Assembly (NCBI RefSeq): GCF_001686925.1
Contig: NZ_LVEN01000027.1
Coordinates: 620,001 to 684,000, forward strand
DNA length: 64,000 nucleotides
Reading direction: 5' to 3'
DNA from: Flavobacterium piscis
GTDB lineage: Bacteria > Bacteroidota > Bacteroidia > Flavobacteriales > Flavobacteriaceae
Shown piece after piece: positions 1 to 64,000 of the stretch. Numbering within the stretch: position 1 is the first letter of the stretch; each line of letters begins with the position of its first letter. Made by a program: the position numbers and the translations under genes. A model generated the notes under the pieces. It saw only the letters and a list, made by a program, of their open reading frames with translations, ran no database searches and was not told the DNA's origin.

Positions 1-49
1 TCGATCGGCCTTTATTCTTTAAAGTTCCTAAAAGTATAATCGCTTTCAT
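1..49 (-). CDS. NAD(P)H-dependent flavodoxin-fold reductase, N-terminal fragment (partial)
   Basis: Only the first 16 codons are present; the gene runs off the left edge. The reverse complement opens with an ATG at 47-49 and reads MKAIILLGTLKNKGRS. A first beta strand running into a short Gly/Thr/Ser loop is how NADPH-dependent FMN reductase and flavodoxin-like proteins begin. It lies 7 bp downstream of the stop of the FAD/Rieske oxidoreductase on the same strand, so the two are probably co-transcribed. The family call rests on a very short stretch and is tentative. Confidence 0.5.
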   Translation of the reverse strand, partial: MKAIILLGTLKNKGRS

Positions 50-56
50 AATGGTT

Positions 57-1640
57 TTATTTAATATGAATTTTATTCAAATCACTTTGGGCAGGTCCAT
101 TGATAACCGTTCCGTCCGTTGTAAATCGTGAACCGTGGCACGGACAATCAAATGATTTTTCGTCACTATTCCATTGTACAATACAGCCCAAATGCGGACA
201 AACGGCAGAGAAAGCCTTTAGCGAATTATCATAATCACGATAAACGGCAATTTTTTTTAACCCCGACGAAAGTATAGAGCCTTCTCCCGGTGGTAAATCG
301 GATGTATTTTTTAAGTCAGATCCGCTGATCCAATCCAGATATTGAGACGCCATATTAGTCGCTTCCTTAACAAAATCTTTTGCCGTATTCAAGGATATTC
401 TTGAAGGATTATATAAATCCTCCCATTTGTTTTTGATGCCCATTATACTATCACAGATAATCATGGCACCAATTGTACTATGCGTCATACCATTACCTGA
501 GTCTCCTGTAATGATATAAATTGTATCATCGCCGGGATTTTTCCCCATAAAACCCAAAGAATCTACAGGTTCTATCACCTGACCAGACCAACGGTAGGTG
601 AGATCATTTTCTAACATCGGGAAATAATTTCGGGTCCAGGCTTCCAGTCGATCATAACGTGATGTTTCCGGAATTCCTTCTTCATCGGCCTGACCGGTTT
701 TGTGATCTTCGCCACCGGAAATAAGCAAATCGTATTTTTCGTTGTAATTTTCTACACGTACATAATGATAAGGCTGGGATACCCATTTAGATTCCTGATC
801 GCCGGTATCCCACCAAAGCGAGTAGGGAAGCTGTCCTTTAGGAATTTTGCCTGCAATGACATAAGTTCTGTACGCATGCTGTTTAGTATGCATTGTAACC
901 ACATCATTTATTGGAGTATTTGTTGCCACAACGATATGCTCTGCAGAAAAAGTATAACCGTTTACTTTTGCGCCTTTTTTGGTAATATTTTCTGCATGGG
1001 CTTCTGTATAAATAATTCCGCCAAGCGAATCAACGGCTTTTGCAAGTCCTTTTAAATAATGAAGAATATGAAATTGAGCCTGATTACTGAAAGCCAGACA
1101 CCGTTGCTTTTCGGCATTGGCCAATGCAGGAATTCCTTTTAAAATTGTAGTTCGTAAACCTGCTTTTTGCGTAGCCTGAAGTTCTTTGTCGAGGTTTTCT
1201 TCTTTATCACTTTCGTGAAGGAATAAATATCCGTTAACTCTTTTAAAAGCACAATCAATATTTAAATCTGTTACTATTTTCTCAATTTCGTCAATTGCTG
1301 CGGCATGACTTTCGGCGGCTAATTTTGCAGCTTCTTCTCCAAATTTATTTTCAAGATAATAATAACGATCGTCAAGAGCGCAGGTTAAATGTGCTGTTGT
1401 GCGTCCGCTTTCACCGCTGCCAATAAAACCATCTTCTACAAGCACCACTTTTTTACCAGCTTTAAGTAATTTATAGGCTGTTGTAAGACCGGCAATTCCG
1501 CCGCCTATGATAAGTACTTCAGTTTGTATATCCTGATTGGGTGTATTGTATGAAATAATTGAGGTGGTATCTATCCAAAATGAAACATTCTCGCCAGAAG
1601 TAATACTGGCACTGTTTGCAGTATCGTTTGATTTGTTCAT
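57..1640 (-). CDS. FAD-dependent oxidoreductase with C-terminal Rieske [2Fe-2S] domain
   Basis: A 527-residue cytoplasmic flavoprotein. After about 40 residues a Rossmann dinucleotide motif (IIGGGIAGL) begins a DAO/glycine-oxidase-type FAD domain that continues to about residue 400. The last ~95 residues form a Rieske domain with both cluster motifs visible: CPHLGC, and 14 residues later CPCHGS. The pairing of a DAO-like amine/thiol oxidase with a fused Rieske ferredoxin is a recognised bacterial architecture (annotated FAD-dependent oxidoreductase, Rieske 2Fe-2S); the substrate is not established. There is no signal peptide. The downstream same-strand fragment looks like a flavin reductase, which fits a small redox operon. 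The start chosen is the first ATG after the upstream non-coding stretch. Confidence 0.85.
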   Translation of the reverse strand: MNKSNDTANSASITSGENVSFWIDTTSIISYNTPNQDIQTEVLIIGGGIAGLTTAYKLLKAGKKVVLVEDGFIGSGESGRTTAHLTCALDDRYYYLENKFGEEAAKLAAESHAAAIDEIEKIVTDLNIDCAFKRVNGYLFLHESDKEENLDKELQATQKAGLRTTILKGIPALANAEKQRCLAFSNQAQFHILHYLKGLAKAVDSLGGIIYTEAHAENITKKGAKVNGYTFSAEHIVVATNTPINDVVTMHTKQHAYRTYVIAGKIPKGQLPYSLWWDTGDQESKWVSQPYHYVRVENYNEKYDLLISGGEDHKTGQADEEGIPETSRYDRLEAWTRNYFPMLENDLTYRWSGQVIEPVDSLGFMGKNPGDDTIYIITGDSGNGMTHSTIGAMIICDSIMGIKNKWEDLYNPSRISLNTAKDFVKEATNMASQYLDWISGSDLKNTSDLPPGEGSILSSGLKKIAVYRDYDNSLKAFSAVCPHLGCIVQWNSDEKSFDCPCHGSRFTTDGTVINGPAQSDLNKIHIK

Positions 1641-1903
1641 GATCTAATTTTTAAGAAGTTTTGGTGATGTACAGAAAATGAAGAATATTCTGTAAAATAC
1701 TGATATCAAAGCTAATAAGTTATAGCCTGCAATGTTTACAGTTTTAATTACAAAATTTATATGATTGCCAGTTGTATCTGAGCAGCATTAAATCTTTGTA
1801 AGTGATTTATTTTTAATTGATTAAGTTTTTAGCTGATCGCATAAAAAGGAGGATAGTGGAGTTAAGATTATTCTGGATTCTTGCAAAAATTCCTTTTTTA
1901 AAT

Positions 1904-1938
1904 AAAATCCTAAATAACAATATCTTATTTAGGATTTT
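1904..1938 (-). terminator. Hairpin downstream of the SDR gene, likely terminator
   Basis: Perfect 14-bp arms (AAAATCCTAAATAA at 1904-1917, its complement at 1925-1938) around a 7-nt loop, 36 bp past the stop of the minus-strand SDR gene. On the minus strand the stem ends in a T-rich tract. This is the only structure I see in the 333-bp stretch 1641-1973, which otherwise carries the upstream region of the FAD/Rieske gene. Confidence 0.6.
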
Positions 1939-1973
1939 AGTAGAAGTATAAATTGAGCAAAGAACCTTCTGCT

Positions 1974-2732
1974 TTATATAATTTGAAGATGCGGACGTAT
2001 CTGCATCGTTACAATATCGCATCTTTTGGGTTGTGATAAACAAAATAATACACTCATGGCAATATCTTCTGCCTCAAGCATTTCCATTTTTTCAATTTTC
2101 TTTTGTTGTTCTTCTTTAGAGTCGGTTTGCATATCACTTGTTACTGCTCCGGGTTCAATAAGAGAAACCTTAATGCCAAGCGGATTTAATTCTTTGCGCA
2201 ATGAAGTGCTAAATCCTCTGATGGCTGATTTTGTGGCAACATATATAGTGCTTTCTCCGGTACGGCTTTCAGCGCTCATAGATCCGATATTGATAATATG
2301 TCCTGACTTTTGAGTTCTCATTCTTACCGTTGCTTCTTCGCTAAATGCAAGATAACCGGTGATATTGGTTTCTATTATGTATTTGTAATTTTCAAAAGTT
2401 TCTTTAGTAATACCAGGTGCTCCCAATGCTGCATTGTTGATAAGAATATCTATTCCGCCCAATTTAGTATCCACTATTTCTAAAATCTTGTCAATGTCTT
2501 CTTTTATCGTTACATCGGCAGGAGTGCCATAAATTTCTGCATCAGGGAAATTTTCTTTGATATCATTAATAGCATTTTTAAAATCTTCGTGATGTCTGCC
2601 AAAAATCACTACCCGTCCGCCAAGGGATATTAATAAGTCTGCAATTGCTTTTCCTATTCCGGTTGTTCCGCCTGTAATTACAATTCTTTTTCCTTCAATG
2701 TTTTGTCCAAAATAATCGGTTAACTTTTTCAT
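1974..2732 (-). CDS. SDR family NAD(P)-dependent oxidoreductase
   Basis: A 252-residue classical short-chain dehydrogenase/reductase. The cofactor-binding TGGTTGIG motif is at about residues 20-27. NNAA follows near residue 97, and the catalytic Ser (NIGSMS) and YxxxK (YVATK) lie in the second half. Length and motif order match the classical SDR family, which reduces carbonyls or oxidises alcohols with NAD(P)H. The substrate cannot be read from sequence. It is cytoplasmic and stands alone on the minus strand, followed by a strong hairpin. Start: first ATG giving the usual N-terminus before the Rossmann fold. Confidence 0.85.
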   Translation of the reverse strand: MKKLTDYFGQNIEGKRIVITGGTTGIGKAIADLLISLGGRVVIFGRHHEDFKNAINDIKENFPDAEIYGTPADVTIKEDIDKILEIVDTKLGGIDILINNAALGAPGITKETFENYKYIIETNITGYLAFSEEATVRMRTQKSGHIINIGSMSAESRTGESTIYVATKSAIRGFSTSLRKELNPLGIKVSLIEPGAVTSDMQTDSKEEQQKKIEKMEMLEAEDIAMSVLFCLSQPKRCDIVTMQIRPHLQII

Positions 2733-2806
2733 ATTGTTTTTTTATGTGTGATTAAAATTTAAGTGATACAAGTCTGATTAATAAATGCTTTAGGTTCGTC
2801 AAAATA

Positions 2807-4987
2807 CTACCATTGTACTTTTACTAAACCCTGGCCTGAAATTTTATATTCATGCATTTTTGCCGTTTTTTTGAAAGGTTTAAGTATTGCTTTCTTATAA
2901 ATTACTTTCATGTTAATGCTGGATTTATTCAGTTTTATAATTTTCAAATTACAGCTCATATCTTTATTGCCATCTAATTTTAGCGTAATTAATTTTTCTT
3001 TTTTGTTGTATTGATTAGGATAATCGATAAAGACGAGAAAATCTTCATTGATTTTGATGTATTGTCTGGGTACAATTCCAAAAGCCATTCCGGCGCCATA
3101 GACTTCCTGACCAACCTGTCCGCTTTTTTCCCAGCCATTGTATAAATCTTCCAAAGGAACCCACAAATCAGGCTGTAATTCACCGGTTTTTACTTCTGTA
3201 GAAAGCATTTCTTTAGGCAGTTTGGGCGGATAATAATAAGCAATTCGATTTACGGCATATTTTATAAACTCCGGAATTAAGGTTTTTAACGATGGTAAAA
3301 TTTCAACATTTTTAGCCTGAATAAAATATTCTGACAAAGCAGCATATACTTCTAATTCTTCGTATGCTGCGGTATAAGGCGCATCATTAAGGGGAAATAT
3401 GGAAAAGAAATTAGTGTAGTTTTTGCCATAACCGTATTTGCAATCGTAAAGTTGTACATTTTTGAATAATCCGGCGAGGCAGGTATAACTTATATCCAGA
3501 TACAGCTTATTTTGGGTAATTTTATACAATTCTAATAATGCACCGGCTGCAAAGGCAGTATTATTGGCCTGATACAAAATCTCGATGCCTAATGCTTCTA
3601 ATTTCTTTGCGGCTTTTTCTGCTTCATTCAAATAGCGTTTTTCTTTGGTTAATTTATAAATAAGCAGCATTAAGTGTGCATAAGCACCAGGAACATCCCT
3701 TTCTCCACCTGCGCCTGGAGCTGTTTCTTTTTTGATTATATCAAGAGTTTGCATATCATAAAATACAGGCCAGGTATACTTAAAATGATGTGCCACTTTT
3801 ATAACATAATCAATAGAATCCAGTACGAGTTTGCGGGCTTTTTTGTCTCCATGTAAAGCCAGTCTTGCCAAATTCATTAAAGGATGATGCAAGTACCAGG
3901 AATCCATTACCATTTCCTTTTTTTGTTCTTCAGACTGGTCAAGTGTATCGGCAAGCGCAGGAAGCCATCTGTTGATACAGTTTATTTTTGAATCATAAAA
4001 GGCAGGTAATCCATTCATTAGATCATCATAAATAGAATATTTTTTGCCACTCCATTTTTCAAATTCCTTAAATGGTGATAGAACAGCAAGCTGAACCATA
4101 CTTTCAGCAGGTGTATCATAATCACATAAATAGGCATTTAGATAAGGAAATCCATTTGTTTGCGTCCATGCGCCTTTATTTCGGTTTAAATCGTCGACAG
4201 CTTTTTCCGCTATCTCCGGCCAGTTATGATATTCAATGGCCGGCTGTTGCAGCACATTATAAATCTTGACAAGATTATTTAAAAAGTGTTCACAAATAGG
4301 CGCTGTTTCCACGAATATTTCATTTTCAAGAACTATATAAGCATCTGATATCGTGAATTTTTTACCTGCCGGAAGCGGTAATTTATCTGTAATTGGAAGT
4401 TGGAAACCAATTTCAGGCCAGTTTCCCCCAACCGTATTTTTTGACTCGGTTTGTGTCACTTCACAATATTCAGACAATGAAGTAAGATTCTGAAAATAAA
4501 AAAACGATCCTGTTTGAGGTTTTGTAATGCTTGCAAATAGCAATCCGGATCGGGATCCAAATTGTTCCATATGAATTTTACCGTAAATATTTTCTATACT
4601 GCCATTTTGAGTTAAAGGCATAATATCTCTCGGCCAAAACGGAATCATTAATGCCGTATTTGCAGTAAAAGTGGTACTATAATGTAATAATGCTGTTGTT
4701 GGATCCGGAAAATCAATACGGACTTCATAATTGCCAAGTCTGGAATTTAGTACAATAGTAATGGTTTCATTGTCCTCAAAAAGATTCGAAACTTCAAAAC
4801 AACTGTTCATTGCAAATGCTGCCCTAAAAGCTATTTTTCCATTGTCAGGCAGTAAAGCCACAATCCAGAGAGAATCACCTGTATTGTAGCATTGATAAGT
4901 ATAATCAAGAATTTTTCTTTCTAAAAGTATTTCACTATTTTCAATGTCTTCCTGAGCTGTTGCGCCCCAAGGTGTAACTTTATGCAT
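2807..4987 (-). CDS. Unrecognised 726-residue protein, possible (alpha/alpha)6-barrel carbohydrate-active protein
   Basis: No signal peptide or membrane segment is visible, so it is probably cytoplasmic. Residues ~1-240 look beta-rich and aromatic (many W, F, Y), and include PFWPRD near residue 137. Residues ~250-640 are rich in amphipathic helices with Trp/Tyr/His clusters, such as WYLHHPLMNLARLALHG and GAGGERDVPGAY. This resembles the six-hairpin toroid of several glycoside hydrolases and lyases. The last ~90 residues are again beta-rich. I cannot name a family and see no catalytic signature I could defend. It is monocistronic, with about 550 bp of non-coding DNA upstream. Confidence 0.55.
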   Translation of the reverse strand: MHKVTPWGATAQEDIENSEILLERKILDYTYQCYNTGDSLWIVALLPDNGKIAFRAAFAMNSCFEVSNLFEDNETITIVLNSRLGNYEVRIDFPDPTTALLHYSTTFTANTALMIPFWPRDIMPLTQNGSIENIYGKIHMEQFGSRSGLLFASITKPQTGSFFYFQNLTSLSEYCEVTQTESKNTVGGNWPEIGFQLPITDKLPLPAGKKFTISDAYIVLENEIFVETAPICEHFLNNLVKIYNVLQQPAIEYHNWPEIAEKAVDDLNRNKGAWTQTNGFPYLNAYLCDYDTPAESMVQLAVLSPFKEFEKWSGKKYSIYDDLMNGLPAFYDSKINCINRWLPALADTLDQSEEQKKEMVMDSWYLHHPLMNLARLALHGDKKARKLVLDSIDYVIKVAHHFKYTWPVFYDMQTLDIIKKETAPGAGGERDVPGAYAHLMLLIYKLTKEKRYLNEAEKAAKKLEALGIEILYQANNTAFAAGALLELYKITQNKLYLDISYTCLAGLFKNVQLYDCKYGYGKNYTNFFSIFPLNDAPYTAAYEELEVYAALSEYFIQAKNVEILPSLKTLIPEFIKYAVNRIAYYYPPKLPKEMLSTEVKTGELQPDLWVPLEDLYNGWEKSGQVGQEVYGAGMAFGIVPRQYIKINEDFLVFIDYPNQYNKKEKLITLKLDGNKDMSCNLKIIKLNKSSINMKVIYKKAILKPFKKTAKMHEYKISGQGLVKVQW

Positions 4988-5541
4988 AATGATAAATTTT
5001 AAATTGATAAAATATTCTTTTTTCTAATATTGTAAAGAGTAAAAAAATCTGAAAATTTCTATTGAAAGAATCCCTCCTTCAAAATGAAAAATAAAAGGAT
5101 CGATAATAAAATAGATGTTATTAAATCCTTTAAAACAAATTTCATCATCCTAACACACAAAAGATTATATAATTAAACCAATGATTTACATGATTTTACT
5201 TTAGCTTTAGTTTCTTGGATATTCAGATAATAAATCCTAGGCAGCATTTAATTTATACCAAAAAAGATAATATCCAAAGCATTAATAATAGCCCTGTAAG
5301 TAGATTGAACATAACTATTAATGGACCTCATGAGAGTCAATTTTCGAATATTTTAATTTTAAATAAAGAATTAATACAAAAACCATAAAGGAGCGTTGTA
5401 GTGGAGCGGGTTTAGTGAATAGCGAATACCGTACATAATGTCGCCGCTTATCAAAATGGTATGTATTGGTAATGCTTTGGCATCTGTTAGCACTATTGTA
5501 AGTTTTAATTTTGTCCCATATAATTTTAAAGAAAAACTAAA
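4988..5541. other. 554-bp intergenic region between divergent genes
   Basis: AT-rich spacer between the divergent 726-residue protein gene and the isochorismatase-like gene. The octamer TAATTTTG at 5506-5513 fits the Bacteroidetes -7 box (TAnnTTTG) 28 bp before the downstream start, but I see no convincing -33 partner. A 35-codon ATG ORF runs into the start of the next gene without a good ribosome site; I do not consider it real. Nothing else stands out. Confidence 0.4.
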
Positions 5542-6084
5542 ATGAATAAGGCATTATTATTAATTGATATACAGAAAGAATATTTTGAAAACGGAGCATT
5601 AGAACTTGTAAATCCTGTTGTGGCAAGTGAAAACGCTAAGAAACTGCTAGAGCATTTTAGAACACAAAATGGAACGATTATTCATGTGCAGCATATATCA
5701 GCAGAAGGTGTTCCCTTTTTTGTTTCGGGAACAAAAGGAGTAGATATTCATGAGAATGTGAAACCGCTGTCAGGAGAGAAAGTCATCACGAAACAGTTTC
5801 CTAATAGTTTCAGGGGCACGGATCTATTAGAATATCTTCAGTCAAATGAAATTACACATTTGGTAATCGCGGGAATGATGACTCACATGTGCATTGACGC
5901 AGGTACAAGGGCTGCTGTTGACTTTGGTTTTGAATGTACAGTAATTGGAGATGCCTGCGCTACAAGAGATTTAGAAATTGATGGTAAAACGGTAAAGGCA
6001 GAAGATGTTCATAATGCATTTTTGGCAGCCTTAGAATTCTTTTATGCAAAAATTACAACAACACAAGAGTATTTGCTGTCATAA
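5542..6084 (+). CDS. Isochorismatase-like cysteine hydrolase
   Basis: A 180-residue cytoplasmic alpha/beta hydrolase of the isochorismatase/nicotinamidase superfamily. The catalytic triad can be placed: Asp9 in LLIDIQ, Lys84 in the KQFPNSF loop, and Cys117 in GMMTHMCIDAG. The cis-peptide-type motif GMMTHMC is also typical. Members hydrolyse isochorismate, nicotinamide, N-carbamoyl compounds or ureas, and sequence alone does not select one. A hairpin with a T run follows closely, so it is probably a single-gene unit. It may share control with the downstream AraC regulator, which lies 176 bp further on. Confidence 0.85.
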   Translation: MNKALLLIDIQKEYFENGALELVNPVVASENAKKLLEHFRTQNGTIIHVQHISAEGVPFFVSGTKGVDIHENVKPLSGEKVITKQFPNSFRGTDLLEYLQSNEITHLVIAGMMTHMCIDAGTRAAVDFGFECTVIGDACATRDLEIDGKTVKAEDVHNAFLAALEFFYAKITTTQEYLLS

Positions 6085-6116
6085 ATAAGTGTAAGTAAGG
6101 AAACCCCTTTTTTAAG

Positions 6117-6148
6117 ATGAGCTGTAAATTATTATGGCTCATTTTTTT
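6117..6148 (+). terminator. Rho-independent terminator after the cysteine hydrolase
   Basis: ATGAGC (6117-6122) pairs with GCTCAT (6137-6142), followed by a run of T residues, 33 bp after the stop codon. The loop is long (14 nt). Confidence 0.55.
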
Positions 6149-6260
6149 GTTTTGAAGGTAATTTGTAAATGAAGTTGTAAATTTGCCGTAATTATACTAT
6201 TCAATCCTTCCTTAAAGAACGTAAATAAAACGGATTTTAATTCGTTTACGATTAAACAAA

Positions 6261-7133
6261 ATGCAAACAGTCAAATTTCATAAAACAGAATGCGGTGTTG
6301 AAGTGCTTCTTAATGTATTGCACAGCGATAAGCTGAGTGAGAGGTATTTGGAGCGTGATACTTTCAATACCGATTTTTTTGAAATATTGCTTTTTAAAAC
6401 TGCCAAAGGAACCCTGATTTTAAATCAGCAGAAAATCAATATAACGGACAATACAATCGTTTTTATTTCACCTTTTCAAAAAAGGAAATGGGCTTTAGAG
6501 AAAGAGGGATTGGATTTTACAGTTCTGGTTTTTCAGGAAAATTTTCTTAATGACTTTTTCTCAGACAAATTCTTTACGTACCGCCTTTTGTATTTCTATC
6601 AATTGAGTTATCCTTTACAAATTAGTATCGAAAGGGAAGAACTTCAAAAAGCACTTGATCAGCTGATGGAAATTAAATATGAACTTGTTAACAGCAAAAC
6701 AGACAGCATTCATATCATTCGGTCACTTACATACTACCTGCTTTTGAAGTTTAACAGAATATACGCTGAGACACACAATCTTTCGATTGACAGGACAGAA
6801 AATAACTTTGCTTACCAGTTTAAACAGTTACTGGAAATACATATTAGGCAACAGCAGCGAATTGATCATTATGCAGATTTATTGAATGTGAGCAGAATTA
6901 CAATTAATACTTGCGTGAAAAAGCAGTTTAATGTTACCGCGACGGAGCTCTTGAAACAAAGGCTGCTTTTTGAGATAAAAAACGACCTGATACATTCCGG
7001 AAAGACTATTGCTGAGATTGCCTATGATCTTCATTTTTCAGAACCCGCACATATGATGCGATTTTTTAAAACTCAGACAGGAATAACCAGCAGCCAGTTC
7101 CTCTCAGATTACCAAAATGGTATATTTTCGTAG
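6261..7133 (+). CDS. AraC family transcriptional regulator
   Basis: A 290-residue DNA-binding protein. The C-terminal ~95 residues hold the double helix-turn-helix of the AraC/XylS family: YADLLNVSRITINTCVK as first recognition unit, and IAEIAYDLHFSEPAHMMRFFK with the conserved IAxxxGF-like core as second. The N-terminal ~190 residues look like a cupin-type sensor domain (short beta strands, FISPFQ). The MATE exporter 125 bp downstream on the same strand is the obvious candidate target, though no ligand is inferable. The family usually binds directly repeated half sites; I did not find a clear pair here. Confidence 0.85.
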   Translation: MQTVKFHKTECGVEVLLNVLHSDKLSERYLERDTFNTDFFEILLFKTAKGTLILNQQKINITDNTIVFISPFQKRKWALEKEGLDFTVLVFQENFLNDFFSDKFFTYRLLYFYQLSYPLQISIEREELQKALDQLMEIKYELVNSKTDSIHIIRSLTYYLLLKFNRIYAETHNLSIDRTENNFAYQFKQLLEIHIRQQQRIDHYADLLNVSRITINTCVKKQFNVTATELLKQRLLFEIKNDLIHSGKTIAEIAYDLHFSEPAHMMRFFKTQTGITSSQFLSDYQNGIFS

Positions 7134-7258
7134 TATTTTTAAGGTTGTTATAGAATAAGAAAAATCCAAAACAAAAGAATTGCTTACTTTAAATGAAACT
7201 TTAGACCACAGCAGTTGCATTACATTTCAATCTGCCTCAGGGCAGTAAAATTTTTAAT

Positions 7259-8641
7259 ATGATCAAAAAATACAAATCCAATAAGATATATTACCAAAGT
7301 ACAATAGCACTTGCAGGACCTGTTGTAATTTCCCAGTTGGGTCATACCCTTGTACAGACTCTTGATACAGTTATCATTGGCCATTATGCAGGAACGATAT
7401 CATTAGCTGCAGTCTCGCTGGTTCATTCTGTTTTCATGGTAGTATTAGTCATTGGATTAGGGATTGCTTACGGATTAACACCATTAATTGCACAAGAAAA
7501 TGGAAAATCAAATTTTAAGGAATGTGCTGAGCTTCTGTCAAACAGCTTATGGCTGAATGTCGCGGCTGCAGTTCTTCTTTTTTTAGCAGTGTATTATGGT
7601 TCTATGTTTGCCATACAGCACACAGACCAGGATCCTCAGGTGGTAAAAACGGCAAAACCTTATTTACTTATTTTAAGTTTGTCGATTCTGCCTTTAATGA
7701 TATTTCAAACTTTCAAGCAGTTTGCAGAAGGACTGGGTTTTACAAAACAAGCTATGTCTGTAACGATATGGGGAAATGTACTTAACGTAATTATCGCAGT
7801 GATTTTGGTAAAGGGAATGTTTGGTATAGAACCAATGGGAGTTCGCGGGGTAGGAATTGCAACATTGATAGATAGGGTTTTAATGATGCTGGTGATGATG
7901 TGGTATGTACTTCGATCAAAGAATTTTAGCGTTTATCTAAAGCATTTCTCCGTTAAGTTTGTTGATTTTTCAAAAATGGCAAAAGTGGTAAAAATAGGAT
8001 TGCCTGTAGCGATGCAGTATGTATTTGAAATTGGAGTATTTGCCGTTGCTGCTTTAATGGCCGGTCATATAGGCGCTATGGAACAGGCTGCGCATCAGAC
8101 AGCAATAACACTTGCCGCAATGACGTATATGATGGCAGGTGGAATTGCATCAGCTGCTACTATTAAAGTTGGAAATAGCTTTGGCAATCAAAACTACAAA
8201 AGGCTCCAGAGTTTTGCTTATGCATCCTATCATTTAGTAATTATTTTCATGCTGTTTTTTGCTGTAATTTTCACACTCTTTAATCAATATCTGCCTTATT
8301 TAATAACAAATGATACAAATGTTGTGGCGCTTGCTTCTCAATTATTGATAATTGCCGCACTATTCCAGCTCTTTGATGGTACACAGGTTGTTGGACTAGG
8401 CACATTAAGAGGAATGGGGGATGTTAATATTCCCACTTTCATAACCTTTGTCGCTTACTGGGTTATTGGGCTGCCCGCAGCCTATTTTTTAGGAATTTAT
8501 TTTGACGCAGGAGTAAAGGGAATCTGGTATGGCCTGACTCTGGGATTGTTAACATCATCTGGTTTACTATATTTAAGATTCAGATATGTAATGAATAAAA
8601 CCCTGGAAAACCAATGGAAAAAATCTGAAACTAAGAATTAA
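7259..8641 (+). CDS. MATE family efflux transporter
   Basis: A 460-residue polytopic inner-membrane protein with about 12 hydrophobic segments in two homologous halves, the length and layout of the multidrug and toxic compound extrusion family. Typical MATE features are visible: an N-terminal GPVVISQLGHTLVQTLDTVIIG stretch (TM1-2 region), and the second-half stretch GLPVAMQYVFEIGVF, which corresponds to TM7. The family exports cationic drugs, dyes or metabolites using Na+ or H+ gradients. The upstream AraC regulator probably controls it. An AT-rich hairpin overlaps the stop codon. Confidence 0.9.
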   Translation: MIKKYKSNKIYYQSTIALAGPVVISQLGHTLVQTLDTVIIGHYAGTISLAAVSLVHSVFMVVLVIGLGIAYGLTPLIAQENGKSNFKECAELLSNSLWLNVAAAVLLFLAVYYGSMFAIQHTDQDPQVVKTAKPYLLILSLSILPLMIFQTFKQFAEGLGFTKQAMSVTIWGNVLNVIIAVILVKGMFGIEPMGVRGVGIATLIDRVLMMLVMMWYVLRSKNFSVYLKHFSVKFVDFSKMAKVVKIGLPVAMQYVFEIGVFAVAALMAGHIGAMEQAAHQTAITLAAMTYMMAGGIASAATIKVGNSFGNQNYKRLQSFAYASYHLVIIFMLFFAVIFTLFNQYLPYLITNDTNVVALASQLLIIAALFQLFDGTQVVGLGTLRGMGDVNIPTFITFVAYWVIGLPAAYFLGIYFDAGVKGIWYGLTLGLLTSSGLLYLRFRYVMNKTLENQWKKSETKN

Positions 8642-8676
8642 TATTAGAAAGTTATTGCACATAATTTTCTAATATT
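8640..8676 (+). terminator. AT-rich hairpin at the end of the MATE gene
   Basis: Perfect 11-bp arms AATATTAGAAA (8640-8650) and TTTCTAATATT (8666-8676) around a 15-nt loop, beginning in the stop codon. It is AT-rich and lacks a long T run, so it is a weak terminator or a 3' stabilising hairpin. Confidence 0.4.
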
Positions 8677-9313
8677 TAAAAGGAGAGAAGGGAGCAAATC
8701 TTAAGTTTGAGACCCTTAATTTCCTATGTTTTTTTTCTAGCTATTTTACACGATTTCGTTTCGAGATAAAAATTCTGATTTTTGATCTCTTTTAGGAATA
8801 GTAACTAGTTTTAAATGATTAATATAATTTATTTTAATTCTTCTTAAACTTTAATATAAATAAAACTATTTGACGTAAAAAAAGTTGAGTTTAATTGGCA
8901 ACTGGAAGATTTCTGAACTTCAATGAACTCTCTTAATTATTAATTAAAACTATTATCATAAATCTTATTGAAAAACCCAGCTCTAAATCAGAATTGAAAA
9001 TATAAACTTATGTAGTTCAATTTCAATATGTTAAAATTATAATATTTTTATTCTGTAAATTTAAATTGAAGTGAGTTTCCTGTTAAAAGTATTAAAATAT
9101 CGGTTTTTTTATATTACTTTGTAATATTCAAAAGAACACATATCATCTACAAGCACTTTTTCTGTCATTGTACTACATCCACCAATTTTATTTAATTAAA
9201 ATTTTAAAAATTAAATAGAAAGTTACACGCTTTTTCAACAATACCATTTTAACAAAAATTACTTTAAAGCAGTTTGTTAAGTTTTATAATCATTAATTAA
9301 ATTTTGATTGACT
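8677..9313. other. 637-bp AT-rich region upstream of the surface-protein operon
   Basis: No ORF, palindrome or repeat that I could defend. A near -7 box (TTACTTTG, one mismatch to TAnnTTTG) at about 9115-9122 would give a leader of roughly 190 nt before the giant repeat gene. Such a long 5' region could hold regulatory sequence, but I see no recognisable riboswitch. Confidence 0.35.
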
Positions 9314-12300
9314 ATGAAAAGACTACTACTATTAAGCGGTTTATTATTTTTACTATTTTTTATAAAGGCTGAAGCTCAGGTTGGAATAGGAACACCAGCT
9401 CCTCATTTATCTTCACAATTGGATATTGTAGCCAACAATAAAGGAATATTGATTCCACGAGTTGCCTTAAATGGCACTTCAGATATAACGACAATTTCTA
9501 ATGGCAATGTAAATAGTCTTTTAGTTTTTAATACTCAAACCAACTCAGATGTTACGCCTGGATATTACTATTGGTATAGTAATAAATGGATAAGATTGGG
9601 TACGTCTGAAACTATAACTAATCTTGTTGATAATGGCAATGGAACCATAACTTATACTAATGAATCTGCTATTCCGGTTACAATTGATATTGCAAAAATT
9701 GTTTATGATTATCAGACCGTGACTTCGGCATCATTTGATCCTGTAACCAATATTTTTACTTATATCGATGAAAGAGGGCAGGCAACAAATTTAAATTTAT
9801 CCTCAATAGTTCCATTTGTAGAAACTCTTACTTTTATTTCTCAGGATGTTGCAGCAGGAACTATTACTTATATTGATGAAAAGGGCATTTCGACAGTTTT
9901 AAATACTGCAGCGTTGATTAAACAGCATGAGACACTAACCTCAGCTTCTTTTGATGCGACAACTGGAATTCTGACTTATAATGACGAAGCCGGAATAGCA
10001 AATACTTTGAATCTCTCTACGATGATTCCGAATTTCGAAACCCTGACTTCTATTTCCCAGGACATCCCAGCGGGAACAATAACTTATGTTAATGAAAAAG
10101 GAGCTTCGACAGTTTTGGATATTCTAACATTAATCAAGCAAAATGAAACCCTGACATCTGCTTCTTTTGATGCTACAACAGGAATCCTGACCTATAATGA
10201 TGAAGCCGGAACAGCCAATGCACTGAATCTTTCCTCCATGATTCCGAATTTTGAGACTTTGACCTCAATTTCTCAGGATGTTGCGGCAGGAACCATTACT
10301 TATGTAGATGAAGATGGAGCTTCGACAGTTTTGGATATCCTGACGTTAATCAAGCAAAACGAAACTCTGACTTCAGCTGTTTTTGATGCGGCAACCGGAA
10401 TTTTGACTTATAATGATGAAGCGGGAACTGCTAATGCATTGAATCTGTCGACAATGATTCCGAATTTTGAGACTCTGACCTCAATATCTCAGGATGTTGC
10501 AGCCGGAACTATTACATATGTTGATGAAAACGGTGGTTCAACTGTTTTGGATATCCTGACGTTAATCAAGCAAAATGAAACCCTGACTTCAGCTGTTTTT
10601 GATGCCACAACTGGAATCCTGACTTATAATGATGAAGCGGGAACCGCTAATGTATTGAATCTGTCGACAATGATTCCGAATTTTGAGACTCTGACCTCAA
10701 TATCTCAGGATGTTGCGGCAGGAACCATTACTTATGTAGATGAAGATGGAGCTTCGACAGTTTTGGATATCCTGACGTTAATCAAGCAAAACGAAACTCT
10801 GACTTCAGCTGTTTTTGATGCGGCAACCGGAATTTTGACTTATAATGATGAAGCGGGAACTGCTAATGCATTGAATCTGTCGACAATGATTCCGAATTTT
10901 GAGACTCTGACCTCAATATCTCAGGATGTTGCAGCCGGAACTATTACATATGTTGATGAAAACGGTGGTTCAACTGTTTTGGATATCCTGACGTTAATCA
11001 AGCAAAATGAAACCCTGACTTCAGCTGTTTTTGATGCCACAACTGGAATTCTGACTTATAATGACGAAGCCGGAATAGCAAATACTTTGAATCTCTCTAC
11101 GATGATTCCGAATTTCGAAACCCTGACTTCTATTTCCCAGGACATTCCAGCGGGAACAATAACTTATGTTGACGAAAAAGGAGCTTCGACAGTTTTGGAT
11201 ATTCTAACATTAATCAAGCAAAATGAAACTCTGACCTCAGCAACTTTTGATGCCACAACTGGAATTCTGACTTATAATGACGAAGCCGGAATAGCAAATA
11301 CTTTGAATCTCTCTACGATGATTCCGAATTTTGAGACTCTGACCTCAATATCTCAGGATGTTGCAGCCGGAACTATTACATATGTTGATGAAAACGGTGG
11401 TTCAACTGTTTTGGATATCCTGACGTTAATCAAGCAAAACGAAACTCTGACTTCAGCTGTTTTTGATGCGGCAACCGGAATTTTGACTTATAATGATGAA
11501 GCGGGAACTGCTAATGCATTGAATCTGTCGACAATGATTCCAAATTTCGAAACCCTGACTTCAATTTCCCAGAACATTCCAGCAGGAACCATTACGTATG
11601 TTGATGAAAACGGTGGTTCAACTGTTTTGGATATCCTGACGTTAATCAAGCAAAACGAAACACTGACCTCAACTCTTTTTGACGCAACAACAGGAATACT
11701 GACGTATAATGATGAAGACGGTGTTGCCAATGCATTGAATCTTTCAACGATGATTCCGAATTTTGAGACTTTGACCAGTATTTCTCAGGATATAACAGCG
11801 GGAACAATAACTTATGTTGACGAAAAAGGAGCTTCGACAGTTTTGGATATTCTAACATTAATCAAGCAAAATGAAACCCTGACCTCTGCAACTTTTGATG
11901 CCACAACCGGAATCCTGACTTATAATGATGAAGCGGGAACGGCCAATACTTTGAATCTCTCTACGATGATTCCGAATTTCGAAACCCTGACTTCAATTTC
12001 TCAGGACATTCCAGCGGGAACAATAACTTATGTTGATGAAAAAGGTGTTTCAACTGTTTTGGATATTCTAACATTAATCAAGCAAAACGAAACTCTGACT
12101 TCAGCTGTTTTTGACGCAACAACAGGAATACTGACGTATAATGATGAAGACGGTGTTGCCAATGCATTGAATCTTTCAACGATGATTCCGAATTTTGAGA
12201 CTTTGACCAGTATTTCTCAGGATATAACAGCGGGAACTATTACCTATGTTGATGAAAATGGATCTTCGACAGTTTTGGATATTCTAACATTAATCAAGCA

Positions 12301-14743
12301 AAATGAAACCCTGACCTCAACTCTTTTTGATGCAACAACAGGAATACTGACGTATAATGATGAAGACGGTGTTGCCAATGCATTGAATCTTTCAACGATG
12401 ATTCCGAATTTTGAGACTTTGACCAGTATTTCTCAGGATACAATTGCCGGAACTATTACTTATTTTGATGAAAACGGAGTTTCAACTGTTCTGGACATTC
12501 TAACATTGATCAAGCAACACGAAACTTTGACCTCGGCAACTTTTGATGCGACAACAGGAATCCTGACTTATACTGATGAAGCCGGAACAGCAAATGCCTT
12601 GAATCTCTCTACGATGATTCCGAATTTCGAAACCCTGACTTCAATTTCACAAGATGTTCCAGCGGGAACTATTACTTATGTTGATGAAAGTGGAACGGCA
12701 ACCGTTTTGAATATTGCAACAATAATTGCCCAACATGAAACCCTGACTTCAGCGGCCTTTGATGCTGCAACTGGAATCCTGACTTATACTGATGAAGCCG
12801 GAACAGCAAATGCCTTGAATCTCTCTACGATGATTCCGAATTTTGAGACTTTGACTTCCATCTCTCAAGATACAAGTGCGGGAACCATTACATATGTTGA
12901 TGAAAACGGAGGTTCAACTGTTTTGGATATCCTGACGTTAATCAAACAACATGAAACGCTGACTTCAGCAACTTTTGATGCCGCCACGGGAATCCTGACT
13001 TATACTGATGAAGCCGGAACAGCAAATGCCTTGAATCTCTCTACGATGATTCCGAATTTCGAAACCCTGACTTCAATTTCACAAGATGTTCCAGCGGGAA
13101 CTATTACTTATGTTGATGAAAGTGGAACGGCAACCGTTTTGAATATTGCAACATTAATTGCCCAACATGAAACCCTGACCTCAGCAACTTTTGATGCCGC
13201 CACGGGAATCCTGACTTATAATGATGAAGACGGAACAGCAAATGCTTTGAATCTTTCTACGATGATTTCCAATTTCGAAACCCTGACTTCAATTTCTCAG
13301 GATGTTCCAGCAGGAACCATTACGTATGTTGATGAGAACGGAGGTTCAACTGTTTTGAATATTGCAACATTAATTGCCCAACATGAAACCCTGACTTCAG
13401 CAACTTTTGATGCCGCCACGGGAATCCTGACTTATACTGATGAAGACGGAACAGCAAATGCTTTGAATATCTCTACCATGATTCCGAATTTTGAGACTTT
13501 GACTTCAATTTCGCAAGATACAATTGCCGGAACTATTACTTATGTTGATGAGAACGGAGGTTCAACGGTTTTGGATGTTGCAGCTTTAATAAAACAGCAC
13601 GAAACTATCACAACATTAGGACTTTCAAACGGTACGCTGTCCTACGCCAATGAAAATGCTACAAATCTTCCTGTAAATTTAGTTTCAATGGATACTAATA
13701 ATGCCATTGTAGCAGGAACCGATGGTGCTCTTTTTGCAGATAAAACAGGTTTGACAATTGAACCCTGGTTTAGTCAGACAACTTTAGACAAAGCAACATT
13801 AAATACGGAAGATATTTATCAAATGGGTCGGGTAGCAGTAAATAAGCAAACTTCAGATAAACAACTGGATGTAAATGGGGATTTCCGATCCACAATTCTT
13901 GCCCCTGATGGAAAAATCCATAGCTTAGAGGTTAATAGTGCTATTCTTGGCGGACCATCAACACATCTGTCAGTAGCGAATCAGGATCCTACTTTGGACC
14001 TTAGTGTTATAGCGGTCGAAGATAGAGCTGCAACAATATATACTAAAGGTATAACTGGTCAAAGTGCATCCATTTTAACGACATCTAATTTAGGAGTACA
14101 TTTTATATTTGCTAATACAAGTGGTCTTTTTGAAGGAGGCTATGTTTTTCCCAGAAATAGTGGTTTTCCTAATCAAATACTAATGACCAATGGAAATGGT
14201 ATTAATACTCAATTGCAATGGGCCGATCCTCAAACATTGTTTAATGTAAATGCACATAATGGCCTTCAGGGAGCAGGAGGTGGAGATGTCGTATTGGGAG
14301 GACCATTAGAGACGCCAACAATTATTACTACAAATGCTAGTAATACTTTGGCTGTTGCAGGTTTACAGTCCTCAACAACAGTTACTGATAAAGTGGTTGT
14401 TACAGATGTAAACGGAGTGTTAAAAAACAGTTCCGGTGCTATGCCCAAATTCTTTTTTATGCCCGCCATTACATTCGATACTAGTGTAATAACAGCAGGA
14501 TTAACTAAGAATTTATATCAGGAATATATCAATCAGTTTACAAACGTAACGGTAAAAAGTACTAGTGCTCCTGTTAATATTCCATTTATGCCGAATAGCA
14601 CTGATCTTTACTACTATGTTACCTATTTTGATCCAACTGTTTTTGCCAATTTAAGTATTGATGATAATGGTATTCTAACCTATGATATTATTGGCTCAGG
14701 CACACCGACTTCTTATTTGAATATTGTATTTGTATTAAAATAG
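9314..14743 (+). CDS. Giant secreted repeat protein with 36-residue tandem units (adhesin-like)
   Basis: About 1809 residues from the ATG at 9314; a TTG two codons earlier is in frame, but the ATG gives a clean signal peptide (MKRLLLLSGLLFLLFFIKAEAQ). Residues ~24-100 resemble the head found on flavobacterial tail-fibre-like surface proteins (VGIGTPAP...LDIVANNKGILIPRV). Residues ~100-1460 are an array of about 38 units of 36 residues in two alternating types, ETLTSxxFDATTGILTY and ETLTSISQDxxAGTITY, each with a DExG turn. These suggest a long beta-solenoid or stalk. The C-terminal ~350 residues are non-repetitive (LDVNGDFRS, GGPLETPTI). No cell-wall anchor or T9SS domain is recognisable at its end. 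It is the first gene of a three-gene operon; the next starts 6 bp after it. Confidence 0.85.
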   Translation: MKRLLLLSGLLFLLFFIKAEAQVGIGTPAPHLSSQLDIVANNKGILIPRVALNGTSDITTISNGNVNSLLVFNTQTNSDVTPGYYYWYSNKWIRLGTSETITNLVDNGNGTITYTNESAIPVTIDIAKIVYDYQTVTSASFDPVTNIFTYIDERGQATNLNLSSIVPFVETLTFISQDVAAGTITYIDEKGISTVLNTAALIKQHETLTSASFDATTGILTYNDEAGIANTLNLSTMIPNFETLTSISQDIPAGTITYVNEKGASTVLDILTLIKQNETLTSASFDATTGILTYNDEAGTANALNLSSMIPNFETLTSISQDVAAGTITYVDEDGASTVLDILTLIKQNETLTSAVFDAATGILTYNDEAGTANALNLSTMIPNFETLTSISQDVAAGTITYVDENGGSTVLDILTLIKQNETLTSAVFDATTGILTYNDEAGTANVLNLSTMIPNFETLTSISQDVAAGTITYVDEDGASTVLDILTLIKQNETLTSAVFDAATGILTYNDEAGTANALNLSTMIPNFETLTSISQDVAAGTITYVDENGGSTVLDILTLIKQNETLTSAVFDATTGILTYNDEAGIANTLNLSTMIPNFETLTSISQDIPAGTITYVDEKGASTVLDILTLIKQNETLTSATFDATTGILTYNDEAGIANTLNLSTMIPNFETLTSISQDVAAGTITYVDENGGSTVLDILTLIKQNETLTSAVFDAATGILTYNDEAGTANALNLSTMIPNFETLTSISQNIPAGTITYVDENGGSTVLDILTLIKQNETLTSTLFDATTGILTYNDEDGVANALNLSTMIPNFETLTSISQDITAGTITYVDEKGASTVLDILTLIKQNETLTSATFDATTGILTYNDEAGTANTLNLSTMIPNFETLTSISQDIPAGTITYVDEKGVSTVLDILTLIKQNETLTSAVFDATTGILTYNDEDGVANALNLSTMIPNFETLTSISQDITAGTITYVDENGSSTVLDILTLIKQNETLTSTLFDATTGILTYNDEDGVANALNLSTMIPNFETLTSISQDTIAGTITYFDENGVSTVLDILTLIKQHETLTSATFDATTGILTYTDEAGTANALNLSTMIPNFETLTSISQDVPAGTITYVDESGTATVLNIATIIAQHETLTSAAFDAATGILTYTDEAGTANALNLSTMIPNFETLTSISQDTSAGTITYVDENGGSTVLDILTLIKQHETLTSATFDAATGILTYTDEAGTANALNLSTMIPNFETLTSISQDVPAGTITYVDESGTATVLNIATLIAQHETLTSATFDAATGILTYNDEDGTANALNLSTMISNFETLTSISQDVPAGTITYVDENGGSTVLNIATLIAQHETLTSATFDAATGILTYTDEDGTANALNISTMIPNFETLTSISQDTIAGTITYVDENGGSTVLDVAALIKQHETITTLGLSNGTLSYANENATNLPVNLVSMDTNNAIVAGTDGALFADKTGLTIEPWFSQTTLDKATLNTEDIYQMGRVAVNKQTSDKQLDVNGDFRSTILAPDGKIHSLEVNSAILGGPSTHLSVANQDPTLDLSVIAVEDRAATIYTKGITGQSASILTTSNLGVHFIFANTSGLFEGGYVFPRNSGFPNQILMTNGNGINTQLQWADPQTLFNVNAHNGLQGAGGGDVVLGGPLETPTIITTNASNTLAVAGLQSSTTVTDKVVVTDVNGVLKNSSGAMPKFFFMPAITFDTSVITAGLTKNLYQEYINQFTNVTVKSTSAPVNIPFMPNSTDLYYYVTYFDPTVFANLSIDDNGILTYDIIGSGTPTSYLNIVFVLK
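9929..13600 (+). repeat. Tandem array: 17 in-frame copies of a 216-bp unit
   Basis: Seventeen consecutive copies of exactly 216 bp (72 codons, two 36-residue half-units) with no length variation. Unit boundaries at GAR-ACN-CTN (ETL) fall at 9929, 10145, 10361 and onward to 13601. Degenerate half-units flank both ends. Copies differ by a few substitutions, and some neighbouring blocks are nearly identical over 432 bp, for example that starting at 10361 versus that at 10793. This shows recent internal duplication or gene conversion. Confidence 0.95.
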
Positions 14744-14749
14744 AACATT

Positions 14750-17269
14750 ATGAGAGTCAACTCAACAGATCATAAAAAATATCATTTTAAACTGCTGATT
14801 CTTTTGGCCTTGTTTTCTCCATTTTTTATTGTTAAAGTAAATGCGCAATTTACTTTTAAGGATGATTTTAAAAAAAATACTGCTCCGGATGTTATTATCG
14901 GCGGGAGTGGTGGAATCAACGGAACTGCTTATCTGACGTCAGGAATTGACGATCCTTTAGGTGCAGGGTGGCTTCGTCTCACAAAGGCTACTACGAATCA
15001 GGGGGGGTATGCGTATGTAAATAAATCCTTTCCATCAACTCTGGGAGTTGTAATGGATTTTGAATATAAAATGTGGAGAAATGTTCCCGATTCTTTTGAC
15101 GGTGCAGATGGTATTGGGGTATTTTTATTTGATGCTGCCGCTGTTGAAGCTAATGGTTTCAGGCTTGGAGCTTATGGTGGCGCTTTAGGATATACTTCAA
15201 ATACAGATGAAGGGATAACATATGGATTAAGAGGTGGTTATATCGGTATTGGCTTTGATGCTTTAGGAAATTATGCTAATACCGTGTTCGGACCTAAAAA
15301 TGGTGGTGTAGGAATTCGCCCAAATGCCGTATCGCTTCGTGGTCCGACAAATGATACTGATTTAACACAATCAAATGTTTTTTTAACGGGTGTAACTATT
15401 TTAAATGGACATAACATTGTGCCTATTACTACTCAGGGAAATTGGACAGACAACGAACTTGATTATAATACAACTGTAAGCTCAAGACCTGACGATAATA
15501 CTTTTTATAGAAGAATTCAAATTGAAATGCAGCCCGTTATGGGAGGCTATCGTATTACTGTGCGCTGGAAAACAGCTCTTAATAGTGATTTTGTTCAATT
15601 AGTAGATTATACCACAACATTGCCTCCTCCAGAACTATTGTCAGTAGGTTTCGCAGCTTCTACCGGTGCCGGAGTCAATTTGCACGAAGTTCGTAATTTA
15701 ACTTTAACAACACCCGGAAACCTTCGAATAACAAAACAAACTGATAAAAGTTATTTACAAGCGATTACTGGTTCAGGTTTGAACCAGATTACATATTATA
15801 TTGATGTTGTAAACGATACGCCGGCAGCTTTGCAAAATATCGATTTTGCAGATGTATTGACTGATGTTAACGGAAATCAAATTGCGCCTTCTATGTTTGC
15901 CATTACTAGCATTTCACATACTGGTTTTTTAAGTGGTACAAATTTGCCTGTCACTTCGGCTGTAAATCAGTTTAGCGGAACATTAAATATGGCGGCCAAT
16001 AGTACAGGCCGGATTATAATTACCGGGGAACTGGCCGCCAACCAAATTCCGACAGGTAATATCCTGAACAATAGAGCCGAAGTATCTCCAACAGACATTA
16101 CAGATGAAGATCTGGGAAACAACATAGCAGAAGTTGCGGTACCTGTACTCGCAGAAAATGTTGACATAGTGGCTATAGAAGAATCAAATAATTTTTGTGT
16201 TACCGGAACCAATCAATTTAAACTTCGAGTTGCCAATATAGGAACAACACCTGCAACATATAGAAGAATAGGAACTGCGGGACAACGTATTGCAGTTACA
16301 AAAACAGTTCCGTCAACTTATACTTATGATGATAGTGCAACTCCCGGTGGTTTCGATAATTCTGGTGTTTCTACTACAGCAAGATGGTCAAAATTTATTA
16401 CGCCAGATTCTCCTTCAGCAGGACAAACAACCTATACTTATGTAGCCAGATCTCCTATTGATGACAACGATCATACATTGGCAGGACTAGGTACTGTTTA
16501 TGAACCGGATTATCCCATTACTTATTCTATTACACCAGCAGTTGGTACTATCTCTTATGTAAACGCTGCCACTGTTTCTTATACTGATGTTTGTGCAACT
16601 GACCCTGCTAATTGTTATACAGGTGCTAATTTGGAACCTCTGACACCTTCTGATAATACGGCCAATAATACAATTTCAGAAACTATAAATACTGCACCAA
16701 TTGCTCCTGCGGCCACAGCAACGATTCAATATTGCCAGAATGCTTCGGCTGTCTCATTAACTGCCACAGCAGATCCCGGAAATACTTTACTATGGTACAC
16801 TACTTTAAATGGATCTTCTTCGACAATAGCGCCGGTTCCTTTAACAAATCAGTCCGGAATTTTTACTTATTATGTAAGTCAGGAAAATGGTTTATGCGAA
16901 GGGCCAAAAACGACTATTACGGTTACGATACTAGATTTACCAACAAGCGGATCAATTGCCGCTTCGCAAACCGTATGCAACGGACAATTACCAGCTTTTA
17001 TTAACTCTGCTTCTGCAGGAACAGGAACAAATATTTCTTACAGATGGGAATCTTCGTTAGATGGAATTAGCTGGACAACAATAGCCGGAGCTACTGATTC
17101 TTTTTACCAGCCGCCTGCACAAACAGTAACGCACCAGTACCGACGCATATCTCAATCCAATTACCCTGGTGGTCCAGTATGTGAATCTGTTCCAACCAAT
17201 GTGTCTGTAGTAACGGCAAAAAGATGCGAGGTGGTTTCAAATCCCATGGTTCGTCAACGAGTTAAATAA
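14750..17269 (+). CDS. Secreted L-type-lectin-like protein with DUF11- and Ig-like domains
   Basis: An 839-residue exported protein; the signal sequence ends around residue 33 (VKVNAQF). Residues ~34-320 look like a legume/L-type lectin beta sandwich: FxxDF start, GADGIGVFLFDA, and IGIGFDALGN, as in bacterial lectin-like glycan-binding domains. Residues ~325-470 resemble a DUF11 repeat (LRITKQTDKSYLQ... ITYYIDVVNDTP). A second such segment follows, then two Ig/PKD-like modules (CQNASAVSLTATA; YRWESSLDGISW). The C-terminus is a short basic tail (NPMVRQRVK), not a recognisable T9SS sorting domain. It sits 6 bp after the repeat protein and 2 bp before the T9SS cargo, so the three are surely one operon, likely for surface attachment or carbohydrate binding. 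Confidence 0.75.
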   Translation: MRVNSTDHKKYHFKLLILLALFSPFFIVKVNAQFTFKDDFKKNTAPDVIIGGSGGINGTAYLTSGIDDPLGAGWLRLTKATTNQGGYAYVNKSFPSTLGVVMDFEYKMWRNVPDSFDGADGIGVFLFDAAAVEANGFRLGAYGGALGYTSNTDEGITYGLRGGYIGIGFDALGNYANTVFGPKNGGVGIRPNAVSLRGPTNDTDLTQSNVFLTGVTILNGHNIVPITTQGNWTDNELDYNTTVSSRPDDNTFYRRIQIEMQPVMGGYRITVRWKTALNSDFVQLVDYTTTLPPPELLSVGFAASTGAGVNLHEVRNLTLTTPGNLRITKQTDKSYLQAITGSGLNQITYYIDVVNDTPAALQNIDFADVLTDVNGNQIAPSMFAITSISHTGFLSGTNLPVTSAVNQFSGTLNMAANSTGRIIITGELAANQIPTGNILNNRAEVSPTDITDEDLGNNIAEVAVPVLAENVDIVAIEESNNFCVTGTNQFKLRVANIGTTPATYRRIGTAGQRIAVTKTVPSTYTYDDSATPGGFDNSGVSTTARWSKFITPDSPSAGQTTYTYVARSPIDDNDHTLAGLGTVYEPDYPITYSITPAVGTISYVNAATVSYTDVCATDPANCYTGANLEPLTPSDNTANNTISETINTAPIAPAATATIQYCQNASAVSLTATADPGNTLLWYTTLNGSSSTIAPVPLTNQSGIFTYYVSQENGLCEGPKTTITVTILDLPTSGSIAASQTVCNGQLPAFINSASAGTGTNISYRWESSLDGISWTTIAGATDSFYQPPAQTVTHQYRRISQSNYPGGPVCESVPTNVSVVTAKRCEVVSNPMVRQRVK

Positions 17270-17271
17270 GA

Positions 17272-18537
17272 ATGATTAATTCAGAAAAGAATAAAATGAA
17301 AACAAAGATTCTTATACTGCTATTTCTGTTTTTGATTAAAACATCAAATGCACAAAATGCCCAAACGGTGAATGAAGGTTTACTGCATGTAAATCCGAAT
17401 ACACTGGTTAGCATCGAGTGGAATTTCGACAACAAAAATACCGGTGATTACGAAAATAATGGTGAAGTAATTTTTAAAGGAAATTACAACAACGACGGAA
17501 TTACTACTTTTGATCCTTTATTTCAGGGATTTACCCGTTTTGAAGGTTTTCAGAATCAAGATATTAAAGGCACAAAACCATCTGATTTTTTTGATGTATT
17601 ATTCAATAATATAAATCCGCAGCCCGCTTTTAAATTATATAGCGAAATGTATATTAGTGGTGATGCTGATTTTAGTAAAGGTATCGTACAATCTGATGAT
17701 TTTGGAGGAAGTATGATTTTTGAGCGAAACGCTACGCATACTCGTACTTCAAATGAGAGTTATGTTGATGGTGAGGTCACTAAAAACGGTGGTGAAGGAT
17801 TTTTATATCCTATTGGCGATAAAGGATTTTTCAGATATGCCAGTATTTCTTCTTCAGGAGATAATAATGGTAGTTTTAATGCCCATTACCTTTTTGAAAA
17901 TTCTAATGCATTATACCCACACGATAAAAAAGACGCTGTAGTTATTGCCATTATAGATGATAAAGAATATTGGACAGTTGATAAAAACACCAGTTCTACA
18001 GATATTATACTGACACTGAGCTGGGATGAAGCGACTACTCCAGCCGCTATCACTGCTTCTCCGCAAGACGCTATTCATATTGTCAGATGGGATCAAAGCA
18101 AACAATTGTGGATAGATGAAGGCGGAATTGTAGATGCAAATGAAAAAAGTGTTACCACAATAGCTTCAGTTTCCGGTTATGGTGCTTTTACTTTGGCACG
18201 AATAAAAGAAAATGTTGATGACGATGTTGAAATTCATGATGCAATTAGCCCAAATGAGGACGGAAAAAATGATTATTTCTACATAAAAAATATTACGAAA
18301 TATCCGGATAACAGAGTGCAGATTTTTAACCGTTGGGGAATAAAAGTATTTGATACCGCAAATTATGATTCGAATGGAAATGTCTTTAGAGGCTATTCTG
18401 ATGGAAGAGCTACCATTAGCCCTGATAATTTACTTCCGGACGGAACTTACTTTTATATTGTTCAATATACAAAAACAGCTGGCGGAACACTCAATACTAT
18501 TAAAAAGGCTGGATATTTGTATTTAAGCAAGAGTTAA
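17272..18537 (+). CDS. T9SS type B sorting domain protein (gliding-motility-associated C-terminal domain)
   Basis: A 421-residue secreted protein. The final ~95 residues match the type B C-terminal domain of T9SS cargo: the SPNEDGKNDYF opening, VQIFNRWGIKVFD, LPDGTYFYIVQY, and a Lys-rich GYLYLSKS end. This directs secretion and surface display or release. An internal ATG at 17296 gives a standard signal peptide (MKTKILILLFLFLIKTSNAQ) and is the more likely start. The outer ATG at 17272 follows the previous stop by 2 bp. The middle is beta-rich with no recognised enzyme motif. As the only operon member with an obvious T9SS signal, it may anchor or partner the repeat and lectin-like proteins. 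Confidence 0.85.
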   Translation: MINSEKNKMKTKILILLFLFLIKTSNAQNAQTVNEGLLHVNPNTLVSIEWNFDNKNTGDYENNGEVIFKGNYNNDGITTFDPLFQGFTRFEGFQNQDIKGTKPSDFFDVLFNNINPQPAFKLYSEMYISGDADFSKGIVQSDDFGGSMIFERNATHTRTSNESYVDGEVTKNGGEGFLYPIGDKGFFRYASISSSGDNNGSFNAHYLFENSNALYPHDKKDAVVIAIIDDKEYWTVDKNTSSTDIILTLSWDEATTPAAITASPQDAIHIVRWDQSKQLWIDEGGIVDANEKSVTTIASVSGYGAFTLARIKENVDDDVEIHDAISPNEDGKNDYFYIKNITKYPDNRVQIFNRWGIKVFDTANYDSNGNVFRGYSDGRATISPDNLLPDGTYFYIVQYTKTAGGTLNTIKKAGYLYLSKS

Positions 18538-19015
18538 TTGATCTCTCGGTATTTAATACTAAATAACATTACTTCACAAAAAGATTGCCTTTGAACTACC
18601 TCTTAAAATCAATTTACGATGTAGAAATAAAAATGTTTTTCTTTTGCCTGCATCTAAAAGTATGAGAACTATTTTTTTGAGTTCTTATGCAAATCATCTC
18701 CTGTTTTAAAACTTCCAGAATAAATTGCATTTCTGCCTTATCAGTGGTCAATTCGATACTTTCCCAACTTATAATTTTGAAATAATTAAAGAGTTAAATG
18801 TAAGTGTATTGATTTGGACAGAACTACATTTAATCTTTAGAATTTCCAACTCAATGCTAAACAAAACACGGAATTTTAGTTCGACTAAAAAAGGTTTTGA
18901 ATTAAATGATTTATTGACACACGACCATATTAAATAATACATAGTGACATCAAAGACAAACAAAGCAGATTGTGTGCAGGATAACAATCTTTAGCTAATA
19001 ATAAAAACAATCAAA
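18538..19015. other. 478-bp intergenic region, nothing recognised
   Basis: AT-rich. Short frames on both strands overlap each other, have no family signature and no good ribosome site, so I treat them as chance. No terminator hairpin with a T run was found after the surface operon. Confidence 0.4.
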
Positions 19016-19918
19016 ATGCCTATAACTACTTGTACTATAAAAAATACCGAGATTATCTGGATTGATGCTGTTGACCCAACAAGCGAGGAACTCTCCAGTA
19101 TTAGTGTCAAGTATAATCTAAATTCTTATGCATTATTGGATTGTCTTGATCCGGACCATCTTCCTAAATTTGAAGAACATAACAATACTCATTTTCTTAT
19201 AATAAGAGTAGTCAATGATAATAAGGAAAAATTACAGACCGTTCAATCGCTGAGCTGTAAAATCGCTATTTTTTATAACGAATCTTTTATCATAACAGTA
19301 CATCGTACGGCTCAGCCTTTAATTTCGACTATAAAAGAAACGTATGTTGATACAGGTAAAGTCAAATCAAGTACGGGCATAGTAATTCATATTGTTCGCG
19401 ATGCATTGCATTCCTTTGAGCAGCCTGCCATAAATTTATCTAATGAAATAGATGGTTATGAATCTAAATTATTTTTGAAAAAAAATATTCCGACCGATAT
19501 GATCGAAGCTATTTATTACCTGAAAAACAGAGCAAGTTTGTACAAAAAACTGCTGTTGCTCAGTAATGAGGTCGTAAATTCAATTCGTGCAGAAGGCGAA
19601 GAAGCTCCTGCGCTTCGGGATGTTCATGATCTTCATACCAAGCTTTTAATGCTCAATGACCAGGTTCAGGAAGATGCCAAAGAATTACTCAATATTTATC
19701 TTTCCTTATCGGCCAGAAAAACAAACGATGTCATGAAAGTATTAACTGTATTTTCAGTTTTCTTCATGCCGCTGACTTTTATAGCAGGAATATACGGAAT
19801 GAACTTCAAATTTATGCCGGAACTAAATTATTACTGGGGATATCCGATTTCTTTGTTTGTAATGGTTTTAGTTTCTATAATAATTTTTCTTTGGTTTAAA
19901 AGAAAGAAATGGCTTTGA
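19016..19918 (+). CDS. CorA-family magnesium/divalent cation transporter
   Basis: A 300-residue protein with the CorA plan: a soluble alpha/beta N-terminal domain, a long helical stalk (residues ~130-240), then two C-terminal membrane segments. The family's signature YGMNF is at residues 260-264, at the end of TM1, followed by the periplasmic loop and TM2 ending in a basic KRKKWL tail. CorA forms pentameric Mg2+ (or Co2+/Ni2+/Zn2+) channels in the inner membrane. It appears to have its own transcription unit; the next gene starts 45 bp downstream on the same strand. Confidence 0.9.
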   Translation: MPITTCTIKNTEIIWIDAVDPTSEELSSISVKYNLNSYALLDCLDPDHLPKFEEHNNTHFLIIRVVNDNKEKLQTVQSLSCKIAIFYNESFIITVHRTAQPLISTIKETYVDTGKVKSSTGIVIHIVRDALHSFEQPAINLSNEIDGYESKLFLKKNIPTDMIEAIYYLKNRASLYKKLLLLSNEVVNSIRAEGEEAPALRDVHDLHTKLLMLNDQVQEDAKELLNIYLSLSARKTNDVMKVLTVFSVFFMPLTFIAGIYGMNFKFMPELNYYWGYPISLFVMVLVSIIIFLWFKRKKWL

Positions 19919-19963
19919 TAGCAACAGTTTACAATATTAAATAACAGCGATAACAGAACGAAA

Positions 19964-21691
19964 ATGAAAAAGGAAAAAATGAAAAAACGAATTGCAATTT
20001 TAGGTGGAGGACCTAGCGGACTGTTTATGTATAAAAGACTGGTAGAATCCGGTAAATCAAATTTTGAAGTGGATATTTATGAACGAAAAAATACTCTTGG
20101 TGCAGGAATGCCGTATAGCCATGAAGGAGCAAATGAGGAGCATGTAACCAATATATCGGATAACGAAACTCCCGGCATAGTTACTTCAATTTCGGAATGG
20201 ATCTTAACGGTTCCCGACGATGTATTGTCAAAATTTAATATTGATTCAGGTAAATTTAATGAATATAAAGTACTGCCCAGATTACTTTTTGGATATTATC
20301 TTGCCGACCAGTTTAAACTATTGCAGCAGCAAGGTGATGAAGCCGGCATTGTAACCAGAGTGCGTCACCAAAGCAATGTTGTGGACATTAGTTACAATGA
20401 AAAAGAAAAAGAAGTATGGGTAGAAACCGTTACTGATAAAGATAAATTTGATTATGCAGTAATCTGTACCGGACATAATTGGCCAGTACGTTATGAAGGA
20501 AAAGTTAAAGGATATTATGATGCTCCATATCCACCATCAAAACTTTTACTAAAACTGAATCACGCCGTTGCTATAAAAGGATCTTCCTTAACTGCGATTG
20601 ATGCCATACGAACACTCGCAAGACAAAATGGTTCATTTGAAAAAGATGAAGATGGAAATCTAAGCTTTCAAAGTCATGCCGAAAGTCCGGACTTTAAAAT
20701 GATCATGCATTCCAGAAGCGGAATGCTTCCTGCTGTCCGGTTTCATCTTGAAGATTCCCATCTTAAAAGCAGCTCTCTTCTTACGGAAGAAGAAATTGAG
20801 CTGCACAGAAAAAACAATGGAGGGTTTCTATCCTTAGACTTTGTTTTTCAAAAAGATTTCAAAGAGATTTTTAAAGATAAAGATCCTGACTTTTACAACA
20901 AGATTAAAGACCTGAGTATTGAAGATTTTGTAGTAGAAATGATGGAACTTCGCGAACGACTCGAGCCATTTCAGCTTCTAAAAGCAGAATACGTTCAGGC
21001 AGAAAAATCAATAAAAAGGCAACAATCGGTGTACTGGAAAGAAATGCTGGCAGTATTGAGTTTTGCTATGAATCATCCTGCAAAATACCTTTCGGCAGAA
21101 GATATGCAGCGCCTTCAAAAAGTGCTGATGCCTTTAATTTCAATTGTAATAGCATTTGTTCCGCAAAAATCCTGTACAGAATTACTGGCCCTTCATCATG
21201 CAGGCGTTCTTGATATTATTCCTGTTGGTGCAGAAAGTACTGTAGAACCTCAAAACGGCGGCGGAATTTTGTATCATTTCTCTGATCAGGATCAAAATCC
21301 TCAATCGGTGTATTATGAAACTTTTGTTGATTGTGTGGGTCAGCCTCATTTATCTTATGCTGATTTTCCTTTTAAAAGTTTACGCTCTCAAAAAGCAATT
21401 GCACCTGCTAAAATAAAATTCAAATCCAATGAAATAGGGCATTTGGCTTTTTCAGAAGGCAATAGTGCTATAGAAAAAGACAGTACCGGAAATTACTTTT
21501 TAAACGTATCCGGAATTGCCATTAATGATAATTTTCAAATTATTGACCAGTACGGGGCATATAATGAAAACCTGTATATTATGGCTGTTCCTTACATTGG
21601 TGGTTATAATCCGGATTATTCAGGACTGGATTTTTGCGAAGCAGCATCATTGCGCATTCTAAACAGTATGGAGGAAAACGGAATTAGCTAA
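19964..21691 (+). CDS. FAD/NAD(P)-binding protein
   Basis: A 575-residue protein whose N-terminus carries a dinucleotide-binding GGGPSG motif (RIAILGGGPSGLFMYKRL). This fits the FAD-NAD(P)-binding family often annotated FAD/NAD(P)-binding protein (HI_0933/PF13454-like). A second, less obvious nucleotide-binding region may lie near residues 160-215. The C-terminal DCVGQPHLSYADFPF and GGYNPDYSGLDFCEAAS motifs are typical of these long flavoproteins. Function is unknown; relatives are predicted oxidoreductases or monooxygenase-like. ATGs at 19964 and 19979 are both possible starts. It may be co-transcribed with the CorA gene 45 bp upstream. Confidence 0.7.
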   Translation: MKKEKMKKRIAILGGGPSGLFMYKRLVESGKSNFEVDIYERKNTLGAGMPYSHEGANEEHVTNISDNETPGIVTSISEWILTVPDDVLSKFNIDSGKFNEYKVLPRLLFGYYLADQFKLLQQQGDEAGIVTRVRHQSNVVDISYNEKEKEVWVETVTDKDKFDYAVICTGHNWPVRYEGKVKGYYDAPYPPSKLLLKLNHAVAIKGSSLTAIDAIRTLARQNGSFEKDEDGNLSFQSHAESPDFKMIMHSRSGMLPAVRFHLEDSHLKSSSLLTEEEIELHRKNNGGFLSLDFVFQKDFKEIFKDKDPDFYNKIKDLSIEDFVVEMMELRERLEPFQLLKAEYVQAEKSIKRQQSVYWKEMLAVLSFAMNHPAKYLSAEDMQRLQKVLMPLISIVIAFVPQKSCTELLALHHAGVLDIIPVGAESTVEPQNGGGILYHFSDQDQNPQSVYYETFVDCVGQPHLSYADFPFKSLRSQKAIAPAKIKFKSNEIGHLAFSEGNSAIEKDSTGNYFLNVSGIAINDNFQIIDQYGAYNENLYIMAVPYIGGYNPDYSGLDFCEAASLRILNSMEENGIS

Positions 21692-21850
21692 TTAAATTTC
21701 GCCCAAATTAGGGATTGTATTTATTTTTTAAAGTGCTGATAATCTGAATCAAAATAAGTTGATTATGTGTTAAATAAGGTAAGCCTGAAGTTTTACAAAA
21801 TCTGCTTTTTTTTTAATAAAACATTTCTCATTTCCCAATATTTAAAACCC

Positions 21851-21858
21851 TATATTTG
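21851..21858 (+). promoter_or_regulatory. -7 promoter element of the stressosome operon
   Basis: TATATTTG is an exact match to the Bacteroidetes -7 box TAnnTTTG, 28 bp before the ATG at 21886. The -33 element is not clear. Because a possible upstream TTG start (21856) falls inside this box, the ATG at 21886 is the better start for the first gene. Confidence 0.55.
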
Positions 21859-21885
21859 TTATATAAAATTACAAAATTATACCAC

Positions 21886-22722
21886 ATGCAAAATAACTTC
21901 CTGGGAGGCTTGAAAGAGCACGAAAATAAATTATTAACAATATGGTCTCAGCTTTTAATCGAAAGTGGATCAGATGACGGAGCAGTTGAAGAAGAAGAAT
22001 CAAAAGAATTTGCTTCTCTTTTTTTAAGCGCGCTGGCAACATTAAAGGGCAGATTTCAGGATTCTCCGGAATTTGAAAAAGTAGAAGATTTAATTGTTGG
22101 AATCTCGTCTTCAAGAGGTAAACGTGGCTTTTCACCAAGAGAAAACGCCCAATATCTTACCACTTTCAAACAAGCATCTTCGCAAATTCTTTCAGAACTA
22201 ATAAACGATACTCAAGAGTTGTATCAGGCCAATTTGCAGTTGAATGCTATTTTGGATAATATGACGATTATGACTTTTGAAGCCTTCATGAGAGGAAGAG
22301 AAGATGTAATATCAAGACAAGTAGATGAAATCAGTGAAATTTCGACTCCGGTTATTACAGTTTGGGAAGGTATAGTTGCACTGCCAATTATTGGAACTTT
22401 AGACAGCTCAAGAACACAGATTGTAATGGAGAATTTGCTGCAGCAAATTGTTGATACAGGAAGTTCTATTGCTATTTTGGATATTTCCGGAGTTCCTGCG
22501 GTAGATTCACTTGTAGCGCAGCATCTTATCAAAACAGTAAGCGCAACAAGATTAATGGGAGCAGAATGTATCATTAGCGGAATTCGTCCTGAAATAGCGC
22601 AGACTGTAGTGCATTTAGGTATAGATCTTACAGGTATTATTACCAAAGCATCACTTGCAAGCGCTCTTAAAACAGCATTTGATATGTTGCAGCTTACAGT
22701 TGTTAAAAGAAAATTAGTTTAA
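21886..22722 (+). CDS. rsbR: RsbR-type stressosome scaffold (RsbRD-like N-domain plus STAS)
   Basis: 278 residues from the ATG at 21886. Residues ~1-145 are helical and resemble the RsbRD-type sensor N-domain (LLTIWSQLL, GFSPRENAQYL). Residues ~158-270 are a STAS domain. Two phosphorylatable positions are visible: Ser208 in AVDSLVAQH, equivalent to the STAS phosphosite, and Thr240 in GIRPEIAQTVV. In Bacillus, RsbR and RsbS build the ~1.8 MDa stressosome that sequesters RsbT until stress triggers phosphorylation. It begins a five-gene operon with tight or overlapping junctions. The stimulus sensed by the N-domain is not readable from sequence. Confidence 0.85.
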   Translation: MQNNFLGGLKEHENKLLTIWSQLLIESGSDDGAVEEEESKEFASLFLSALATLKGRFQDSPEFEKVEDLIVGISSSRGKRGFSPRENAQYLTTFKQASSQILSELINDTQELYQANLQLNAILDNMTIMTFEAFMRGREDVISRQVDEISEISTPVITVWEGIVALPIIGTLDSSRTQIVMENLLQQIVDTGSSIAILDISGVPAVDSLVAQHLIKTVSATRLMGAECIISGIRPEIAQTVVHLGIDLTGIITKASLASALKTAFDMLQLTVVKRKLV

Positions 22723-22737
22723 GATTTTATAATTAAT

Positions 22738-23136
22738 ATGGAGAGAATTCCTATACTAAAAATGGGCGATTTTCTGCTTGTTACGATACAGGTAGATTTG
22801 TACGACCAACTGGCAGAAAATCTTGAATCAGATTTAATTAACACCATCAGCAAGCACAGTTCAAAAGGGGTGTTAATTGATATATCTGCTGTTTCTATAA
22901 TCGACTCTTTTATGGGGCGTATTTTAGGAAACATAGCAGTCATGTCCAAAATTATGGATGCACAAACAGTTGTAGTTGGAATGCAGCCTGCTGTTGCTAT
23001 TACCCTTGTTGAACTTGGATTATCCTTAAACGGAGTTATAAGTGCCCTGAACGTTGAAAAAGGCATGGATCTACTGCGCTCAAAAATGCACATCAGCGAT
23101 AATGAAGAGCAGGATTATGACTACGATAACGAATAG
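22738..23136 (+). CDS. rsbS: RsbS-type single STAS-domain stressosome protein
   Basis: 132 residues, essentially one STAS domain, the minimal scaffold subunit of the stressosome. The phosphoacceptor Ser57 is present in the conserved IIDSFMGRIL context, corresponding to Ser59 of Bacillus RsbS. The GMQPAVAITLVELGL segment is also highly typical. An acidic tail (DNEEQDYDYDNE) extends it slightly beyond the usual length. It starts 15 bp after rsbR and overlaps rsbT by 20 bp, so translation is probably coupled. Confidence 0.9.
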   Translation: MERIPILKMGDFLLVTIQVDLYDQLAENLESDLINTISKHSSKGVLIDISAVSIIDSFMGRILGNIAVMSKIMDAQTVVVGMQPAVAITLVELGLSLNGVISALNVEKGMDLLRSKMHISDNEEQDYDYDNE

Positions 23137-23533
23137 CAGAGAAGAAGCCTTAATTGTAAAAGAACAAGATGTGGTGCCGTTACGCAACCGTGTAAAGGAG
23201 TATGGGGTAAAAATGGGTATGAGTATTTTAAATCAAACCAAATTAATTACCGCAACCAGCGAACTTGTTCGTAATCTCCTAAAATATGGCGGCGGTGGCA
23301 GAGTCATCATTGAATCGGTCAGTAATGGCCGTGATAATGGCGTACGCGTTACTTTTATAGATAAAGGTCCCGGAATAGCCGATATATCATTGGCTATGAA
23401 AGATGGATTCAGTACAGGAAAAAGCTTAGGCTTAGGACTTCCTGGTACCAAAAGACTTGTCAATGAATTTGATATTAAATCAGAACTGGGTAACGGAACT
23501 ACCGTTACTATAACAAAATGGAAAAATGGATAA
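23117..23533 (+). CDS. rsbT: RsbT-type serine/threonine kinase (GHKL anti-sigma-factor family)
   Basis: 138 residues from the ATG at 23117. An upstream in-frame start at 23054 would lengthen the overlap with rsbS to 83 bp and adds a non-conserved N-terminus, so I reject it. The GHKL ATP-binding site is intact: N-box Glu49/Asn53 (SELVRNLLKYG), G1 box DKGPGI at 82-87, G2 region GLGLPGTKRL. In the known pathway RsbT phosphorylates RsbS and RsbR in the stressosome and, once released, activates a downstream partner. Here no rsbU follows; instead come an ATPase-phosphatase fusion and a histidine kinase. Its stop overlaps the next gene by 8 bp. Confidence 0.9.
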   Translation: MTTITNSREEALIVKEQDVVPLRNRVKEYGVKMGMSILNQTKLITATSELVRNLLKYGGGGRVIIESVSNGRDNGVRVTFIDKGPGIADISLAMKDGFSTGKSLGLGLPGTKRLVNEFDIKSELGNGTTVTITKWKNG

Positions 23534-24539
23534 TACTTTTTCCAGCTATAAAATTGACGATCGAAGCCTGATTGCTTTTATAAAAAGAGAAATACACAAC
23601 TTAGCACTTCACATAGGTTTTACACCACACAGAGCTGCTGAGACCGATATTATTGTTGCAGAATTAACTTCTAATCTAATCAAATATGCAAAGGGAGGAG
23701 AACTTCTCTATCGCGCTAATTTGGAAGATGGAAATAAAATAATCGAAATATACTGTCTGGATAAAGGTGTGGGGTTTGAAAATTTAGCCAAAGTGATGAA
23801 TGATGGCTATTCTTCATCCAACACGCTCGGTAACGGATTAGGTGCCATTAAAAGATTGAGTAACGATTTTCAGATCTATTCCATGAAAAATTGGGGATGT
23901 GTGCAGTATATCAAAATCGGTGAAAAATCAGATTTGCCTTTGACTGCTTTGCAAAGCGGTTTAAATTATGCTGCAATTGCAGTTAACTACCCGGGAGAAA
24001 AGTTTTGTGGAGACGGCTACCATATTAAGTCAACAAAAAAAGGTTTTCAAATATTTTTAGGTGACGGTTTAGGTCACGGTGAAAATGCAAATGAAGCCAT
24101 TCAGTTAGCTATAAAAGCTTTCAGGCAGTCTGTAGAAACGGATCCTTCGGAAATTTTAAGGGATATTCATGTAAAGGTAAAAAAGAGCAGGGGACTTGTT
24201 GGCACAATAGCATCTGTTGATTATAATTCAGAAGTATGGAGTATCTGCGGTATAGGCAATATTAGTACCCGAATTTACGACGGATTGGAAAATAAAACCT
24301 ATACGCCATATAACGGAATTATTGGCCATAATATTCCGCGTACTTTAAACAATACTATCGTTCCTTATAAAAAACATCAAATTATTGTCATGCACAGTGA
24401 TGGATTACGCACCAGATGGAATTTAAACGAAATGACCTCAATAGTAAAACAGCATTCTGGTATAATAGCATCGGCTATCCTTAAAGAAAACATAAGGGGT
24501 ACAGATGACGCATCAATTCTTGTAGGTAAAATAATGTAA
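23526..24539 (+). CDS. Fusion of RsbT-like GHKL ATPase with RsbX/SpoIIE-type PP2C phosphatase
   Basis: 337 residues. Residues 1-~130 form a GHKL ATPase with intact motifs: Glu46/Asn50 in AELTSNLIKYAKGG, DKGVGF at 79-84, GNGLGAIKRL at 102-111. Residues ~145-337 are a PP2C/SpoIIE-type Ser/Thr phosphatase, with metal-binding Asp163 (CGDGYH), Asp180 (GDGLGHGENA), a late MHSDGL, and GTDDAS near the end. Bacillus RsbX is a stand-alone phosphatase that resets RsbR/RsbS. Here a second kinase-like module is on the same chain, so one protein could both phosphorylate and dephosphorylate STAS partners. It overlaps rsbT by 8 bp and precedes the histidine kinase by 5 bp. Confidence 0.85.
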   Translation: MDNTFSSYKIDDRSLIAFIKREIHNLALHIGFTPHRAAETDIIVAELTSNLIKYAKGGELLYRANLEDGNKIIEIYCLDKGVGFENLAKVMNDGYSSSNTLGNGLGAIKRLSNDFQIYSMKNWGCVQYIKIGEKSDLPLTALQSGLNYAAIAVNYPGEKFCGDGYHIKSTKKGFQIFLGDGLGHGENANEAIQLAIKAFRQSVETDPSEILRDIHVKVKKSRGLVGTIASVDYNSEVWSICGIGNISTRIYDGLENKTYTPYNGIIGHNIPRTLNNTIVPYKKHQIIVMHSDGLRTRWNLNEMTSIVKQHSGIIASAILKENIRGTDDASILVGKIM

Positions 24540-24544
24540 GTGCC

Positions 24545-26170
24545 ATGAAAGATATTATTAAAATAAATCTTGACAACGAAATGGACTTGATACTTGCCCA
24601 CAAACGATGCATGAAAATTGCCGAAATGTGTGGTATGCCTTCATCATTCCAGACGAGATTTTCGACAGCGGTTTCTGAAATTGCCAGATGCGCCATTGCA
24701 AAAGGCAAAAATTCGCTTTTGGTGATTGGTATAAATACGATTAAGACAACACAAAAACAAATTGTTGCAATTATCACAGATAGTGTTGATTTAAAAAGCA
24801 CTAACCCGGAAGCCTTTAATTATGCTTCTAAAATTTCAGGAGATATAGAATACAGTTTTAAAGGCAATCAATCTACTACCAGAATAATTCAGCCTGTAAT
24901 CTCACCTGGGCTTCTTTCAGAAACAAAGATAAAATCGTTTGTTGATTATTTTAAGTTTGAGCCTCCTTTATCTCCTTACGACGAGATCAGGAAAAAAAAT
25001 ATTGAATTAATTGCGTTATCAGAGAAGCTTTCAGAAAGTGAAAACCGATACAGAAAATTAGCCAATACAATTCCGATCTTGATTTGTGAGGTTAATGATC
25101 GAAATAAAGTGCTTCTTTATAATGAATCACTGGCGAATTTTTTAAAAGTTCCGCCACCCAATTTTGAAAGAAAAAATTTGATGAATTTTGTTCATCCTGA
25201 CGACATTGAAATAATGGTTGATGGATGGAATAAAGCAAAAGCGAACCGATCTTCCTTTTTAGCTGAAATCCGAATTACAGACACTACTACATACGCTTGG
25301 CATCTTGTTAGTATGATTCCGAATAAATCAGAAGATGGTTCTTTCAACAGCTGGCTCGTTTATTTTACAGATATAAACGCGCAAAAGATGGTCGTTGAAA
25401 CGCTGAAAGATAATTCAGAATTAAAAATGATTCAACGTGAATTAGAAAGTGTTAATTCTAAATTACTATTTAAAAATAAAGAGCTGGAACAATTTGCCTA
25501 TATTGCCAGTCACGACTTGCAAGAGCCGCTTCGTAAAATTATGATTATGCTTTCCCGTGCAGGCCAGCATTTATCAGAAGAGCAAAAGAAGCAATATTAT
25601 TTTGACCGAATTACATTATCAGCAACACGATTATCAGAATTAATTACAGACGTTCTCAATTATTCAAGAATAGACAACAGCAAGCAAATTTTTAAAGAAG
25701 TAGACCTTAATGAAATAGCTGATGAAATTTTAGGTGATTTGAGCATGATCATTGAAGAAAAAAATGCAGTAATTACTATTGAACCTTTACCAGAAGTTTT
25801 AGGACTCAGTACACAGTTGCGCCAATTGTTTTACAATCTGGTTAATAATGCACTTAAATTTAATACAGCACTTCCCTTAGTTACCATTTCTTCCAAATTG
25901 ATGCCCGATGAAAAAGATCAATTGGCACTATCAGGCAATTACAATATTATCTCAATTGCAGATAACGGAATTGGAATTGATAGCCAATATTCAACCCGGA
26001 TCTTTAATATGTTCCAGCGATTGCATGAAAGAGATCAGTACGGAGGGAACGGAATAGGTCTCGCACTATGTCGACGTATTATTGAAAATCATAACGGAGT
26101 AATTAATTTTACAAGTACACCTGGAAAAGGAACTGTTTTTTGGATTTACTTGCCCAAAAAACAAGAATAG
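24545..26170 (+). CDS. PAS histidine kinase with degenerate RsbT-like N-terminal domain
   Basis: 541 residues, no membrane segment. Residues 1-~135 align by eye with RsbT (AVSEIARCAI against TSELVRNLLK), but the N-box Asn is Cys49 and no DxGxG motif follows, so this GHKL-like domain is probably catalytically dead. A short coiled coil (residues ~150-170) leads to a PAS domain (~170-285), then HisKA with the H-box SHDLQEPLRK, and a complete HATPase: NNALKFN, DNGIGID, GGNGIGLALCRR. The likely role is output kinase of the stressosome, docked through the pseudo-RsbT domain. No response regulator gene is adjacent, so its partner is elsewhere. Confidence 0.85.
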   Translation: MKDIIKINLDNEMDLILAHKRCMKIAEMCGMPSSFQTRFSTAVSEIARCAIAKGKNSLLVIGINTIKTTQKQIVAIITDSVDLKSTNPEAFNYASKISGDIEYSFKGNQSTTRIIQPVISPGLLSETKIKSFVDYFKFEPPLSPYDEIRKKNIELIALSEKLSESENRYRKLANTIPILICEVNDRNKVLLYNESLANFLKVPPPNFERKNLMNFVHPDDIEIMVDGWNKAKANRSSFLAEIRITDTTTYAWHLVSMIPNKSEDGSFNSWLVYFTDINAQKMVVETLKDNSELKMIQRELESVNSKLLFKNKELEQFAYIASHDLQEPLRKIMIMLSRAGQHLSEEQKKQYYFDRITLSATRLSELITDVLNYSRIDNSKQIFKEVDLNEIADEILGDLSMIIEEKNAVITIEPLPEVLGLSTQLRQLFYNLVNNALKFNTALPLVTISSKLMPDEKDQLALSGNYNIISIADNGIGIDSQYSTRIFNMFQRLHERDQYGGNGIGLALCRRIIENHNGVINFTSTPGKGTVFWIYLPKKQE

Positions 26171-26301
26171 AAAAGAAGTATGAAAAGTGTAGAAGTTAAA
26201 GGAATATTATAAAGTATTGAAGTAAGTTTCTTTTGTATATTTTAATAACGGTGTCTTGCAGTTGATTTGTTTTTTTGGACCAGGACATTTATTCTTTAAA
26301 A

Positions 26302-26331
26302 AAACCTCTTAGATTTATTTCTAAAAGGTTT
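26302..26331 (-). terminator. Hairpin with T run on the minus strand between convergent units
   Basis: AAACCTCTTAGA (26302-26313) pairs with TCTAAAAGGTTT (26320-26331). The single mismatch becomes a G-U pair on the minus-strand RNA, followed there by seven T. It lies between the stressosome operon and the minus-strand gene at 26568-26837. It is the only structure I see in the 397-bp gap 26171-26567. Confidence 0.45.
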
Positions 26332-26567
26332 AACTTAAATATTGATAAGCTGCAGAATTAGTTTCCTAAATATTTTGCTTTTACTATTGGTCAATTTAAC
26401 TTTCTGCTGTAAAAGTACGCTTGTCCTGACTATAATTGTGATTATTAGAGTAGGCTTCCCCTCAAAAATAATTTCAAAAACGCTTTCGTGGTATGGGCGT
26501 AATTAAGCACAACTATCCCCGTAAAAAACACTCTTAGATGTTTCCCTGGATAATCCTAAATTAATTA

Positions 26568-26837
26568 CTAAGACCCTTGCTGTGCAGTTGTTTGATAATT
26601 TTCTATTTGCGAATTGATAACATCCTTATATTTTGCAAGTCCTATTCCTATTATTGGAATAGATAATTTTCCTATAATAGAACCAGCTTGTGTATGGCCT
26701 GTTTTATTTAAATAACTTGACAAAAGCAAAGTCCCTATCGCGCCAAAAAGAATTAATTCTCCCGGAACGTCGGCAATTTTATTTTCGATTAATGTTCTGA
26801 TTTCCTCAAGATTTTCCTGATTGATTAAATTTTCCAT
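26568..26837 (-). CDS. Small hypothetical membrane protein
   Basis: 89 residues with an acidic helical N-terminus (MENLINQENLEEIRTLIENK), a hydrophobic segment at about 26-44 (GELILFGAIGTLLLSSYLN), a second moderately hydrophobic Gly/Ile-rich segment at about 53-68, and a polar tail. Two membrane passes are plausible. No family is recognised. It is convergent with the stressosome operon and appears monocistronic. Start: only ATG that includes the regular amphipathic N-terminus. Confidence 0.6.
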   Translation of the reverse strand: MENLINQENLEEIRTLIENKIADVPGELILFGAIGTLLLSSYLNKTGHTQAGSIIGKLSIPIIGIGLAKYKDVINSQIENYQTTAQQGS

Positions 26838-27086
26838 ATTTTCTGTTTGTTAAAATGTTACTACTTTAATGAACTTAAAATTACAGGTAAAATCAATCAT
26901 TACTTTATATAATAGAATCATCAAGTTATATAATTATCAGGATGTTGCAGAGTGTATTGATTACTTTTTTGCTGTTGCGCAGGCTATTTTGGCAAATGAT
27001 TTTTTTTTCCTATCTTAACCATAACGTTAGATCAGGTATCTGATAATACTAAAGGCAACTTGAGATTACTACTAAATAGATAATTT

Positions 27087-27725
27087 ATGAAGGCACTTCT
27101 TATTGGAGCTACGGGCTCTACCGGAAAATTTCTGCTCAATGAACTCATTCAGGATAACGATTACACTTCTGTAACCATTTTTGTAAGGCGGTCGACAGGC
27201 AGATCGCATCCAAAATTGACAGAACATGTTATTGATTTTTCTACTATAGAACAGTATCAGCAACTCATTACCGGAGATGTTCTCTTCAGTTGTCTTGGTA
27301 CGACACTCAAAGCGGCCGGTTCAAAAGAGAAGCAATGGGATATCGATTTTAATATTCCCGCAACATTTGCTGCTATCGCAAGGAAAAACAGAGTCAATTC
27401 GCTTGTATTGGTTTCCTCTGCAGATGCTTCTCCAACGAGCAGAATTTTCTATTCCAGAATGAAAGGAGAACTGGAAACCGCAATTACAGAGATGGATTTT
27501 GGACAGTATATTATATTTAGGCCAGGTCCATTATTGCGAATAGGTACAGATAGACCAGCCGAGAAAATAATGGTAAACGTGCTTAATATCTTTAACAGTA
27601 TAGGACTGCTAAAAAAATACAAGCCTCTTCCAACCGAAGTCTTGGCCATGAAACTGGCAAAGGCACCTTGGAAATTACCTCAGGGAACTTCTGTTATAAA
27701 ATTGGCGGAAATCGCCAGTTTTTAA
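27087..27725 (+). CDS. NAD(P)H-binding protein, atypical SDR / epimerase-like
   Basis: 212 residues. The N-terminal LLIGATGSTGK is the GxxGxxG cofactor motif of NmrA/HTATIP2-like atypical SDRs, followed by FVRRSTGR (NADPH-type Arg pair). LFSCLGTTLKAAGSK and LVSSADASPTSRIFYSRMKGELE supply the Ser and YxxxK-like (YSRMKGE) residues found in these enzymes. Such proteins bind NAD(P)H and act as reductases or redox sensors; no substrate is inferable. A good terminator follows immediately. Confidence 0.8.
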   Translation: MKALLIGATGSTGKFLLNELIQDNDYTSVTIFVRRSTGRSHPKLTEHVIDFSTIEQYQQLITGDVLFSCLGTTLKAAGSKEKQWDIDFNIPATFAAIARKNRVNSLVLVSSADASPTSRIFYSRMKGELETAITEMDFGQYIIFRPGPLLRIGTDRPAEKIMVNVLNIFNSIGLLKKYKPLPTEVLAMKLAKAPWKLPQGTSVIKLAEIASF

Positions 27726-27743
27726 CAAGGCGACTTTAGAAAT

Positions 27744-27787
27744 AAAAAAAGCAACAAAGCCTCTCTAAAGGTTTTATTGCTTTTTAT
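27744..27787 (+). terminator. Rho-independent terminator
   Basis: AAAAAAGCAAcAAAGCC pairs with GGTTTTaTTGCTTTTT around CTCTCTAAA, ending in T/A-rich sequence 19 bp after the stop codon of the NAD(P)H-binding protein. It may also serve the convergent gene at 27865. Confidence 0.7.
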
Positions 27788-27864
27788 TTCTTGTTTGTGT
27801 CTATTAAAAAATATTGAAAAAAGAAGAAATTTTCAATTCTGCTACTGCAGAGCGGTATAAAATT

Positions 27865-28101
27865 CTAGCTGTTTGTAGCTGCGCTTCCGCTACTTCCTGC
27901 TCCGCCTGAGTTGTTGTTTCCTTCATCCTCGTGACGGTCGGGATCTGTTCCTGCCTCGTCGTCGTCGTCAATATCACCCCAATCTCCTGTGTTGGGCTTT
28001 TCCCGCGGATCATTATCATTATTGCTGGCAGCCGCTTGCTTTGGGCTATGATAAGGACATTTTTGCAATTCTTCAGCTGTGTATAGATTTGAATTTTCCA
28101 T
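27865..28101 (-). CDS. Small acidic, probably disordered hypothetical protein
   Basis: 78 residues of low complexity: a short N-terminus (MENSNLYTAEELQKCPYHSP), then a strongly acidic Asp-rich stretch (DWGDIDDDDEAG) and a Gly/Ser/Asn-rich tail. No hydrophobic core is visible, so it is likely intrinsically disordered. The Asp runs give a local codon bias unlike the surroundings, and an overlapping frame on the same strand is best read as a shadow. No function is inferable. It is followed by the terminator shared with the NAD(P)H-binding gene. Confidence 0.55.
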   Translation of the reverse strand: MENSNLYTAEELQKCPYHSPKQAAASNNDNDPREKPNTGDWGDIDDDDEAGTDPDRHEDEGNNNSGGAGSSGSAATNS

Positions 28102-28216
28102 GACTTTATTTTTAAGTTGTTAATACGTTTAAAATTAAGTCAGTAATGATATTAAGTTCTTACAATAAAAATGGTTTTTGTTGTGAAATTTGCATTTTGA
28201 TACAACAAATTGTTAC

Positions 28217-28251
28217 AAAAAACGGGACAAAAGAATTTATCTTTTGCCCCG
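28217..28251 (-). terminator. Rho-independent terminator of the NTF2-like gene
   Basis: CGGGGCAAAAGA and TCTTTTGTCCCG on the minus strand form a 12-bp stem (one G-U pair) with a 5-nt loop, followed by TTTTTT, 30 bp after the stop of the minus-strand gene. Confidence 0.75.
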
Positions 28252-28280
28252 AATGATGACACTTTTTAGGAGCTGAATAA

Positions 28281-28652
28281 TTAATAAAAAAACTGTTCAA
28301 AAACTATTTTACCTTCTTGTACCTTATATACACAGATTTCATCCATTGTAAATCTGTCTCTTCCTTTAAATGTCATATCAGCTGACCATGAAACTGTAAA
28401 GTAGTCGCCACCGATCACTGGATCTGAAATAACGCGCCCATGTACCTGCTCAACTAAAGATTCAAATAATTCTGATTTTTTCAAAATTTCCTGTAGTCCT
28501 TCGACAGTTTTTGGCAGAAGAAAATCATTCGCTTCGACGCTTACGCAGTTATCGGCATACAATTGTGTTTGTGTTTCATAAAATTTATCCTGACGAACCA
28601 GTTCTATAAATCTGGCTGCAACCTCTTTTGTTGTTAAATTTTTTTCTTTCAT
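28281..28652 (-). CDS. SnoaL/NTF2-like family protein
   Basis: 123 residues from the ATG at 28652; an upstream ATG (28694) would add 14 non-conserved residues and run toward the divergent promoter. The fold signature is helix-rich at the N-terminus (TTKEVAARFIELVRQDKFYETQTQLY) followed by beta strands (GRVISDPVIGG, YFTVSWSADM), ending in QFFY. SnoaL-like/NTF2 cone folds bind small hydrophobic ligands or catalyse aldol/isomerase reactions; the role here is unknown. It is divergent from an HxlR regulator 125 bp away, a layout repeated near 61.4-62.3 kb. Confidence 0.75.
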   Translation of the reverse strand: MKEKNLTTKEVAARFIELVRQDKFYETQTQLYADNCVSVEANDFLLPKTVEGLQEILKKSELFESLVEQVHGRVISDPVIGGDYFTVSWSADMTFKGRDRFTMDEICVYKVQEGKIVFEQFFY

Positions 28653-28727
28653 TTTAAATGGATATTTATTTAATAATCTTATTTCAGCGGGCAAAGTTAG
28701 GATATAGAACTTACCATATGATAGTAG

Positions 28728-28741
28728 TTTCCTAAAGGAAA
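28728..28741. promoter_or_regulatory. Palindrome in the HxlR/NTF2-like divergent promoter
   Basis: TTTCC-TAAA-GGAAA, centred between the divergent starts at 28652 and 28778, is a candidate HxlR operator. Several T-n-ACC elements (TTACC, TAACC, TTACC) lie around it. The binding protein is inferred from position only. Confidence 0.4.
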
Positions 28742-28777
28742 GCGCTAACCTTTACGAAAGTTTATTACCTTTCGGAC

Positions 28778-29137
28778 ATGAAAACGACAGAAAAAAAAAT
28801 GGCGCAAGACCCAGCAGAATGTGCCCAATCACTCAGCAATGTGATTGATGCTATGTTTGTTCTTAACGGAAAATGGAAATTACCATTAATTCTCTGTATC
28901 TCTCAATCCCCGAAGCGTTTTTCTGAAATACAAAGCGAAGTTCCCATATCACCTAAGGTTTTATCAAATGAACTCAAGCATTTGGAATTAAATAACTTTA
29001 TCAAACGTAACGTTTTTCCAACCACACCTGTTACTATTATTTACGAAGCAACGGAGTACTGCCAGACTTTAAAAAATGTGATATGTGAACTAGATCAATG
29101 GGGAGGGATGCATAGAAAAGTGCTTACAGGGAAGTAA
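28778..29137 (+). CDS. HxlR family winged-helix regulator
   Basis: 119 residues with the HxlR layout: a conserved Cys near the N-terminus (PAECAQSL), LNGKWKLPLIL (the near-invariant GKW), RFSEIQSEVPISPKVLSNELKHLE as the recognition helix region, the beta wing (VTIIYEATEYC), and a C-terminal dimer helix with WGG. HxlR proteins sense electrophiles or redox state through the N-terminal Cys in several cases. It probably controls the divergent NTF2-like gene. ATGs at 28778 and 28799 are both possible starts. Confidence 0.85.
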   Translation: MKTTEKKMAQDPAECAQSLSNVIDAMFVLNGKWKLPLILCISQSPKRFSEIQSEVPISPKVLSNELKHLELNNFIKRNVFPTTPVTIIYEATEYCQTLKNVICELDQWGGMHRKVLTGK

Positions 29138-29448
29138 ACTTTTTTAGAAAAACTTGCTGTTATCCTGATTATTAGACGGAACAGAGGGATATTTTCCCCC
29201 AAAATCCTTAGCTGCGATCCTGATCAGAAAGCCCTGAACTTCAACATCAGTACTATTTTCTAATCAAATAGCGCTACCAATACAAGTAATGTTTTCTTAG
29301 GGTTTATTTAATTATTTAATAAATTTATTTTTTAATAATTCGCTATAAAAGATTCAGGTGAATCTGATATCTAATATCATTATTAAAATTAGAGAGTATA
29401 TTTACAACTTCATATTTACTGTTTTTTCTAGATTACGAACTTCAATAA
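29138..29448. other. 311-bp intergenic region upstream of the HTCS regulator
   Basis: AT-rich with no convincing hairpin, repeat or ORF; it presumably carries the promoter of the large regulator gene. I found no exact TAnnTTTG box. Confidence 0.35.
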
Positions 29449-32400
29449 ATGGCAAAACTATTATTCAAATTTTTGTGGCGGGTTCTGAGAAACGGAAACA
29501 GCATTTTACGACCCTCTTTTCAGGGGTACTTGTTCTTCTGTGTCCTCTTTTTTTCTCTTAGCAGTAAAGTTTTTTCACAAGATCTTTTATTCTCTCCAAT
29601 TGAAAACAGGCATCAGCTGAATGAAGAGAAAATTAGGAATTTTATTGAGCTTCAGGATGGGAGAATAGGTGTTTTTACTGTGGGAATGCTCAACTTATAC
29701 GATGGTGCAGATTTTAAGACAATAGAAATGAATGATGATAATTCTGCGCCCCTTATATCATATAGGGGATTTCATCACAGTTATGTAGAGAACAATCGCA
29801 TTTGGTTTAAGCATAAAGGAAAGATCAGCCTCATTAATGTTGCAAAAGAAAGGAGTGAAGCTGATCCAATTCAAAAGCTGCGCATTTTAGGATTTAAAGG
29901 CACACCGGTTGATTTATTTGTTGATGAAAAAAAAGATATATGGGTTGTAAATGATTTGGGTGCACTGCTTTGTTATCAGCAGGATTCAAAAAAGGTAGTC
30001 TGCTTTTTAAACAAAATTTTTATAAAGGGCAGTCCTGATGAGCTGCTTTACGATCTCGTTGTTCATCAACAAAAAGTATATTTAATTTATAAGTCGGGAT
30101 TAATTCGTTGTTTTGACCGCTTCACAGCAAAAGAAATTTATAAAGTAATTGTTGTCAAAGACGCATTGAATAATTTTGCTGATTGGAATCACACTACAGC
30201 GGTTGGTAAATATCTCTATCTTGTAAGGTCCGGAATCGCAAAAGGACAATTGATTCGATATGATACTCAGACCAGGCAGTCAATAGTCTTATTAGAAGCC
30301 AATACCTATTGGCTGAACACCTTTGCAGCAAATAAAAATGGAGACTTTTTCATGAGCTGCAGCAAAGGGCTTTGGTACTTTAGGTCGGGCAGTACTGCGG
30401 GCAGTTTTTATCCGGAGTTAAATTTAACAGAAAAAGACAAAATAAAAACCGAAGTAAGTACAGTTTTATTTGATTATCAGGGCGGACTCTGGATTGGGAC
30501 ATTAAATAAAGGAATTTACTATCAACATCCGGATCGTTCTCGTTTTAAATATTATCAGAAAAGTAATTTCAACTTAAAAGATAATGACGAATTTCAGGTA
30601 AATTGTTTTGAAGAAACTGTTGACGGGAAATTACTTATTGGTACAAATAAAGGACTCTATATAGCCGAACTTCCTCTCAGTCATAGTAAATCATTCAAGG
30701 TTTTGCTTGCTGAATTGCATTGTCATTCTCTGCTCAAAGATGCTACAGGTCAGGTATGGATTTCGACTAACAAAGGACTGTATGTATTGGACACAAATGG
30801 GTTTATAAAACAATATACAAAACAGCTTACCATTAGTGTTTATCAAACCACTAAAAAAGAGATATTTGTATGCACTGACACTGGAGTTTTCAAGTGGAAT
30901 AATTCTTTTCAGTCTTTTGGTCTCTCCTTTTTGATGGATTCTCCTGCTGATGTATTTCAAATCACACAGTGGAATCATCAATTAATAGGCATTTCTTTTG
31001 ATGGCCCTTTTATAATGAATATTTCAGGGGATAAAATTATAAGACCTTTAGCAAAAGGACATAAAAAAATACCAATGTTCAGCCAAAAAAGCCATAAATA
31101 CAGCTGTATTTTATCTGACTCTGATCAGGATTTGTGGCTGGGCACCTATAATGGACTTACAATTTGGGATCATAAAAATCAAAAACTGTATGAATTAAAT
31201 ACCGATAAAGGTTTAGTAAACAATAGCATTAAGGCGATAGTGGAAGATGTAGATCGTTCCTTTTGGGTGACGACCTCACGTGGCTTAAGCCATATTATTA
31301 AAAAAAGAGCAGCAAGCGGACTTACTTTTAGAATTGTCAATTATGATAAATTTACCGGAGTGCTGGAATATCCATTTACTGATCGCGCTGCACTTATTTC
31401 ATCAAAAAATGGATTGTTTATAGGGGGAATAGATGGTATGAATAATCTAAAAAGAAATGATGCCAGAGACAATCAATATATTCTTAACCCCATATTATTT
31501 AATTTTAAATTGTTTGGCAAAAATGTGAAAAGTGGTCAGAAAGTAAACAATGAGATAGTTTTAAAAAATTCTATAACATCCACAGATACCTTAAAGCTAA
31601 AACATGATCAAAACTTTTTTAGCATTGGGTTTTCCGGACTCAACTATATCAATGAGTCACACACTTATTTCAGATATAAGCTGGAGCATATTGACAGGAA
31701 TTGGCGCAGCGAGAATTCTGCCTCAGGACTAGGTGAAGCCAGTTATACCAATATCGCTCCAGGCCACTATAATTTTATGGTACAGGCCAGTTCTGATGGT
31801 CTTCATTGGCCAGGCAAGAAAAAAAATCTTTTAATTATAATCGAACCTCCCATATGGAACACGATTCTTGCCAGAGTGCTTTATTTGCTAGTACTGTGTA
31901 TAGGGATTTCTTTAATTTCTAAAGCACTTATAAAACGCAGTGCCGTAATTCGCAAGAAGCAACAGGATTATGCTATAGAAAGAGCAAAATCGGATTTTAT
32001 AACCAACATGAGTCATGAATTGCGTACGCCCCTAACATTAATAATAACACCTTTAAAATCGCTGCTTGTAAAAGTAGAAGATGAGAAAATAAAGAAAGAA
32101 CTGCTGCAAATTAGCTCCAGCAGTGACCTTTTGTTGGATACTGTGAATCAGTTGCTTGATTTTAAAAAAATCGATAACGGAGAAGAAATCGTACATCGCA
32201 ATTTTTATGATAATCTTTCATTCATTACTGAATTGTGTAAAGCCTATGTGTCAATAGCAGAAGAAAAAGGAATTGATTTTATCTGGGATATCGACCCGCA
32301 AAACGATGATTTATATCTGGACAGGCAAAAAATTACCAGAGTAATAATTAACCTGCTTTCTAATGCTTTTAAATTTACAGGTTCAGGCGGTAAAGTTAAA

Positions 32401-33447
32401 TTTTCAGCTGTAATTGACAATAAGGATAAAGCTCTGACAATTGTGGTTGAAGATTCAGGAATTGGAATTTCTAAAACAGAAATAGATAATATTTTTAATC
32501 GTTTTTATCAGGCAAAGAATCAAAATGGGCTATCCTCTGGCAGTGGAATAGGTCTGTACATGGTAAAATATTATGCAACAATACATGGCGGCTCGGCAAG
32601 TGTTACGAGTAATCCAGGCGAGGGAACTTGTTTTAAAGTACTGTTTTCAGTTGGTAAAGAAAGCGAATTAACCTCTTTTAAAGAAGAGGAAGAATCCACA
32701 AGAAAAAATATACTTATTGTCGAGGACCATATTATTTTTAGAAGTTATCTGGTTGATGAATTGAAAAAATATTATAATGTGATCGCAGCCCATGATGGAG
32801 AAGAGGGTTTAAAGAAAGCCATATTGCATGTTCCGGATCTTATCGTAACAGATATGATGATGCCCCAAATGGATGGTCCGGAATTAAGTCAAGCCGTTCG
32901 AAATAATATTGCCGTGAGCCATATTCCTATTATTATGCTTACGGGAAGAAGCTCTGATGAGGCACGATTTGAAGGTTATAACGCTGGAATCGATGCTTAT
33001 ATGGTAAAACCCTTTGATATTAATTTACTGATACTCCGAATTAATAAACTACTGGAGATAAACGAAGCCAGACGAAAAACGTTCAGTAATAAAAAGGAAG
33101 TGCAAATTGATGCCTTAACAGATAATCCAATTGATCAGGAGTTTTTAAAACGCGCGTTTCAGTGTGTCGTAGATAATTTGTCTAATGCTGATTATACTGT
33201 AGAAAAGTTCAGTGAAGATATGAATATGGATCGTACTGGTTTATATCGAAAACTTGTGGCACTTACAGATCATTCACCCACAAATTTTATTCGCACCATC
33301 CGACTTAAAAAAGCAGCCGAATTATTATTGGATAAAAGACTTACAATTGCAGATGTATCTGATCAGGTAGGTTTTAATAGTATTTCTTATTTTACCAAAT
33401 GTTTTCACGACACTTTTGGTAAAACACCCAGTCAGAGCAGAGCGTAA
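29449..33447 (+). CDS. Hybrid two-component system regulator (HTCS): sensor kinase, receiver and AraC output in one chain
   Basis: 1332 residues. An N-terminal export/membrane segment (FFCVLFFSLSSKVFS) is followed by a periplasmic domain of Reg_prop beta-propeller repeats to about residue 700 (DQDLWLGTYNGLTIWD, GGLWIGTLNKGIYY), then a Y_Y_Y domain (~740-805) and one TM helix (~807-825). Cytoplasmic modules: HisKA with His856 (SHELRTPLT), HATPase (NLLSNAFKFTG, DSGIGI, GSGIGLYMV), a receiver with Asp1135 (VTDMMMPQMDGPE), and an AraC-type HTH over the last ~95 residues. HTCS proteins sense oligosaccharides in the periplasm and switch on adjacent glycan-use genes; the target here is surely the GH31 gene 172 bp downstream. 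Confidence 0.95.
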   Translation: MAKLLFKFLWRVLRNGNSILRPSFQGYLFFCVLFFSLSSKVFSQDLLFSPIENRHQLNEEKIRNFIELQDGRIGVFTVGMLNLYDGADFKTIEMNDDNSAPLISYRGFHHSYVENNRIWFKHKGKISLINVAKERSEADPIQKLRILGFKGTPVDLFVDEKKDIWVVNDLGALLCYQQDSKKVVCFLNKIFIKGSPDELLYDLVVHQQKVYLIYKSGLIRCFDRFTAKEIYKVIVVKDALNNFADWNHTTAVGKYLYLVRSGIAKGQLIRYDTQTRQSIVLLEANTYWLNTFAANKNGDFFMSCSKGLWYFRSGSTAGSFYPELNLTEKDKIKTEVSTVLFDYQGGLWIGTLNKGIYYQHPDRSRFKYYQKSNFNLKDNDEFQVNCFEETVDGKLLIGTNKGLYIAELPLSHSKSFKVLLAELHCHSLLKDATGQVWISTNKGLYVLDTNGFIKQYTKQLTISVYQTTKKEIFVCTDTGVFKWNNSFQSFGLSFLMDSPADVFQITQWNHQLIGISFDGPFIMNISGDKIIRPLAKGHKKIPMFSQKSHKYSCILSDSDQDLWLGTYNGLTIWDHKNQKLYELNTDKGLVNNSIKAIVEDVDRSFWVTTSRGLSHIIKKRAASGLTFRIVNYDKFTGVLEYPFTDRAALISSKNGLFIGGIDGMNNLKRNDARDNQYILNPILFNFKLFGKNVKSGQKVNNEIVLKNSITSTDTLKLKHDQNFFSIGFSGLNYINESHTYFRYKLEHIDRNWRSENSASGLGEASYTNIAPGHYNFMVQASSDGLHWPGKKKNLLIIIEPPIWNTILARVLYLLVLCIGISLISKALIKRSAVIRKKQQDYAIERAKSDFITNMSHELRTPLTLIITPLKSLLVKVEDEKIKKELLQISSSSDLLLDTVNQLLDFKKIDNGEEIVHRNFYDNLSFITELCKAYVSIAEEKGIDFIWDIDPQNDDLYLDRQKITRVIINLLSNAFKFTGSGGKVKFSAVIDNKDKALTIVVEDSGIGISKTEIDNIFNRFYQAKNQNGLSSGSGIGLYMVKYYATIHGGSASVTSNPGEGTCFKVLFSVGKESELTSFKEEEESTRKNILIVEDHIIFRSYLVDELKKYYNVIAAHDGEEGLKKAILHVPDLIVTDMMMPQMDGPELSQAVRNNIAVSHIPIIMLTGRSSDEARFEGYNAGIDAYMVKPFDINLLILRINKLLEINEARRKTFSNKKEVQIDALTDNPIDQEFLKRAFQCVVDNLSNADYTVEKFSEDMNMDRTGLYRKLVALTDHSPTNFIRTIRLKKAAELLLDKRLTIADVSDQVGFNSISYFTKCFHDTFGKTPSQSRA

Positions 33448-33521
33448 AATCTTTCAAAAACAATAATTTTTATATTTTTAATGTATTGATTAGATGTGTT
33501 TTGTAATGCATTACTGAATGG

Positions 33522-33574
33522 TTTCAACATGAGTTATAATTATTTCAACATAGTTTAAAGGATTTCAAAATGAC
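33522..33574 (+). promoter_or_regulatory. Three direct repeats upstream of the GH31 gene, candidate HTCS operator
   Basis: TTTCAACATGAG (33522), TTTCAACATAG (33543) and TTTCAAAATGAC (33563) recur at 21- and 20-bp steps, two helical turns, between the HTCS gene and the GH31 start. AraC-type domains bind directly repeated half sites with this spacing. The assignment to the HTCS regulator is inference. Confidence 0.6.
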
Positions 33575-33618
33575 AAAAGTTATTTTTATTTCACTATAAA
33601 CTATTTAACCCAATTGAA

Positions 33619-36063
33619 ATGAAAATTATTTACTCCTTATGTACTATGTTGCTTTTTTGCTTTCATAGTAATGGGCAGAAATTCCAGAAAACCACTCAGG
33701 GAATTAAAACGATGGCCAATAGCCATAACATAGAAATACAGTTTTACAGTCCTGCTATTGTCAGGGTTATTAAATTTCCTGAGGCAACAAAATTTTCAAA
33801 AGAAAGCCTTTCGGTAGTTTTACAGCCTGCCAAAACTTCATTTAGTGTCAAAACGCATGGCGATATTATCTTTTTAAAGTCGGATCAATTAACGGTTAGT
33901 GTAAATACTGTTTCAGGCGATGTAGCATTTGCATCCGCTGATACTGAATTATTAAAAGAAAAATCTCAAGGAACCAAATTTGAACCTTTTGATGATACAG
34001 GAGTAAAAACATTTACAGTCACACAATCTTTTATCTTAGATAAAGAGGAGCCTATTTATGGATTAGGACAACATCAAAGGGGAGATTTGAACCAAAGGAA
34101 TCAAAAATATCATCTGGAGCAGGGCAATGTAGATGATGCGGTGACTTTTTTTCAGTCCATAAAAGGATATGGGCTTTATTGGGATAATTATTCTCCAACA
34201 GAATTTACAGATGATGCCACTCAAACTTCCTTTAAATCAATTGTGGGAGATGGTGTTGATTACTATTTCATGTACGGGGGCAATGCAGATGGTGTAATTG
34301 GAAAAATGCGGGAGTTAACTGGAAAAGTACCCATGTTTCCTTTGTGGACCTACGGTTTTTGGCAGAGTAAGGAGCGATACAAAAGTCAGAATGAATTGGT
34401 TGAGGTCGTTAAAAAATACCGTGAACTATCTGTGCCGCTTGACGGAATAATACAAGATTGGCAGTATTGGGGCAACAATTATTTGTGGAATGCCATGGAG
34501 TTTTTGAACCCTGAATTTTCAGATCCAAAAAAAATGGTGGATGAGGTTCATAATCTTAATGCCCATATGATTATCTCGATTTGGTCTTCCTTTGGTCCGC
34601 AGACAAAACCCTATAAGGAAATGGATCAAAATGGAATGTTATTTAATATTAAAACCTGGCCAGAATCCGGTTCAGAAATATGGCCTCCAAATAAAGATTA
34701 TCCTTCGGGCGTTAGAGTATATGACCCCTACAATCCTCAGGCAAGAGATATTTACTGGAAATATGTCAATAAAGGATTATTTTCTCATGGAATTGACGGT
34801 TGGTGGATGGACTCTACAGAACCGGATCACTTTGAGGCAAAACCAGCAGATTATGATACAAAAACATATCTTGGATCTTTTAGAAAAGTGCGAAATGCAT
34901 ATCCTTTAATGACTGTGGGTGGTGTTTACGACCATCAGCGTAAAGTAACATCAGACAAACGTGTATTTATTTTAACCCGATCTGCTTTTGCAGGCCAACA
35001 GCGCTACGGCGCCAATACGTGGTCTGGAGATACAGGTTCGAGTTGGGAAACGCTTCGCAATCAGATTCCGGCGGGTTTGAATTTTACACTTACAGGCATA
35101 CCACATTGGAATTCAGATATAGGAGGTTTTTTTGCAGGAGCCTACAGGCAGGCATGGAATGAAAAATCAGGAGCCAAAAATCCTCTTTATCAGGAATTGT
35201 ATGTACGTTGGATTCAATTTGGTACTTTCAATTCAATGATGCGTTCTCATGGTACAGATGTACCAAGGGAGATTTATAATTTTGGTATAAAAGGCGAGCC
35301 CATATACGATGCAATTGAGAAATTTATTAATCTGCGTTATGCACTTCTTCCTTATATTTATTCCACTTCATGGGAAGTTACCAGTAAGCAGTCCAGTTTT
35401 ATGAGGGCATTATTTATGGATTTTCCAAAGGATAAAAAAGGATGGGACATTAAAGATCAGTTTATGTTTGGCAGGTCAATTTTGGTAGTTCCAATAGTCG
35501 AGGCACAATATACTCCGGAGAAAATAGTAAAAGTTAACGAATCAACGGGCTGGAATCAGCAAGGAGATAAAAAAAATGCAGAAAAAACAACTGTAGACTT
35601 TACTTCAGAAAAGTCAAGAAATGTTTATCTGCCCGCTGGCACAAATTGGTACGACTTCTGGACAAATGAAAAAATTAGCGGAGGTCAGGAAATTACAAGA
35701 AAAACAGCCATTGATATGCTGCCCCTTTATATAAGGGAAGGATCAATTATTCCTTTTGGTCCCAAAGTACAATTTGCAACCCAGAAAAAGTGGGATAACT
35801 TGGAGATAAAAGTATATCCGGGTAAAGATTGTTCATTTGTGCTTTATGAAGATGAATTTGATAATTACAATTATGAGAAAGGACTTTATGCTGAAATTGA
35901 ATTTTCATGGAATGAGTCATCAAAAAAATTAACGATTTCAAATCGAAAAGGACAATACAATGGAATGCTAACCAGCAGAAAATTTACTGTCGTAATGCCA
36001 AATGGAATAACAAGGATTATTAATTATAATGGTAAAAAAGTGGAGGAGAGATTTCAGGACTAA
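33619..36063 (+). CDS. GH31 glycoside hydrolase, alpha-xylosidase-like
   Basis: 814 residues with a signal peptide (MKIIYSLCTMLLFCFHSNGQ, no lipobox), so periplasmic or exported. Residues ~60-230 are the N-terminal beta sandwich typical of GH31 (YGLGQHQRGDL), followed by a (beta/alpha)8 barrel. The nucleophile Asp398 is in DGWWMDSTEPD and the acid/base Asp471 in WSGDTGSSW. WMDSTEPD in place of the glucosidase WxDMNE motif is what alpha-xylosidases and related enzymes carry. C-terminal beta domains include LPLYIREGSIIPFGP. The likely role is removal of alpha-linked xylose from xyloglucan oligosaccharides, or another alpha-glycoside. No SusC/SusD pair or other glycosidase is nearby. Confidence 0.88.
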   Translation: MKIIYSLCTMLLFCFHSNGQKFQKTTQGIKTMANSHNIEIQFYSPAIVRVIKFPEATKFSKESLSVVLQPAKTSFSVKTHGDIIFLKSDQLTVSVNTVSGDVAFASADTELLKEKSQGTKFEPFDDTGVKTFTVTQSFILDKEEPIYGLGQHQRGDLNQRNQKYHLEQGNVDDAVTFFQSIKGYGLYWDNYSPTEFTDDATQTSFKSIVGDGVDYYFMYGGNADGVIGKMRELTGKVPMFPLWTYGFWQSKERYKSQNELVEVVKKYRELSVPLDGIIQDWQYWGNNYLWNAMEFLNPEFSDPKKMVDEVHNLNAHMIISIWSSFGPQTKPYKEMDQNGMLFNIKTWPESGSEIWPPNKDYPSGVRVYDPYNPQARDIYWKYVNKGLFSHGIDGWWMDSTEPDHFEAKPADYDTKTYLGSFRKVRNAYPLMTVGGVYDHQRKVTSDKRVFILTRSAFAGQQRYGANTWSGDTGSSWETLRNQIPAGLNFTLTGIPHWNSDIGGFFAGAYRQAWNEKSGAKNPLYQELYVRWIQFGTFNSMMRSHGTDVPREIYNFGIKGEPIYDAIEKFINLRYALLPYIYSTSWEVTSKQSSFMRALFMDFPKDKKGWDIKDQFMFGRSILVVPIVEAQYTPEKIVKVNESTGWNQQGDKKNAEKTTVDFTSEKSRNVYLPAGTNWYDFWTNEKISGGQEITRKTAIDMLPLYIREGSIIPFGPKVQFATQKKWDNLEIKVYPGKDCSFVLYEDEFDNYNYEKGLYAEIEFSWNESSKKLTISNRKGQYNGMLTSRKFTVVMPNGITRIINYNGKKVEERFQD

Positions 36064-36381
36064 TTCATTACAGTTTTCCTAAACTTTCCCAGGCAATACA
36101 TATCCCCAAAACAAGATATTTATTGCCTTATAACACTCTCGGAAAATCAGCCTAAAAGCTAAACCCTTTCATCTGATAAATTGCTTTTTGTTTGATTGTA
36201 AATGTGCTAGTCCTAATTGTTTACAGTTTGCACTGAAAGATAAAACAAACGTAGAGTAAGATTTGCATTGATATTTAAAGGTTTCCTTGCAGTAATGCCT
36301 CATGCAATGCTGTGCCGGGTTACTTTATGAATTTGTACTAGATGATGTAGTTGAAAATGAAAATTTACAAAACCAATTCAA
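36064..36381. other. 318-bp intergenic region, nothing recognised
   Basis: AT-rich spacer after the GH31 gene. No T-run hairpin, exact promoter box or ORF that I could support. Confidence 0.35.
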
Positions 36382-36750
36382 ATGCCGGGAAAAATAAACG
36401 AAAATATAAAAAACATCAGGGAACTTAAAGACTATACCCAGGAATATATGGCCTTAAGGCTTAACATGACACAGGCAGGCTATAGCAAGATTGAAAAAGG
36501 AGTCATAGCGTTAAGTTGCGATAAACTACAAGAAATCGTCTCTATATTTGAAATGGATCTCATTAGCATTATAGAGTTTGAAAGTAGTTTGTACCTTAAA
36601 AGCAATTATAGTAAGCCCAGAGCGTATGAGCAGGGTGATCTTTCTAATATAGAGAGGCTGTACAGAGATAAAATTGTACTGCTGGAGAAACTGCTGGACA
36701 GAACAGATAATGAACTTAAAAATTACAAGGATAAATATGGCGGCCTGTAA
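36382..36750 (+). CDS. XRE family helix-turn-helix regulator with coiled-coil tail
   Basis: 122 residues. Residues ~5-65 are a Cro/C1-type HTH (NIRELKDYTQEYMALRLNMTQAGYSKIEKG), the canonical XRE pattern. Residues ~85-120 are a Leu-rich heptad helix (IERLYRDKIVLLEKLLDRTDNELKNYKDK), probably for dimerisation. Such small single-HTH proteins with coiled-coil tails are frequent in flavobacteria. Targets are unknown; a perfect 21-bp palindrome 226 bp downstream is one candidate operator. Confidence 0.85.
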   Translation: MPGKINENIKNIRELKDYTQEYMALRLNMTQAGYSKIEKGVIALSCDKLQEIVSIFEMDLISIIEFESSLYLKSNYSKPRAYEQGDLSNIERLYRDKIVLLEKLLDRTDNELKNYKDKYGGL

Positions 36751-36975
36751 ATAATGGCTTTTAGAATTTTTTTCAAGAATCTGGGTGATGGTAAAAACAT
36801 TGCAAAGCTGAAGTGTCTTATTTATTGAAATCTTAGCAAACAATTACAACTTCATCGCTAAATGGTTTTTGATTTATAAACAGTATCGTTAATTATTACA
36901 ATTAGTTATATTTTACATCCTTTGCAAGAGCATTTTAACGTCAAACTCCCGTAGTATTGCAAGGTGAGCACTTAA

Positions 36976-36996
36976 CTTTTCGATAATATCGAAAAG
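36976..36996. promoter_or_regulatory. Perfect 21-bp palindrome CTTTTCGATA-A-TATCGAAAAG
   Basis: Ten-bp arms around a single A, 45 bp upstream of a 33-codon ORF and downstream of the XRE gene. No T run follows, so an operator or structured 5' RNA is more likely than a terminator. Confidence 0.5.
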
Positions 36997-37040
36997 GTCT
37001 TGAGATTCCCTCTTATAAATTTAACAGGAGAAGTTATAAT

Positions 37041-37142
37041 ATGACTAATTATATAGTTAACCTTAATTCGGATTTGGTTTTAGTAGGCATTGCTGTTGCC
37101 TACGGATACTATATCACGATAATAAAAAAGAAGAGAAGGTAA
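37041..37142 (+). CDS. 33-residue single-pass membrane microprotein (candidate)
   Basis: The ATG at 37041 is preceded by an AGGAGAAG-like ribosome site about 9 bp upstream, which is unusual for this AT-rich genome and supports translation. The peptide starts MTNYIVNLNSD, continues with a hydrophobic stretch (LVLVGIAVAYGYYITII) and ends in a basic KKKRR tail. One TM helix with a positive C-terminus is the plan of many regulatory microproteins and type I toxin-like peptides. It is bracketed by a 21-bp palindrome upstream and a strong terminator at 37216-37248, so it forms its own transcription unit. No homologue is known to me; function is open. Confidence 0.55.
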   Translation: MTNYIVNLNSDLVLVGIAVAYGYYITIIKKKRR

Positions 37143-37215
37143 GCGCCTTATCAGGTGCTTACCATTTATAGAACAGATAGAAGCATAAAATGGAAGATTA
37201 TGTTTTTATGGACAG

Positions 37216-37248
37216 CCGTCTTGCATTTGTTGCAAGGCGGTTTTTTTT
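37216..37248 (+). terminator. Strong rho-independent terminator after the microprotein gene
   Basis: CCGTCTTGCA pairs with TGCAAGGCGG (one G-U) around TTTGT, followed by eight T. A smaller hairpin, TAAGCGCC/GGTGCTTA (37140-37161), begins at the microprotein stop codon. Confidence 0.85.
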
Positions 37249-37298
37249 ATCCTATGCTGCTTTTAATAGCTCAACAGGATATCATTGCAAAGTTCTTT

Positions 37299-38294
37299 TT
37301 ATTGAAGACTATTACGATTTTTACCCATCAAAATCATGGCAACACCAAAGCCCAGTCCTGCAAATAACGCTAAGCTAATATTTCGCTTTGTTTTTGAAGG
37401 CGGATTACCATATACCCGAAGTGGTTCTTTAGAGTTTGTCAAAACATTTCCAGAGTCATCGTTTTTATCTTTATTAAGTTTCATTTTCATGCGTAAGGCT
37501 GCAGATGCTGAATTAATGACCATTTTTGGAAATAATTTGTAAGTGGTAGTCAATGCGGCAGCAGTAAAATCAGGGAACATATCTTTTTTGGGATGTTTGG
37601 CCAGATCCACCATTTTCGCAGCAGTCTCTCTTGGATCAGAAGCTATAAAAGGAATTTTCATGTCAAATCCCGAGTATTTGGCTGAATGTAAATTACCGGT
37701 AGAATTTTGCAATTGAGGGTACAGATTGCAGATGTGGATATGCTTGCGATTGGATATTTCACCCTGCAGGCATTCCATCATTCCTCTGATTCCATATTTG
37801 GTAGCCGAATATACAGCACTGTAGGGTGCAGGCATAAAACCTCCAATAGATACATTATTAATTAAAATACCCTGATCTTGTTGTTTAAAAATTTTGATGG
37901 AATTATAAGCTCCGTGCATGTATCCAAACAAATTGGTTTTAATGACCTGCTGGTGAACTTCTAACGGAATTTCTTCAAATTTTCCACTGGCCATTACACC
38001 GGCATTATTTACCCATACGTCAATTCTTCCGTCAAGAGCCAAAGCTTGCTGTACAACTTTATCGACATCCTCTGCAACAGACATATCGGCACTAACGCCA
38101 ACAGCCAAAACATTTAGATTCCGGCAATATTCTACCACCTGATTGATACCTTCCTGACCTCGGGCCACTATGACTACATTGCATCCTTCCTGCGCAAAAG
38201 CTTCTGCCGCAGCACGCCCAACACCACTGCTGGCACCAGTTATAACAACAGTTTTATCTTTAAGACTGTTGCTTAAATTTTTAGTTTCTTTCAT
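37299..38294 (-). CDS. SDR family oxidoreductase with C-terminal membrane segment
   Basis: 331 residues. Classical SDR motifs: TGASSGVG near residues 20-27, NNAG near 95, catalytic Ser in NNVSIGG, YxxxK in YSATK. The protein is about 80 residues longer than a plain SDR. The extra C-terminus holds a Gly/Ala-rich hydrophobic helix (LALFAGLGFGVAMILMG) that could anchor it to the inner membrane. This extended form resembles SDR7B-like enzymes annotated in flavobacteria. The DUF417 protein and AraC regulator follow upstream on the same strand, so a common regulon is plausible. Substrate unknown. Confidence 0.85.
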   Translation of the reverse strand: MKETKNLSNSLKDKTVVITGASSGVGRAAAEAFAQEGCNVVIVARGQEGINQVVEYCRNLNVLAVGVSADMSVAEDVDKVVQQALALDGRIDVWVNNAGVMASGKFEEIPLEVHQQVIKTNLFGYMHGAYNSIKIFKQQDQGILINNVSIGGFMPAPYSAVYSATKYGIRGMMECLQGEISNRKHIHICNLYPQLQNSTGNLHSAKYSGFDMKIPFIASDPRETAAKMVDLAKHPKKDMFPDFTAAALTTTYKLFPKMVINSASAALRMKMKLNKDKNDDSGNVLTNSKEPLRVYGNPPSKTKRNISLALFAGLGFGVAMILMGKNRNSLQ

Positions 38295-38444
38295 AATATA
38301 ATATTTTATATTACCTTAAGTTACTAAAAATAAGCTTTGTAGTTGCAGTAATTTAAGAAAATTTTAATTCTGATCAGTCCATAATAAAAAGTGCTTCATC
38401 ATAAATTATGGTTGATGGCGTTTCAATTTAGAACTTGAACTTCG

Positions 38445-39011
38445 TTATCTGTTTTTTCTTTTCAGATAAAGTGATGCCGATTGGCTCATGGTAATTAATG
38501 AGGCTCCTAGTATAACTATATCTTTAAGTACCAAACGCCCACGTCCTGATAAATAAGGAAATCCGTATTGATGATCTGTCAAATGTGGCACCCAACTTTC
38601 CGGAGTTGTTACTAAAAACGAAAGTGTACCGATGGTGAGTATAAATACTAAAATGCTTCCAAACATACTTGCAAGAGGAGCCCAGTTATGAATGGCTACT
38701 AAAAAAGCAATACCAATTAATAAAATTCCCAAGCCATTCGCAAAACCATAGGTATTATTTTGAATGTTCCATTGGTGATTTTCGGTAATTAATTCACCTT
38801 CTTTATTGCTGTATTGTTTATACTCAGATGGATTGTTATAGAAAAAAGACATAAAAGGACTGTTGGCCACAAAAGGCACGATTCCATCAGCTTCATAATT
38901 AAAGAATTTAAGTCCGCCAATCCATAAAAAAACGATTACGATACCAGCGCGTACTGCATTTTTACCAAGATTATCAAGATTTGCTATTGTGTTTAAAAGA
39001 GCATTTTTCAT
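38445..39011 (-). CDS. DUF417 family membrane protein (YkgB/RclC-like)
   Basis: 188 residues with about four hydrophobic segments, starting NAVRAGIVIVFLWIGGLKFFNYEADGI, the diagnostic DUF417 opening in which WIGxLKFxxYEA is nearly invariant; PFVANSPF follows. The family includes E. coli RclC/YkgB, part of the reactive-chlorine resistance regulon controlled by an AraC-type regulator (RclR). Here too an AraC regulator lies 84 bp upstream on the same strand. Function in this organism is inferred only by that parallel. Confidence 0.85.
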   Translation of the reverse strand: MKNALLNTIANLDNLGKNAVRAGIVIVFLWIGGLKFFNYEADGIVPFVANSPFMSFFYNNPSEYKQYSNKEGELITENHQWNIQNNTYGFANGLGILLIGIAFLVAIHNWAPLASMFGSILVFILTIGTLSFLVTTPESWVPHLTDHQYGFPYLSGRGRLVLKDIVILGASLITMSQSASLYLKRKNR

Positions 39012-39095
39012 TGTTTTGATTTTTAAGTTTTTGTCATCATTAACAATGCAAAGTTATCTCGTCGATAAGCAATAGGAAATGGATAAAAAGCGCTA

Positions 39096-40001
39096 TTAGC
39101 TAGACAAATCTGCCACAATAGAAATACCGGTTGTTTTTCTGAAGGTCTGAGGAGAGATTTTAGTCATTTTTTTAAACACGCGGCTAAAATAATATTCATC
39201 CTGGAATTTTAAGGCATAAGCAATTTCCTTGATACTCAATCGGGTGAGATGAAGTTGCTTCTTTGCCTCAAGAATTAATCTTTCCTGAATCATTTGCGTA
39301 GGCGTTTTATTGAAACGTTTGCTGCATTGTTTAGTGAAATTATTTGGTGTCATATACAGTAATGATGCGTATTCACTTGGTTTATGCAGCGATAAGAAAT
39401 TTTCTTCAAGCAATATTTTAAACTGATCCATTTTTTCATCTTTTTGAAAATTTTGTTTCTCAGTAGTCATTTTCAGACTGCTCGATTTGGCAAGTACCAG
39501 CTGAAGATAGGAGCGTAATACAATTTCTGACGGATTCTGTTGTTGTATCTCGTCAATAATATGATCGACTAACTGGCAATACAATTGATGTTGTTGAGTA
39601 GTTAATTGTATCGAAGGCTCAATGTAAATATTGTTAAATAATAATCCATTGCAGGCCACCTCTTTTCTATGATATTCTATACAGTAAAAGTCACCATGAA
39701 ATTGTAATGTGGTGTAGGTTAATGGCGAAATTTCCGTGATCGATATAGATTGTTGCGGCGTTGAAAATAGTATCACAGGAGCACTAAAAGAAAAAGAAGC
39801 AAAATCAGCATGATAAATTCCTTCACCTTTACTTACCAATAAGATAGTATATTCGCTAAATTGTAAAGGAGTATCTAATAAATTAGTTTCAGATTTTTCT
39901 ATTCCTAAGAGTAAGGTTTTGTTTTCTGAGAATACTTTGTTCATTTTCGACTTTGGATTGGATATGATTGTAAATTTATACAATGAATTGTTGCTATTCA
40001 A
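39096..40001 (-). CDS. AraC family transcriptional regulator
   Basis: About 301 residues from the ATG at 40001; an internal ATG at 39944 (MNKVFSENK) gives a 282-residue protein and is also possible. The N-terminal half is a cupin-like sensing domain (FSEYTILLVSKGEGIYHADF). The C-terminal ~100 residues hold two HTH units (PSEYASLLYMTPNNFTKQC and IKEIAYALKFQDEYYFSRVFKK), the textbook AraC/XylS pattern. It probably regulates the DUF417/SDR genes downstream and the divergent SDR at 40247. A 12-bp direct repeat in the shared promoter is a good candidate binding site. Confidence 0.88.
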   Translation of the reverse strand: MNSNNSLYKFTIISNPKSKMNKVFSENKTLLLGIEKSETNLLDTPLQFSEYTILLVSKGEGIYHADFASFSFSAPVILFSTPQQSISITEISPLTYTTLQFHGDFYCIEYHRKEVACNGLLFNNIYIEPSIQLTTQQHQLYCQLVDHIIDEIQQQNPSEIVLRSYLQLVLAKSSSLKMTTEKQNFQKDEKMDQFKILLEENFLSLHKPSEYASLLYMTPNNFTKQCSKRFNKTPTQMIQERLILEAKKQLHLTRLSIKEIAYALKFQDEYYFSRVFKKMTKISPQTFRKTTGISIVADLSS

Positions 40002-40127
40002 TACTATTTAGAAAGATATCACAAAATAGCATTAAATTATATAATAAAGTATGCATTAAGTGCGTCGTTAGATGCTAAGACTATTTTGCTTACTATTTTG
40101 TGTTTATCAATTTGGCGAATTGTTTCA

Positions 40128-40162
40128 GGACTAAAAAGAGCAAATTATTTGGACTAAAAAGA
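40128..40162 (+). promoter_or_regulatory. Direct repeat of GGACTAAAAAGA, candidate AraC operator
   Basis: Two identical 12-mers at 40128-40139 and 40151-40162, 23 bp apart centre to centre, in the 245-bp region between the AraC regulator and the divergent SDR. About two helical turns of spacing between direct half sites is characteristic of AraC-family binding. Confidence 0.55.
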
Positions 40163-40246
40163 ATAATTTTTTTCTTAATGCGTGGGTACCATTATGCAAA
40201 TTGCACACCCAACAGTTTACAATTAATTTTTATATTTGATGATTAA

Positions 40247-41044
40247 ATGAATAAAATGAGCGAAAAAACGAAACCGTATGCCTTAATAACTGGCGCCAGC
40301 AAAGGCATTGGAAAAGCTATTGCTTATGAATTGGCCAAACAGGGTTATCCGCTATTGCTTGTTGCAAGAAGTGAAGCCGAATTAAAAGCACTATCTGATG
40401 AGCTGAAGATTAAATACGACATCAATGTAGCTATTTTATCGATTGATCTTTCGACAGATGGTGCATCGCAAAAAGTAACCGATTGGATAAAAAGCAATAA
40501 CTATCCTGTTGGCGTTTTAGTAAACAATGCCGGTTATGGTGTGTGGGGCGATTTTAGTCAGTCTTCTCTAACCGATCAGCTTGGCATGATGCAGCTTAAC
40601 ATGAATGTCGTAGTAGAACTTTCACATTTATTAATCCCCATACTTTCACAAGAAAAACAAGCCTACATTTTAAATATATCGAGTACTGCTGCTTACCAGG
40701 CTGTACCTACGCTGGCGGTGTATTCGGCTACAAAGGCTTTTGTTTTATCGTTTACGCGTGCTTTGCGTTTCGAACTTGCCCAAACTTCCATTTCAGTAAC
40801 CTGTTTTAGTCCGGGTCCGGTTGCTACTGGTTTTGCTTCAAGAGCGGGTTTAGACGCTTTCAGCAAAATGGCCGAAAAGTTTAATATGCAGCCTGATGAA
40901 GTGGCAAAAATGGCGGTAAAAGCCATGTTCAACAAAAAATCAGAAGTTATTCCGGGTTTTACCAATATCATTTCGGTTTATGCCAACCGCATACTACCAA
41001 AGGCTTTCATCGAAAAAACCGCTGCCGGAATTTATAAAATTTAA
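40247..41044 (+). CDS. SDR family oxidoreductase
   Basis: 265 residues. TGASKGIG is near residues 16-23 and NNAGYG near 95, with catalytic Ser in NISSTAAYQ and YxxxK in YSATK. The ketoreductase-like SDR family (fabG/DltE-like) fits the length. ATGs at 40247 and 40256 are both possible starts. It is divergent from the AraC gene and is the last gene before the poly-cysteine ORF, which has its own promoter 31 bp downstream, so it is probably not in that operon. Confidence 0.85.
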   Translation: MNKMSEKTKPYALITGASKGIGKAIAYELAKQGYPLLLVARSEAELKALSDELKIKYDINVAILSIDLSTDGASQKVTDWIKSNNYPVGVLVNNAGYGVWGDFSQSSLTDQLGMMQLNMNVVVELSHLLIPILSQEKQAYILNISSTAAYQAVPTLAVYSATKAFVLSFTRALRFELAQTSISVTCFSPGPVATGFASRAGLDAFSKMAEKFNMQPDEVAKMAVKAMFNKKSEVIPGFTNIISVYANRILPKAFIEKTAAGIYKI

Positions 41045-41074
41045 TTTTTTCAAAAAAAAAATAAAAAAATATTC

Positions 41075-41103
41075 TTTGCAAATAAGAAATTATATTACAT
41101 TTG
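41075..41103 (+). promoter_or_regulatory. Near-consensus Bacteroidetes promoter of the poly-Cys / PhyH operon
   Basis: TTTG (41075-41078), a 17-bp spacer and TACATTTG (41096-41103) match the -33 TTTG / -7 TAnnTTTG consensus of the primary Bacteroidetes sigma factor. The start of transcription should fall near 41110, about 30 nt before the poly-cysteine ORF. Confidence 0.7.
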
Positions 41104-41139
41104 TATAAATATCTACTAATTCTATAGAGTATATCTAAT

Positions 41140-41220
41140 ATGAGAAATAAGTTTAATTTTACTAAAGATCGAATGCACGCCAACACTATGCGAATGTGTT
41201 GCTGTTGTTGCTGTTGCTAA
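41140..41220 (+). CDS. 26-residue ORF ending in seven consecutive cysteines (candidate cysteine-sensing leader peptide)
   Basis: The ORF reads MRNKFNFTKDRMHANTMRM followed by seven Cys codons (TGT/TGC mixed, not a simple repeat) and then directly TAA. It lies just behind a near-consensus promoter and 53 bp before the PhyH-like gene. A run of identical codons right at the end of a short upstream ORF is the hallmark of attenuation by amino-acid supply; poly-cysteine leader ORFs that respond to cysteine are described in mycobacteria. No terminator hairpin lies in the 53-bp gap. A weak 7-bp pairing between 41162-41168 and 41222-41228 would enclose the Cys codons. A metal-binding or modified peptide is an alternative. 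The Cys run itself is certain; the function is inference. Confidence 0.65.
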   Translation: MRNKFNFTKDRMHANTMRMCCCCCCC

Positions 41221-41273
41221 TTCTTTAGATAAAATTTCAAACACTATTATTTCATTTATTAAATATATTTATC

Positions 41274-42080
41274 ATGGTATCTTCATATAAAACATTTACC
41301 CTTACTGAGCAATTAACTGCTGAGCAAACAAACTTTTTTAACGAACATGGCTTCATCCATTTCAAAAAATTTATAAATCCGGAAACGGTTTCATCCATCA
41401 TTGATGCATCAAAACAAGTGGAGCAAAAATGGATTGACAACGACCTTCAAAAAGTAAATGGTGTTCCCATTAAATACGGAAAAGATTTAGATGGTTCTCC
41501 AATTGTACAGCGTTTTGCTTTTATCAATCAGCATCATCAAACCTTAAGCGGACTTTTACTTGATCCAAGATTCAATAGTTTATTACCATTGGCAGGCGAG
41601 GGGTCGAGATTGGGTACTGAAGAAAAAGACGGAATGGTTTTCAATCACTATATCAACGGGCCGGAAAGTAAGTTTACTAAAATGGGCTGGCATACAGACG
41701 GTTTAAGAGATATTTTTTATGGTGGAAAATTAAACCCGATGTTAAATGTGGGTATTCACTTGAGCACTTTACAACCCGAAAACGGCGGCCTTAAAATCAT
41801 TCCGGGTACGCACAAGCAAAGTATTTATCAGATGCTTTTTCGTAAAAAATACTTTTTAGATAATAAACCTGATCCACAGGAAGTTGCTATCACTCCGGAA
41901 GCTGGAGATTTAACCATTCACGATGGCCGTTTGTGGCACAGAGTGGCAGAATCAACCATCCGTGGCGAAGCAAGCAGAAGAAGAGTTATTTATGTTCCCA
42001 TTATAGCCGGAAAATATGCTCCAAAAGATGAGAACAGCCCAACGGTTTTTTATCAACGTTTTGCGGGTATTGTTAAATAA
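41274..42080 (+). CDS. Phytanoyl-CoA dioxygenase (PhyH) family Fe(II)/2-oxoglutarate enzyme
   Basis: 268 residues, cytoplasmic. The PhyH metal triad can be placed: His140-x-Asp142 in the MGWHTDG motif and His222 in DGRLWHRVAES. A following Arg (Arg230 or Arg236) should bind the 2-oxoglutarate carboxylate. GxHLSTLQPENGGLKIIPGTHK is the typical core of the family. Members hydroxylate fatty acyl chains, amino acids or natural products. The ORF follows the poly-Cys leader by 53 bp and precedes a CDP-alcohol phosphotransferase and a GtrA protein on the same strand. A lipid or cell-envelope substrate is therefore plausible but not shown. Confidence 0.85.
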   Translation: MVSSYKTFTLTEQLTAEQTNFFNEHGFIHFKKFINPETVSSIIDASKQVEQKWIDNDLQKVNGVPIKYGKDLDGSPIVQRFAFINQHHQTLSGLLLDPRFNSLLPLAGEGSRLGTEEKDGMVFNHYINGPESKFTKMGWHTDGLRDIFYGGKLNPMLNVGIHLSTLQPENGGLKIIPGTHKQSIYQMLFRKKYFLDNKPDPQEVAITPEAGDLTIHDGRLWHRVAESTIRGEASRRRVIYVPIIAGKYAPKDENSPTVFYQRFAGIVK

Positions 42081-42082
42081 TT

Positions 42083-42217
42083 ATGCTGATTGCCCTTGCA
42101 TTTAGTTATCTGGTTAGATCAGGTAAGCTAAAAAGAACCAGCGATTTCTTTAAAAATACGCAAAGAAAAATAAAATTGAAAATTATAAAACTAGAATTGG
42201 CTTACTCTCAGGCTTAG
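42083..42217 (+). CDS. Possible 44-residue microprotein inside the PhyH operon (weak)
   Basis: An ATG ORF starts 2 bp after the PhyH stop and ends 16 bp before the CDP-alcohol phosphotransferase start. It has a short hydrophobic N-terminus (MLIALAFSYLV) and a very basic remainder (KLKRTSDFFKNTQRKIK). Position and lack of overlap fit a real small gene, but there is no obvious ribosome site and no known relative, so it could equally be chance in a 153-bp spacer. Confidence 0.25.
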   Translation: MLIALAFSYLVRSGKLKRTSDFFKNTQRKIKLKIIKLELAYSQA

Positions 42218-42233
42218 TAATATTGTTTTATTA

Positions 42234-42920
42234 ATGGGAAAAGAAACACAGGTTGAAGATTATAATGAAATTGCACAAAGAACATTTTCAGACCGTAAGC
42301 GAACTAATATTTTAAAAAAAGCAGAACAGTCAACGATTGTATTTTTGCTTCCAAAGGTGCCTAAATTCATTTCGCCCAACGTGCTCACTTTAATAGGTAC
42401 ATTGGGTTCGGGACTCGTTTTTTTAGCTTTTGTTTTAGGTACTTATTTAGCCAATTGGTATTTGCTTTTGGGTATTATCGGATTGGCTATAAATTGGTTA
42501 GGCGATTCTTTAGACGGAAGATTGGCTTATTATAGAAATACTCCGCGCCGCTGTTATGGTTTTGCACTCGATATTATTGCCGACTGGATTGGCATTGTAC
42601 TTATAGGCTTTGGCTACTACATTTATGCTGAAAATGCCACACAAATAGTAGCTTTTGCTTTTGTCGCCTTGTATGGCTGGTCGATCATCATCAGTCAGTT
42701 ACGCTATAAAATCACCAATGAATACAGTATAGATTCTGGCGCTGTCGGCCCAACAGAGCTTCGGTTTATTATTGCTTTTATTTTAATAGCAGAAGTTTTA
42801 TTTCCGGGATCCATTACCTATTTGGCTGGCTTAATCACTATTATATTGCTTATAATTAATATCATAGACAGCGTAAAACTTTTAAAGCTAGGCGATTTAA
42901 AAGATAAAAACCAATACTGA
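42234..42920 (+). CDS. CDP-alcohol phosphatidyltransferase family membrane protein
   Basis: 228 residues with about five to six membrane segments. The family's metal/CDP site is visible as Asp91-xx-Asp94-Gly95-xx-Ala98 and, further on, Gly109-xxx-Asp113-xxx-Asp117. The Arg that normally follows the Ala (DxxDGxxAR) is Tyr99 here. The family transfers a phospho-alcohol from a CDP-activated lipid or alcohol to an acceptor, making phosphatidylglycerol-P, phosphatidylserine, inositol lipids and similar products. The gene ends 1 bp before the GtrA gene, indicating tight coupling. The acceptor is unknown. Confidence 0.85.
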   Translation: MGKETQVEDYNEIAQRTFSDRKRTNILKKAEQSTIVFLLPKVPKFISPNVLTLIGTLGSGLVFLAFVLGTYLANWYLLLGIIGLAINWLGDSLDGRLAYYRNTPRRCYGFALDIIADWIGIVLIGFGYYIYAENATQIVAFAFVALYGWSIIISQLRYKITNEYSIDSGAVGPTELRFIIAFILIAEVLFPGSITYLAGLITIILLIINIIDSVKLLKLGDLKDKNQY

Positions 42921-42921
42921 A

Positions 42922-43353
42922 ATGTTCAGGAAAAAATCCATAATCACTTTTCTACAAGCACAAGTTGCGGCATTTTTAGGCGGCATTACCGATTATGGCT
43001 TGATGATTTTACTAACTGAAGTATTCAAATTACATTTCACTTTTTCTATTCTAATCTCCGGAACCGTTGGCGCCGTTATCAATTTCAGCATCAATAGATT
43101 TTGGGTATTTAAAAATCAATCTGGTTATAGCAGTCCGATCAATAACCAGCTTTTTAAATTTGCGTTGGTGGTGTTAGGAAGTATTTCCCTAAAATCATTT
43201 GGAACGCTTATGTTGCAAAAATCATTTCAAATCGATTATAGAATCGGAAGATTGATCATTGATAGTTTTGTTTCTTATGGATTTAACTATCCGCTGATTA
43301 AAAATTGGGTTTTTAGGTCAAACGATAAACAGAATGTAGTCGAATCAAATTAA
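42922..43353 (+). CDS. GtrA family membrane protein
   Basis: 143 residues, four predicted TM helices. The GtrA signature is clear: an N-terminal FLQAQVAAFLGGITDYGLMILL, then the INFSINRFWVF motif (typical xNFxxxRxWVF), and a second FNYPLIKNWVF near the end, showing the internal repeat. GtrA proteins are thought to move lipid-linked sugars or other lipid intermediates across the inner membrane. Coupled to a CDP-alcohol phosphotransferase 1 bp upstream, it probably handles the product of that enzyme. Confidence 0.9.
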   Translation: MFRKKSIITFLQAQVAAFLGGITDYGLMILLTEVFKLHFTFSILISGTVGAVINFSINRFWVFKNQSGYSSPINNQLFKFALVVLGSISLKSFGTLMLQKSFQIDYRIGRLIIDSFVSYGFNYPLIKNWVFRSNDKQNVVESN

Positions 43354-43470
43354 GTATATCAATAACCAGTTGGGTGTAATTTTGTGGTTTTTCTGTTCTA
43401 ACACATAGTCCCAAAGCCCAATGTCATTAAGTTAAGGAAGTAGTAAAAAGACAGAGAAGTAAAACAAAGT

Positions 43471-43572
43471 TTGTCATCTCGACGAAGGAGAGATCACACT
43501 AGTATTTCCGGTCAGATATTCGCCAATCTTTGTCGAGTTTCTTGTGTGATCTCTCCTTCGTCGAGATGACAA
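43471..43572. repeat. Long perfect palindrome with 29-bp arms
   Basis: The arm at 43471-43499 (TTGTCATCTCGACGAAGGAG, then AGATCACAC) is repeated in exact reverse complement at 43544-43572, with a 44-bp spacer. This GC-richer sequence stands out from its AT-rich surroundings and resembles dispersed palindromic repeats common between flavobacterial genes. Confidence 0.85.
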
Positions 43573-43654
43573 GATTGCGGATTCTGAAAGAGTTAATCTT
43601 CATTAAAACATGTGAAACGCCTTTTTAAATGTCTTAAAGCTATGTTTCCAGCCT

Positions 43655-43677
43655 GGACTGAGCGGAGTCGAAGTGTG
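43655..43677. repeat. REP-like motif containing CTGAGCGGAGTCGAAG
   Basis: This short GC-rich motif recurs as an intergenic repeat in many flavobacterial genomes (from memory). Only one copy is in this window, just before the DUF4833 gene. Confidence 0.4.
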
Positions 43678-43717
43678 TTTAAATAATTACACCCAATGTC
43701 ATATAAAAATTTCGTTT

Positions 43718-44296
43718 ATGAATAAATTACCCTTTAAATATTTTACAAAATCTCTAATCGTTATAACCCTCTTAGTCAATATAATTTCCGGAAATCTATT
43801 GGCACAATCCAAAAATCCATCGCCGTTACATTTTCCAACACCTAAAAATATAGATAATATGCTGTTTTACATTCAGCGCGACCCCAATACAAACACTGCT
43901 ATTTATGCCATTAACTACCAGGAAAATGGAAAAATAGACAAAAGCAATCCTATAAAAGCCTATTGGATTCGGTATGCTGAGAAAGGAGAAAAAAAAGATC
44001 TTAATTATTTACAACGCAAATTTGCCTACGGAATAGAAAGTAAAACGGTAAATAATGAAGAGTTTGAGTTTCAATTTGTATCGTATAAAAAGTTATCCTT
44101 AACCTTGAAAAAGATAGATGCAGATCAAAAATATCATGTTTTTGTAAATGTAAATCAGAAAAAAATTCAGGTAGAAAAAATATTTGTGCGCATTGAAGGA
44201 GGTTCTTTTTGGTTTCCAAATGTAAAGTATGCTGAAGTTACCGGGGTTGATGTTTCTTCTAATAAAGTAATTACTGAGAGGATGTTGTTGAAATGA
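43718..44296 (+). CDS. DUF4833 domain protein, exported
   Basis: 192 residues from the ATG at 43718; an earlier in-frame ATG at 43673 lies inside the palindromic element and adds 15 odd residues. There is a signal peptide (SLIVITLLVNIISGNLLAQ). The body matches DUF4833 as I know it: FYIQRDPNTNTAIYAINY, then AYWIRYAEKGEKKDLNYLQRKFAYG, and a C-terminal IEGGSFWFPNVKYAEVTG. The family is periplasmic, of unknown function, and common in Bacteroidetes. Lying downstream of the CDP-alcohol phosphotransferase/GtrA pair, it could be part of the same envelope-lipid cluster, separated by the repeat element. Confidence 0.75.
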   Translation: MNKLPFKYFTKSLIVITLLVNIISGNLLAQSKNPSPLHFPTPKNIDNMLFYIQRDPNTNTAIYAINYQENGKIDKSNPIKAYWIRYAEKGEKKDLNYLQRKFAYGIESKTVNNEEFEFQFVSYKKLSLTLKKIDADQKYHVFVNVNQKKIQVEKIFVRIEGGSFWFPNVKYAEVTGVDVSSNKVITERMLLK

Positions 44297-44451
44297 GCTT
44301 TCTATACTTCGATGTATAAATGATAGCACAGAATTCTTCCGTGCCCATTCCTATATTAATAAAAAAAATTCTACAAAATATTATTGCCAATTTTAAAGAC
44401 TTTTAATTCAGAGTTGATAACTAATTATATGCATTATGAACATCTAGTTTC

Positions 44452-45366
44452 TTATGCTTCTTCAGCTTTTAACTCACTGTATTTTTGAGACATTGATGTA
44501 TTTTTAATTTTTTCAAATTTATTTCTTTCGTTATCTTTTAGATAGTCGAAAAAACTTATAATATTTTCCTTTTTTGAATTATTTACTAAATTTTTATTAT
44601 TTAACAATTCACATGCATATGTTGGGGAATGTTTAAAAATCTTTGAAAATATATCGCTTAAATTATTGTTCTTTATAATAGGTTCAGATATTAAATCAAG
44701 ATACTCCGTTTTGCTATTTATTGCGAAATAAGTTGCACAATATTCAAATTTTCTGTCATTTGGTTCAGTGGCTACTAAATCGACAAAGTATTTTTCGATT
44801 GCATCATCATTTTGATAAGTGAGTAGACGAGCAAAAAAATCTTTATCTCCTTTATTTACATCAGTTCTTTTTAAAAGTCCAATTAATCTAAGTATTTGTA
44901 GTTTTGATGCTGTTTCGCCATTAAGACTTTCTAAATTTGTATAATGAGTAGGTAAAGTTTGTTCTTCTAGGTTTTCAAAAGATTCGATTGCTTGGTCTAT
45001 AGTTTTTGTAACCCTTTTTTTCATGTGTTCGTCAAATCGATTCTCAAAATTTTCTTCAAACTTTAGTAATAAATTTTGAGATTGTTTTAATGCATCTTGC
45101 GCAGGTTTAAACTGAAAGATATAAAATAATAGGGGAAATATAGCTCCAAATAAAGCTATTAAAATTGTAAATCCATTGTAGTATAGATCATTTAAGTCTT
45201 TATATTCTCGACTAATATTTTTTGAATAATTCATTTCAATTGAATTTACTTTTTTATCAAGAATTGATATTTTATTTTCGATTAAATTATTCCTTTTTTG
45301 TGTAGTTTCTTTTGAGAAACCAACATTTAAAATTAAAAAAGCAAATAGGGTAATTATATATCTCAT
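44452..45366 (-). CDS. Unrecognised membrane-anchored helical protein
   Basis: 304 residues. An N-terminal hydrophobic stretch (signal or TM, residues 1-18) is followed by a second strong TM at about 66-86 (FTILIALFGAIFPLLFYIF). Next comes a charged helical/coiled-coil region (QSQNLLLKFEENFENRFDEH), then a C-terminal region of helix pairs that may be an alpha solenoid. The DNA is markedly AT-rich compared with the genes to the left. It lies downstream of the 45552-46322 gene on the same strand, across a 185-bp gap containing a REP-like hairpin. No family is recognised. Confidence 0.6.
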   Translation of the reverse strand: MRYIITLFAFLILNVGFSKETTQKRNNLIENKISILDKKVNSIEMNYSKNISREYKDLNDLYYNGFTILIALFGAIFPLLFYIFQFKPAQDALKQSQNLLLKFEENFENRFDEHMKKRVTKTIDQAIESFENLEEQTLPTHYTNLESLNGETASKLQILRLIGLLKRTDVNKGDKDFFARLLTYQNDDAIEKYFVDLVATEPNDRKFEYCATYFAINSKTEYLDLISEPIIKNNNLSDIFSKIFKHSPTYACELLNNKNLVNNSKKENIISFFDYLKDNERNKFEKIKNTSMSQKYSELKAEEA

Positions 45367-45504
45367 ATTAATATTTTGTTATTTCTCTCAACAATCTCTT
45401 TTTAACTTCTCAATCAATTCGCTATTGCATCTCCAATCGAAACTTAAATTTATTACAGATCATTATTTAGTTTTATTTTGTTTAAATCTTTTAAGATATA
45501 CTTT

Positions 45505-45536
45505 ACGGGCAGGGATTACAAATCCTCGAGATCGAG
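45505..45536. repeat. REP-like hairpin AGGGATTACAAATCCT plus CTCGAGATCGAG
   Basis: GGATT and AATCC arms with a 3-nt centre, followed by a near-palindromic CTCGAGATCGAG. GGGATTACAAATCC motifs recur between genes in Bacteroidetes (from memory), and the GC-richer patch contrasts with the flanking AT-rich DNA. A relic of a mobile repeat is possible. Confidence 0.35.
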
Positions 45537-45551
45537 TTTTAAAGGATAATT

Positions 45552-46322
45552 TTACATCTCTAATCGTAATTTTTCTACTACTTTTTCTCCATCTGCAGTT
45601 AACGTATAATATTTTGCTGCACTAGTATAATTTGTCTTAAATTTGATTAAACCTATTTGTAAGAAATAGTCGAGCGATTTATCGTTATTTTGAATGGGTT
45701 CACCCCGTTGAATATTTAGACACAATCTTAAAAATTCTTCAATAGTACTTTTGCTTCTAATACGACTTATGAATGAATCTGTTTTATCTGCATTATTGGA
45801 AGACTGATCATTATCTGTTTCAGTAGTTATATTGCTTTTAATTTTGGAAATGTCTAATATTTCATTTTCTAAGTTTTTAATACGAGTTTCTAATTTTGAT
45901 TTACTTTCACGTTCCTTATCTAATCGAATTTGTAATTCATCATTTTCGGAGCGAATTCTATCGTATTCTTCTTTTAAAACTATTGATTTAGAATCTGTTT
46001 TTTTATAAATCCAAGGAGTTAAGCGTTTTTCAGATAAATTGACAATAACTCTTGAAATATTTACTAATATATAAGTTAAGATTAAAAGTCCAAATGACCA
46101 TAAAATATTTATTAATAGATTTTCGACAAAATTAATTTTATTATAGTAGTCATTAACGAATTTTATTCTTTCTCCACGTTTTGAATTTGGGTCAAAATTG
46201 AAAAGACTGTAAACTAAATCCCAATTTCTAATCAACCATACTAGCAAATATGTTCCAAGAAATGGATTCTTACTTTTTTCTTTAATGTTTTCTGAAAATG
46301 AAATTAAAAAATCTTTAATCAT
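45552..46322 (-). CDS. Unrecognised two-TM protein with coiled coil and winged-helix-like C-terminus
   Basis: 256 residues. The N-terminus (MIKDFLISFSENIKEKSKNP) precedes a TM at about 24-40 (YLLVWLIRNWDLVYSLF); a second TM lies at about 68-92. A long coiled coil follows (YDRIRSENDELQIRLDKERE, residues ~116-155), then a Ser/Asn/Asp-rich linker. The final ~70 residues look like a small winged helix (DYFLQIGLIKFK, YYTLTADGEKVVEKL). The layout, with membrane anchor, coiled coil and wH, suggests a signalling or sensing protein. Hypothetical proteins with this N-terminus are widespread, but I know no function. It is divergent from the three-gene cassette at 46589. Confidence 0.6.
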   Translation of the reverse strand: MIKDFLISFSENIKEKSKNPFLGTYLLVWLIRNWDLVYSLFNFDPNSKRGERIKFVNDYYNKINFVENLLINILWSFGLLILTYILVNISRVIVNLSEKRLTPWIYKKTDSKSIVLKEEYDRIRSENDELQIRLDKERESKSKLETRIKNLENEILDISKIKSNITTETDNDQSSNNADKTDSFISRIRSKSTIEEFLRLCLNIQRGEPIQNNDKSLDYFLQIGLIKFKTNYTSAAKYYTLTADGEKVVEKLRLEM

Positions 46323-46588
46323 TTAATAATCTATTTATGTATAGTTTCTTGCTAATGTATGATTTAAATATGATTTTATTAAGACTAAATTTTCAAATGT
46401 TTTGGATTACTAAATCAGTTTGTGAATTTTCGTTAAAATAAATATTATCGTAATAAGAAATAATCATATTAGGATTAAAAACACATTTTAACAGGATAAG
46501 TTTATTTTTTGTTGATAATTATATTAAAATACTTAAAAAATATAATTTTATTGCAATATTTTATTCTTATTATTGTAAAAAAAGAAAT

Positions 46589-47461
46589 ATGAGTACAACT
46601 ATAAATAGTGAATTGGAAATTGATAAAAGATTGTTAAAAGCATTTTCTGTTGAGTCTTTGAAAGCCGTTTTTAACTTAACAGAAAGTAAAGAACGACAGG
46701 CTGGATTATTAAACATAATTTCACGTTCGTATACTACTGACGATTTATACAGTATTGTTTTCGAGCACTTTTCATTATTGAAACAGTATGTTTATTTATA
46801 TGAATTTAAAGGAGCTTTAGATGATGAATGGCTGGACAAACATCCTTCATTCATAAGCAAACAAAAAATTAGCAATAGTCACTCAATTTTTAATTTGCTT
46901 ATTCCTGTTACTTATGAAGGGTATAATAAAACACAACGTGATGTTCAAGAATTTAATTTTTTAGTTCCTGTACAAATCCATAAAAAGAAAAATATCCTAT
47001 CTATTCATATTAATTTACTTGAACGTGATATAGCCACAATAACATCTGATACAATTTTAAGTCCCAGACGTGATATAAATGACGAAAAAATTTTAGCAAG
47101 TATTACACCATATGCTAATCCAACTCATTTATATAAATACGATTTAAACAAGGGGATAAAAAAACTATGGCACGAAAATGAAATTGAAGCAATGAAGGTA
47201 AAATTTAAAAAGGCAAAATCAACTTCCCAAGAAGTAATGGATGAAAGCGATTTTGGTATTAAAAAAGAAATGCCTAAAGAATATGCGGAATTGATTAAAA
47301 CACCAATACGTCAGACTACATTTAGATTATTAGAGAAAGAGAATTTAGTTAATTTTTTTGTTGTTGACCCAACCACTGGAATTTTTAATTTTTCAGTTTA
47401 TCCGCCGTACTTAAATGGAATTAATGACTTAATAGATTTAGTAGTAAAAAACAATAATTAA
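46589..47461 (+). CDS. Unrecognised protein, first gene of a three-gene cassette
   Basis: 290 residues, no membrane segment or signal peptide, mixed alpha/beta. Visible segments include a helical N-terminus (ESLKAVFNLTESKERQAGLL), a beta-rich middle (FNFLVPVQIHKKKNILSIHINLLE), a charged linker and a C-terminal FFVVDPTTGIFNFSVYPPY. No catalytic or nucleotide-binding motif that I can name. The DNA is very AT-rich. Its stop is followed after 1 bp by the next start, so it is translationally coupled to the zinc-ribbon-like protein and then the 2TM protein. A sensor or effector of an accessory (possibly anti-phage) cassette is a guess from context only. Confidence 0.6.
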   Translation: MSTTINSELEIDKRLLKAFSVESLKAVFNLTESKERQAGLLNIISRSYTTDDLYSIVFEHFSLLKQYVYLYEFKGALDDEWLDKHPSFISKQKISNSHSIFNLLIPVTYEGYNKTQRDVQEFNFLVPVQIHKKKNILSIHINLLERDIATITSDTILSPRRDINDEKILASITPYANPTHLYKYDLNKGIKKLWHENEIEAMKVKFKKAKSTSQEVMDESDFGIKKEMPKEYAELIKTPIRQTTFRLLEKENLVNFFVVDPTTGIFNFSVYPPYLNGINDLIDLVVKNNN

Positions 47462-47462
47462 C

Positions 47463-47804
47463 ATGTTTAAAAGTCTACAGGCTAAGCGAGCTCAATTAAT
47501 TAAGGAAACTGACCCTGACAGAATTTATGTAGAAAATGTCAGAAGCTTTTTTAATATATCTACACGTTGGGCAAGATTTTTATGTAAGATAGCTGTTAGA
47601 CAAGGTATATTCCGTAGAAAATTTGCTGTTGAATGTAAAAATGAAAATTGTACACGTATTATAAAAGTTTATAACAATTTAAATGATATACCTGAAGAGA
47701 TTAATTGTTTTACTTGTGAGCTTGAAGGAAAAGAAAAATTTACTTTTAAGACTGAAGATTTAAACATTCTGGAATACTATCAATATATAGAATATGGCCA
47801 CTAA
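47463..47804 (+). CDS. Predicted winged-helix / zinc-ribbon small protein
   Basis: 113 residues. Residues ~18-56 look like a helix-turn-helix or winged helix (VRSFFNISTRWARFLCKIAVRQGIF). Four cysteines follow in a zinc-ribbon arrangement: Cys58 and Cys63 (CKNENC), then Cys82 and Cys85 (CFTC). This suggests nucleic-acid binding or a zinc-stabilised adaptor. It begins 1 bp after the 290-residue protein and its end overlaps the 2TM gene by 11 bp, so all three are one unit. No family is recognised. Confidence 0.6.
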   Translation: MFKSLQAKRAQLIKETDPDRIYVENVRSFFNISTRWARFLCKIAVRQGIFRRKFAVECKNENCTRIIKVYNNLNDIPEEINCFTCELEGKEKFTFKTEDLNILEYYQYIEYGH

Positions 47805-48054
47805 GAAGGAACAGCAAAACATTAATATGTTTCGTGAAATGAATGATATAAGGCTTAAGGCAGCTATTACAATTGTACTACTAAGTTGTTACGTTATAGT
47901 ACTTATTTGTTTACTGGTTTTAGTATGTTTAAATCGTCCCTTTGAAAATATGAAAATAATTGCAGTAATCGAAACACTTTTAACTTTTGCGTTACCTTTT
48001 ATTTTTAGACATTTTTTTCCGACAAAAAAAAATATAACAAATGATTCGGAATAA
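47794..48054 (+). CDS. Small two-TM membrane protein, third gene of the cassette
   Basis: 86 residues with a charged N-terminus and two hydrophobic helices (about 22-46, AAITIVLLSCYVIVLICLLVLVCL; about 54-74, IIAVIETLLTFALPFIF), ending in a polar tail. The ORF overlaps the previous gene by 11 bp, a sign of coupled expression. Small 2TM proteins at the end of accessory cassettes are often effectors or membrane tethers in bacterial conflict systems. That role is inference; the topology is what the sequence shows. Confidence 0.6.
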   Translation: MATKKEQQNINMFREMNDIRLKAAITIVLLSCYVIVLICLLVLVCLNRPFENMKIIAVIETLLTFALPFIFRHFFPTKKNITNDSE

Positions 48055-48175
48055 ATTTTTATATTTCTATAAATATATTCTCTTATCTGTAAACATCTGA
48101 GTAAATCGTTTCCCAAACTCCAAACTTCGTAAAGCCATGGGACATTAGTAGTAATTCTCTATACTCTTAATAGAC

Positions 48176-49003
48176 ATGAAGACATTTTATGCTGATGACA
48201 CATACTGCAAATCGGACAAATCCGACAAAACGAATCGGATTCATCTTTTCGGCGGTATTCTAATTAGCAAAACTGACGAAACAAGATTACTCGAAATCAT
48301 AAGCAATGCTAAATCAAAATATACACATCCAAATTTACCGATGAAATGGAATTTTAAGGACACGGTAATAAAAGATAAGTTTCTGGAATTCAAAAGACTA
48401 GACGAGTATAAAGCTATGCTTGCGGAATCAAATTGTTGGCGTAAAGAAATAATTAAAAATTCTCTCGAGTTAGATTATACAATAGTTTGTGGAATAATTG
48501 AAAGTTTTTCAGATGATATGAAATTGGCAAAAAAATCCAAACCAGAATTTCTGAAATATTCTTTTGAAAATCTTTTGATGCGTATTGGAATTGATGCTAT
48601 GAACAAAGATTACGAAACTTATGTTATTTTAGATTGGCCGCCAGACGGCAATCCTCAACCTTTAGTCCAAGCATATTATCGATTATTTCATCAAGGAAAA
48701 TCTTCTGCTGGAACTACAATAAAATGTGGAAAATTATCAGATTGTAATTTCTTTCATTCACTTCTGTTTGCAAAATGTAACCACAGTCCACTTTTACAAT
48801 TCAGTGACTTAATAATTGGTTCGATAAAAGATTATTTAGATGCGAAACTTTCAAAACGTCAAAATTTATTTGCCACAGAAATTTTTGAACTTTACAAATG
48901 CAAAATTAGATACGGGAATGGAACTATGCTAGGTTACGGAATTATTCCTCCTAGTGGTAACCCATCTTTTAGAGGGAAAATTAAAAAAATTCTAGAAGAG
49001 TAA
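48176..49003 (+). CDS. DUF3800-like protein (predicted RNase H-fold)
   Basis: 275 residues. It has the DUF3800 plan: an N-terminal strand with acidic residues (FYADDTYC, where the family usually has DESG), then HLFGGILIS, a central region with VILDWPP, and a C-terminal LLQFSDLIIGSIKDYLD, the typical LQxADLxxG motif. The family is predicted to be metal-dependent nucleases and is frequent in defence islands and mobile regions. It lies 121 bp after the three-gene cassette on the same strand, possibly from its own promoter. The DDT in place of DESG is a variant; activity is uncertain. Confidence 0.7.
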   Translation: MKTFYADDTYCKSDKSDKTNRIHLFGGILISKTDETRLLEIISNAKSKYTHPNLPMKWNFKDTVIKDKFLEFKRLDEYKAMLAESNCWRKEIIKNSLELDYTIVCGIIESFSDDMKLAKKSKPEFLKYSFENLLMRIGIDAMNKDYETYVILDWPPDGNPQPLVQAYYRLFHQGKSSAGTTIKCGKLSDCNFFHSLLFAKCNHSPLLQFSDLIIGSIKDYLDAKLSKRQNLFATEIFELYKCKIRYGNGTMLGYGIIPPSGNPSFRGKIKKILEE

Positions 49004-49176
49004 GAAATGCTCTTAACAACACAATGCCTCCGCTCTTCAAAGTCTTCCTTATGACAAACGCAAATGTCTCTGACTTTGTGCATTTTTTTGCTTCTTAGAA
49101 ATTCTACACCTGATAAAAGTCTCTCGACTTTTTATTGTTAGTTCTTATTTTTCCTTTATTATTTTAATTAATGTAC

Positions 49177-49193
49177 TTTTGGTTTAACCAAAA
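49177..49193. promoter_or_regulatory. Perfect 17-bp palindrome TTTTGGTT-T-AACCAAAA upstream of the M28 peptidase
   Basis: Eight-bp perfect arms around a central T, ending 21 bp before the ATG at 49215. Position and symmetry suggest an operator for an unidentified dimeric regulator. Confidence 0.5.
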
Positions 49194-49214
49194 TATTATT
49201 TATAAAAGTAAAAT

Positions 49215-50519
49215 ATGAAAAAAATTATTGTTAGTATGTTTGTTCTGAGTCAATGTTATACTATACAGGGACAATCGATTGATAAAATTATTACGAACAA
49301 GGAAGTAACTCGTATAGAGAAGATACTTTCGGCTGATGATATGCAGGGCAGGAGAACTTTTACTCCCGGTATAGACAAAGCATCGGCCTTTATAGAATCG
49401 GAGTTTAAAGCAATTGGTTTGCAAACTTTCAATGCAGGAACGAATTACAAACAAGAATTTTCGATGACTGACTCTAAACCACTTTCTTCAAAAATTACTA
49501 TTGACGGCAAAGAAATCAATAACAATCAAGTTGCAACATTCTCGTACCTTCCTCAGGTTTATTTAACTGAAAAAAGTGATATTGCTGTTGTAAAAATCAA
49601 TAAAGGAGATAACATTGGCGAGAAATTTAATGAATATTATAAAAGTCAGAAAAATCTTTTGGTACTGGTTGACCCTTCATTTGATAAAGTTTTACCGAAT
49701 ATTCAACACATTGAACGAATAAATGCGACTCCTGGAAACAATACGATTGTGTTTGTTTTTGGTACCACAGCAGCGACTACTTTTTCTGTTGAATTAACGA
49801 ATACAATCTCCAAAAAAACATTGAATAATGTTGTTGGAATATTACCCGGAAAAACGAAACCAAACGAGTATGTGATTTTTTCAGGGCATTATGATCATTT
49901 AGGAATTGGCTCTCCCGAAGAAGGTGCTCCGCATCCTGCAGCAGATTCTATTTATAATGGTGCTAATGATGATGCCGCCGGAACAACAGCAGTTATTATG
50001 CTGGCGAAATATTTTAAAAAACAAAATAACAACGAGCGTACTATTATTTTTACCGCATTTGTAGCGGAAGAAATAGGGGGTTATGGAGCCAAATATTTTT
50101 CTAAACAGCTTGCGCCGGAAAAAGTGATTGCAATGTTCAATATTGAAATGATAGGAACAGAATCTAAATGGGGTAAAAACTCTGCTTACATTACAGGCTT
50201 CGAAAAGTCGAATATGGGACAGCTTTTACAAGCTAATTTAACAGGAGCAAGTTTTAAATTTTATGCAGATCCTTATCCGGAACAACAATTGTTTTACCGT
50301 TCAGACAACGCTACGTTAGCCAGGCTTGGAGTTCCTGCTCACACTATTTCTACTTCAAAAATGGATAATGAACTAACGTATCACACGGCCGATGATGAAT
50401 TTGAAACGTTGGATATTGATAACATGACCCAAATAATAAAAGCAATTGCATTAAGTTCTTCTTCGATTATTAGCGGAAAAGATACGCCAACAAGAGTAGA
50501 TACTACTCAATTGAAATAA
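49215..50519 (+). CDS. M28 family zinc metallopeptidase, secreted
   Basis: 434 residues with a signal peptide (MKKIIVSMFVLSQCYTIQGQ). A PA-like/insert region occupies residues ~75-210. The M28 catalytic domain follows with zinc ligands and acid in order: FSGHYDHLG (His), NGANDDAAGT (Asp bridging both zincs), VAEEIGGYG (Glu-Glu), FNIEMIG region, and a late His in TYHTADDEFETLD. M28 enzymes are aminopeptidases or carboxypeptidases in the periplasm or outside the cell. It is monocistronic, with a perfect terminator 24 bp downstream and a palindromic candidate operator in its promoter. Confidence 0.9.
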   Translation: MKKIIVSMFVLSQCYTIQGQSIDKIITNKEVTRIEKILSADDMQGRRTFTPGIDKASAFIESEFKAIGLQTFNAGTNYKQEFSMTDSKPLSSKITIDGKEINNNQVATFSYLPQVYLTEKSDIAVVKINKGDNIGEKFNEYYKSQKNLLVLVDPSFDKVLPNIQHIERINATPGNNTIVFVFGTTAATTFSVELTNTISKKTLNNVVGILPGKTKPNEYVIFSGHYDHLGIGSPEEGAPHPAADSIYNGANDDAAGTTAVIMLAKYFKKQNNNERTIIFTAFVAEEIGGYGAKYFSKQLAPEKVIAMFNIEMIGTESKWGKNSAYITGFEKSNMGQLLQANLTGASFKFYADPYPEQQLFYRSDNATLARLGVPAHTISTSKMDNELTYHTADDEFETLDIDNMTQIIKAIALSSSSIISGKDTPTRVDTTQLK

Positions 50520-50542
50520 AATAAATAAATTATAAATAATCG

Positions 50543-50580
50543 AAAAAGCACTGAAAATGATTGGTTTTCAGTGCTTTTTT
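50543..50580 (+). terminator. Perfect rho-independent terminator of the M28 gene
   Basis: AAAAAGCACTGAAAA and TTTTCAGTGCTTTTT form a 15-bp perfect stem around TGATTGG, with a T run continuing. It could work on both strands. Confidence 0.9.
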
Positions 50581-50900
50581 ATTATTTGTGTGTGCGGGTA
50601 ACTATAAATTAGTATCTAAGAAAATTAGCTGTAAAGTCAGAGACTTTATGAAGTTTCTGTTTTCAATTATATTTCTTTAAAATGGCGCAAAGTCAGTCCC
50701 TAAGACTTTTGGGATTGCGCATCGTAAAGAAGAACACTTCGGAGAGCAGGGTTAGAGCAAAATTATATTTCCTGATCTTCTATATGAAATGTTACGGTTA
50801 ACCATTCAGGATTCGTTGTCCAGAACTAATTATTTCACTAACTTTAAATCAATTAATCATTTAAACGGATTATTTTCAAATTATCTAAATAATTTAAATT
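50581..50900. other. 320-bp intergenic region with two small hairpins
   Basis: TAAAGTC-AGA-GACTTTA (50632-50648) is a perfect 7-bp stem. A second structure joins ATGgCGCAA (50682-50690) to TTGCGCAT (50715-50722), with CCC/GGG pairing inside. A transcribed structured RNA or 5' leader of the small lipoprotein is possible, but no known RNA family is recognised. Confidence 0.35.
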
Positions 50901-51080
50901 ATGAAAACGCACTTACATTCAAAATTTATAGTACTCCTGTTGTTTACTCAATTACTATTTTCATGTAAAGGTAATTTAAGTGCGGGAGTGGGCAGTGACG
51001 GAAAAAGTCTTGACTCGACGGTCACTAAATCGGACACGACTACCGTACCAAAAAAGAATTCGCAAGAAGTAAAAGAATAG
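50901..51080 (+). CDS. Small lipoprotein, 59 residues
   Basis: The ATG at 50901 opens MKTHLHSKFIVLLLFTQLLFSC, a lipoprotein signal with lipobox LFSC (acylated Cys22). The mature part is only ~38 polar residues rich in Ser, Thr, Lys and Asp, ending KNSQEVKE. This is the plan of the short, variable outer-membrane lipoproteins common in flavobacteria. The end is 47 bp from the end of the convergent RND pump gene. Start, lipobox and stop are clear; the function is unknown. Confidence 0.65.
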   Translation: MKTHLHSKFIVLLLFTQLLFSCKGNLSAGVGSDGKSLDSTVTKSDTTTVPKKNSQEVKE

Positions 51081-51098
51081 TTTTTTAACCTCTGTTTG

Positions 51099-51120
51099 GT
51101 TTCATTTTATAAAATGAAAC
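51099..51120. terminator. Perfect 22-bp palindrome between convergent genes
   Basis: GTTTCATTTTA/TAAAATGAAAC, 7 bp from the stop of the minus-strand RND gene and 18 bp after the small lipoprotein. It is AT-rich and lacks a clear T run, so it may be a weak bidirectional terminator or a protein-binding site. Confidence 0.4.
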
Positions 51121-51127
51121 ATCTTTA

Positions 51128-54100
51128 CTATTTTTCGATACTTGGAGGCATTAGCTTGTACATTACAGGAGTTACAATTCTGGACAAAATGGTCGAACTT
51201 ATTAGTCCGCCGATAAGCACAATAGCCAGCGGGGCAATTAAAGGATTCGAATTCAGCGCAAGGGGAATAAGGCCACAGATTGCCGTTACGGAAGTCAGCA
51301 CCACGGGTAGAAAGCGTGTTTCTCCGGCAATAGCAATTGCTTCATCAATAGAGTGTCCTTCTTGTCTGAGCTGATTGGTAAAATCGACCAGCAGCAGTGA
51401 ATTTTTAACCTGAATACCCGACAGACCAATAAAACCAATAATAGCTACCAACGACATTGGACTTCCGTTAATAAGCAGTAATACAACCCCTCCTAAAATT
51501 CCCAATGGAATAATGGAAAGTACGATGATGATCCCTTTGAATGTTTTGAATTGCAACAGCAGTACAGCAATGAAAAGGAATGTACTCAGAATAATTACCG
51601 AAAGGAAATTCCCTCCAAGCGCATCTCCTTCGGATTCTTTTTCACCTGACAATTTATAATAATAGCCTTTTGGCATTTTAAGTTTATCCAGTTTAGGGAT
51701 GATCTCTGTTAGTAAATCATTAGCATAATAACCTTTGTCTGATAAAGCCGTAACCTTTGCAAAACGGGATTTATTGAAATGATTAATCGTTGTTGGCGAA
51801 GTTTCAAAAGAGATGTCTGCAATTTGATTCAATGCAATTGGCGTTCCCTGAATATTATTGACATACAGGTTTTTTAAAGCATCCAGATTAGAAAATTTAT
51901 CTCTGGGCAGTGTGAGTGTGACATTTCTTGCATCACCTCTGTCATCGATGTAATCGCCAACAGTTAATCCGGCTACAGCAAGACGCACTACTTTATCTGC
52001 CTCGCTTGTCATCACACCCAGTGTTCGTGCTTTTTCTTTATTAATTTTTACTTTGACATCTGTTTTGTATGTGTTGAGTTCATTGTTGATATAAACTGTT
52101 CCTTTCTGATTGCGTAATATCGTTTCAACTTGAGAAGAAAGCTTACGCAGAACAGCCGGATCATCTCCAAAGAGCCTCACTACAATGTTGGCCTCGAGAG
52201 GCGTTCCCTGTTCAAAATCTTTCACTTCGATTTTAGCATAAGGCATTGTTTTGAATTTCTTTCGGAGCCTTTCAATCAAAGCTATTTTTTCGGTAGGTTT
52301 TGCCTCGTCTTCCAACTGTACAAAAATCTGTGCAAAATCAGGTTTTCTGTCCTGCGGGTGTACATTATAATAGATCTGCGGATTTCCCTTGCCAACATTT
52401 GCCGTATAAAAGACAATTTCTTTATGGTTTTTCAGTTCAGCTTCGATTAGTTTTGTTACCCTGTCACTTTCTGTAAGATTGGCCTGAAGCGGCATTTTTA
52501 TATTAATAAGAAACATTGGTTTCTCTGAAGTTGGGAATAACTTAAATCCGGTAGCTTTAAAAAGTCCAAAGGCAGTTAGGCTCAATGCTATGGATATAGC
52601 AATTGTTGCTTTTGGGAATTGCAATGCTTTAGGCATAATCCTACTGTAAGATCGTGTCAGGAATTTTTGCAGGTACTGAAGAAAAACATTCCCCTCGCCA
52701 TGTTCGTGTGTTTTTAAAAACCGGCTTCCCAAAAACGGAACCAATGTCATGGCAACAATCATTGACGCCAGTACACTTGTAATAATTGCCATAGGAAGAC
52801 TTCTTATAAATTCACCTGAAACATCAGGAAGAAAAGCCAGTGGCAAAAAAGCAATAACAAGAGTGGCGGTGCAGCCCACAACAGCAAGACCAATTTGTTT
52901 GGTGCCTTTTAAAACAGCATCCATTTTAGAATGACCTTCACGAAGCCAGCGCTCGATGTTTTCGACGACCACAATACTATCATCCACCAAAAGTCCCAAA
53001 GCCACCACCAAACCTACAATGCTTAATTGATTTAACGAATAACCGAATGCATTCATGACAATGAGCCCTAAAGCCAATGAGAGCGGTATGGATATCATAA
53101 CAATTAAGGAAGCCCTTGATCCTAATGGTAAAAGCGTAATGATAACCAAAACAATCGCAAGAGTGAAATCAAAACCCAAATGGCCCAGACGCTGTGACAC
53201 CATATTGGCCTGGTCAAAGTTTTTAACCAGCTTTATGTTTTGAGGCAGGTCTTTAGAGAATTCTTCTACTATTGGTAAAAATTGTTTTTGGACATCGGTT
53301 ATGTTGACGTTGTCTTTCATGCCTACGGTAACTAAAACACAGCGATGTCCGTTGATGCGGGTAATATGATCTACTGTTTCAGATTTGTAGCCTACTTCGG
53401 CGACATCTTTCATATAGATTATTTTACCATTTGCATTGTAGATAACCGTATTCGCAACATCATCGGCATTTTTAAATTTACCGCTTGTCTTTACATTAAA
53501 CACCTTACTGTCAAGATTGATGCTTCCTCCGGGAATATCGGCAGCTTCACTCTGAAGACTTCCCATGACCACGTTTAATGGAATCTTTAACTGCGCCAGT
53601 TTATCCAGCTGCAGGTCAATTCTAATTTCCTGTTCCGGTATTCCGGCATATTTTACGTCTTTAAGATTGGTGATTTTTTCCAGTCTTGTCTTCAGCTCAT
53701 CTGCTGCATCACGCAGTTTTTTATCTGATGCATTTTCTGAAATTAAAGCCACCTGAAGAATTTTTACATCTGATGAAGCAATTTTCTCGGTTTTTATCAG
53801 GTAAATATCCTTGGGAAGTTCACTGTTTTGAAGCGCATTCATTTCCGTAGAAATTTCCTGGTACTTATTATCTACATCAACTCCATATTTAAATTTTACC
53901 TGAAAGGCAGCTACGCCATCTTCAACAGTAGTGAGGATTTTATCGATGTTCTCCAGCCCGTAAATTTTATTCTCAATAGGTTTTACTACCTGTTCTTCCA
54001 TATCCTTTGGACTGGTTCCGGGATAAATAACCGTAATCAGATATTGGGGAGGGTGAGTAGAAGGATCTTCTGATCGCGGCATCGAAAACAGGGTCAGATA

Positions 54101-54175
54101 CCCTACAACAGACACGAGAAGAAATATGATCAGCGTGAACTGATAGTTTTTAACGGCAAAGTTTGTTATCTTCAT
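51128..54175 (-). CDS. RND efflux transporter permease (HAE-1/AcrB-like)
   Basis: 1015 residues, the standard size. It has one N-terminal TM, a large periplasmic domain, TM2-6, a second periplasmic domain and TM8-12. The proton-relay Asp pair in TM4 is present (LGLLVDDSIVVVENIERWL). TM4 and the conserved GFIGLSGIQVKNSLLLVDF of the second half are as expected. With the adaptor, 8 bp away, and the TolC protein it forms a tripartite pump exporting drugs, detergents or organic acids; AcrB-like rather than CusA-like by length. The operon is under a local TetR regulator. Confidence 0.92.
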   Translation of the reverse strand: MKITNFAVKNYQFTLIIFLLVSVVGYLTLFSMPRSEDPSTHPPQYLITVIYPGTSPKDMEEQVVKPIENKIYGLENIDKILTTVEDGVAAFQVKFKYGVDVDNKYQEISTEMNALQNSELPKDIYLIKTEKIASSDVKILQVALISENASDKKLRDAADELKTRLEKITNLKDVKYAGIPEQEIRIDLQLDKLAQLKIPLNVVMGSLQSEAADIPGGSINLDSKVFNVKTSGKFKNADDVANTVIYNANGKIIYMKDVAEVGYKSETVDHITRINGHRCVLVTVGMKDNVNITDVQKQFLPIVEEFSKDLPQNIKLVKNFDQANMVSQRLGHLGFDFTLAIVLVIITLLPLGSRASLIVMISIPLSLALGLIVMNAFGYSLNQLSIVGLVVALGLLVDDSIVVVENIERWLREGHSKMDAVLKGTKQIGLAVVGCTATLVIAFLPLAFLPDVSGEFIRSLPMAIITSVLASMIVAMTLVPFLGSRFLKTHEHGEGNVFLQYLQKFLTRSYSRIMPKALQFPKATIAISIALSLTAFGLFKATGFKLFPTSEKPMFLINIKMPLQANLTESDRVTKLIEAELKNHKEIVFYTANVGKGNPQIYYNVHPQDRKPDFAQIFVQLEDEAKPTEKIALIERLRKKFKTMPYAKIEVKDFEQGTPLEANIVVRLFGDDPAVLRKLSSQVETILRNQKGTVYINNELNTYKTDVKVKINKEKARTLGVMTSEADKVVRLAVAGLTVGDYIDDRGDARNVTLTLPRDKFSNLDALKNLYVNNIQGTPIALNQIADISFETSPTTINHFNKSRFAKVTALSDKGYYANDLLTEIIPKLDKLKMPKGYYYKLSGEKESEGDALGGNFLSVIILSTFLFIAVLLLQFKTFKGIIIVLSIIPLGILGGVVLLLINGSPMSLVAIIGFIGLSGIQVKNSLLLVDFTNQLRQEGHSIDEAIAIAGETRFLPVVLTSVTAICGLIPLALNSNPLIAPLAIVLIGGLISSTILSRIVTPVMYKLMPPSIEK

Positions 54176-54183
54176 GGTGCTTA

Positions 54184-55305
54184 TTATTTAATGATCTTAA
54201 TCTTTGATTCTTCGTTTAGATAGGCGCTGTTCGAGATCACTATCTGATCTGTTTTTTCAAGGCCGTCTTTGATATAGACAATTTTGTTTTCAAATTTGTA
54301 AATGGTCACAGGCTGTCTTCTCACTTTGTTATTCTCCACTAAAAAAACAAAAGCCTTATTACCGTCTGCTTCAATAAGCGCGTCATAAGGGATCGTGATC
54401 AAATCCTGGGAAGTATCGGCATGTATATCGGCTTTGCCAAACATACCCACTGCAGGTTTACTGTTTTTCATGTCTAGTTTTAATTCTACCTGAAAAGATC
54501 CCAAAGCAGCATCAGCAGACTGTGATTTTCTAAAAACCACGGCATCAAATTTTTGATCAGGATAACCATCCAGCGTCACGGATGCTTTCTGGCCAATTTT
54601 AACCGATGCCCATTCTTTATCTGTCAGTCCAATTTTTAACAGATAATTATTGTTGTGGGATGTTTCATTTATAGCTAAGATGGGAGAACCTGGCCCAACA
54701 ACTTCGCCTTCATTGGCTATTTTTTGAGATACAAAGCCATCTGCCGCCGCATATATTTTGGCATAACGGGCATTAAAAGCAACGGCATCTTTTTGTTTTC
54801 GGGCAATGTCAAGACCTGTTTTTGTATTTTGAAGCTGCTCTAAAGTATATACACTGTCTTTATAGAGATTATTGGCGCGCGTATAATCCCTCTCGTATTT
54901 TTTTACGTTTAAATCGGTCTGGTTTAAACCCGCACTGATTTCGGTTTCATCTAATGCGGCTAAAAGCTGTCCTTTCTTAAAAAAATGCCCCTCCTCGACA
55001 TAAATATGCTTTACTAAACCGCCAATTTTAAAGCTGTAATTGGCAGTGTTTTCTGTTGTGACCAAACCAGAAGCGCTTATATTACTTGTAACAGCTAATG
55101 ATCCGGCCGGTGCTGTTTTAATGGATACAATATCCGCGGATTCAAATTGGTTATGCTCTTTTTTCTCTTCTTTACAGGCATAAAAAACAGGAAAGGCAAA
55201 AAGACATATTACTATTGATTTTTTACTCACAAGCGTAAAATATTTTTTTTTGTGTTCGTGCCCCGCGTCTGAAAGGCGAACGGATGAATTAATCTTTGAT
55301 TTCAT
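54184..55305 (-). CDS. RND efflux periplasmic adaptor subunit (membrane fusion protein), lipoprotein
   Basis: 373 residues. A lipobox (FYAC, Cys44) follows a hydrophobic stretch; the N-region before it is unusually long (~30 residues), so the true start may be further in. The barrel-sandwich/lipoyl halves flank a short helical hairpin (LNQTDLNVKKYERDYTRANNLY), then a beta-barrel (ASVTLDGYPDQKFDAVV) and a membrane-proximal domain. The adaptor links the RND pump to the outer-membrane channel. It lies 8 bp upstream of the pump gene and 16 bp after tolC. Confidence 0.9.
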   Translation of the reverse strand: MKSKINSSVRLSDAGHEHKKKYFTLVSKKSIVICLFAFPVFYACKEEKKEHNQFESADIVSIKTAPAGSLAVTSNISASGLVTTENTANYSFKIGGLVKHIYVEEGHFFKKGQLLAALDETEISAGLNQTDLNVKKYERDYTRANNLYKDSVYTLEQLQNTKTGLDIARKQKDAVAFNARYAKIYAAADGFVSQKIANEGEVVGPGSPILAINETSHNNNYLLKIGLTDKEWASVKIGQKASVTLDGYPDQKFDAVVFRKSQSADAALGSFQVELKLDMKNSKPAVGMFGKADIHADTSQDLITIPYDALIEADGNKAFVFLVENNKVRRQPVTIYKFENKIVYIKDGLEKTDQIVISNSAYLNEESKIKIIK

Positions 55306-55321
55306 AAGTGTTGTTTTTGGA

Positions 55322-56656
55322 TTATTTTAAAGTAAAAGTGGCGTTGGCCCTTTCTAATTCTGCATAGGCAATCCAGGAATTATAAAGAGATATATTTGTA
55401 TTAAGCTGTGCATTTACCCATTGATTCTGCGCATCCAGAAGTTCAATGTAGATGGCTTGTCCTTCTTTATATAATTTGGTTATGTCCTCATTATATTTTT
55501 TGGCTGCTGCTTTTTGATTTTTATCGGCATTAAATTGTTCCAAAGCGGAGATTAAATTATTTCGGGTAACCTGAAACTGGAGCAGCAGCTGCTGTTTTAC
55601 ATTATCAGTCTGCGAACTTATTTTTTTACTGTCTTCCTGAACCTGTTTGAGCCTGTATTTGTTTTTGTTGCCTGAGAAAATAGTCCATTCTAAAGCAGCA
55701 CCGGCAAAATAGTATCTTGATTGTTTATTCACTTCGAAATCAAAGTCCTGAAATCCGAAATCGGCAAATCCGCTCAATTTTGGGTACCAATACGATTGGG
55801 TAAGCTTACTTATATTTTCATTTATATCTTTTGCCATGGTAAGTTTTGAAAGTTCCTCCCGGTTTGAAGTGTTTTCGGCAACCAATACATTCGGCAAGCT
55901 TTCTTTATCCGAATCAATCTCAATTTCGCTGTCAAGCTTTTGATTAATTAAAAAATTAAAATATGTTTTAGCGTTATTACTGACTTGTTTGGCTGTTTCC
56001 AGATTTGCTTCAATACGGATTACTTCATTATGACTTCTAAGAACTGCCGTACGGTTTATCTTGTCATTTTTAAATAAGGACTGGTTCACCCTTTGATTTT
56101 CCTTTACCAATGCCAAAGCATCCTGATAAATATTAATTCCTTCAATTGACTGCAGGTATTTATAGTATGCCGTTTTTATTTCTTTAACCAGCTCCCTTTG
56201 GTAGATTTCAAGCTCTATTTTCTGTAAAGAAGTCTGCTGGCTTTTGATTCTTTTGTTATAAATAATTTCATAGTTCAGCAGCGGCATTGTGGTATGAATT
56301 TTAGCATCGTAGAAATTATCCGGATTAATTAAAACAGACTGGTTTTGCAGCGCAGGAAAAGCATTCGAATTGGTTATTTGATTAAGTGTGCTGTATACAG
56401 GATTCAGCATATCTCCAATTGGGATATCAATTGTTCTTCCGCCATCGGCTTTGGTATAATTTGCATTTAATGAAACAGTAGGGTAGAACAGGGAACGGGC
56501 TTCCTGCAGGGCATACATGCTTTTATTGATGTCGAAGTTATGCTGCTTGATTACCTCGTTGCTTTTTAGTCCAGTTTGGATGTAAGTATCGAGTTTGCTT
56601 TGGGAATATCCTATACATCCAAAACAAAGAATGGTAAATGTAATTGCTTTTTTCAT
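55322..56656 (-). CDS. TolC family outer-membrane efflux protein
   Basis: 444 residues from the ATG at 56656, which gives a clean signal peptide (MKKAITFTILCFGCIGYSQ). Upstream in-frame ATGs exist, but the outermost (56686) overlaps the operator palindrome and gives a worse signal. Long alternating helices (ALVKENQRVNQSLFKNDKIN and the matching second repeat near NEDITKLYKEGQAIYIEL) and beta strands facing the membrane match TolC/OprM channels. It is the outer-membrane duct of the efflux operon. An operator copy lies 24 bp before its start. Confidence 0.9.
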   Translation of the reverse strand: MKKAITFTILCFGCIGYSQSKLDTYIQTGLKSNEVIKQHNFDINKSMYALQEARSLFYPTVSLNANYTKADGGRTIDIPIGDMLNPVYSTLNQITNSNAFPALQNQSVLINPDNFYDAKIHTTMPLLNYEIIYNKRIKSQQTSLQKIELEIYQRELVKEIKTAYYKYLQSIEGINIYQDALALVKENQRVNQSLFKNDKINRTAVLRSHNEVIRIEANLETAKQVSNNAKTYFNFLINQKLDSEIEIDSDKESLPNVLVAENTSNREELSKLTMAKDINENISKLTQSYWYPKLSGFADFGFQDFDFEVNKQSRYYFAGAALEWTIFSGNKNKYRLKQVQEDSKKISSQTDNVKQQLLLQFQVTRNNLISALEQFNADKNQKAAAKKYNEDITKLYKEGQAIYIELLDAQNQWVNAQLNTNISLYNSWIAYAELERANATFTLK

Positions 56657-56679
56657 TTTATTGTACATTGTTTTTAAAT

Positions 56680-56692
56680 TGAACATTGTTCA
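56680..56692. promoter_or_regulatory. TetR operator in front of the efflux genes
   Basis: TGAACA-T-TGTTCA, a perfect 13-bp palindrome 24 bp upstream of the tolC start. A close copy (TGAACAACGTTCA) sits upstream of the tetR gene at 57355-57367, which identifies the likely TetR recognition sequence. Confidence 0.7.
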
Positions 56693-56713
56693 TTTTTTTG
56701 ATCAAAAAAAAGT

Positions 56714-57331
56714 TTAAAGTTTCTTTATTATTTTTAAATATTCGTTGTAACCCTCAGAAAGGATCGTATCAGGATTAGAAAATTTTACACCTTTGGTTCT
56801 CTGGCGTATTTCCAGACAGCACATTCCGTGAACTAAACTCCAAATCATAAAGGATAGTGCTTCTAATGAATGTCCTTCAAAATGCCCTTCATTCATGCAT
56901 TCCTCGACAGTTTTCTTTAGCGCATTAAAAGTGTCAGCACCTTCAGTCCACGCTTCTTTTTCGGTACTTTCAATAAACTCCATTGGCGCTTTAACGATAA
57001 ACATCAGATCGTACATTTCAGAATTTTCCATCGCAAATTTCAAATAGGTAAATCCCATTTTTCGAAGACGTTCCATTGGATCTTTAATAGCGAACAATTC
57101 GGTAAAATACCCGCCTAACTCCTGAAAACCAATAGAGTGGAGGTCATGAAGAATAGCGTTTTTATCTTTAAAGTAAACATACACAGTTCCTACACTGTAA
57201 TCAATCTCATCAGCGATGTTTCGAATCGTAGTCTGTTCAATGCCTCTTTCTAAGAAGAGTTTTTTGGCTCCTTTAAGGATCAGCATTTTTAGAGCTTCTT
57301 TTTCACGTGCTTTTCTTTCTGCTGTACTCAT
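56714..57331 (-). CDS. TetR/AcrR family repressor of the efflux operon
   Basis: 205 residues from the ATG at 57331; the longer in-frame start (57361) would run through the promoter box, so I reject it. The N-terminal HTH is typical (ILKGAKKLFLERGIEQTTIRNIADEIDYSVGTVYVYFKDKNAIL). The ligand-binding C-terminal domain is helical, with an unknown ligand. Being first in the operon and flanked by two copies of a TGAAC-n3-GTTCA palindrome, it is almost certainly autoregulated and represses the pump genes downstream. Confidence 0.9.
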   Translation of the reverse strand: MSTAERKAREKEALKMLILKGAKKLFLERGIEQTTIRNIADEIDYSVGTVYVYFKDKNAILHDLHSIGFQELGGYFTELFAIKDPMERLRKMGFTYLKFAMENSEMYDLMFIVKAPMEFIESTEKEAWTEGADTFNALKKTVEECMNEGHFEGHSLEALSFMIWSLVHGMCCLEIRQRTKGVKFSNPDTILSEGYNEYLKIIKKL

Positions 57332-57335
57332 GGTG

Positions 57336-57367
57336 CAAATGTATGTATATTTTTTGAACAACGTTCA
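57336..57367 (-). promoter_or_regulatory. tetR promoter and operator
   Basis: On the minus strand, TACATTTG (57336-57343) matches the TAnnTTTG -7 box only 4 nt before the ATG at 57331, implying a very short or absent leader. The palindrome TGAACAACGTTCA (57355-57367) overlaps the -33 region, where a bound TetR would block transcription. Confidence 0.6.
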
Positions 57368-57480
57368 TTTTTTTTTAAAATATAATTTTTAAGTGTTTTA
57401 TATCTATTAGCAATTCAGCATTATATTTATTTTTAAGAATTTAAATCTCTTCATTGTCACCGTATTCTTCAAAATGATAA

Positions 57481-57512
57481 ACCCGCCCAATACAGTTAAG
57501 TAAAGGGCGGGT
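57481..57512 (-). terminator. GC-rich hairpin after the PAS histidine kinase
   Basis: ACCCGCCC (57481-57488) pairs perfectly with GGGCGGGT (57505-57512) around a 16-nt loop. On the minus strand it is followed by T-rich sequence, about 137 bp past the kinase stop. It stands out as GC-rich in AT-rich DNA. Confidence 0.5.
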
Positions 57513-57648
57513 GTCCATAAACATAATCTTCCATTTTATGTTTACTAAAAAATTTATCATTGTATGCTGCAATATTTGCCAATTGAGCTTTACAAGCTAA
57601 ATAACAAATTAGAGATAAGAATTTTTTAATTTATTTGTTTAAAAGCAG

Positions 57649-59160
57649 CTAAATATAATATTCTGCCTGTTTTACAGGAAGGATTACTGTAAATTCAGCA
57701 CCGTTATCTTTTTCTCCGGAGGCTGTGATAGAACCATTGTGTCTTTCTGCTATTTTTCGGCACATGGCAAGACCAAGACCATTTCCTTCGAACTCATCTT
57801 TTGAGTGCAGTCTTTCAAAGGCATCAAATATTTTCTCGGCAAAAACCGGATCCAGTCCAATGCCGTTGTCCTTTATTTTTATTTCCAGCATTTCAATGTC
57901 TTGTTCATTTTTAATCACAGTGCAAGTGATTATCACTCGCGGCGGCTGATCGGCTTTTGAGAACTTCAGGGCGTTTTGTATAAGGTTATAAAAAAGCTGG
58001 TGGATAAGTATCGGCGCACCTTCAATTTCAGGAAGCTCACTTACGATAAGTATAGCTTGCTTTTCATTTATGATGAGCTCCAGATCGGTTTTGATATGTT
58101 CAATCATTTGATCAAGATTAATCCTCTTTACAGGCTGCGATCTTTTATCCAAAGTCGAATAGGCAAGAATACCTTCAATGATGGTCTGCATTCTTTGGGC
58201 AGAATGGTCTACTTTACTGAGGTAATTTTTTGCATTTTCATTAAAAATAGTTTCCGGTTCATCCTTTAGAAGATTGCTGAAGGTTTTTATTTTACGCACA
58301 GGTTCTTTCAGGTCATGACTGACCACATTGGCAAAATGCAACAGATCATCATTAGAACGCTGCAGTTCCTGTGTGTTTTCTGCAACCTGTTTTTTGAGCT
58401 CTTCTTCAAATTGCTTTTGCTTTTGTATATCCTGTATTATCCCAATAATAGTGATGGGATTTCCATTTTCGTCTTTGATGATTTTACCATCTATTTTTAC
58501 CCAGCGAAAAGAGCTGTCATCATTTACAATTCTGACTTCATAGGACATTTTTCCTGTAAGCTGTGCCTGCTGATGCGCTTTTTCTCGTACCGAATAATCC
58601 TCAGGATGCAGTTTTGCAATAAGCTGCTCATTGGTAACTTCTCCTTCAATAGACCAGATGGCATTGAAATTTCCGGAAGTTTTTATTTTTTTTGTGGCAA
58701 GGTCTATTTCATAAGTTCCCATGCCGGATGAATCAACTGCCATCCTGAGTTTCTCATCTGAGCTTTGAATATCCTGCTTGGCCTGGTGAAGGGCTGTTAC
58801 CTCCGCGGCTGTATGCATGACCCCGTAGATCTGCCTTTCTGAATTAAAAAGCGGTATAAAGCTATAATTGTAATATCGAAATTGTTGTGCCTCGTCAGTA
58901 GCCAGATCTACTTTTTTGTCCCTGGCATGAAAAGGAATGCCGCTTTGAAACACCGTTAATGCCTGTTTAAAAATATGTTTTTTTTGGGCTTCCGGCAGCA
59001 CATCAAGAAATTTTTCCCCAATGATATCATCACCTTTTCCCCACATTTTTATCATTGCAGGGCTGGCTAGTGCTATCTGGAGTTCATTTCCTGTATAAAC
59101 GGCTGTCGGCAGAGGGGTGCTATCCACAATGTCTTTCAAAAGCATTACATTATCGTACAT
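57649..59160 (-). CDS. PAS-domain sensor histidine kinase
   Basis: 503 residues, cytoplasmic. There are two PAS domains (~10-125 and ~133-250; the second has WKxxGxIxxxDGxxxx-like RWVKIDGKIIKDENGNP), a short coiled coil (QKQFEEELKKQVAENTQELQ), HisKA with the H-box SHDLKEPVRK, and a complete HATPase: NLIQNALKFS, DNGIGLDP, GNGLGLAMCRK. No response regulator is adjacent. Its own upstream region and a following hairpin suggest a single-gene unit. It resembles the output module of the stressosome kinase but lacks the RsbT-like domain. Confidence 0.9.
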   Translation of the reverse strand: MYDNVMLLKDIVDSTPLPTAVYTGNELQIALASPAMIKMWGKGDDIIGEKFLDVLPEAQKKHIFKQALTVFQSGIPFHARDKKVDLATDEAQQFRYYNYSFIPLFNSERQIYGVMHTAAEVTALHQAKQDIQSSDEKLRMAVDSSGMGTYEIDLATKKIKTSGNFNAIWSIEGEVTNEQLIAKLHPEDYSVREKAHQQAQLTGKMSYEVRIVNDDSSFRWVKIDGKIIKDENGNPITIIGIIQDIQKQKQFEEELKKQVAENTQELQRSNDDLLHFANVVSHDLKEPVRKIKTFSNLLKDEPETIFNENAKNYLSKVDHSAQRMQTIIEGILAYSTLDKRSQPVKRINLDQMIEHIKTDLELIINEKQAILIVSELPEIEGAPILIHQLFYNLIQNALKFSKADQPPRVIITCTVIKNEQDIEMLEIKIKDNGIGLDPVFAEKIFDAFERLHSKDEFEGNGLGLAMCRKIAERHNGSITASGEKDNGAEFTVILPVKQAEYYI

Positions 59161-59413
59161 CGTTGGGTTGTTTAGATACTACGAAAGTATCTTTTATTTA
59201 ATCCTAGTGTATTACGTAAGTATAGAAGAATGTTTCATAATTCCAATAGTATTTTTTAACTGCTTTGCCTCTAATCAAAGTTTAACATTCAAACTTGTGG
59301 GCATTGCTGCATACCTCGGCAGCAGGAATTGCAGATTAAACCGCAATGCAATATTGGCAGTTATAATTTTAAAAATACATAGGACAGTCTTTATTTTATA
59401 ATATATTTTGTAA

Positions 59414-59451
59414 AATTAAATTGTACGCAATTTAATTATCTTGTATCTTTG
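59414..59451 (+). promoter_or_regulatory. Promoter with 24-bp palindromic OhrR operator
   Basis: AATTAAATTG-TACG-CAATTTAATT (59414-59437) has perfect 10-bp arms. It overlaps the -33 region (TTG at 59421-59423) of a promoter whose -7 box TATCTTTG (59444-59451) matches TAnnTTTG. The motif resembles known OhrR sites (TACAATT/AATTGTA type). This is the main content of the gene-free stretch 59161-59513. Confidence 0.7.
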
Positions 59452-59513
59452 CAGTATTATTTTGATTCAAATAATTTTAAGAATCAGATGTTTAATTTAT
59501 AAAATAAGAAACA

Positions 59514-60146
59514 ATGTCGTTAATAGAAGATTTAAACTGGAGACATGCCGTAAAAGCATATGACTCAACAAAAAAAGTATCAGAAGGAGATTTAAATAAA
59601 ATTTTAGAAGCCGCAAGGCTGGCTCCGACTTCATCTGGTCTGCAGCCTTTTCGCGTGATTGTGATAGAAAATCAGCAATTGAAGGAGAGCATGGTAAAAG
59701 GTGCTTTAAATCCGGAAGTTATGAGAGATTGTTCTCATGTACTGGTTTTTGCAGCATGGGACAGTTACTCTGATGAGAAAATCGATAAAGTTTATGATCA
59801 TCACACTGATGTAAGAGAATTACCAAGAGGCCGTTTCAGCAGTTACACCGATCAGATCAAAAAGATCTATGGAGCTCAAACCCCTGAACAGCATTTTGCG
59901 CACACAGCAAGACAGAGTTATATTGCCTTAGGTCTGGCAATGGCTCAGGCAGCTGAACTCAAGATCGATTCTACTCCGGCTGAAGGTTTCAGTAATGAAG
60001 TAGTAGATGAGATTTTGGAGCTAAAAAAATTAGGATTGAAAAGTGTTACACTTTTGTATCTAGGTTACAGAGATACTGAAAATGACTGGCTTTCTCATAT
60101 GAAGAAAGTTAGAATTCCAATGGAGGAATTTATCATCAGAAAATAG
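59514..60146 (+). CDS. NAD(P)H-dependent nitroreductase family oxidoreductase
   Basis: 210 residues. Nitroreductase (NfsB-like) features are visible: RHAVKAYD at the N-terminus (typical RRSVRxF), the FMN-binding APTSSGLQPFRVIVI region, and the ARQSYIALGLAMAQAAELKIDSTPAEGF segment. Members are FMN enzymes that reduce nitro compounds, quinones or enones. It opens an operon with OhrR and Ohr, so a role in peroxide or electrophile detoxification fits. Gap to the next gene is 42 bp. Confidence 0.88.
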   Translation: MSLIEDLNWRHAVKAYDSTKKVSEGDLNKILEAARLAPTSSGLQPFRVIVIENQQLKESMVKGALNPEVMRDCSHVLVFAAWDSYSDEKIDKVYDHHTDVRELPRGRFSSYTDQIKKIYGAQTPEQHFAHTARQSYIALGLAMAQAAELKIDSTPAEGFSNEVVDEILELKKLGLKSVTLLYLGYRDTENDWLSHMKKVRIPMEEFIIRK

Positions 60147-60188
60147 TTTTTTACTCTAGTTTTTTATTCTAGTTTTTTTCTTCAGATT

Positions 60189-60623
60189 ATGGAAAATCAC
60201 CACTCGCTTCAATTGGAAAACCAGCTTTGTTTTCCTCTTTACGCTATTGCAAAGGAAATTATCGGTTTGTACCGGCCGTTTCTCGATGCGATTGATATTA
60301 CCTACCCGCAGTATCTTGTAATGATGGTGCTTTGGGAGAGGGACGGCTTGACGGTAAATCAGATCGGCGCAAAACTGTATCTCGACAGTGGAACATTAAC
60401 ACCGCTTTTGAAAAGACTTGAAGTTAAGGGGTTTATAATTAGAAAAAGAAAAAAAGAAGACGAAAGGGTGGTTGAAGTTTTTTTAGCTGATAAGGGAAGA
60501 AATTTACAGCAGAAAGCATGTGAAATTCCGGCAAAAATGCAGGAAAAACTAAACCTGACGATAGAAGATCTGGTCGAGCTTAAAGAAACTGTTCAGAAAA
60601 TTTTAAATAAAATTCAAAAATAA
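60189..60623 (+). CDS. ohrR: OhrR-type MarR family organic-peroxide sensor
   Basis: 144 residues of the MarR fold. The redox-sensing Cys14 is in the diagnostic LENQLCFPLYA context found in OhrR proteins. The wing-helix region (VNQIGAKLYLDSGTLTPLLKRLEVKGFIIRKRKKEDERVVEV) is textbook. In known systems, oxidation of this Cys by organic hydroperoxides releases the repressor. Its gene ends directly before ohr, and the 24-bp palindrome before the first operon gene is its probable binding site. Confidence 0.9.
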   Translation: MENHHSLQLENQLCFPLYAIAKEIIGLYRPFLDAIDITYPQYLVMMVLWERDGLTVNQIGAKLYLDSGTLTPLLKRLEVKGFIIRKRKKEDERVVEVFLADKGRNLQQKACEIPAKMQEKLNLTIEDLVELKETVQKILNKIQK

Positions 60624-61046
60624 ATGAAAACATTATATACAACCAGCGTTACGGCAAAAGGCGGAAGAAACGGACAGGTAAAAAGTGAAAACGGAATTTT
60701 GGACTTTGAGGTAAGAATGCCTAAAGCTTTAGGCGGCACCAGTGATGAGTTTACCAATCCCGAAATGCTTTTCGCAGCAGGATATGCAGCATGCTTTGAC
60801 AGTGCACTGAATTTGATTATTAGTAAATCTAAAATTGAAACCGGTGAAACATCTGTTACTGCACAAGTGAGTATTGGGCAGAATCAAGACGGCGGTTTTG
60901 GTCTTGCTGCAGAACTGGAGGTGAACATTCCGGGAGTCTCTATTGAACAGGCACAGGAATTAACAGAAAAAGCGCATCAGATCTGCCCTTATTCAAATGC
61001 AACAAGATCTAATATGGAAGTTAAGCTTACGGTGAGAAATAGCTAA
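60624..61046 (+). CDS. ohr: Organic hydroperoxide resistance protein (Ohr), OsmC family
   Basis: 140 residues. The two catalytic cysteines are present: Cys57 (GYAACFDSAL) and Cys121 (QICPYSNATR). The OsmC/Ohr pattern is complete (NPEMLFAAGYAACF; VTAQVSIGQ). Ohr reduces organic hydroperoxides with thiol or lipoyl electrons in the cytoplasm. It starts directly after the ohrR stop and is followed by a strong terminator. Confidence 0.95.
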   Translation: MKTLYTTSVTAKGGRNGQVKSENGILDFEVRMPKALGGTSDEFTNPEMLFAAGYAACFDSALNLIISKSKIETGETSVTAQVSIGQNQDGGFGLAAELEVNIPGVSIEQAQELTEKAHQICPYSNATRSNMEVKLTVRNS

Positions 61047-61069
61047 ACATTAATTTCTTTAAATGACAT

Positions 61070-61100
61070 AAATCTGCTTCTTTTGAGGCAGATTTTTTTT
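61070..61100 (+). terminator. Rho-independent terminator of the ohr operon
   Basis: AAATCTGCTTC pairs with GAGGCAGATTT (one G-U) around TTTT, followed by a T run. It lies 23 bp after the ohr stop. Nothing else is recognised in the 305-bp gap 61047-61351. Confidence 0.85.
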
Positions 61101-61351
61101 ATTATATCAGGATTTTAATATAAAAAATATCTTGATCTCCAAAGTGAAGTTATTTCCCGTAAGTCTTTCATTGGCTTTGTAAATTTGGTTTCGATGTCCT
61201 GTTGAAGATTTATGAAAATTTATGTGATTGATCTGTCTGGTGATTTCTCAATTTTTTTTTTAGGGACCGGAAAACTATTTTCTATGGTTGTCTTATCGGT
61301 AAATGAAATTGTTTATAAAATTATATTATTAAATAAAGTCAGTTAACTATT

Positions 61352-61714
61352 TCATTTAGCATATAAATGTTTGTGCCGTTTTCCCCATTGCTCCATTTGC
61401 TGGATTATTGGCCTTAATTCATAGCCAATTTCTGTTAATTCATATTCTACTTTAGGAGGAACTTCAGCATATACCTTTCTCTTTATAATATTATCTTGTT
61501 CCAATTTTCGCAGTTGCAGCGTTAGCATACGTTCTGTAATATTTGGTATAGATTTTCTTAATTCGCTAAAACGCATTTTGCCTTGTAAGAGCCAGGAACA
61601 AATTACAAGTGACCATTGGCCGCCAATTATGTTTGCCGCGTATACTTCTGAACACTCATCTCCTAAGATTTTCTTATTTTCAAAATTTGTGCTTGTAACC
61701 TTAACTTTCGACAT
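61352..61714 (-). CDS. HxlR family winged-helix regulator
   Basis: 120 residues. GDECSEVYAANIIGGQWSLVI holds the N-terminal conserved Cys and the GxW motif. The recognition region MRFSELRKSIPNITERMLTLQLRKLEQDNII and the wing (VEYELTEIGYEL) are canonical, as is the C-terminal WGKRH. It is divergent from an NTF2-like gene, as in the module at 28.3-29.1 kb, and probably controls it. Confidence 0.88.
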   Translation of the reverse strand: MSKVKVTSTNFENKKILGDECSEVYAANIIGGQWSLVICSWLLQGKMRFSELRKSIPNITERMLTLQLRKLEQDNIIKRKVYAEVPPKVEYELTEIGYELRPIIQQMEQWGKRHKHLYAK

Positions 61715-61838
61715 AACTTACATTTTTGATAGTACCTTACAATTGGTTGTGAATAAAGTCACTATGAGTTTTATGTTATAGCTTCGCAGAACTATTCTAT
61801 ATAATTTAAAGTTCAAAATTAAATCAAAAAAGGTAATT

Positions 61839-62279
61839 ATGAAGAAAGGCTTAACAAATATTTTATTATTTATGTCAGTACTCAACATTTATTCTCAAAG
61901 TGAAAATCTAAAATTAAAAAAGACAACAAACATGAAAAACACATCTATATTAGTTAATGCAAACGAGCATGTAAAAAAAGGAGAATACGAAGCGTACTTA
62001 TCCTATCTCACTGAAGATACCAAATGGGTGTTTGTTGGTGAGAGAACTCTTTTAGGAAAAGAAGCAGTAAGGCAATATATCAAAGAATTCTACCTGGCAC
62101 CACCAGTATTTGATATGGAAAAAGCGATAGAGGAGGGCGACTTTGTAACTGCAACAGGTAACATTTCCTTAAAAAATGTGAATGGAGAATACGATCATTA
62201 CATTTATTGTGACATTTGGCGATTTAATAATGGCAAAATAGCTGAATTAAAAGCATTTGTAATTGAGAAAAAGCCCTGA
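61839..62279 (+). CDS. NTF2-like/SnoaL family protein, possibly exported
   Basis: 146 residues from 61839. The N-terminus (MKKGLTNILLFMSVLNIYSQSE) looks like a signal peptide. An internal ATG (MKNTSILV, ~30 residues in) would instead give a cytoplasmic NTF2-like protein of usual size. The fold pattern is an N-terminal helix pair (EHVKKGEYEAYLSYL), TKWVFVGERTLLGKEAVRQYI, and beta strands ending ELKAFVIEKK. It is divergent from the HxlR regulator and convergent with the alpha/beta hydrolase. Confidence 0.75.
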   Translation: MKKGLTNILLFMSVLNIYSQSENLKLKKTTNMKNTSILVNANEHVKKGEYEAYLSYLTEDTKWVFVGERTLLGKEAVRQYIKEFYLAPPVFDMEKAIEEGDFVTATGNISLKNVNGEYDHYIYCDIWRFNNGKIAELKAFVIEKKP

Positions 62280-62348
62280 TTTGAGTAAGCCACATGATAA
62301 GGTGGAGCTTATACTGTGCAATAATTAAGCTTTATAATTTTATTAAAA

Positions 62349-62378
62349 AAAATAGCGGTCTTTTATAACCGCTATTTT
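62349..62378. terminator. Bidirectional terminator between convergent genes
   Basis: AAAATAGCGGT and ACCGCTATTTT form a perfect 11-bp stem with an 8-nt loop, flanked by A and T runs, between the NTF2-like gene and the convergent hydrolase (18 bp from its stop). Confidence 0.85.
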
Positions 62379-62396
62379 CAATATATCATGGCCTAA

Positions 62397-63371
62397 TTAT
62401 TTAGGAAGTTGCGCAAGAAATAACAATATATCATTACCGATTTCTTTATAATGAGTTTCAAGGGCAAAATGACCCGTTTTATAAAACTTTACAGCAGCAT
62501 TTGGATTGTCATGTTTGTAGGCTTCTGCTCCTGCGGGAAGAAAATAAGGATCCTGACTGCCCCAAACAGCTAACATCATAGGCTTTTTATCTCTAAAATA
62601 AGCTTGAAATTTAGGATATAAAGCAACATTGGTTCTGTAATCTTTTAGCAGGTCAAGCTGTATCTCGATGTTTCCCGGGCGATCCAGAAAATGCTGATCC
62701 AATGTGTAGGTTTCAGGTGCGATAAGAGCAGCATCCGAAGCACCTTCGTGATACTGAAACCACGTTGATTCTTTTGAAACAAAATCCTTAAGTGCATCTC
62801 TGTTAGCCTGCGATGGCTCTTTCCAGTATTTCTGAATAGGATTCCAGCCTGTACTCAAACCTTCTTCATAAGCATTGCCATTTTGTGATATAATGCCGGT
62901 TATTTTTTCCGGATTAGCAAGAGCTAGTCTGTATCCGGTTGGTGCGCCATAATCGAAGACATACATGGCAAAACGTTTTAAACCAAGCTTATTAATAAAT
63001 CCCTGCATAGTGTTGGCAAGATTATCAAAAGTATATTGAAAACTAAGATGGTCCGGTGCATCTGAATACCCAAAACCAGGCAGGTCCGGAGCTATTACAT
63101 GATATTTTTTGCTTAAAATAGGAATAAGATTTCTAAACATATGAGATGATGTAGGGTAACCATGCAATAATAATAGAGTTGGAGCATCTTTAGAACCTGC
63201 TTCACGATAAAATATCTTTAATCCGTTGACTTCCATGTTATTGTAATGAGTGGTCTGAATTTCAGTGTTCTCTTTTGTTGTTAAAGAGTTTTTAACTTGT
63301 GCATTTGCAGCTGTTTGTTGTAACATAATTAGAGTTAGAATTAGAGTTAAGGATTTAATTGTGCTTTTCAT
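62397..63371 (-). CDS. Alpha/beta hydrolase (haloalkane dehalogenase / epoxide hydrolase-like), exported
   Basis: 324 residues. A signal peptide is visible (LTLILTLIMLQQTAANAQ). The fold opens with KIFYREAGSKDAPTLLLLHGYPTSSHMF (oxyanion HGYP). The nucleophile elbow reads VFDYGAPTG, with Asp as nucleophile as in haloalkane dehalogenases and epoxide hydrolases. The acid is in WGSQDPYF and the His in TGHFALETH. A helical cap lies between. Substrate unknown. A LysR regulator starts divergently 89 bp away and probably controls it. Confidence 0.85.
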   Translation of the reverse strand: MKSTIKSLTLILTLIMLQQTAANAQVKNSLTTKENTEIQTTHYNNMEVNGLKIFYREAGSKDAPTLLLLHGYPTSSHMFRNLIPILSKKYHVIAPDLPGFGYSDAPDHLSFQYTFDNLANTMQGFINKLGLKRFAMYVFDYGAPTGYRLALANPEKITGIISQNGNAYEEGLSTGWNPIQKYWKEPSQANRDALKDFVSKESTWFQYHEGASDAALIAPETYTLDQHFLDRPGNIEIQLDLLKDYRTNVALYPKFQAYFRDKKPMMLAVWGSQDPYFLPAGAEAYKHDNPNAAVKFYKTGHFALETHYKEIGNDILLFLAQLPK

Positions 63372-63389
63372 GTTTTCAATTGTTTAAGA

Positions 63390-63457
63390 CAAAAATACAC
63401 TCTATATTTGATACGTGAAAACGATTTATAATGATCTAATCGATCACTAAAAGTGAT
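63390..63457. promoter_or_regulatory. Divergent promoters with LysR-type operator
   Basis: Minus strand: TATTTTTG (63390-63397) is a TAnnTTTG -7 box for the hydrolase. Plus strand: TATATTTG (63403-63410) is a -7 box for the LysR gene, with a TTG at 63380-63382 as -33. ATCACT-AAA-AGTGAT (63443-63457) contains the classic T-N11-A LysR box, 3 bp before the regulator's ATG. Confidence 0.6.
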
Positions 63458-63460
63458 ACT

Positions 63461-64000
63461 ATGAATAGTAATGACCTGAAAATATTTGAAGCCGCAGCAA
63501 CACTCGGAAGTTTTACAAAAGCTGCAGAAGCAACCTTTACGGTACAATCGAACGTAACGGCTCGCATAAAAAATCTCGAAGATGAATTTGGAGCTGAACT
63601 GTTTAGAAGAGTATCCAGAAAAGTGGTTCTAACTGAAGCAGGGGAAACACTTTTGCAATATGCTAAAAAAATAGGTCGATTATTGGATGATGCAAAAAGT
63701 GATATACAGAGTGCAGACAAAATAGGAGGAACAATACGCATAGGGTGTATTGAGACCACTATGGCTTTTAAAGTACCGGAAATCATCAAAGGTTTTGCAG
63801 AGCTCTATCCCAATGTAGAGCTTGAATTTTATTCTTCAATGTTGTCAGCACTGATAACCGATGTAATCAGTTATAAACTGGATGCTGCTTTTGTTGCAGC
63901 ACCCATAAATATTCCTGGTTTACAGCAGCTTATTGTTCGTGATGAAGAACTTGTAATAATTGCAGGTGGTGATGTGGATAAGCTTTCGGTCGTATTGAAA
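63461..64000 (+). CDS. LysR family transcriptional regulator (partial, cut by window end)
   Basis: 180 codons are present, running off the right edge without a stop. The N-terminal HTH is canonical: MNSNDLKIFEAAATLGSFTK, then AAEATFTVQSNVTARIKNLE and LFRRVSRKVVLTEAG. From about residue 85 the periplasmic-binding-like effector domain starts (GTIRIGCIETTMAF). The ATG at 63461 is directly downstream of a T-N11-A operator, and the gene is divergent from the alpha/beta hydrolase, the usual LysR target layout. Confidence 0.9.
   Translation, partial: MNSNDLKIFEAAATLGSFTKAAEATFTVQSNVTARIKNLEDEFGAELFRRVSRKVVLTEAGETLLQYAKKIGRLLDDAKSDIQSADKIGGTIRIGCIETTMAFKVPEIIKGFAELYPNVELEFYSSMLSALITDVISYKLDAAFVAAPINIPGLQQLIVRDEELVIIAGGDVDKLSVVLK

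Follow-up and report, generated by a model that had tools for sequence, protein, structure and literature searches.

A conserved mini-ORF ending in cysteine codons is a probable cysteine-sensing leader of a PhyH operon in Bacteroidota

Results

The window analysed here is a 64-kb stretch of Flavobacterium piscis DNA in which a promoter, a palindrome, a mini-ORF ending in cysteine codons and a PhyH operon follow one another, the promoter and all genes being on the forward strand. The Bacteroidota-type promoter (41075–41103) consists of TTTG at 41075–41078, a 17-nt spacer and TACATTTG at 41096–41103, and its -7 box is seen in most ortholog rows among those listed in the upstream alignment. For comparison, the available part of a study of F. 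psychrophilum gives TAnnTTTG as the sigma-A consensus (PMC9723704). A 17-bp palindromic operator, TCTACTAATTCTATAGA (TCTAYWRAWTYWRTAGA; 41112–41128, no strand assigned), lies 9–25 nt past the -7 box. The leader ORF, MRNKFNFTKDRMHANTMRMCCCCCCC followed by the stop codon TAA (41140–41220), has its ATG 37 nt past the -7 box, from which we infer a 5' UTR of about 30 nt with a predicted start site. It ends in seven consecutive Cys codons (TGT TGC TGT TGT TGC TGT TGC; 41197–41217) with TAA at once behind them, and nowhere else on either strand of the window do three or more Cys codons in a row (or MCxCC) abut a stop. A G-poor spacer of 53 nt without a terminator hairpin (41221–41273), a candidate Rho-loading or translation-control region, separates the leader from the gene for a PhyH-type Fe(II)/2OG dioxygenase (41274–42080; PF05721, E 1e-15). 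Further downstream are genes for a CDP-alcohol phosphatidyltransferase family protein (CDP-OH_P_transf; 42234–42920) and a GtrA family membrane protein (42922–43353), both assigned by Pfam, and ahead of the leader promoter lies a conserved upstream neighbour, an SDR oxidoreductase gene (40247–41044). An Rfam scan of 40900–41400 gave no match.

Two further features accompany the operon. A possible small ORF of 44 aa, MLIALAFSYLVRSGKLKRTSDFFKNTQRKIKLKIIKLELAYSQA (42083–42217, forward strand), fits between the PhyH and CDP-alcohol phosphotransferase genes, and a similar stretch is visible in locus L003. Just past GtrA, at about 43474–43570, stands a long inverted repeat (tcatctcgacgaaggagagatcaca / tgtgatctctccttcgtcgagatga), which may be a terminator or an interspersed repeat.

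An earlier reading made from the DNA letters alone (the sequence-only reading) had described a TTTG-N17 promoter, an ORF ending in seven Cys codons and TAA, a 53-bp gap to a PhyH-type Fe(II)/2OG gene, a mixture of TGT and TGC in the run, and a gene set of PhyH, CDP-alcohol phosphotransferase and GtrA; each of these is confirmed at the coordinates above, the gene set by Pfam. The palindrome between promoter and ORF was absent from it.

Residues H140, D142 and H222 of PhyH are invariant in 20 orthologs, and we take them, by analogy with the family, to be its active-site triad. A phmmer search of PhyH against the PDB returned only weak matches (MysH, SnoK), and structure prediction reached a mean pLDDT of only 41.6. 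We know of no cysteine role for PhyH itself.

PhyH orthologs were taken as the best 80 of 125 relatives, the other 45 not being examined; 55, among them one filed as [Flexibacter], belong to Flavobacterium and its family and 25 to Pedobacter or its family, and together with the window they give 81 leaders and upstream regions. The nearest named relative is F. aquidurense DSM 18293, with a PhyH 99% identical. Conservation of the Cys run, the one check proposed in the sequence-only reading that could be run, was borne out: at least three consecutive Cys codons occur within 400 nt upstream of PhyH in 79 of the 80 orthologs, across two orders. The exception, L115, has a broken run and reads MRMYCCGA, and L107 and L112 have three Cys only. 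In 80 sequences including the window, the run is three codons long in 2, four in 26, five in 8, six in 21, seven in 12, eight in 10 and nine in 1; these runs contain 272 TGT and 177 TGC, with TGT and TGC alike used at positions one, two and three. The bare string alone is weak evidence, the whole genome of F. piscis holding one TGYx4-TAR match and the reversed-pattern control also one; it is the conservation in 79 of 80 orthologs that lifts the leader ORF above chance.

Flavobacterium leaders resemble MSNKRN-FNFPK--MHANMRMC(n) and Pedobacter leaders MSNKTNLFYFPSVPNHSPMRMCCCCA. Seven leaders, the window's and those of six relatives, have ATA in place of the usual first ATG and a new in-frame ATG three codons further on, and in two more the first remaining ATG lies nearer the run, after a frameshift in the N-terminal part (L037) or after loss of the first ATG with none gained (L101). 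For the three largest groups, which make up 60 of the 81 leaders, N-terminal pN/pS is 0.68, 0.55 and 0.84, against 0.43–0.93 in the two wrong frames, which indicates conservation of the reading frame and of the Cys codons but not of the peptide. The stop falls before PhyH in 63 of 81 leaders. The remaining 18, all from Flavobacterium, have no stop past the run and their frame continues beyond the PhyH start, a feature absent from the sequence-only reading.

The block SDR, leader, PhyH, CDP-OH_P and GtrA is common to Flavobacterium and Pedobacter. By tblastn over the 80 loci, SDR is found in 74, CDP-OH_P in 78 and GtrA in 78, with some loci cut at contig ends and the SDR matches possibly including paralogs. 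Between Pedobacter and the window, PhyH is 81–89% identical and the three neighbours are 57–70% identical.

The operator is conserved along with the leader. In the PhyH upstream alignment TCTACTAATTCTATAGA forms a strongly conserved block past the -7 box in the rows listed, and it occurs with at most one mismatch in 73 of 81 upstream regions (2 of 1,620 single-base shuffles) and with at most two in 79 of 81 (31 of 1,620). The F. piscis genome has 74 sites with up to three mismatches where a reversed control has 34, and a weak site on its own therefore carries little weight; those with three mismatches are often inside genes and were not counted, except the metY and Rrf2-TonB sites described below. 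The pattern TCTAYTAATTNNATAGA gave 61 matches in 24 of 81 Flavobacterium genomes against one in the control.

Several operator sites in the F. piscis genome precede sulfur genes, often with a leader of their own. A site with one mismatch precedes a TonB-SusD-sulfatase-sulfatase series with a leader ending in YMCFCC, and in the same series a further site (two mismatches) lies upstream of a fatty-acid hydroxylase gene, with rhodanese and PF03601 genes beyond. Another one-mismatch site belongs to a Glu/Leu dehydrogenase gene (gdh; L195, contig C12, about 377.5–377.85 kb), with a terminator (-15 kcal/mol, z -6.2) downstream of its leader MTMKNFSLYIIPFMCSFTMCCMSNDAMKWR. Sites with three mismatches precede an OAH sulfhydrylase gene (metY; TIGR01326 above cut-off), where the leader MKTIANNMMICCEMMQMCIPIRCCQK has a strong terminator behind it (-18.1 kcal/mol, z -4.6), and a TonB receptor gene adjoining an Rrf2 gene, with a leader ending in SSMMCMC. 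A site with two mismatches to the window copy also stands before a gene with a SAM riboswitch (RF00162), behind which come thioredoxin-like and class-V aminotransferase genes. The SAM-riboswitch gene and the TauE gene of L224 show that operator genes without an evident Cys leader exist.

Separately, two Met/Cys-rich mini-ORFs are visible upstream of the Glu/Leu dehydrogenase gene, and the SAM riboswitch transcript (L194; contig C27, about 422.7–423.1 kb) carries a leader-like ORF, MKTEQILPACPEQFTLFSKIENHFQVFRMHYT, before the thioredoxin-like gene.

Two Rrf2-family genes adjoin operator-type sites in the same genome. One is CymR-like (NF047409, 78.5 bits, below the cut-off of 195); the other has no CymR match at 1e-20. 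The CymR-like gene has an operator-resembling sequence, ACTAATTTAGTCGAA, in its own upstream region and adjoins two PF01507 genes (cysH/cysD type), TauE genes and a nitrite/sulfite reductase gene, with a CysN-like ORF (by eye) also beside it. A palindromic operator common to sulfur genes, with an Rrf2 gene nearby, meets the hallmark of an Rrf2/CymR-type regulon.

The same operator was surveyed in 31 Pedobacter genomes, yielding 44 matches in 23 of them against six in the control. Among 30 loci read, five belong to PhyH genes and read MRMCCCCA, and further ones lie ahead of a gene for a tetrapyrrole methylase, TonB genes, a pyridine-nucleotide-disulphide oxidoreductase gene (three loci, one checked) and an FGE-sulfatase gene with a leader ending in QMMMCCCCNE. 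Six lie inside genes, and several others have no evident sulfur link.

Leader patterns were searched for directly as well. The bare TGYx4-TAR string is present in 187 of 299 family genomes and was rejected as a survey tool, 29 of 30 fetched loci lying inside a longer ORF and none having the operator upstream. In 395 genomes of the phylum, ATGMGNATGTGYTGYTGY gave 19 matches against one in the control: seven PhyH leaders, two with a SAM-I-IV riboswitch on one side and a TonB-type gene on the other, and ten inside longer ORFs. GAATGTGYNNNTGYTGYTRA gave 11 against one in the same number of genomes; L289 and L290 are leader-like and the other nine overlap longer ORFs. The MCxCC-stop pattern (ATGTGYNNNTGYTGYTRA) gave 32 matches in 61 Flavobacterium genomes against seven in the control. 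Within the 220 nt considered, an operator with at most two mismatches lies 109–163 nt upstream in 20 of the 30 loci read, none of these 20 being inside another gene; of the other ten, eight are inside long ORFs and two intergenic, and two have a 3-mismatch site. The genes after the 20 leaders are 16 of TonB type, three for serine acetyltransferase and one for a sulfatase. TonB-type naming rests on N-terminal resemblance, with Pfam checks of L227, L250 and, via L256, L236. The serine acetyltransferase at L230 scores 151 bits to EpsC NF041874 (cut-off 150) and 168 bits to TIGR01172 cysE, below its cut-off of 211. Genes of cysteine or sulfur supply, namely serine acetyltransferase, OAH sulfhydrylase and sulfatase, are among the other operator or leader targets.

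Some arrangements met in these surveys are recorded here as observations. In L126 and L127, loci from two genomes of another family of the order, an MRMCCCF mini-ORF lies between the SAM-I-IV riboswitch and the TonB-type gene (named by eye), with two sulfur sensors in tandem on one transcript. Flavobacterium TonB transcripts L199, L205, L210, L213, L222 and L225 have a second mini-ORF close to the gene, for example MKKRMCCR or MKIMHTCCCK (MKKRMCSR in L225), mostly with a hairpin immediately 3', such as CCATTTCTG-TTGCAG-CAGAAATGG (-14 to -15 kcal/mol, two folded).

RNA folding gave no terminator past the PhyH leader: 41170–41273 folds no better than shuffles (z 0.72). No consensus fold was found in 56 Flavobacterium sequences; Pedobacter PhyH leaders form small hairpins in a consensus fold, with a compensated change in 2 of 25 pairs. 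Of 25 other leaders, 24 have a hairpin of 6 bp or more immediately 5' of the Cys codons (222 of 2,500 shuffles), in a few of them as the same stem from different sequences; it was rejected as a feature of the PhyH leaders, only three of 80 having it.

Past the 20 MCxCC leaders the sequence is C-rich and G-poor, C minus G being +12.3 per 150 nt against -1.5 in 342 control upstreams, in which PhyH upstreams were left. In the 50 nt before PhyH, C minus G is +3.9 against +0.3 in Flavobacterium and +10.0 against +0.8 in Pedobacter, and 19% and 0.8% of controls, respectively, are as C-biased. The p-values of this comparison overstate it because the sequences are related and not independent. The bias fits Rho loading, weakly, and does not prove it. 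Rho loading has likewise been proposed, weakly, for actinobacterial Cys leaders in the part of that source available (PMC1262725, section 6).

Discussion

We observe the ORF and its conservation, the operator, and a regulon shared with similar Met/Cys leaders. In the absence of expression or binding data, the best reading is a leader of the poly-Cys kind within an Rrf2-type sulfur regulon of Bacteroidota. That the ORF encodes a cysteine-sensing leader peptide is, we judge, probable: nearly every relative examined retains it, and its promoter signal is common to sulfur-scavenging genes with similar mini-genes, which together point to a sensor of cysteine shortage, whereas translation, a cysteine response, the identity of the repressor and any action by stalling have not been shown. 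The central claim of the sequence-only reading, a Cys-codon leader tying the PhyH operon to cysteine supply, is to this extent supported by the conserved run, with translation and cysteine response still inferred. Strong independent support comes from the operator shared with sulfur genes and from the similar Met/Cys-rich mini-ORFs before serine acetyltransferase, OAH sulfhydrylase, sulfatase and TonB genes. Against the leader reading stand the lack of a terminator and of a consensus fold, the rarity among PhyH leaders of the hairpin seen in the other leaders, the absence of any cysteine role known for PhyH, the 18 leaders without a stop, the operator genes without an evident Cys leader, the broken run of L115, the three-Cys runs of L107 and L112, and the altered starts of L037 and L101.

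The gene set of the regulon leads us to expect induction at sulfur or cysteine shortage. In a first step, which we infer from the common operator and the genes behind it, a repressor of the Rrf2 family (probably the CymR-like protein) would bind the palindrome at 41112–41128, shutting the promoter when sulfur is plentiful and letting transcription start when it is short. In a second step, also inferred, ribosomes would translate the leader and, with charged Cys-tRNA scarce, stall in the Cys run by the stop codon, raising expression of PhyH and the downstream genes; with cysteine plentiful they would finish quickly and expression would stay low. The output that we prefer, on weak support, is that a ribosome parked at the ORF end may mask a G-poor, C-containing Rho-loading site.

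A different output from the same cysteine sensor is possible, although we hold it only tentatively: ermC-type translation attenuation without Rho, in which the PhyH start region is base-paired to the leader until a stalled ribosome frees it, an output that would be almost as likely as Rho masking. Single-sequence folds were sampled for 14 of the 81 sequences, and the leader pairs with the PhyH start region in all nine Flavobacterium samples, with 49–68% of that region paired and a z of -2.5 for the window (20 shuffles); yet several of the sampled folds do not beat shuffles in energy, this pairing is scant in the five Pedobacter samples and no consensus pairs emerge in the 56 sequences. Also on its side, regulation of M. 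smegmatis cysteine genes is called translation attenuation in the part of that source available (PMC13236596).

It is improbable, by our estimate, that the leader is passive, merely loading ribosomes for PhyH by re-initiation or overlap while the Rrf2-type operator alone senses sulfur and the Cys run is incidental. The leaders that read beyond the PhyH start suit such coupling, the operator alone would explain sulfur regulation, and the TauE gene of L224 and the SAM-riboswitch gene do without a Cys leader; but coupling needs no Cys codons, which are nevertheless kept in nearly every ortholog, and Cys-rich ends recur before unrelated sulfur genes. Hardly credible is a functional Cys-rich micropeptide, binding metal or modified by the PhyH oxygenase, the alternative offered in the sequence-only reading and suggested by seven terminal cysteines adjoining an oxygenase gene: outside the run there is no protein-level constraint, the Cys number varies from 3 to 9, the stop is lost in 18 of 81, similar leaders precede genes of other kinds, and the hallmarks of a RiPP precursor are not met, with N-terminal pN/pS like that of the off-frames and no typical peptide-maturation family among the eight window proteins scanned.

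Returning to the cysteine-sensing leader, a broader and distinctly speculative extension would be two-layer cysteine control over Bacteroidota sulfur acquisition, by an Rrf2-type operator and Cys/Met-codon leaders. The PhyH/CDP-alcohol phosphotransferase/GtrA operon would be its sulfur-starvation module, acting either through an oxygenase that frees the sulfur of an organosulfur compound or as a lipid switch that exchanges sulfur-containing lipids for others when cysteine is short. Sulfonolipids, offered in the sequence-only reading as one speculative link, are neither favoured nor ruled out by these data. The findings place poly-Cys leaders in two Bacteroidota orders, within a sulfur regulon with its own operator, give a lead on function for a conserved gene block of unknown purpose, and open Flavobacterium cysteine sensing to direct test with a single reporter.

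Each layer has known counterparts. The CymR/Rrf2 cysteine regulon of Firmicutes has a palindromic operator at promoters of sulfur genes, as here, where an Rrf2 gene also lies beside sulfur genes; the present case differs in belonging to Bacteroidota, in its SusCD/sulfatase targets and added leader layer, and in lacking binding data. Transcription attenuators of the hisL/pheL type carry one amino acid repeated close to the end of the leader, a likeness extended by the F. piscis metY and gdh leaders, which are followed by strong terminators, whereas the PhyH leader has no intrinsic terminator. E. coli tnaC is a Rho-dependent leader in which the stall comes from tryptophan. The proposed ribosome held at the leader end and masking a Rho site just past the stop would resemble it, but the stall here would come from Cys-tRNA shortage and a role for Rho is suggested by composition only. 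Poly-Cys leaders reportedly act as cysteine-responsive attenuators in mycobacteria, according to Canestrari et al. in 2020, and to our knowledge such leaders are known only from Actinobacteria.

In 2005 Seliverstov et al. (PMC1262725) predicted leaders in Actinobacteria that have a Cys run at the stop; the part of the paper available also names the tna operon (section 6). As far as that part goes, the two cases share a short ORF with Cys codons by the stop upstream of a regulated gene, the lack of a conserved terminator hairpin and a proposal that Rho loads in the spacer. A source on F. psychrophilum describes attenuation by leader peptides ahead of amino-acid operons, with cysteine not named in the part of it available (PMC9723704), and the titles and abstract openings of the literature found name no Cys leader in Bacteroidota. 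The present leaders differ from the actinobacterial ones in occurring in Bacteroidota joined to an Rrf2-type operator, in preceding a PhyH/CDP-alcohol phosphotransferase/GtrA operon alongside sulfur genes with Met/Cys leaders, and in sometimes running past the start of the target gene; unlike the mycobacterial leaderless poly-Cys class, they have a predicted transcript start that is not at the ATG. With poly-Cys leaders already known in Actinobacteria, mycobacteria included, and none found for Bacteroidota, the case is a variation on a known theme, and what is new is a poly-Cys-type leader in Bacteroidota that is not leaderless and comes with an operator layer and an unexpected target.
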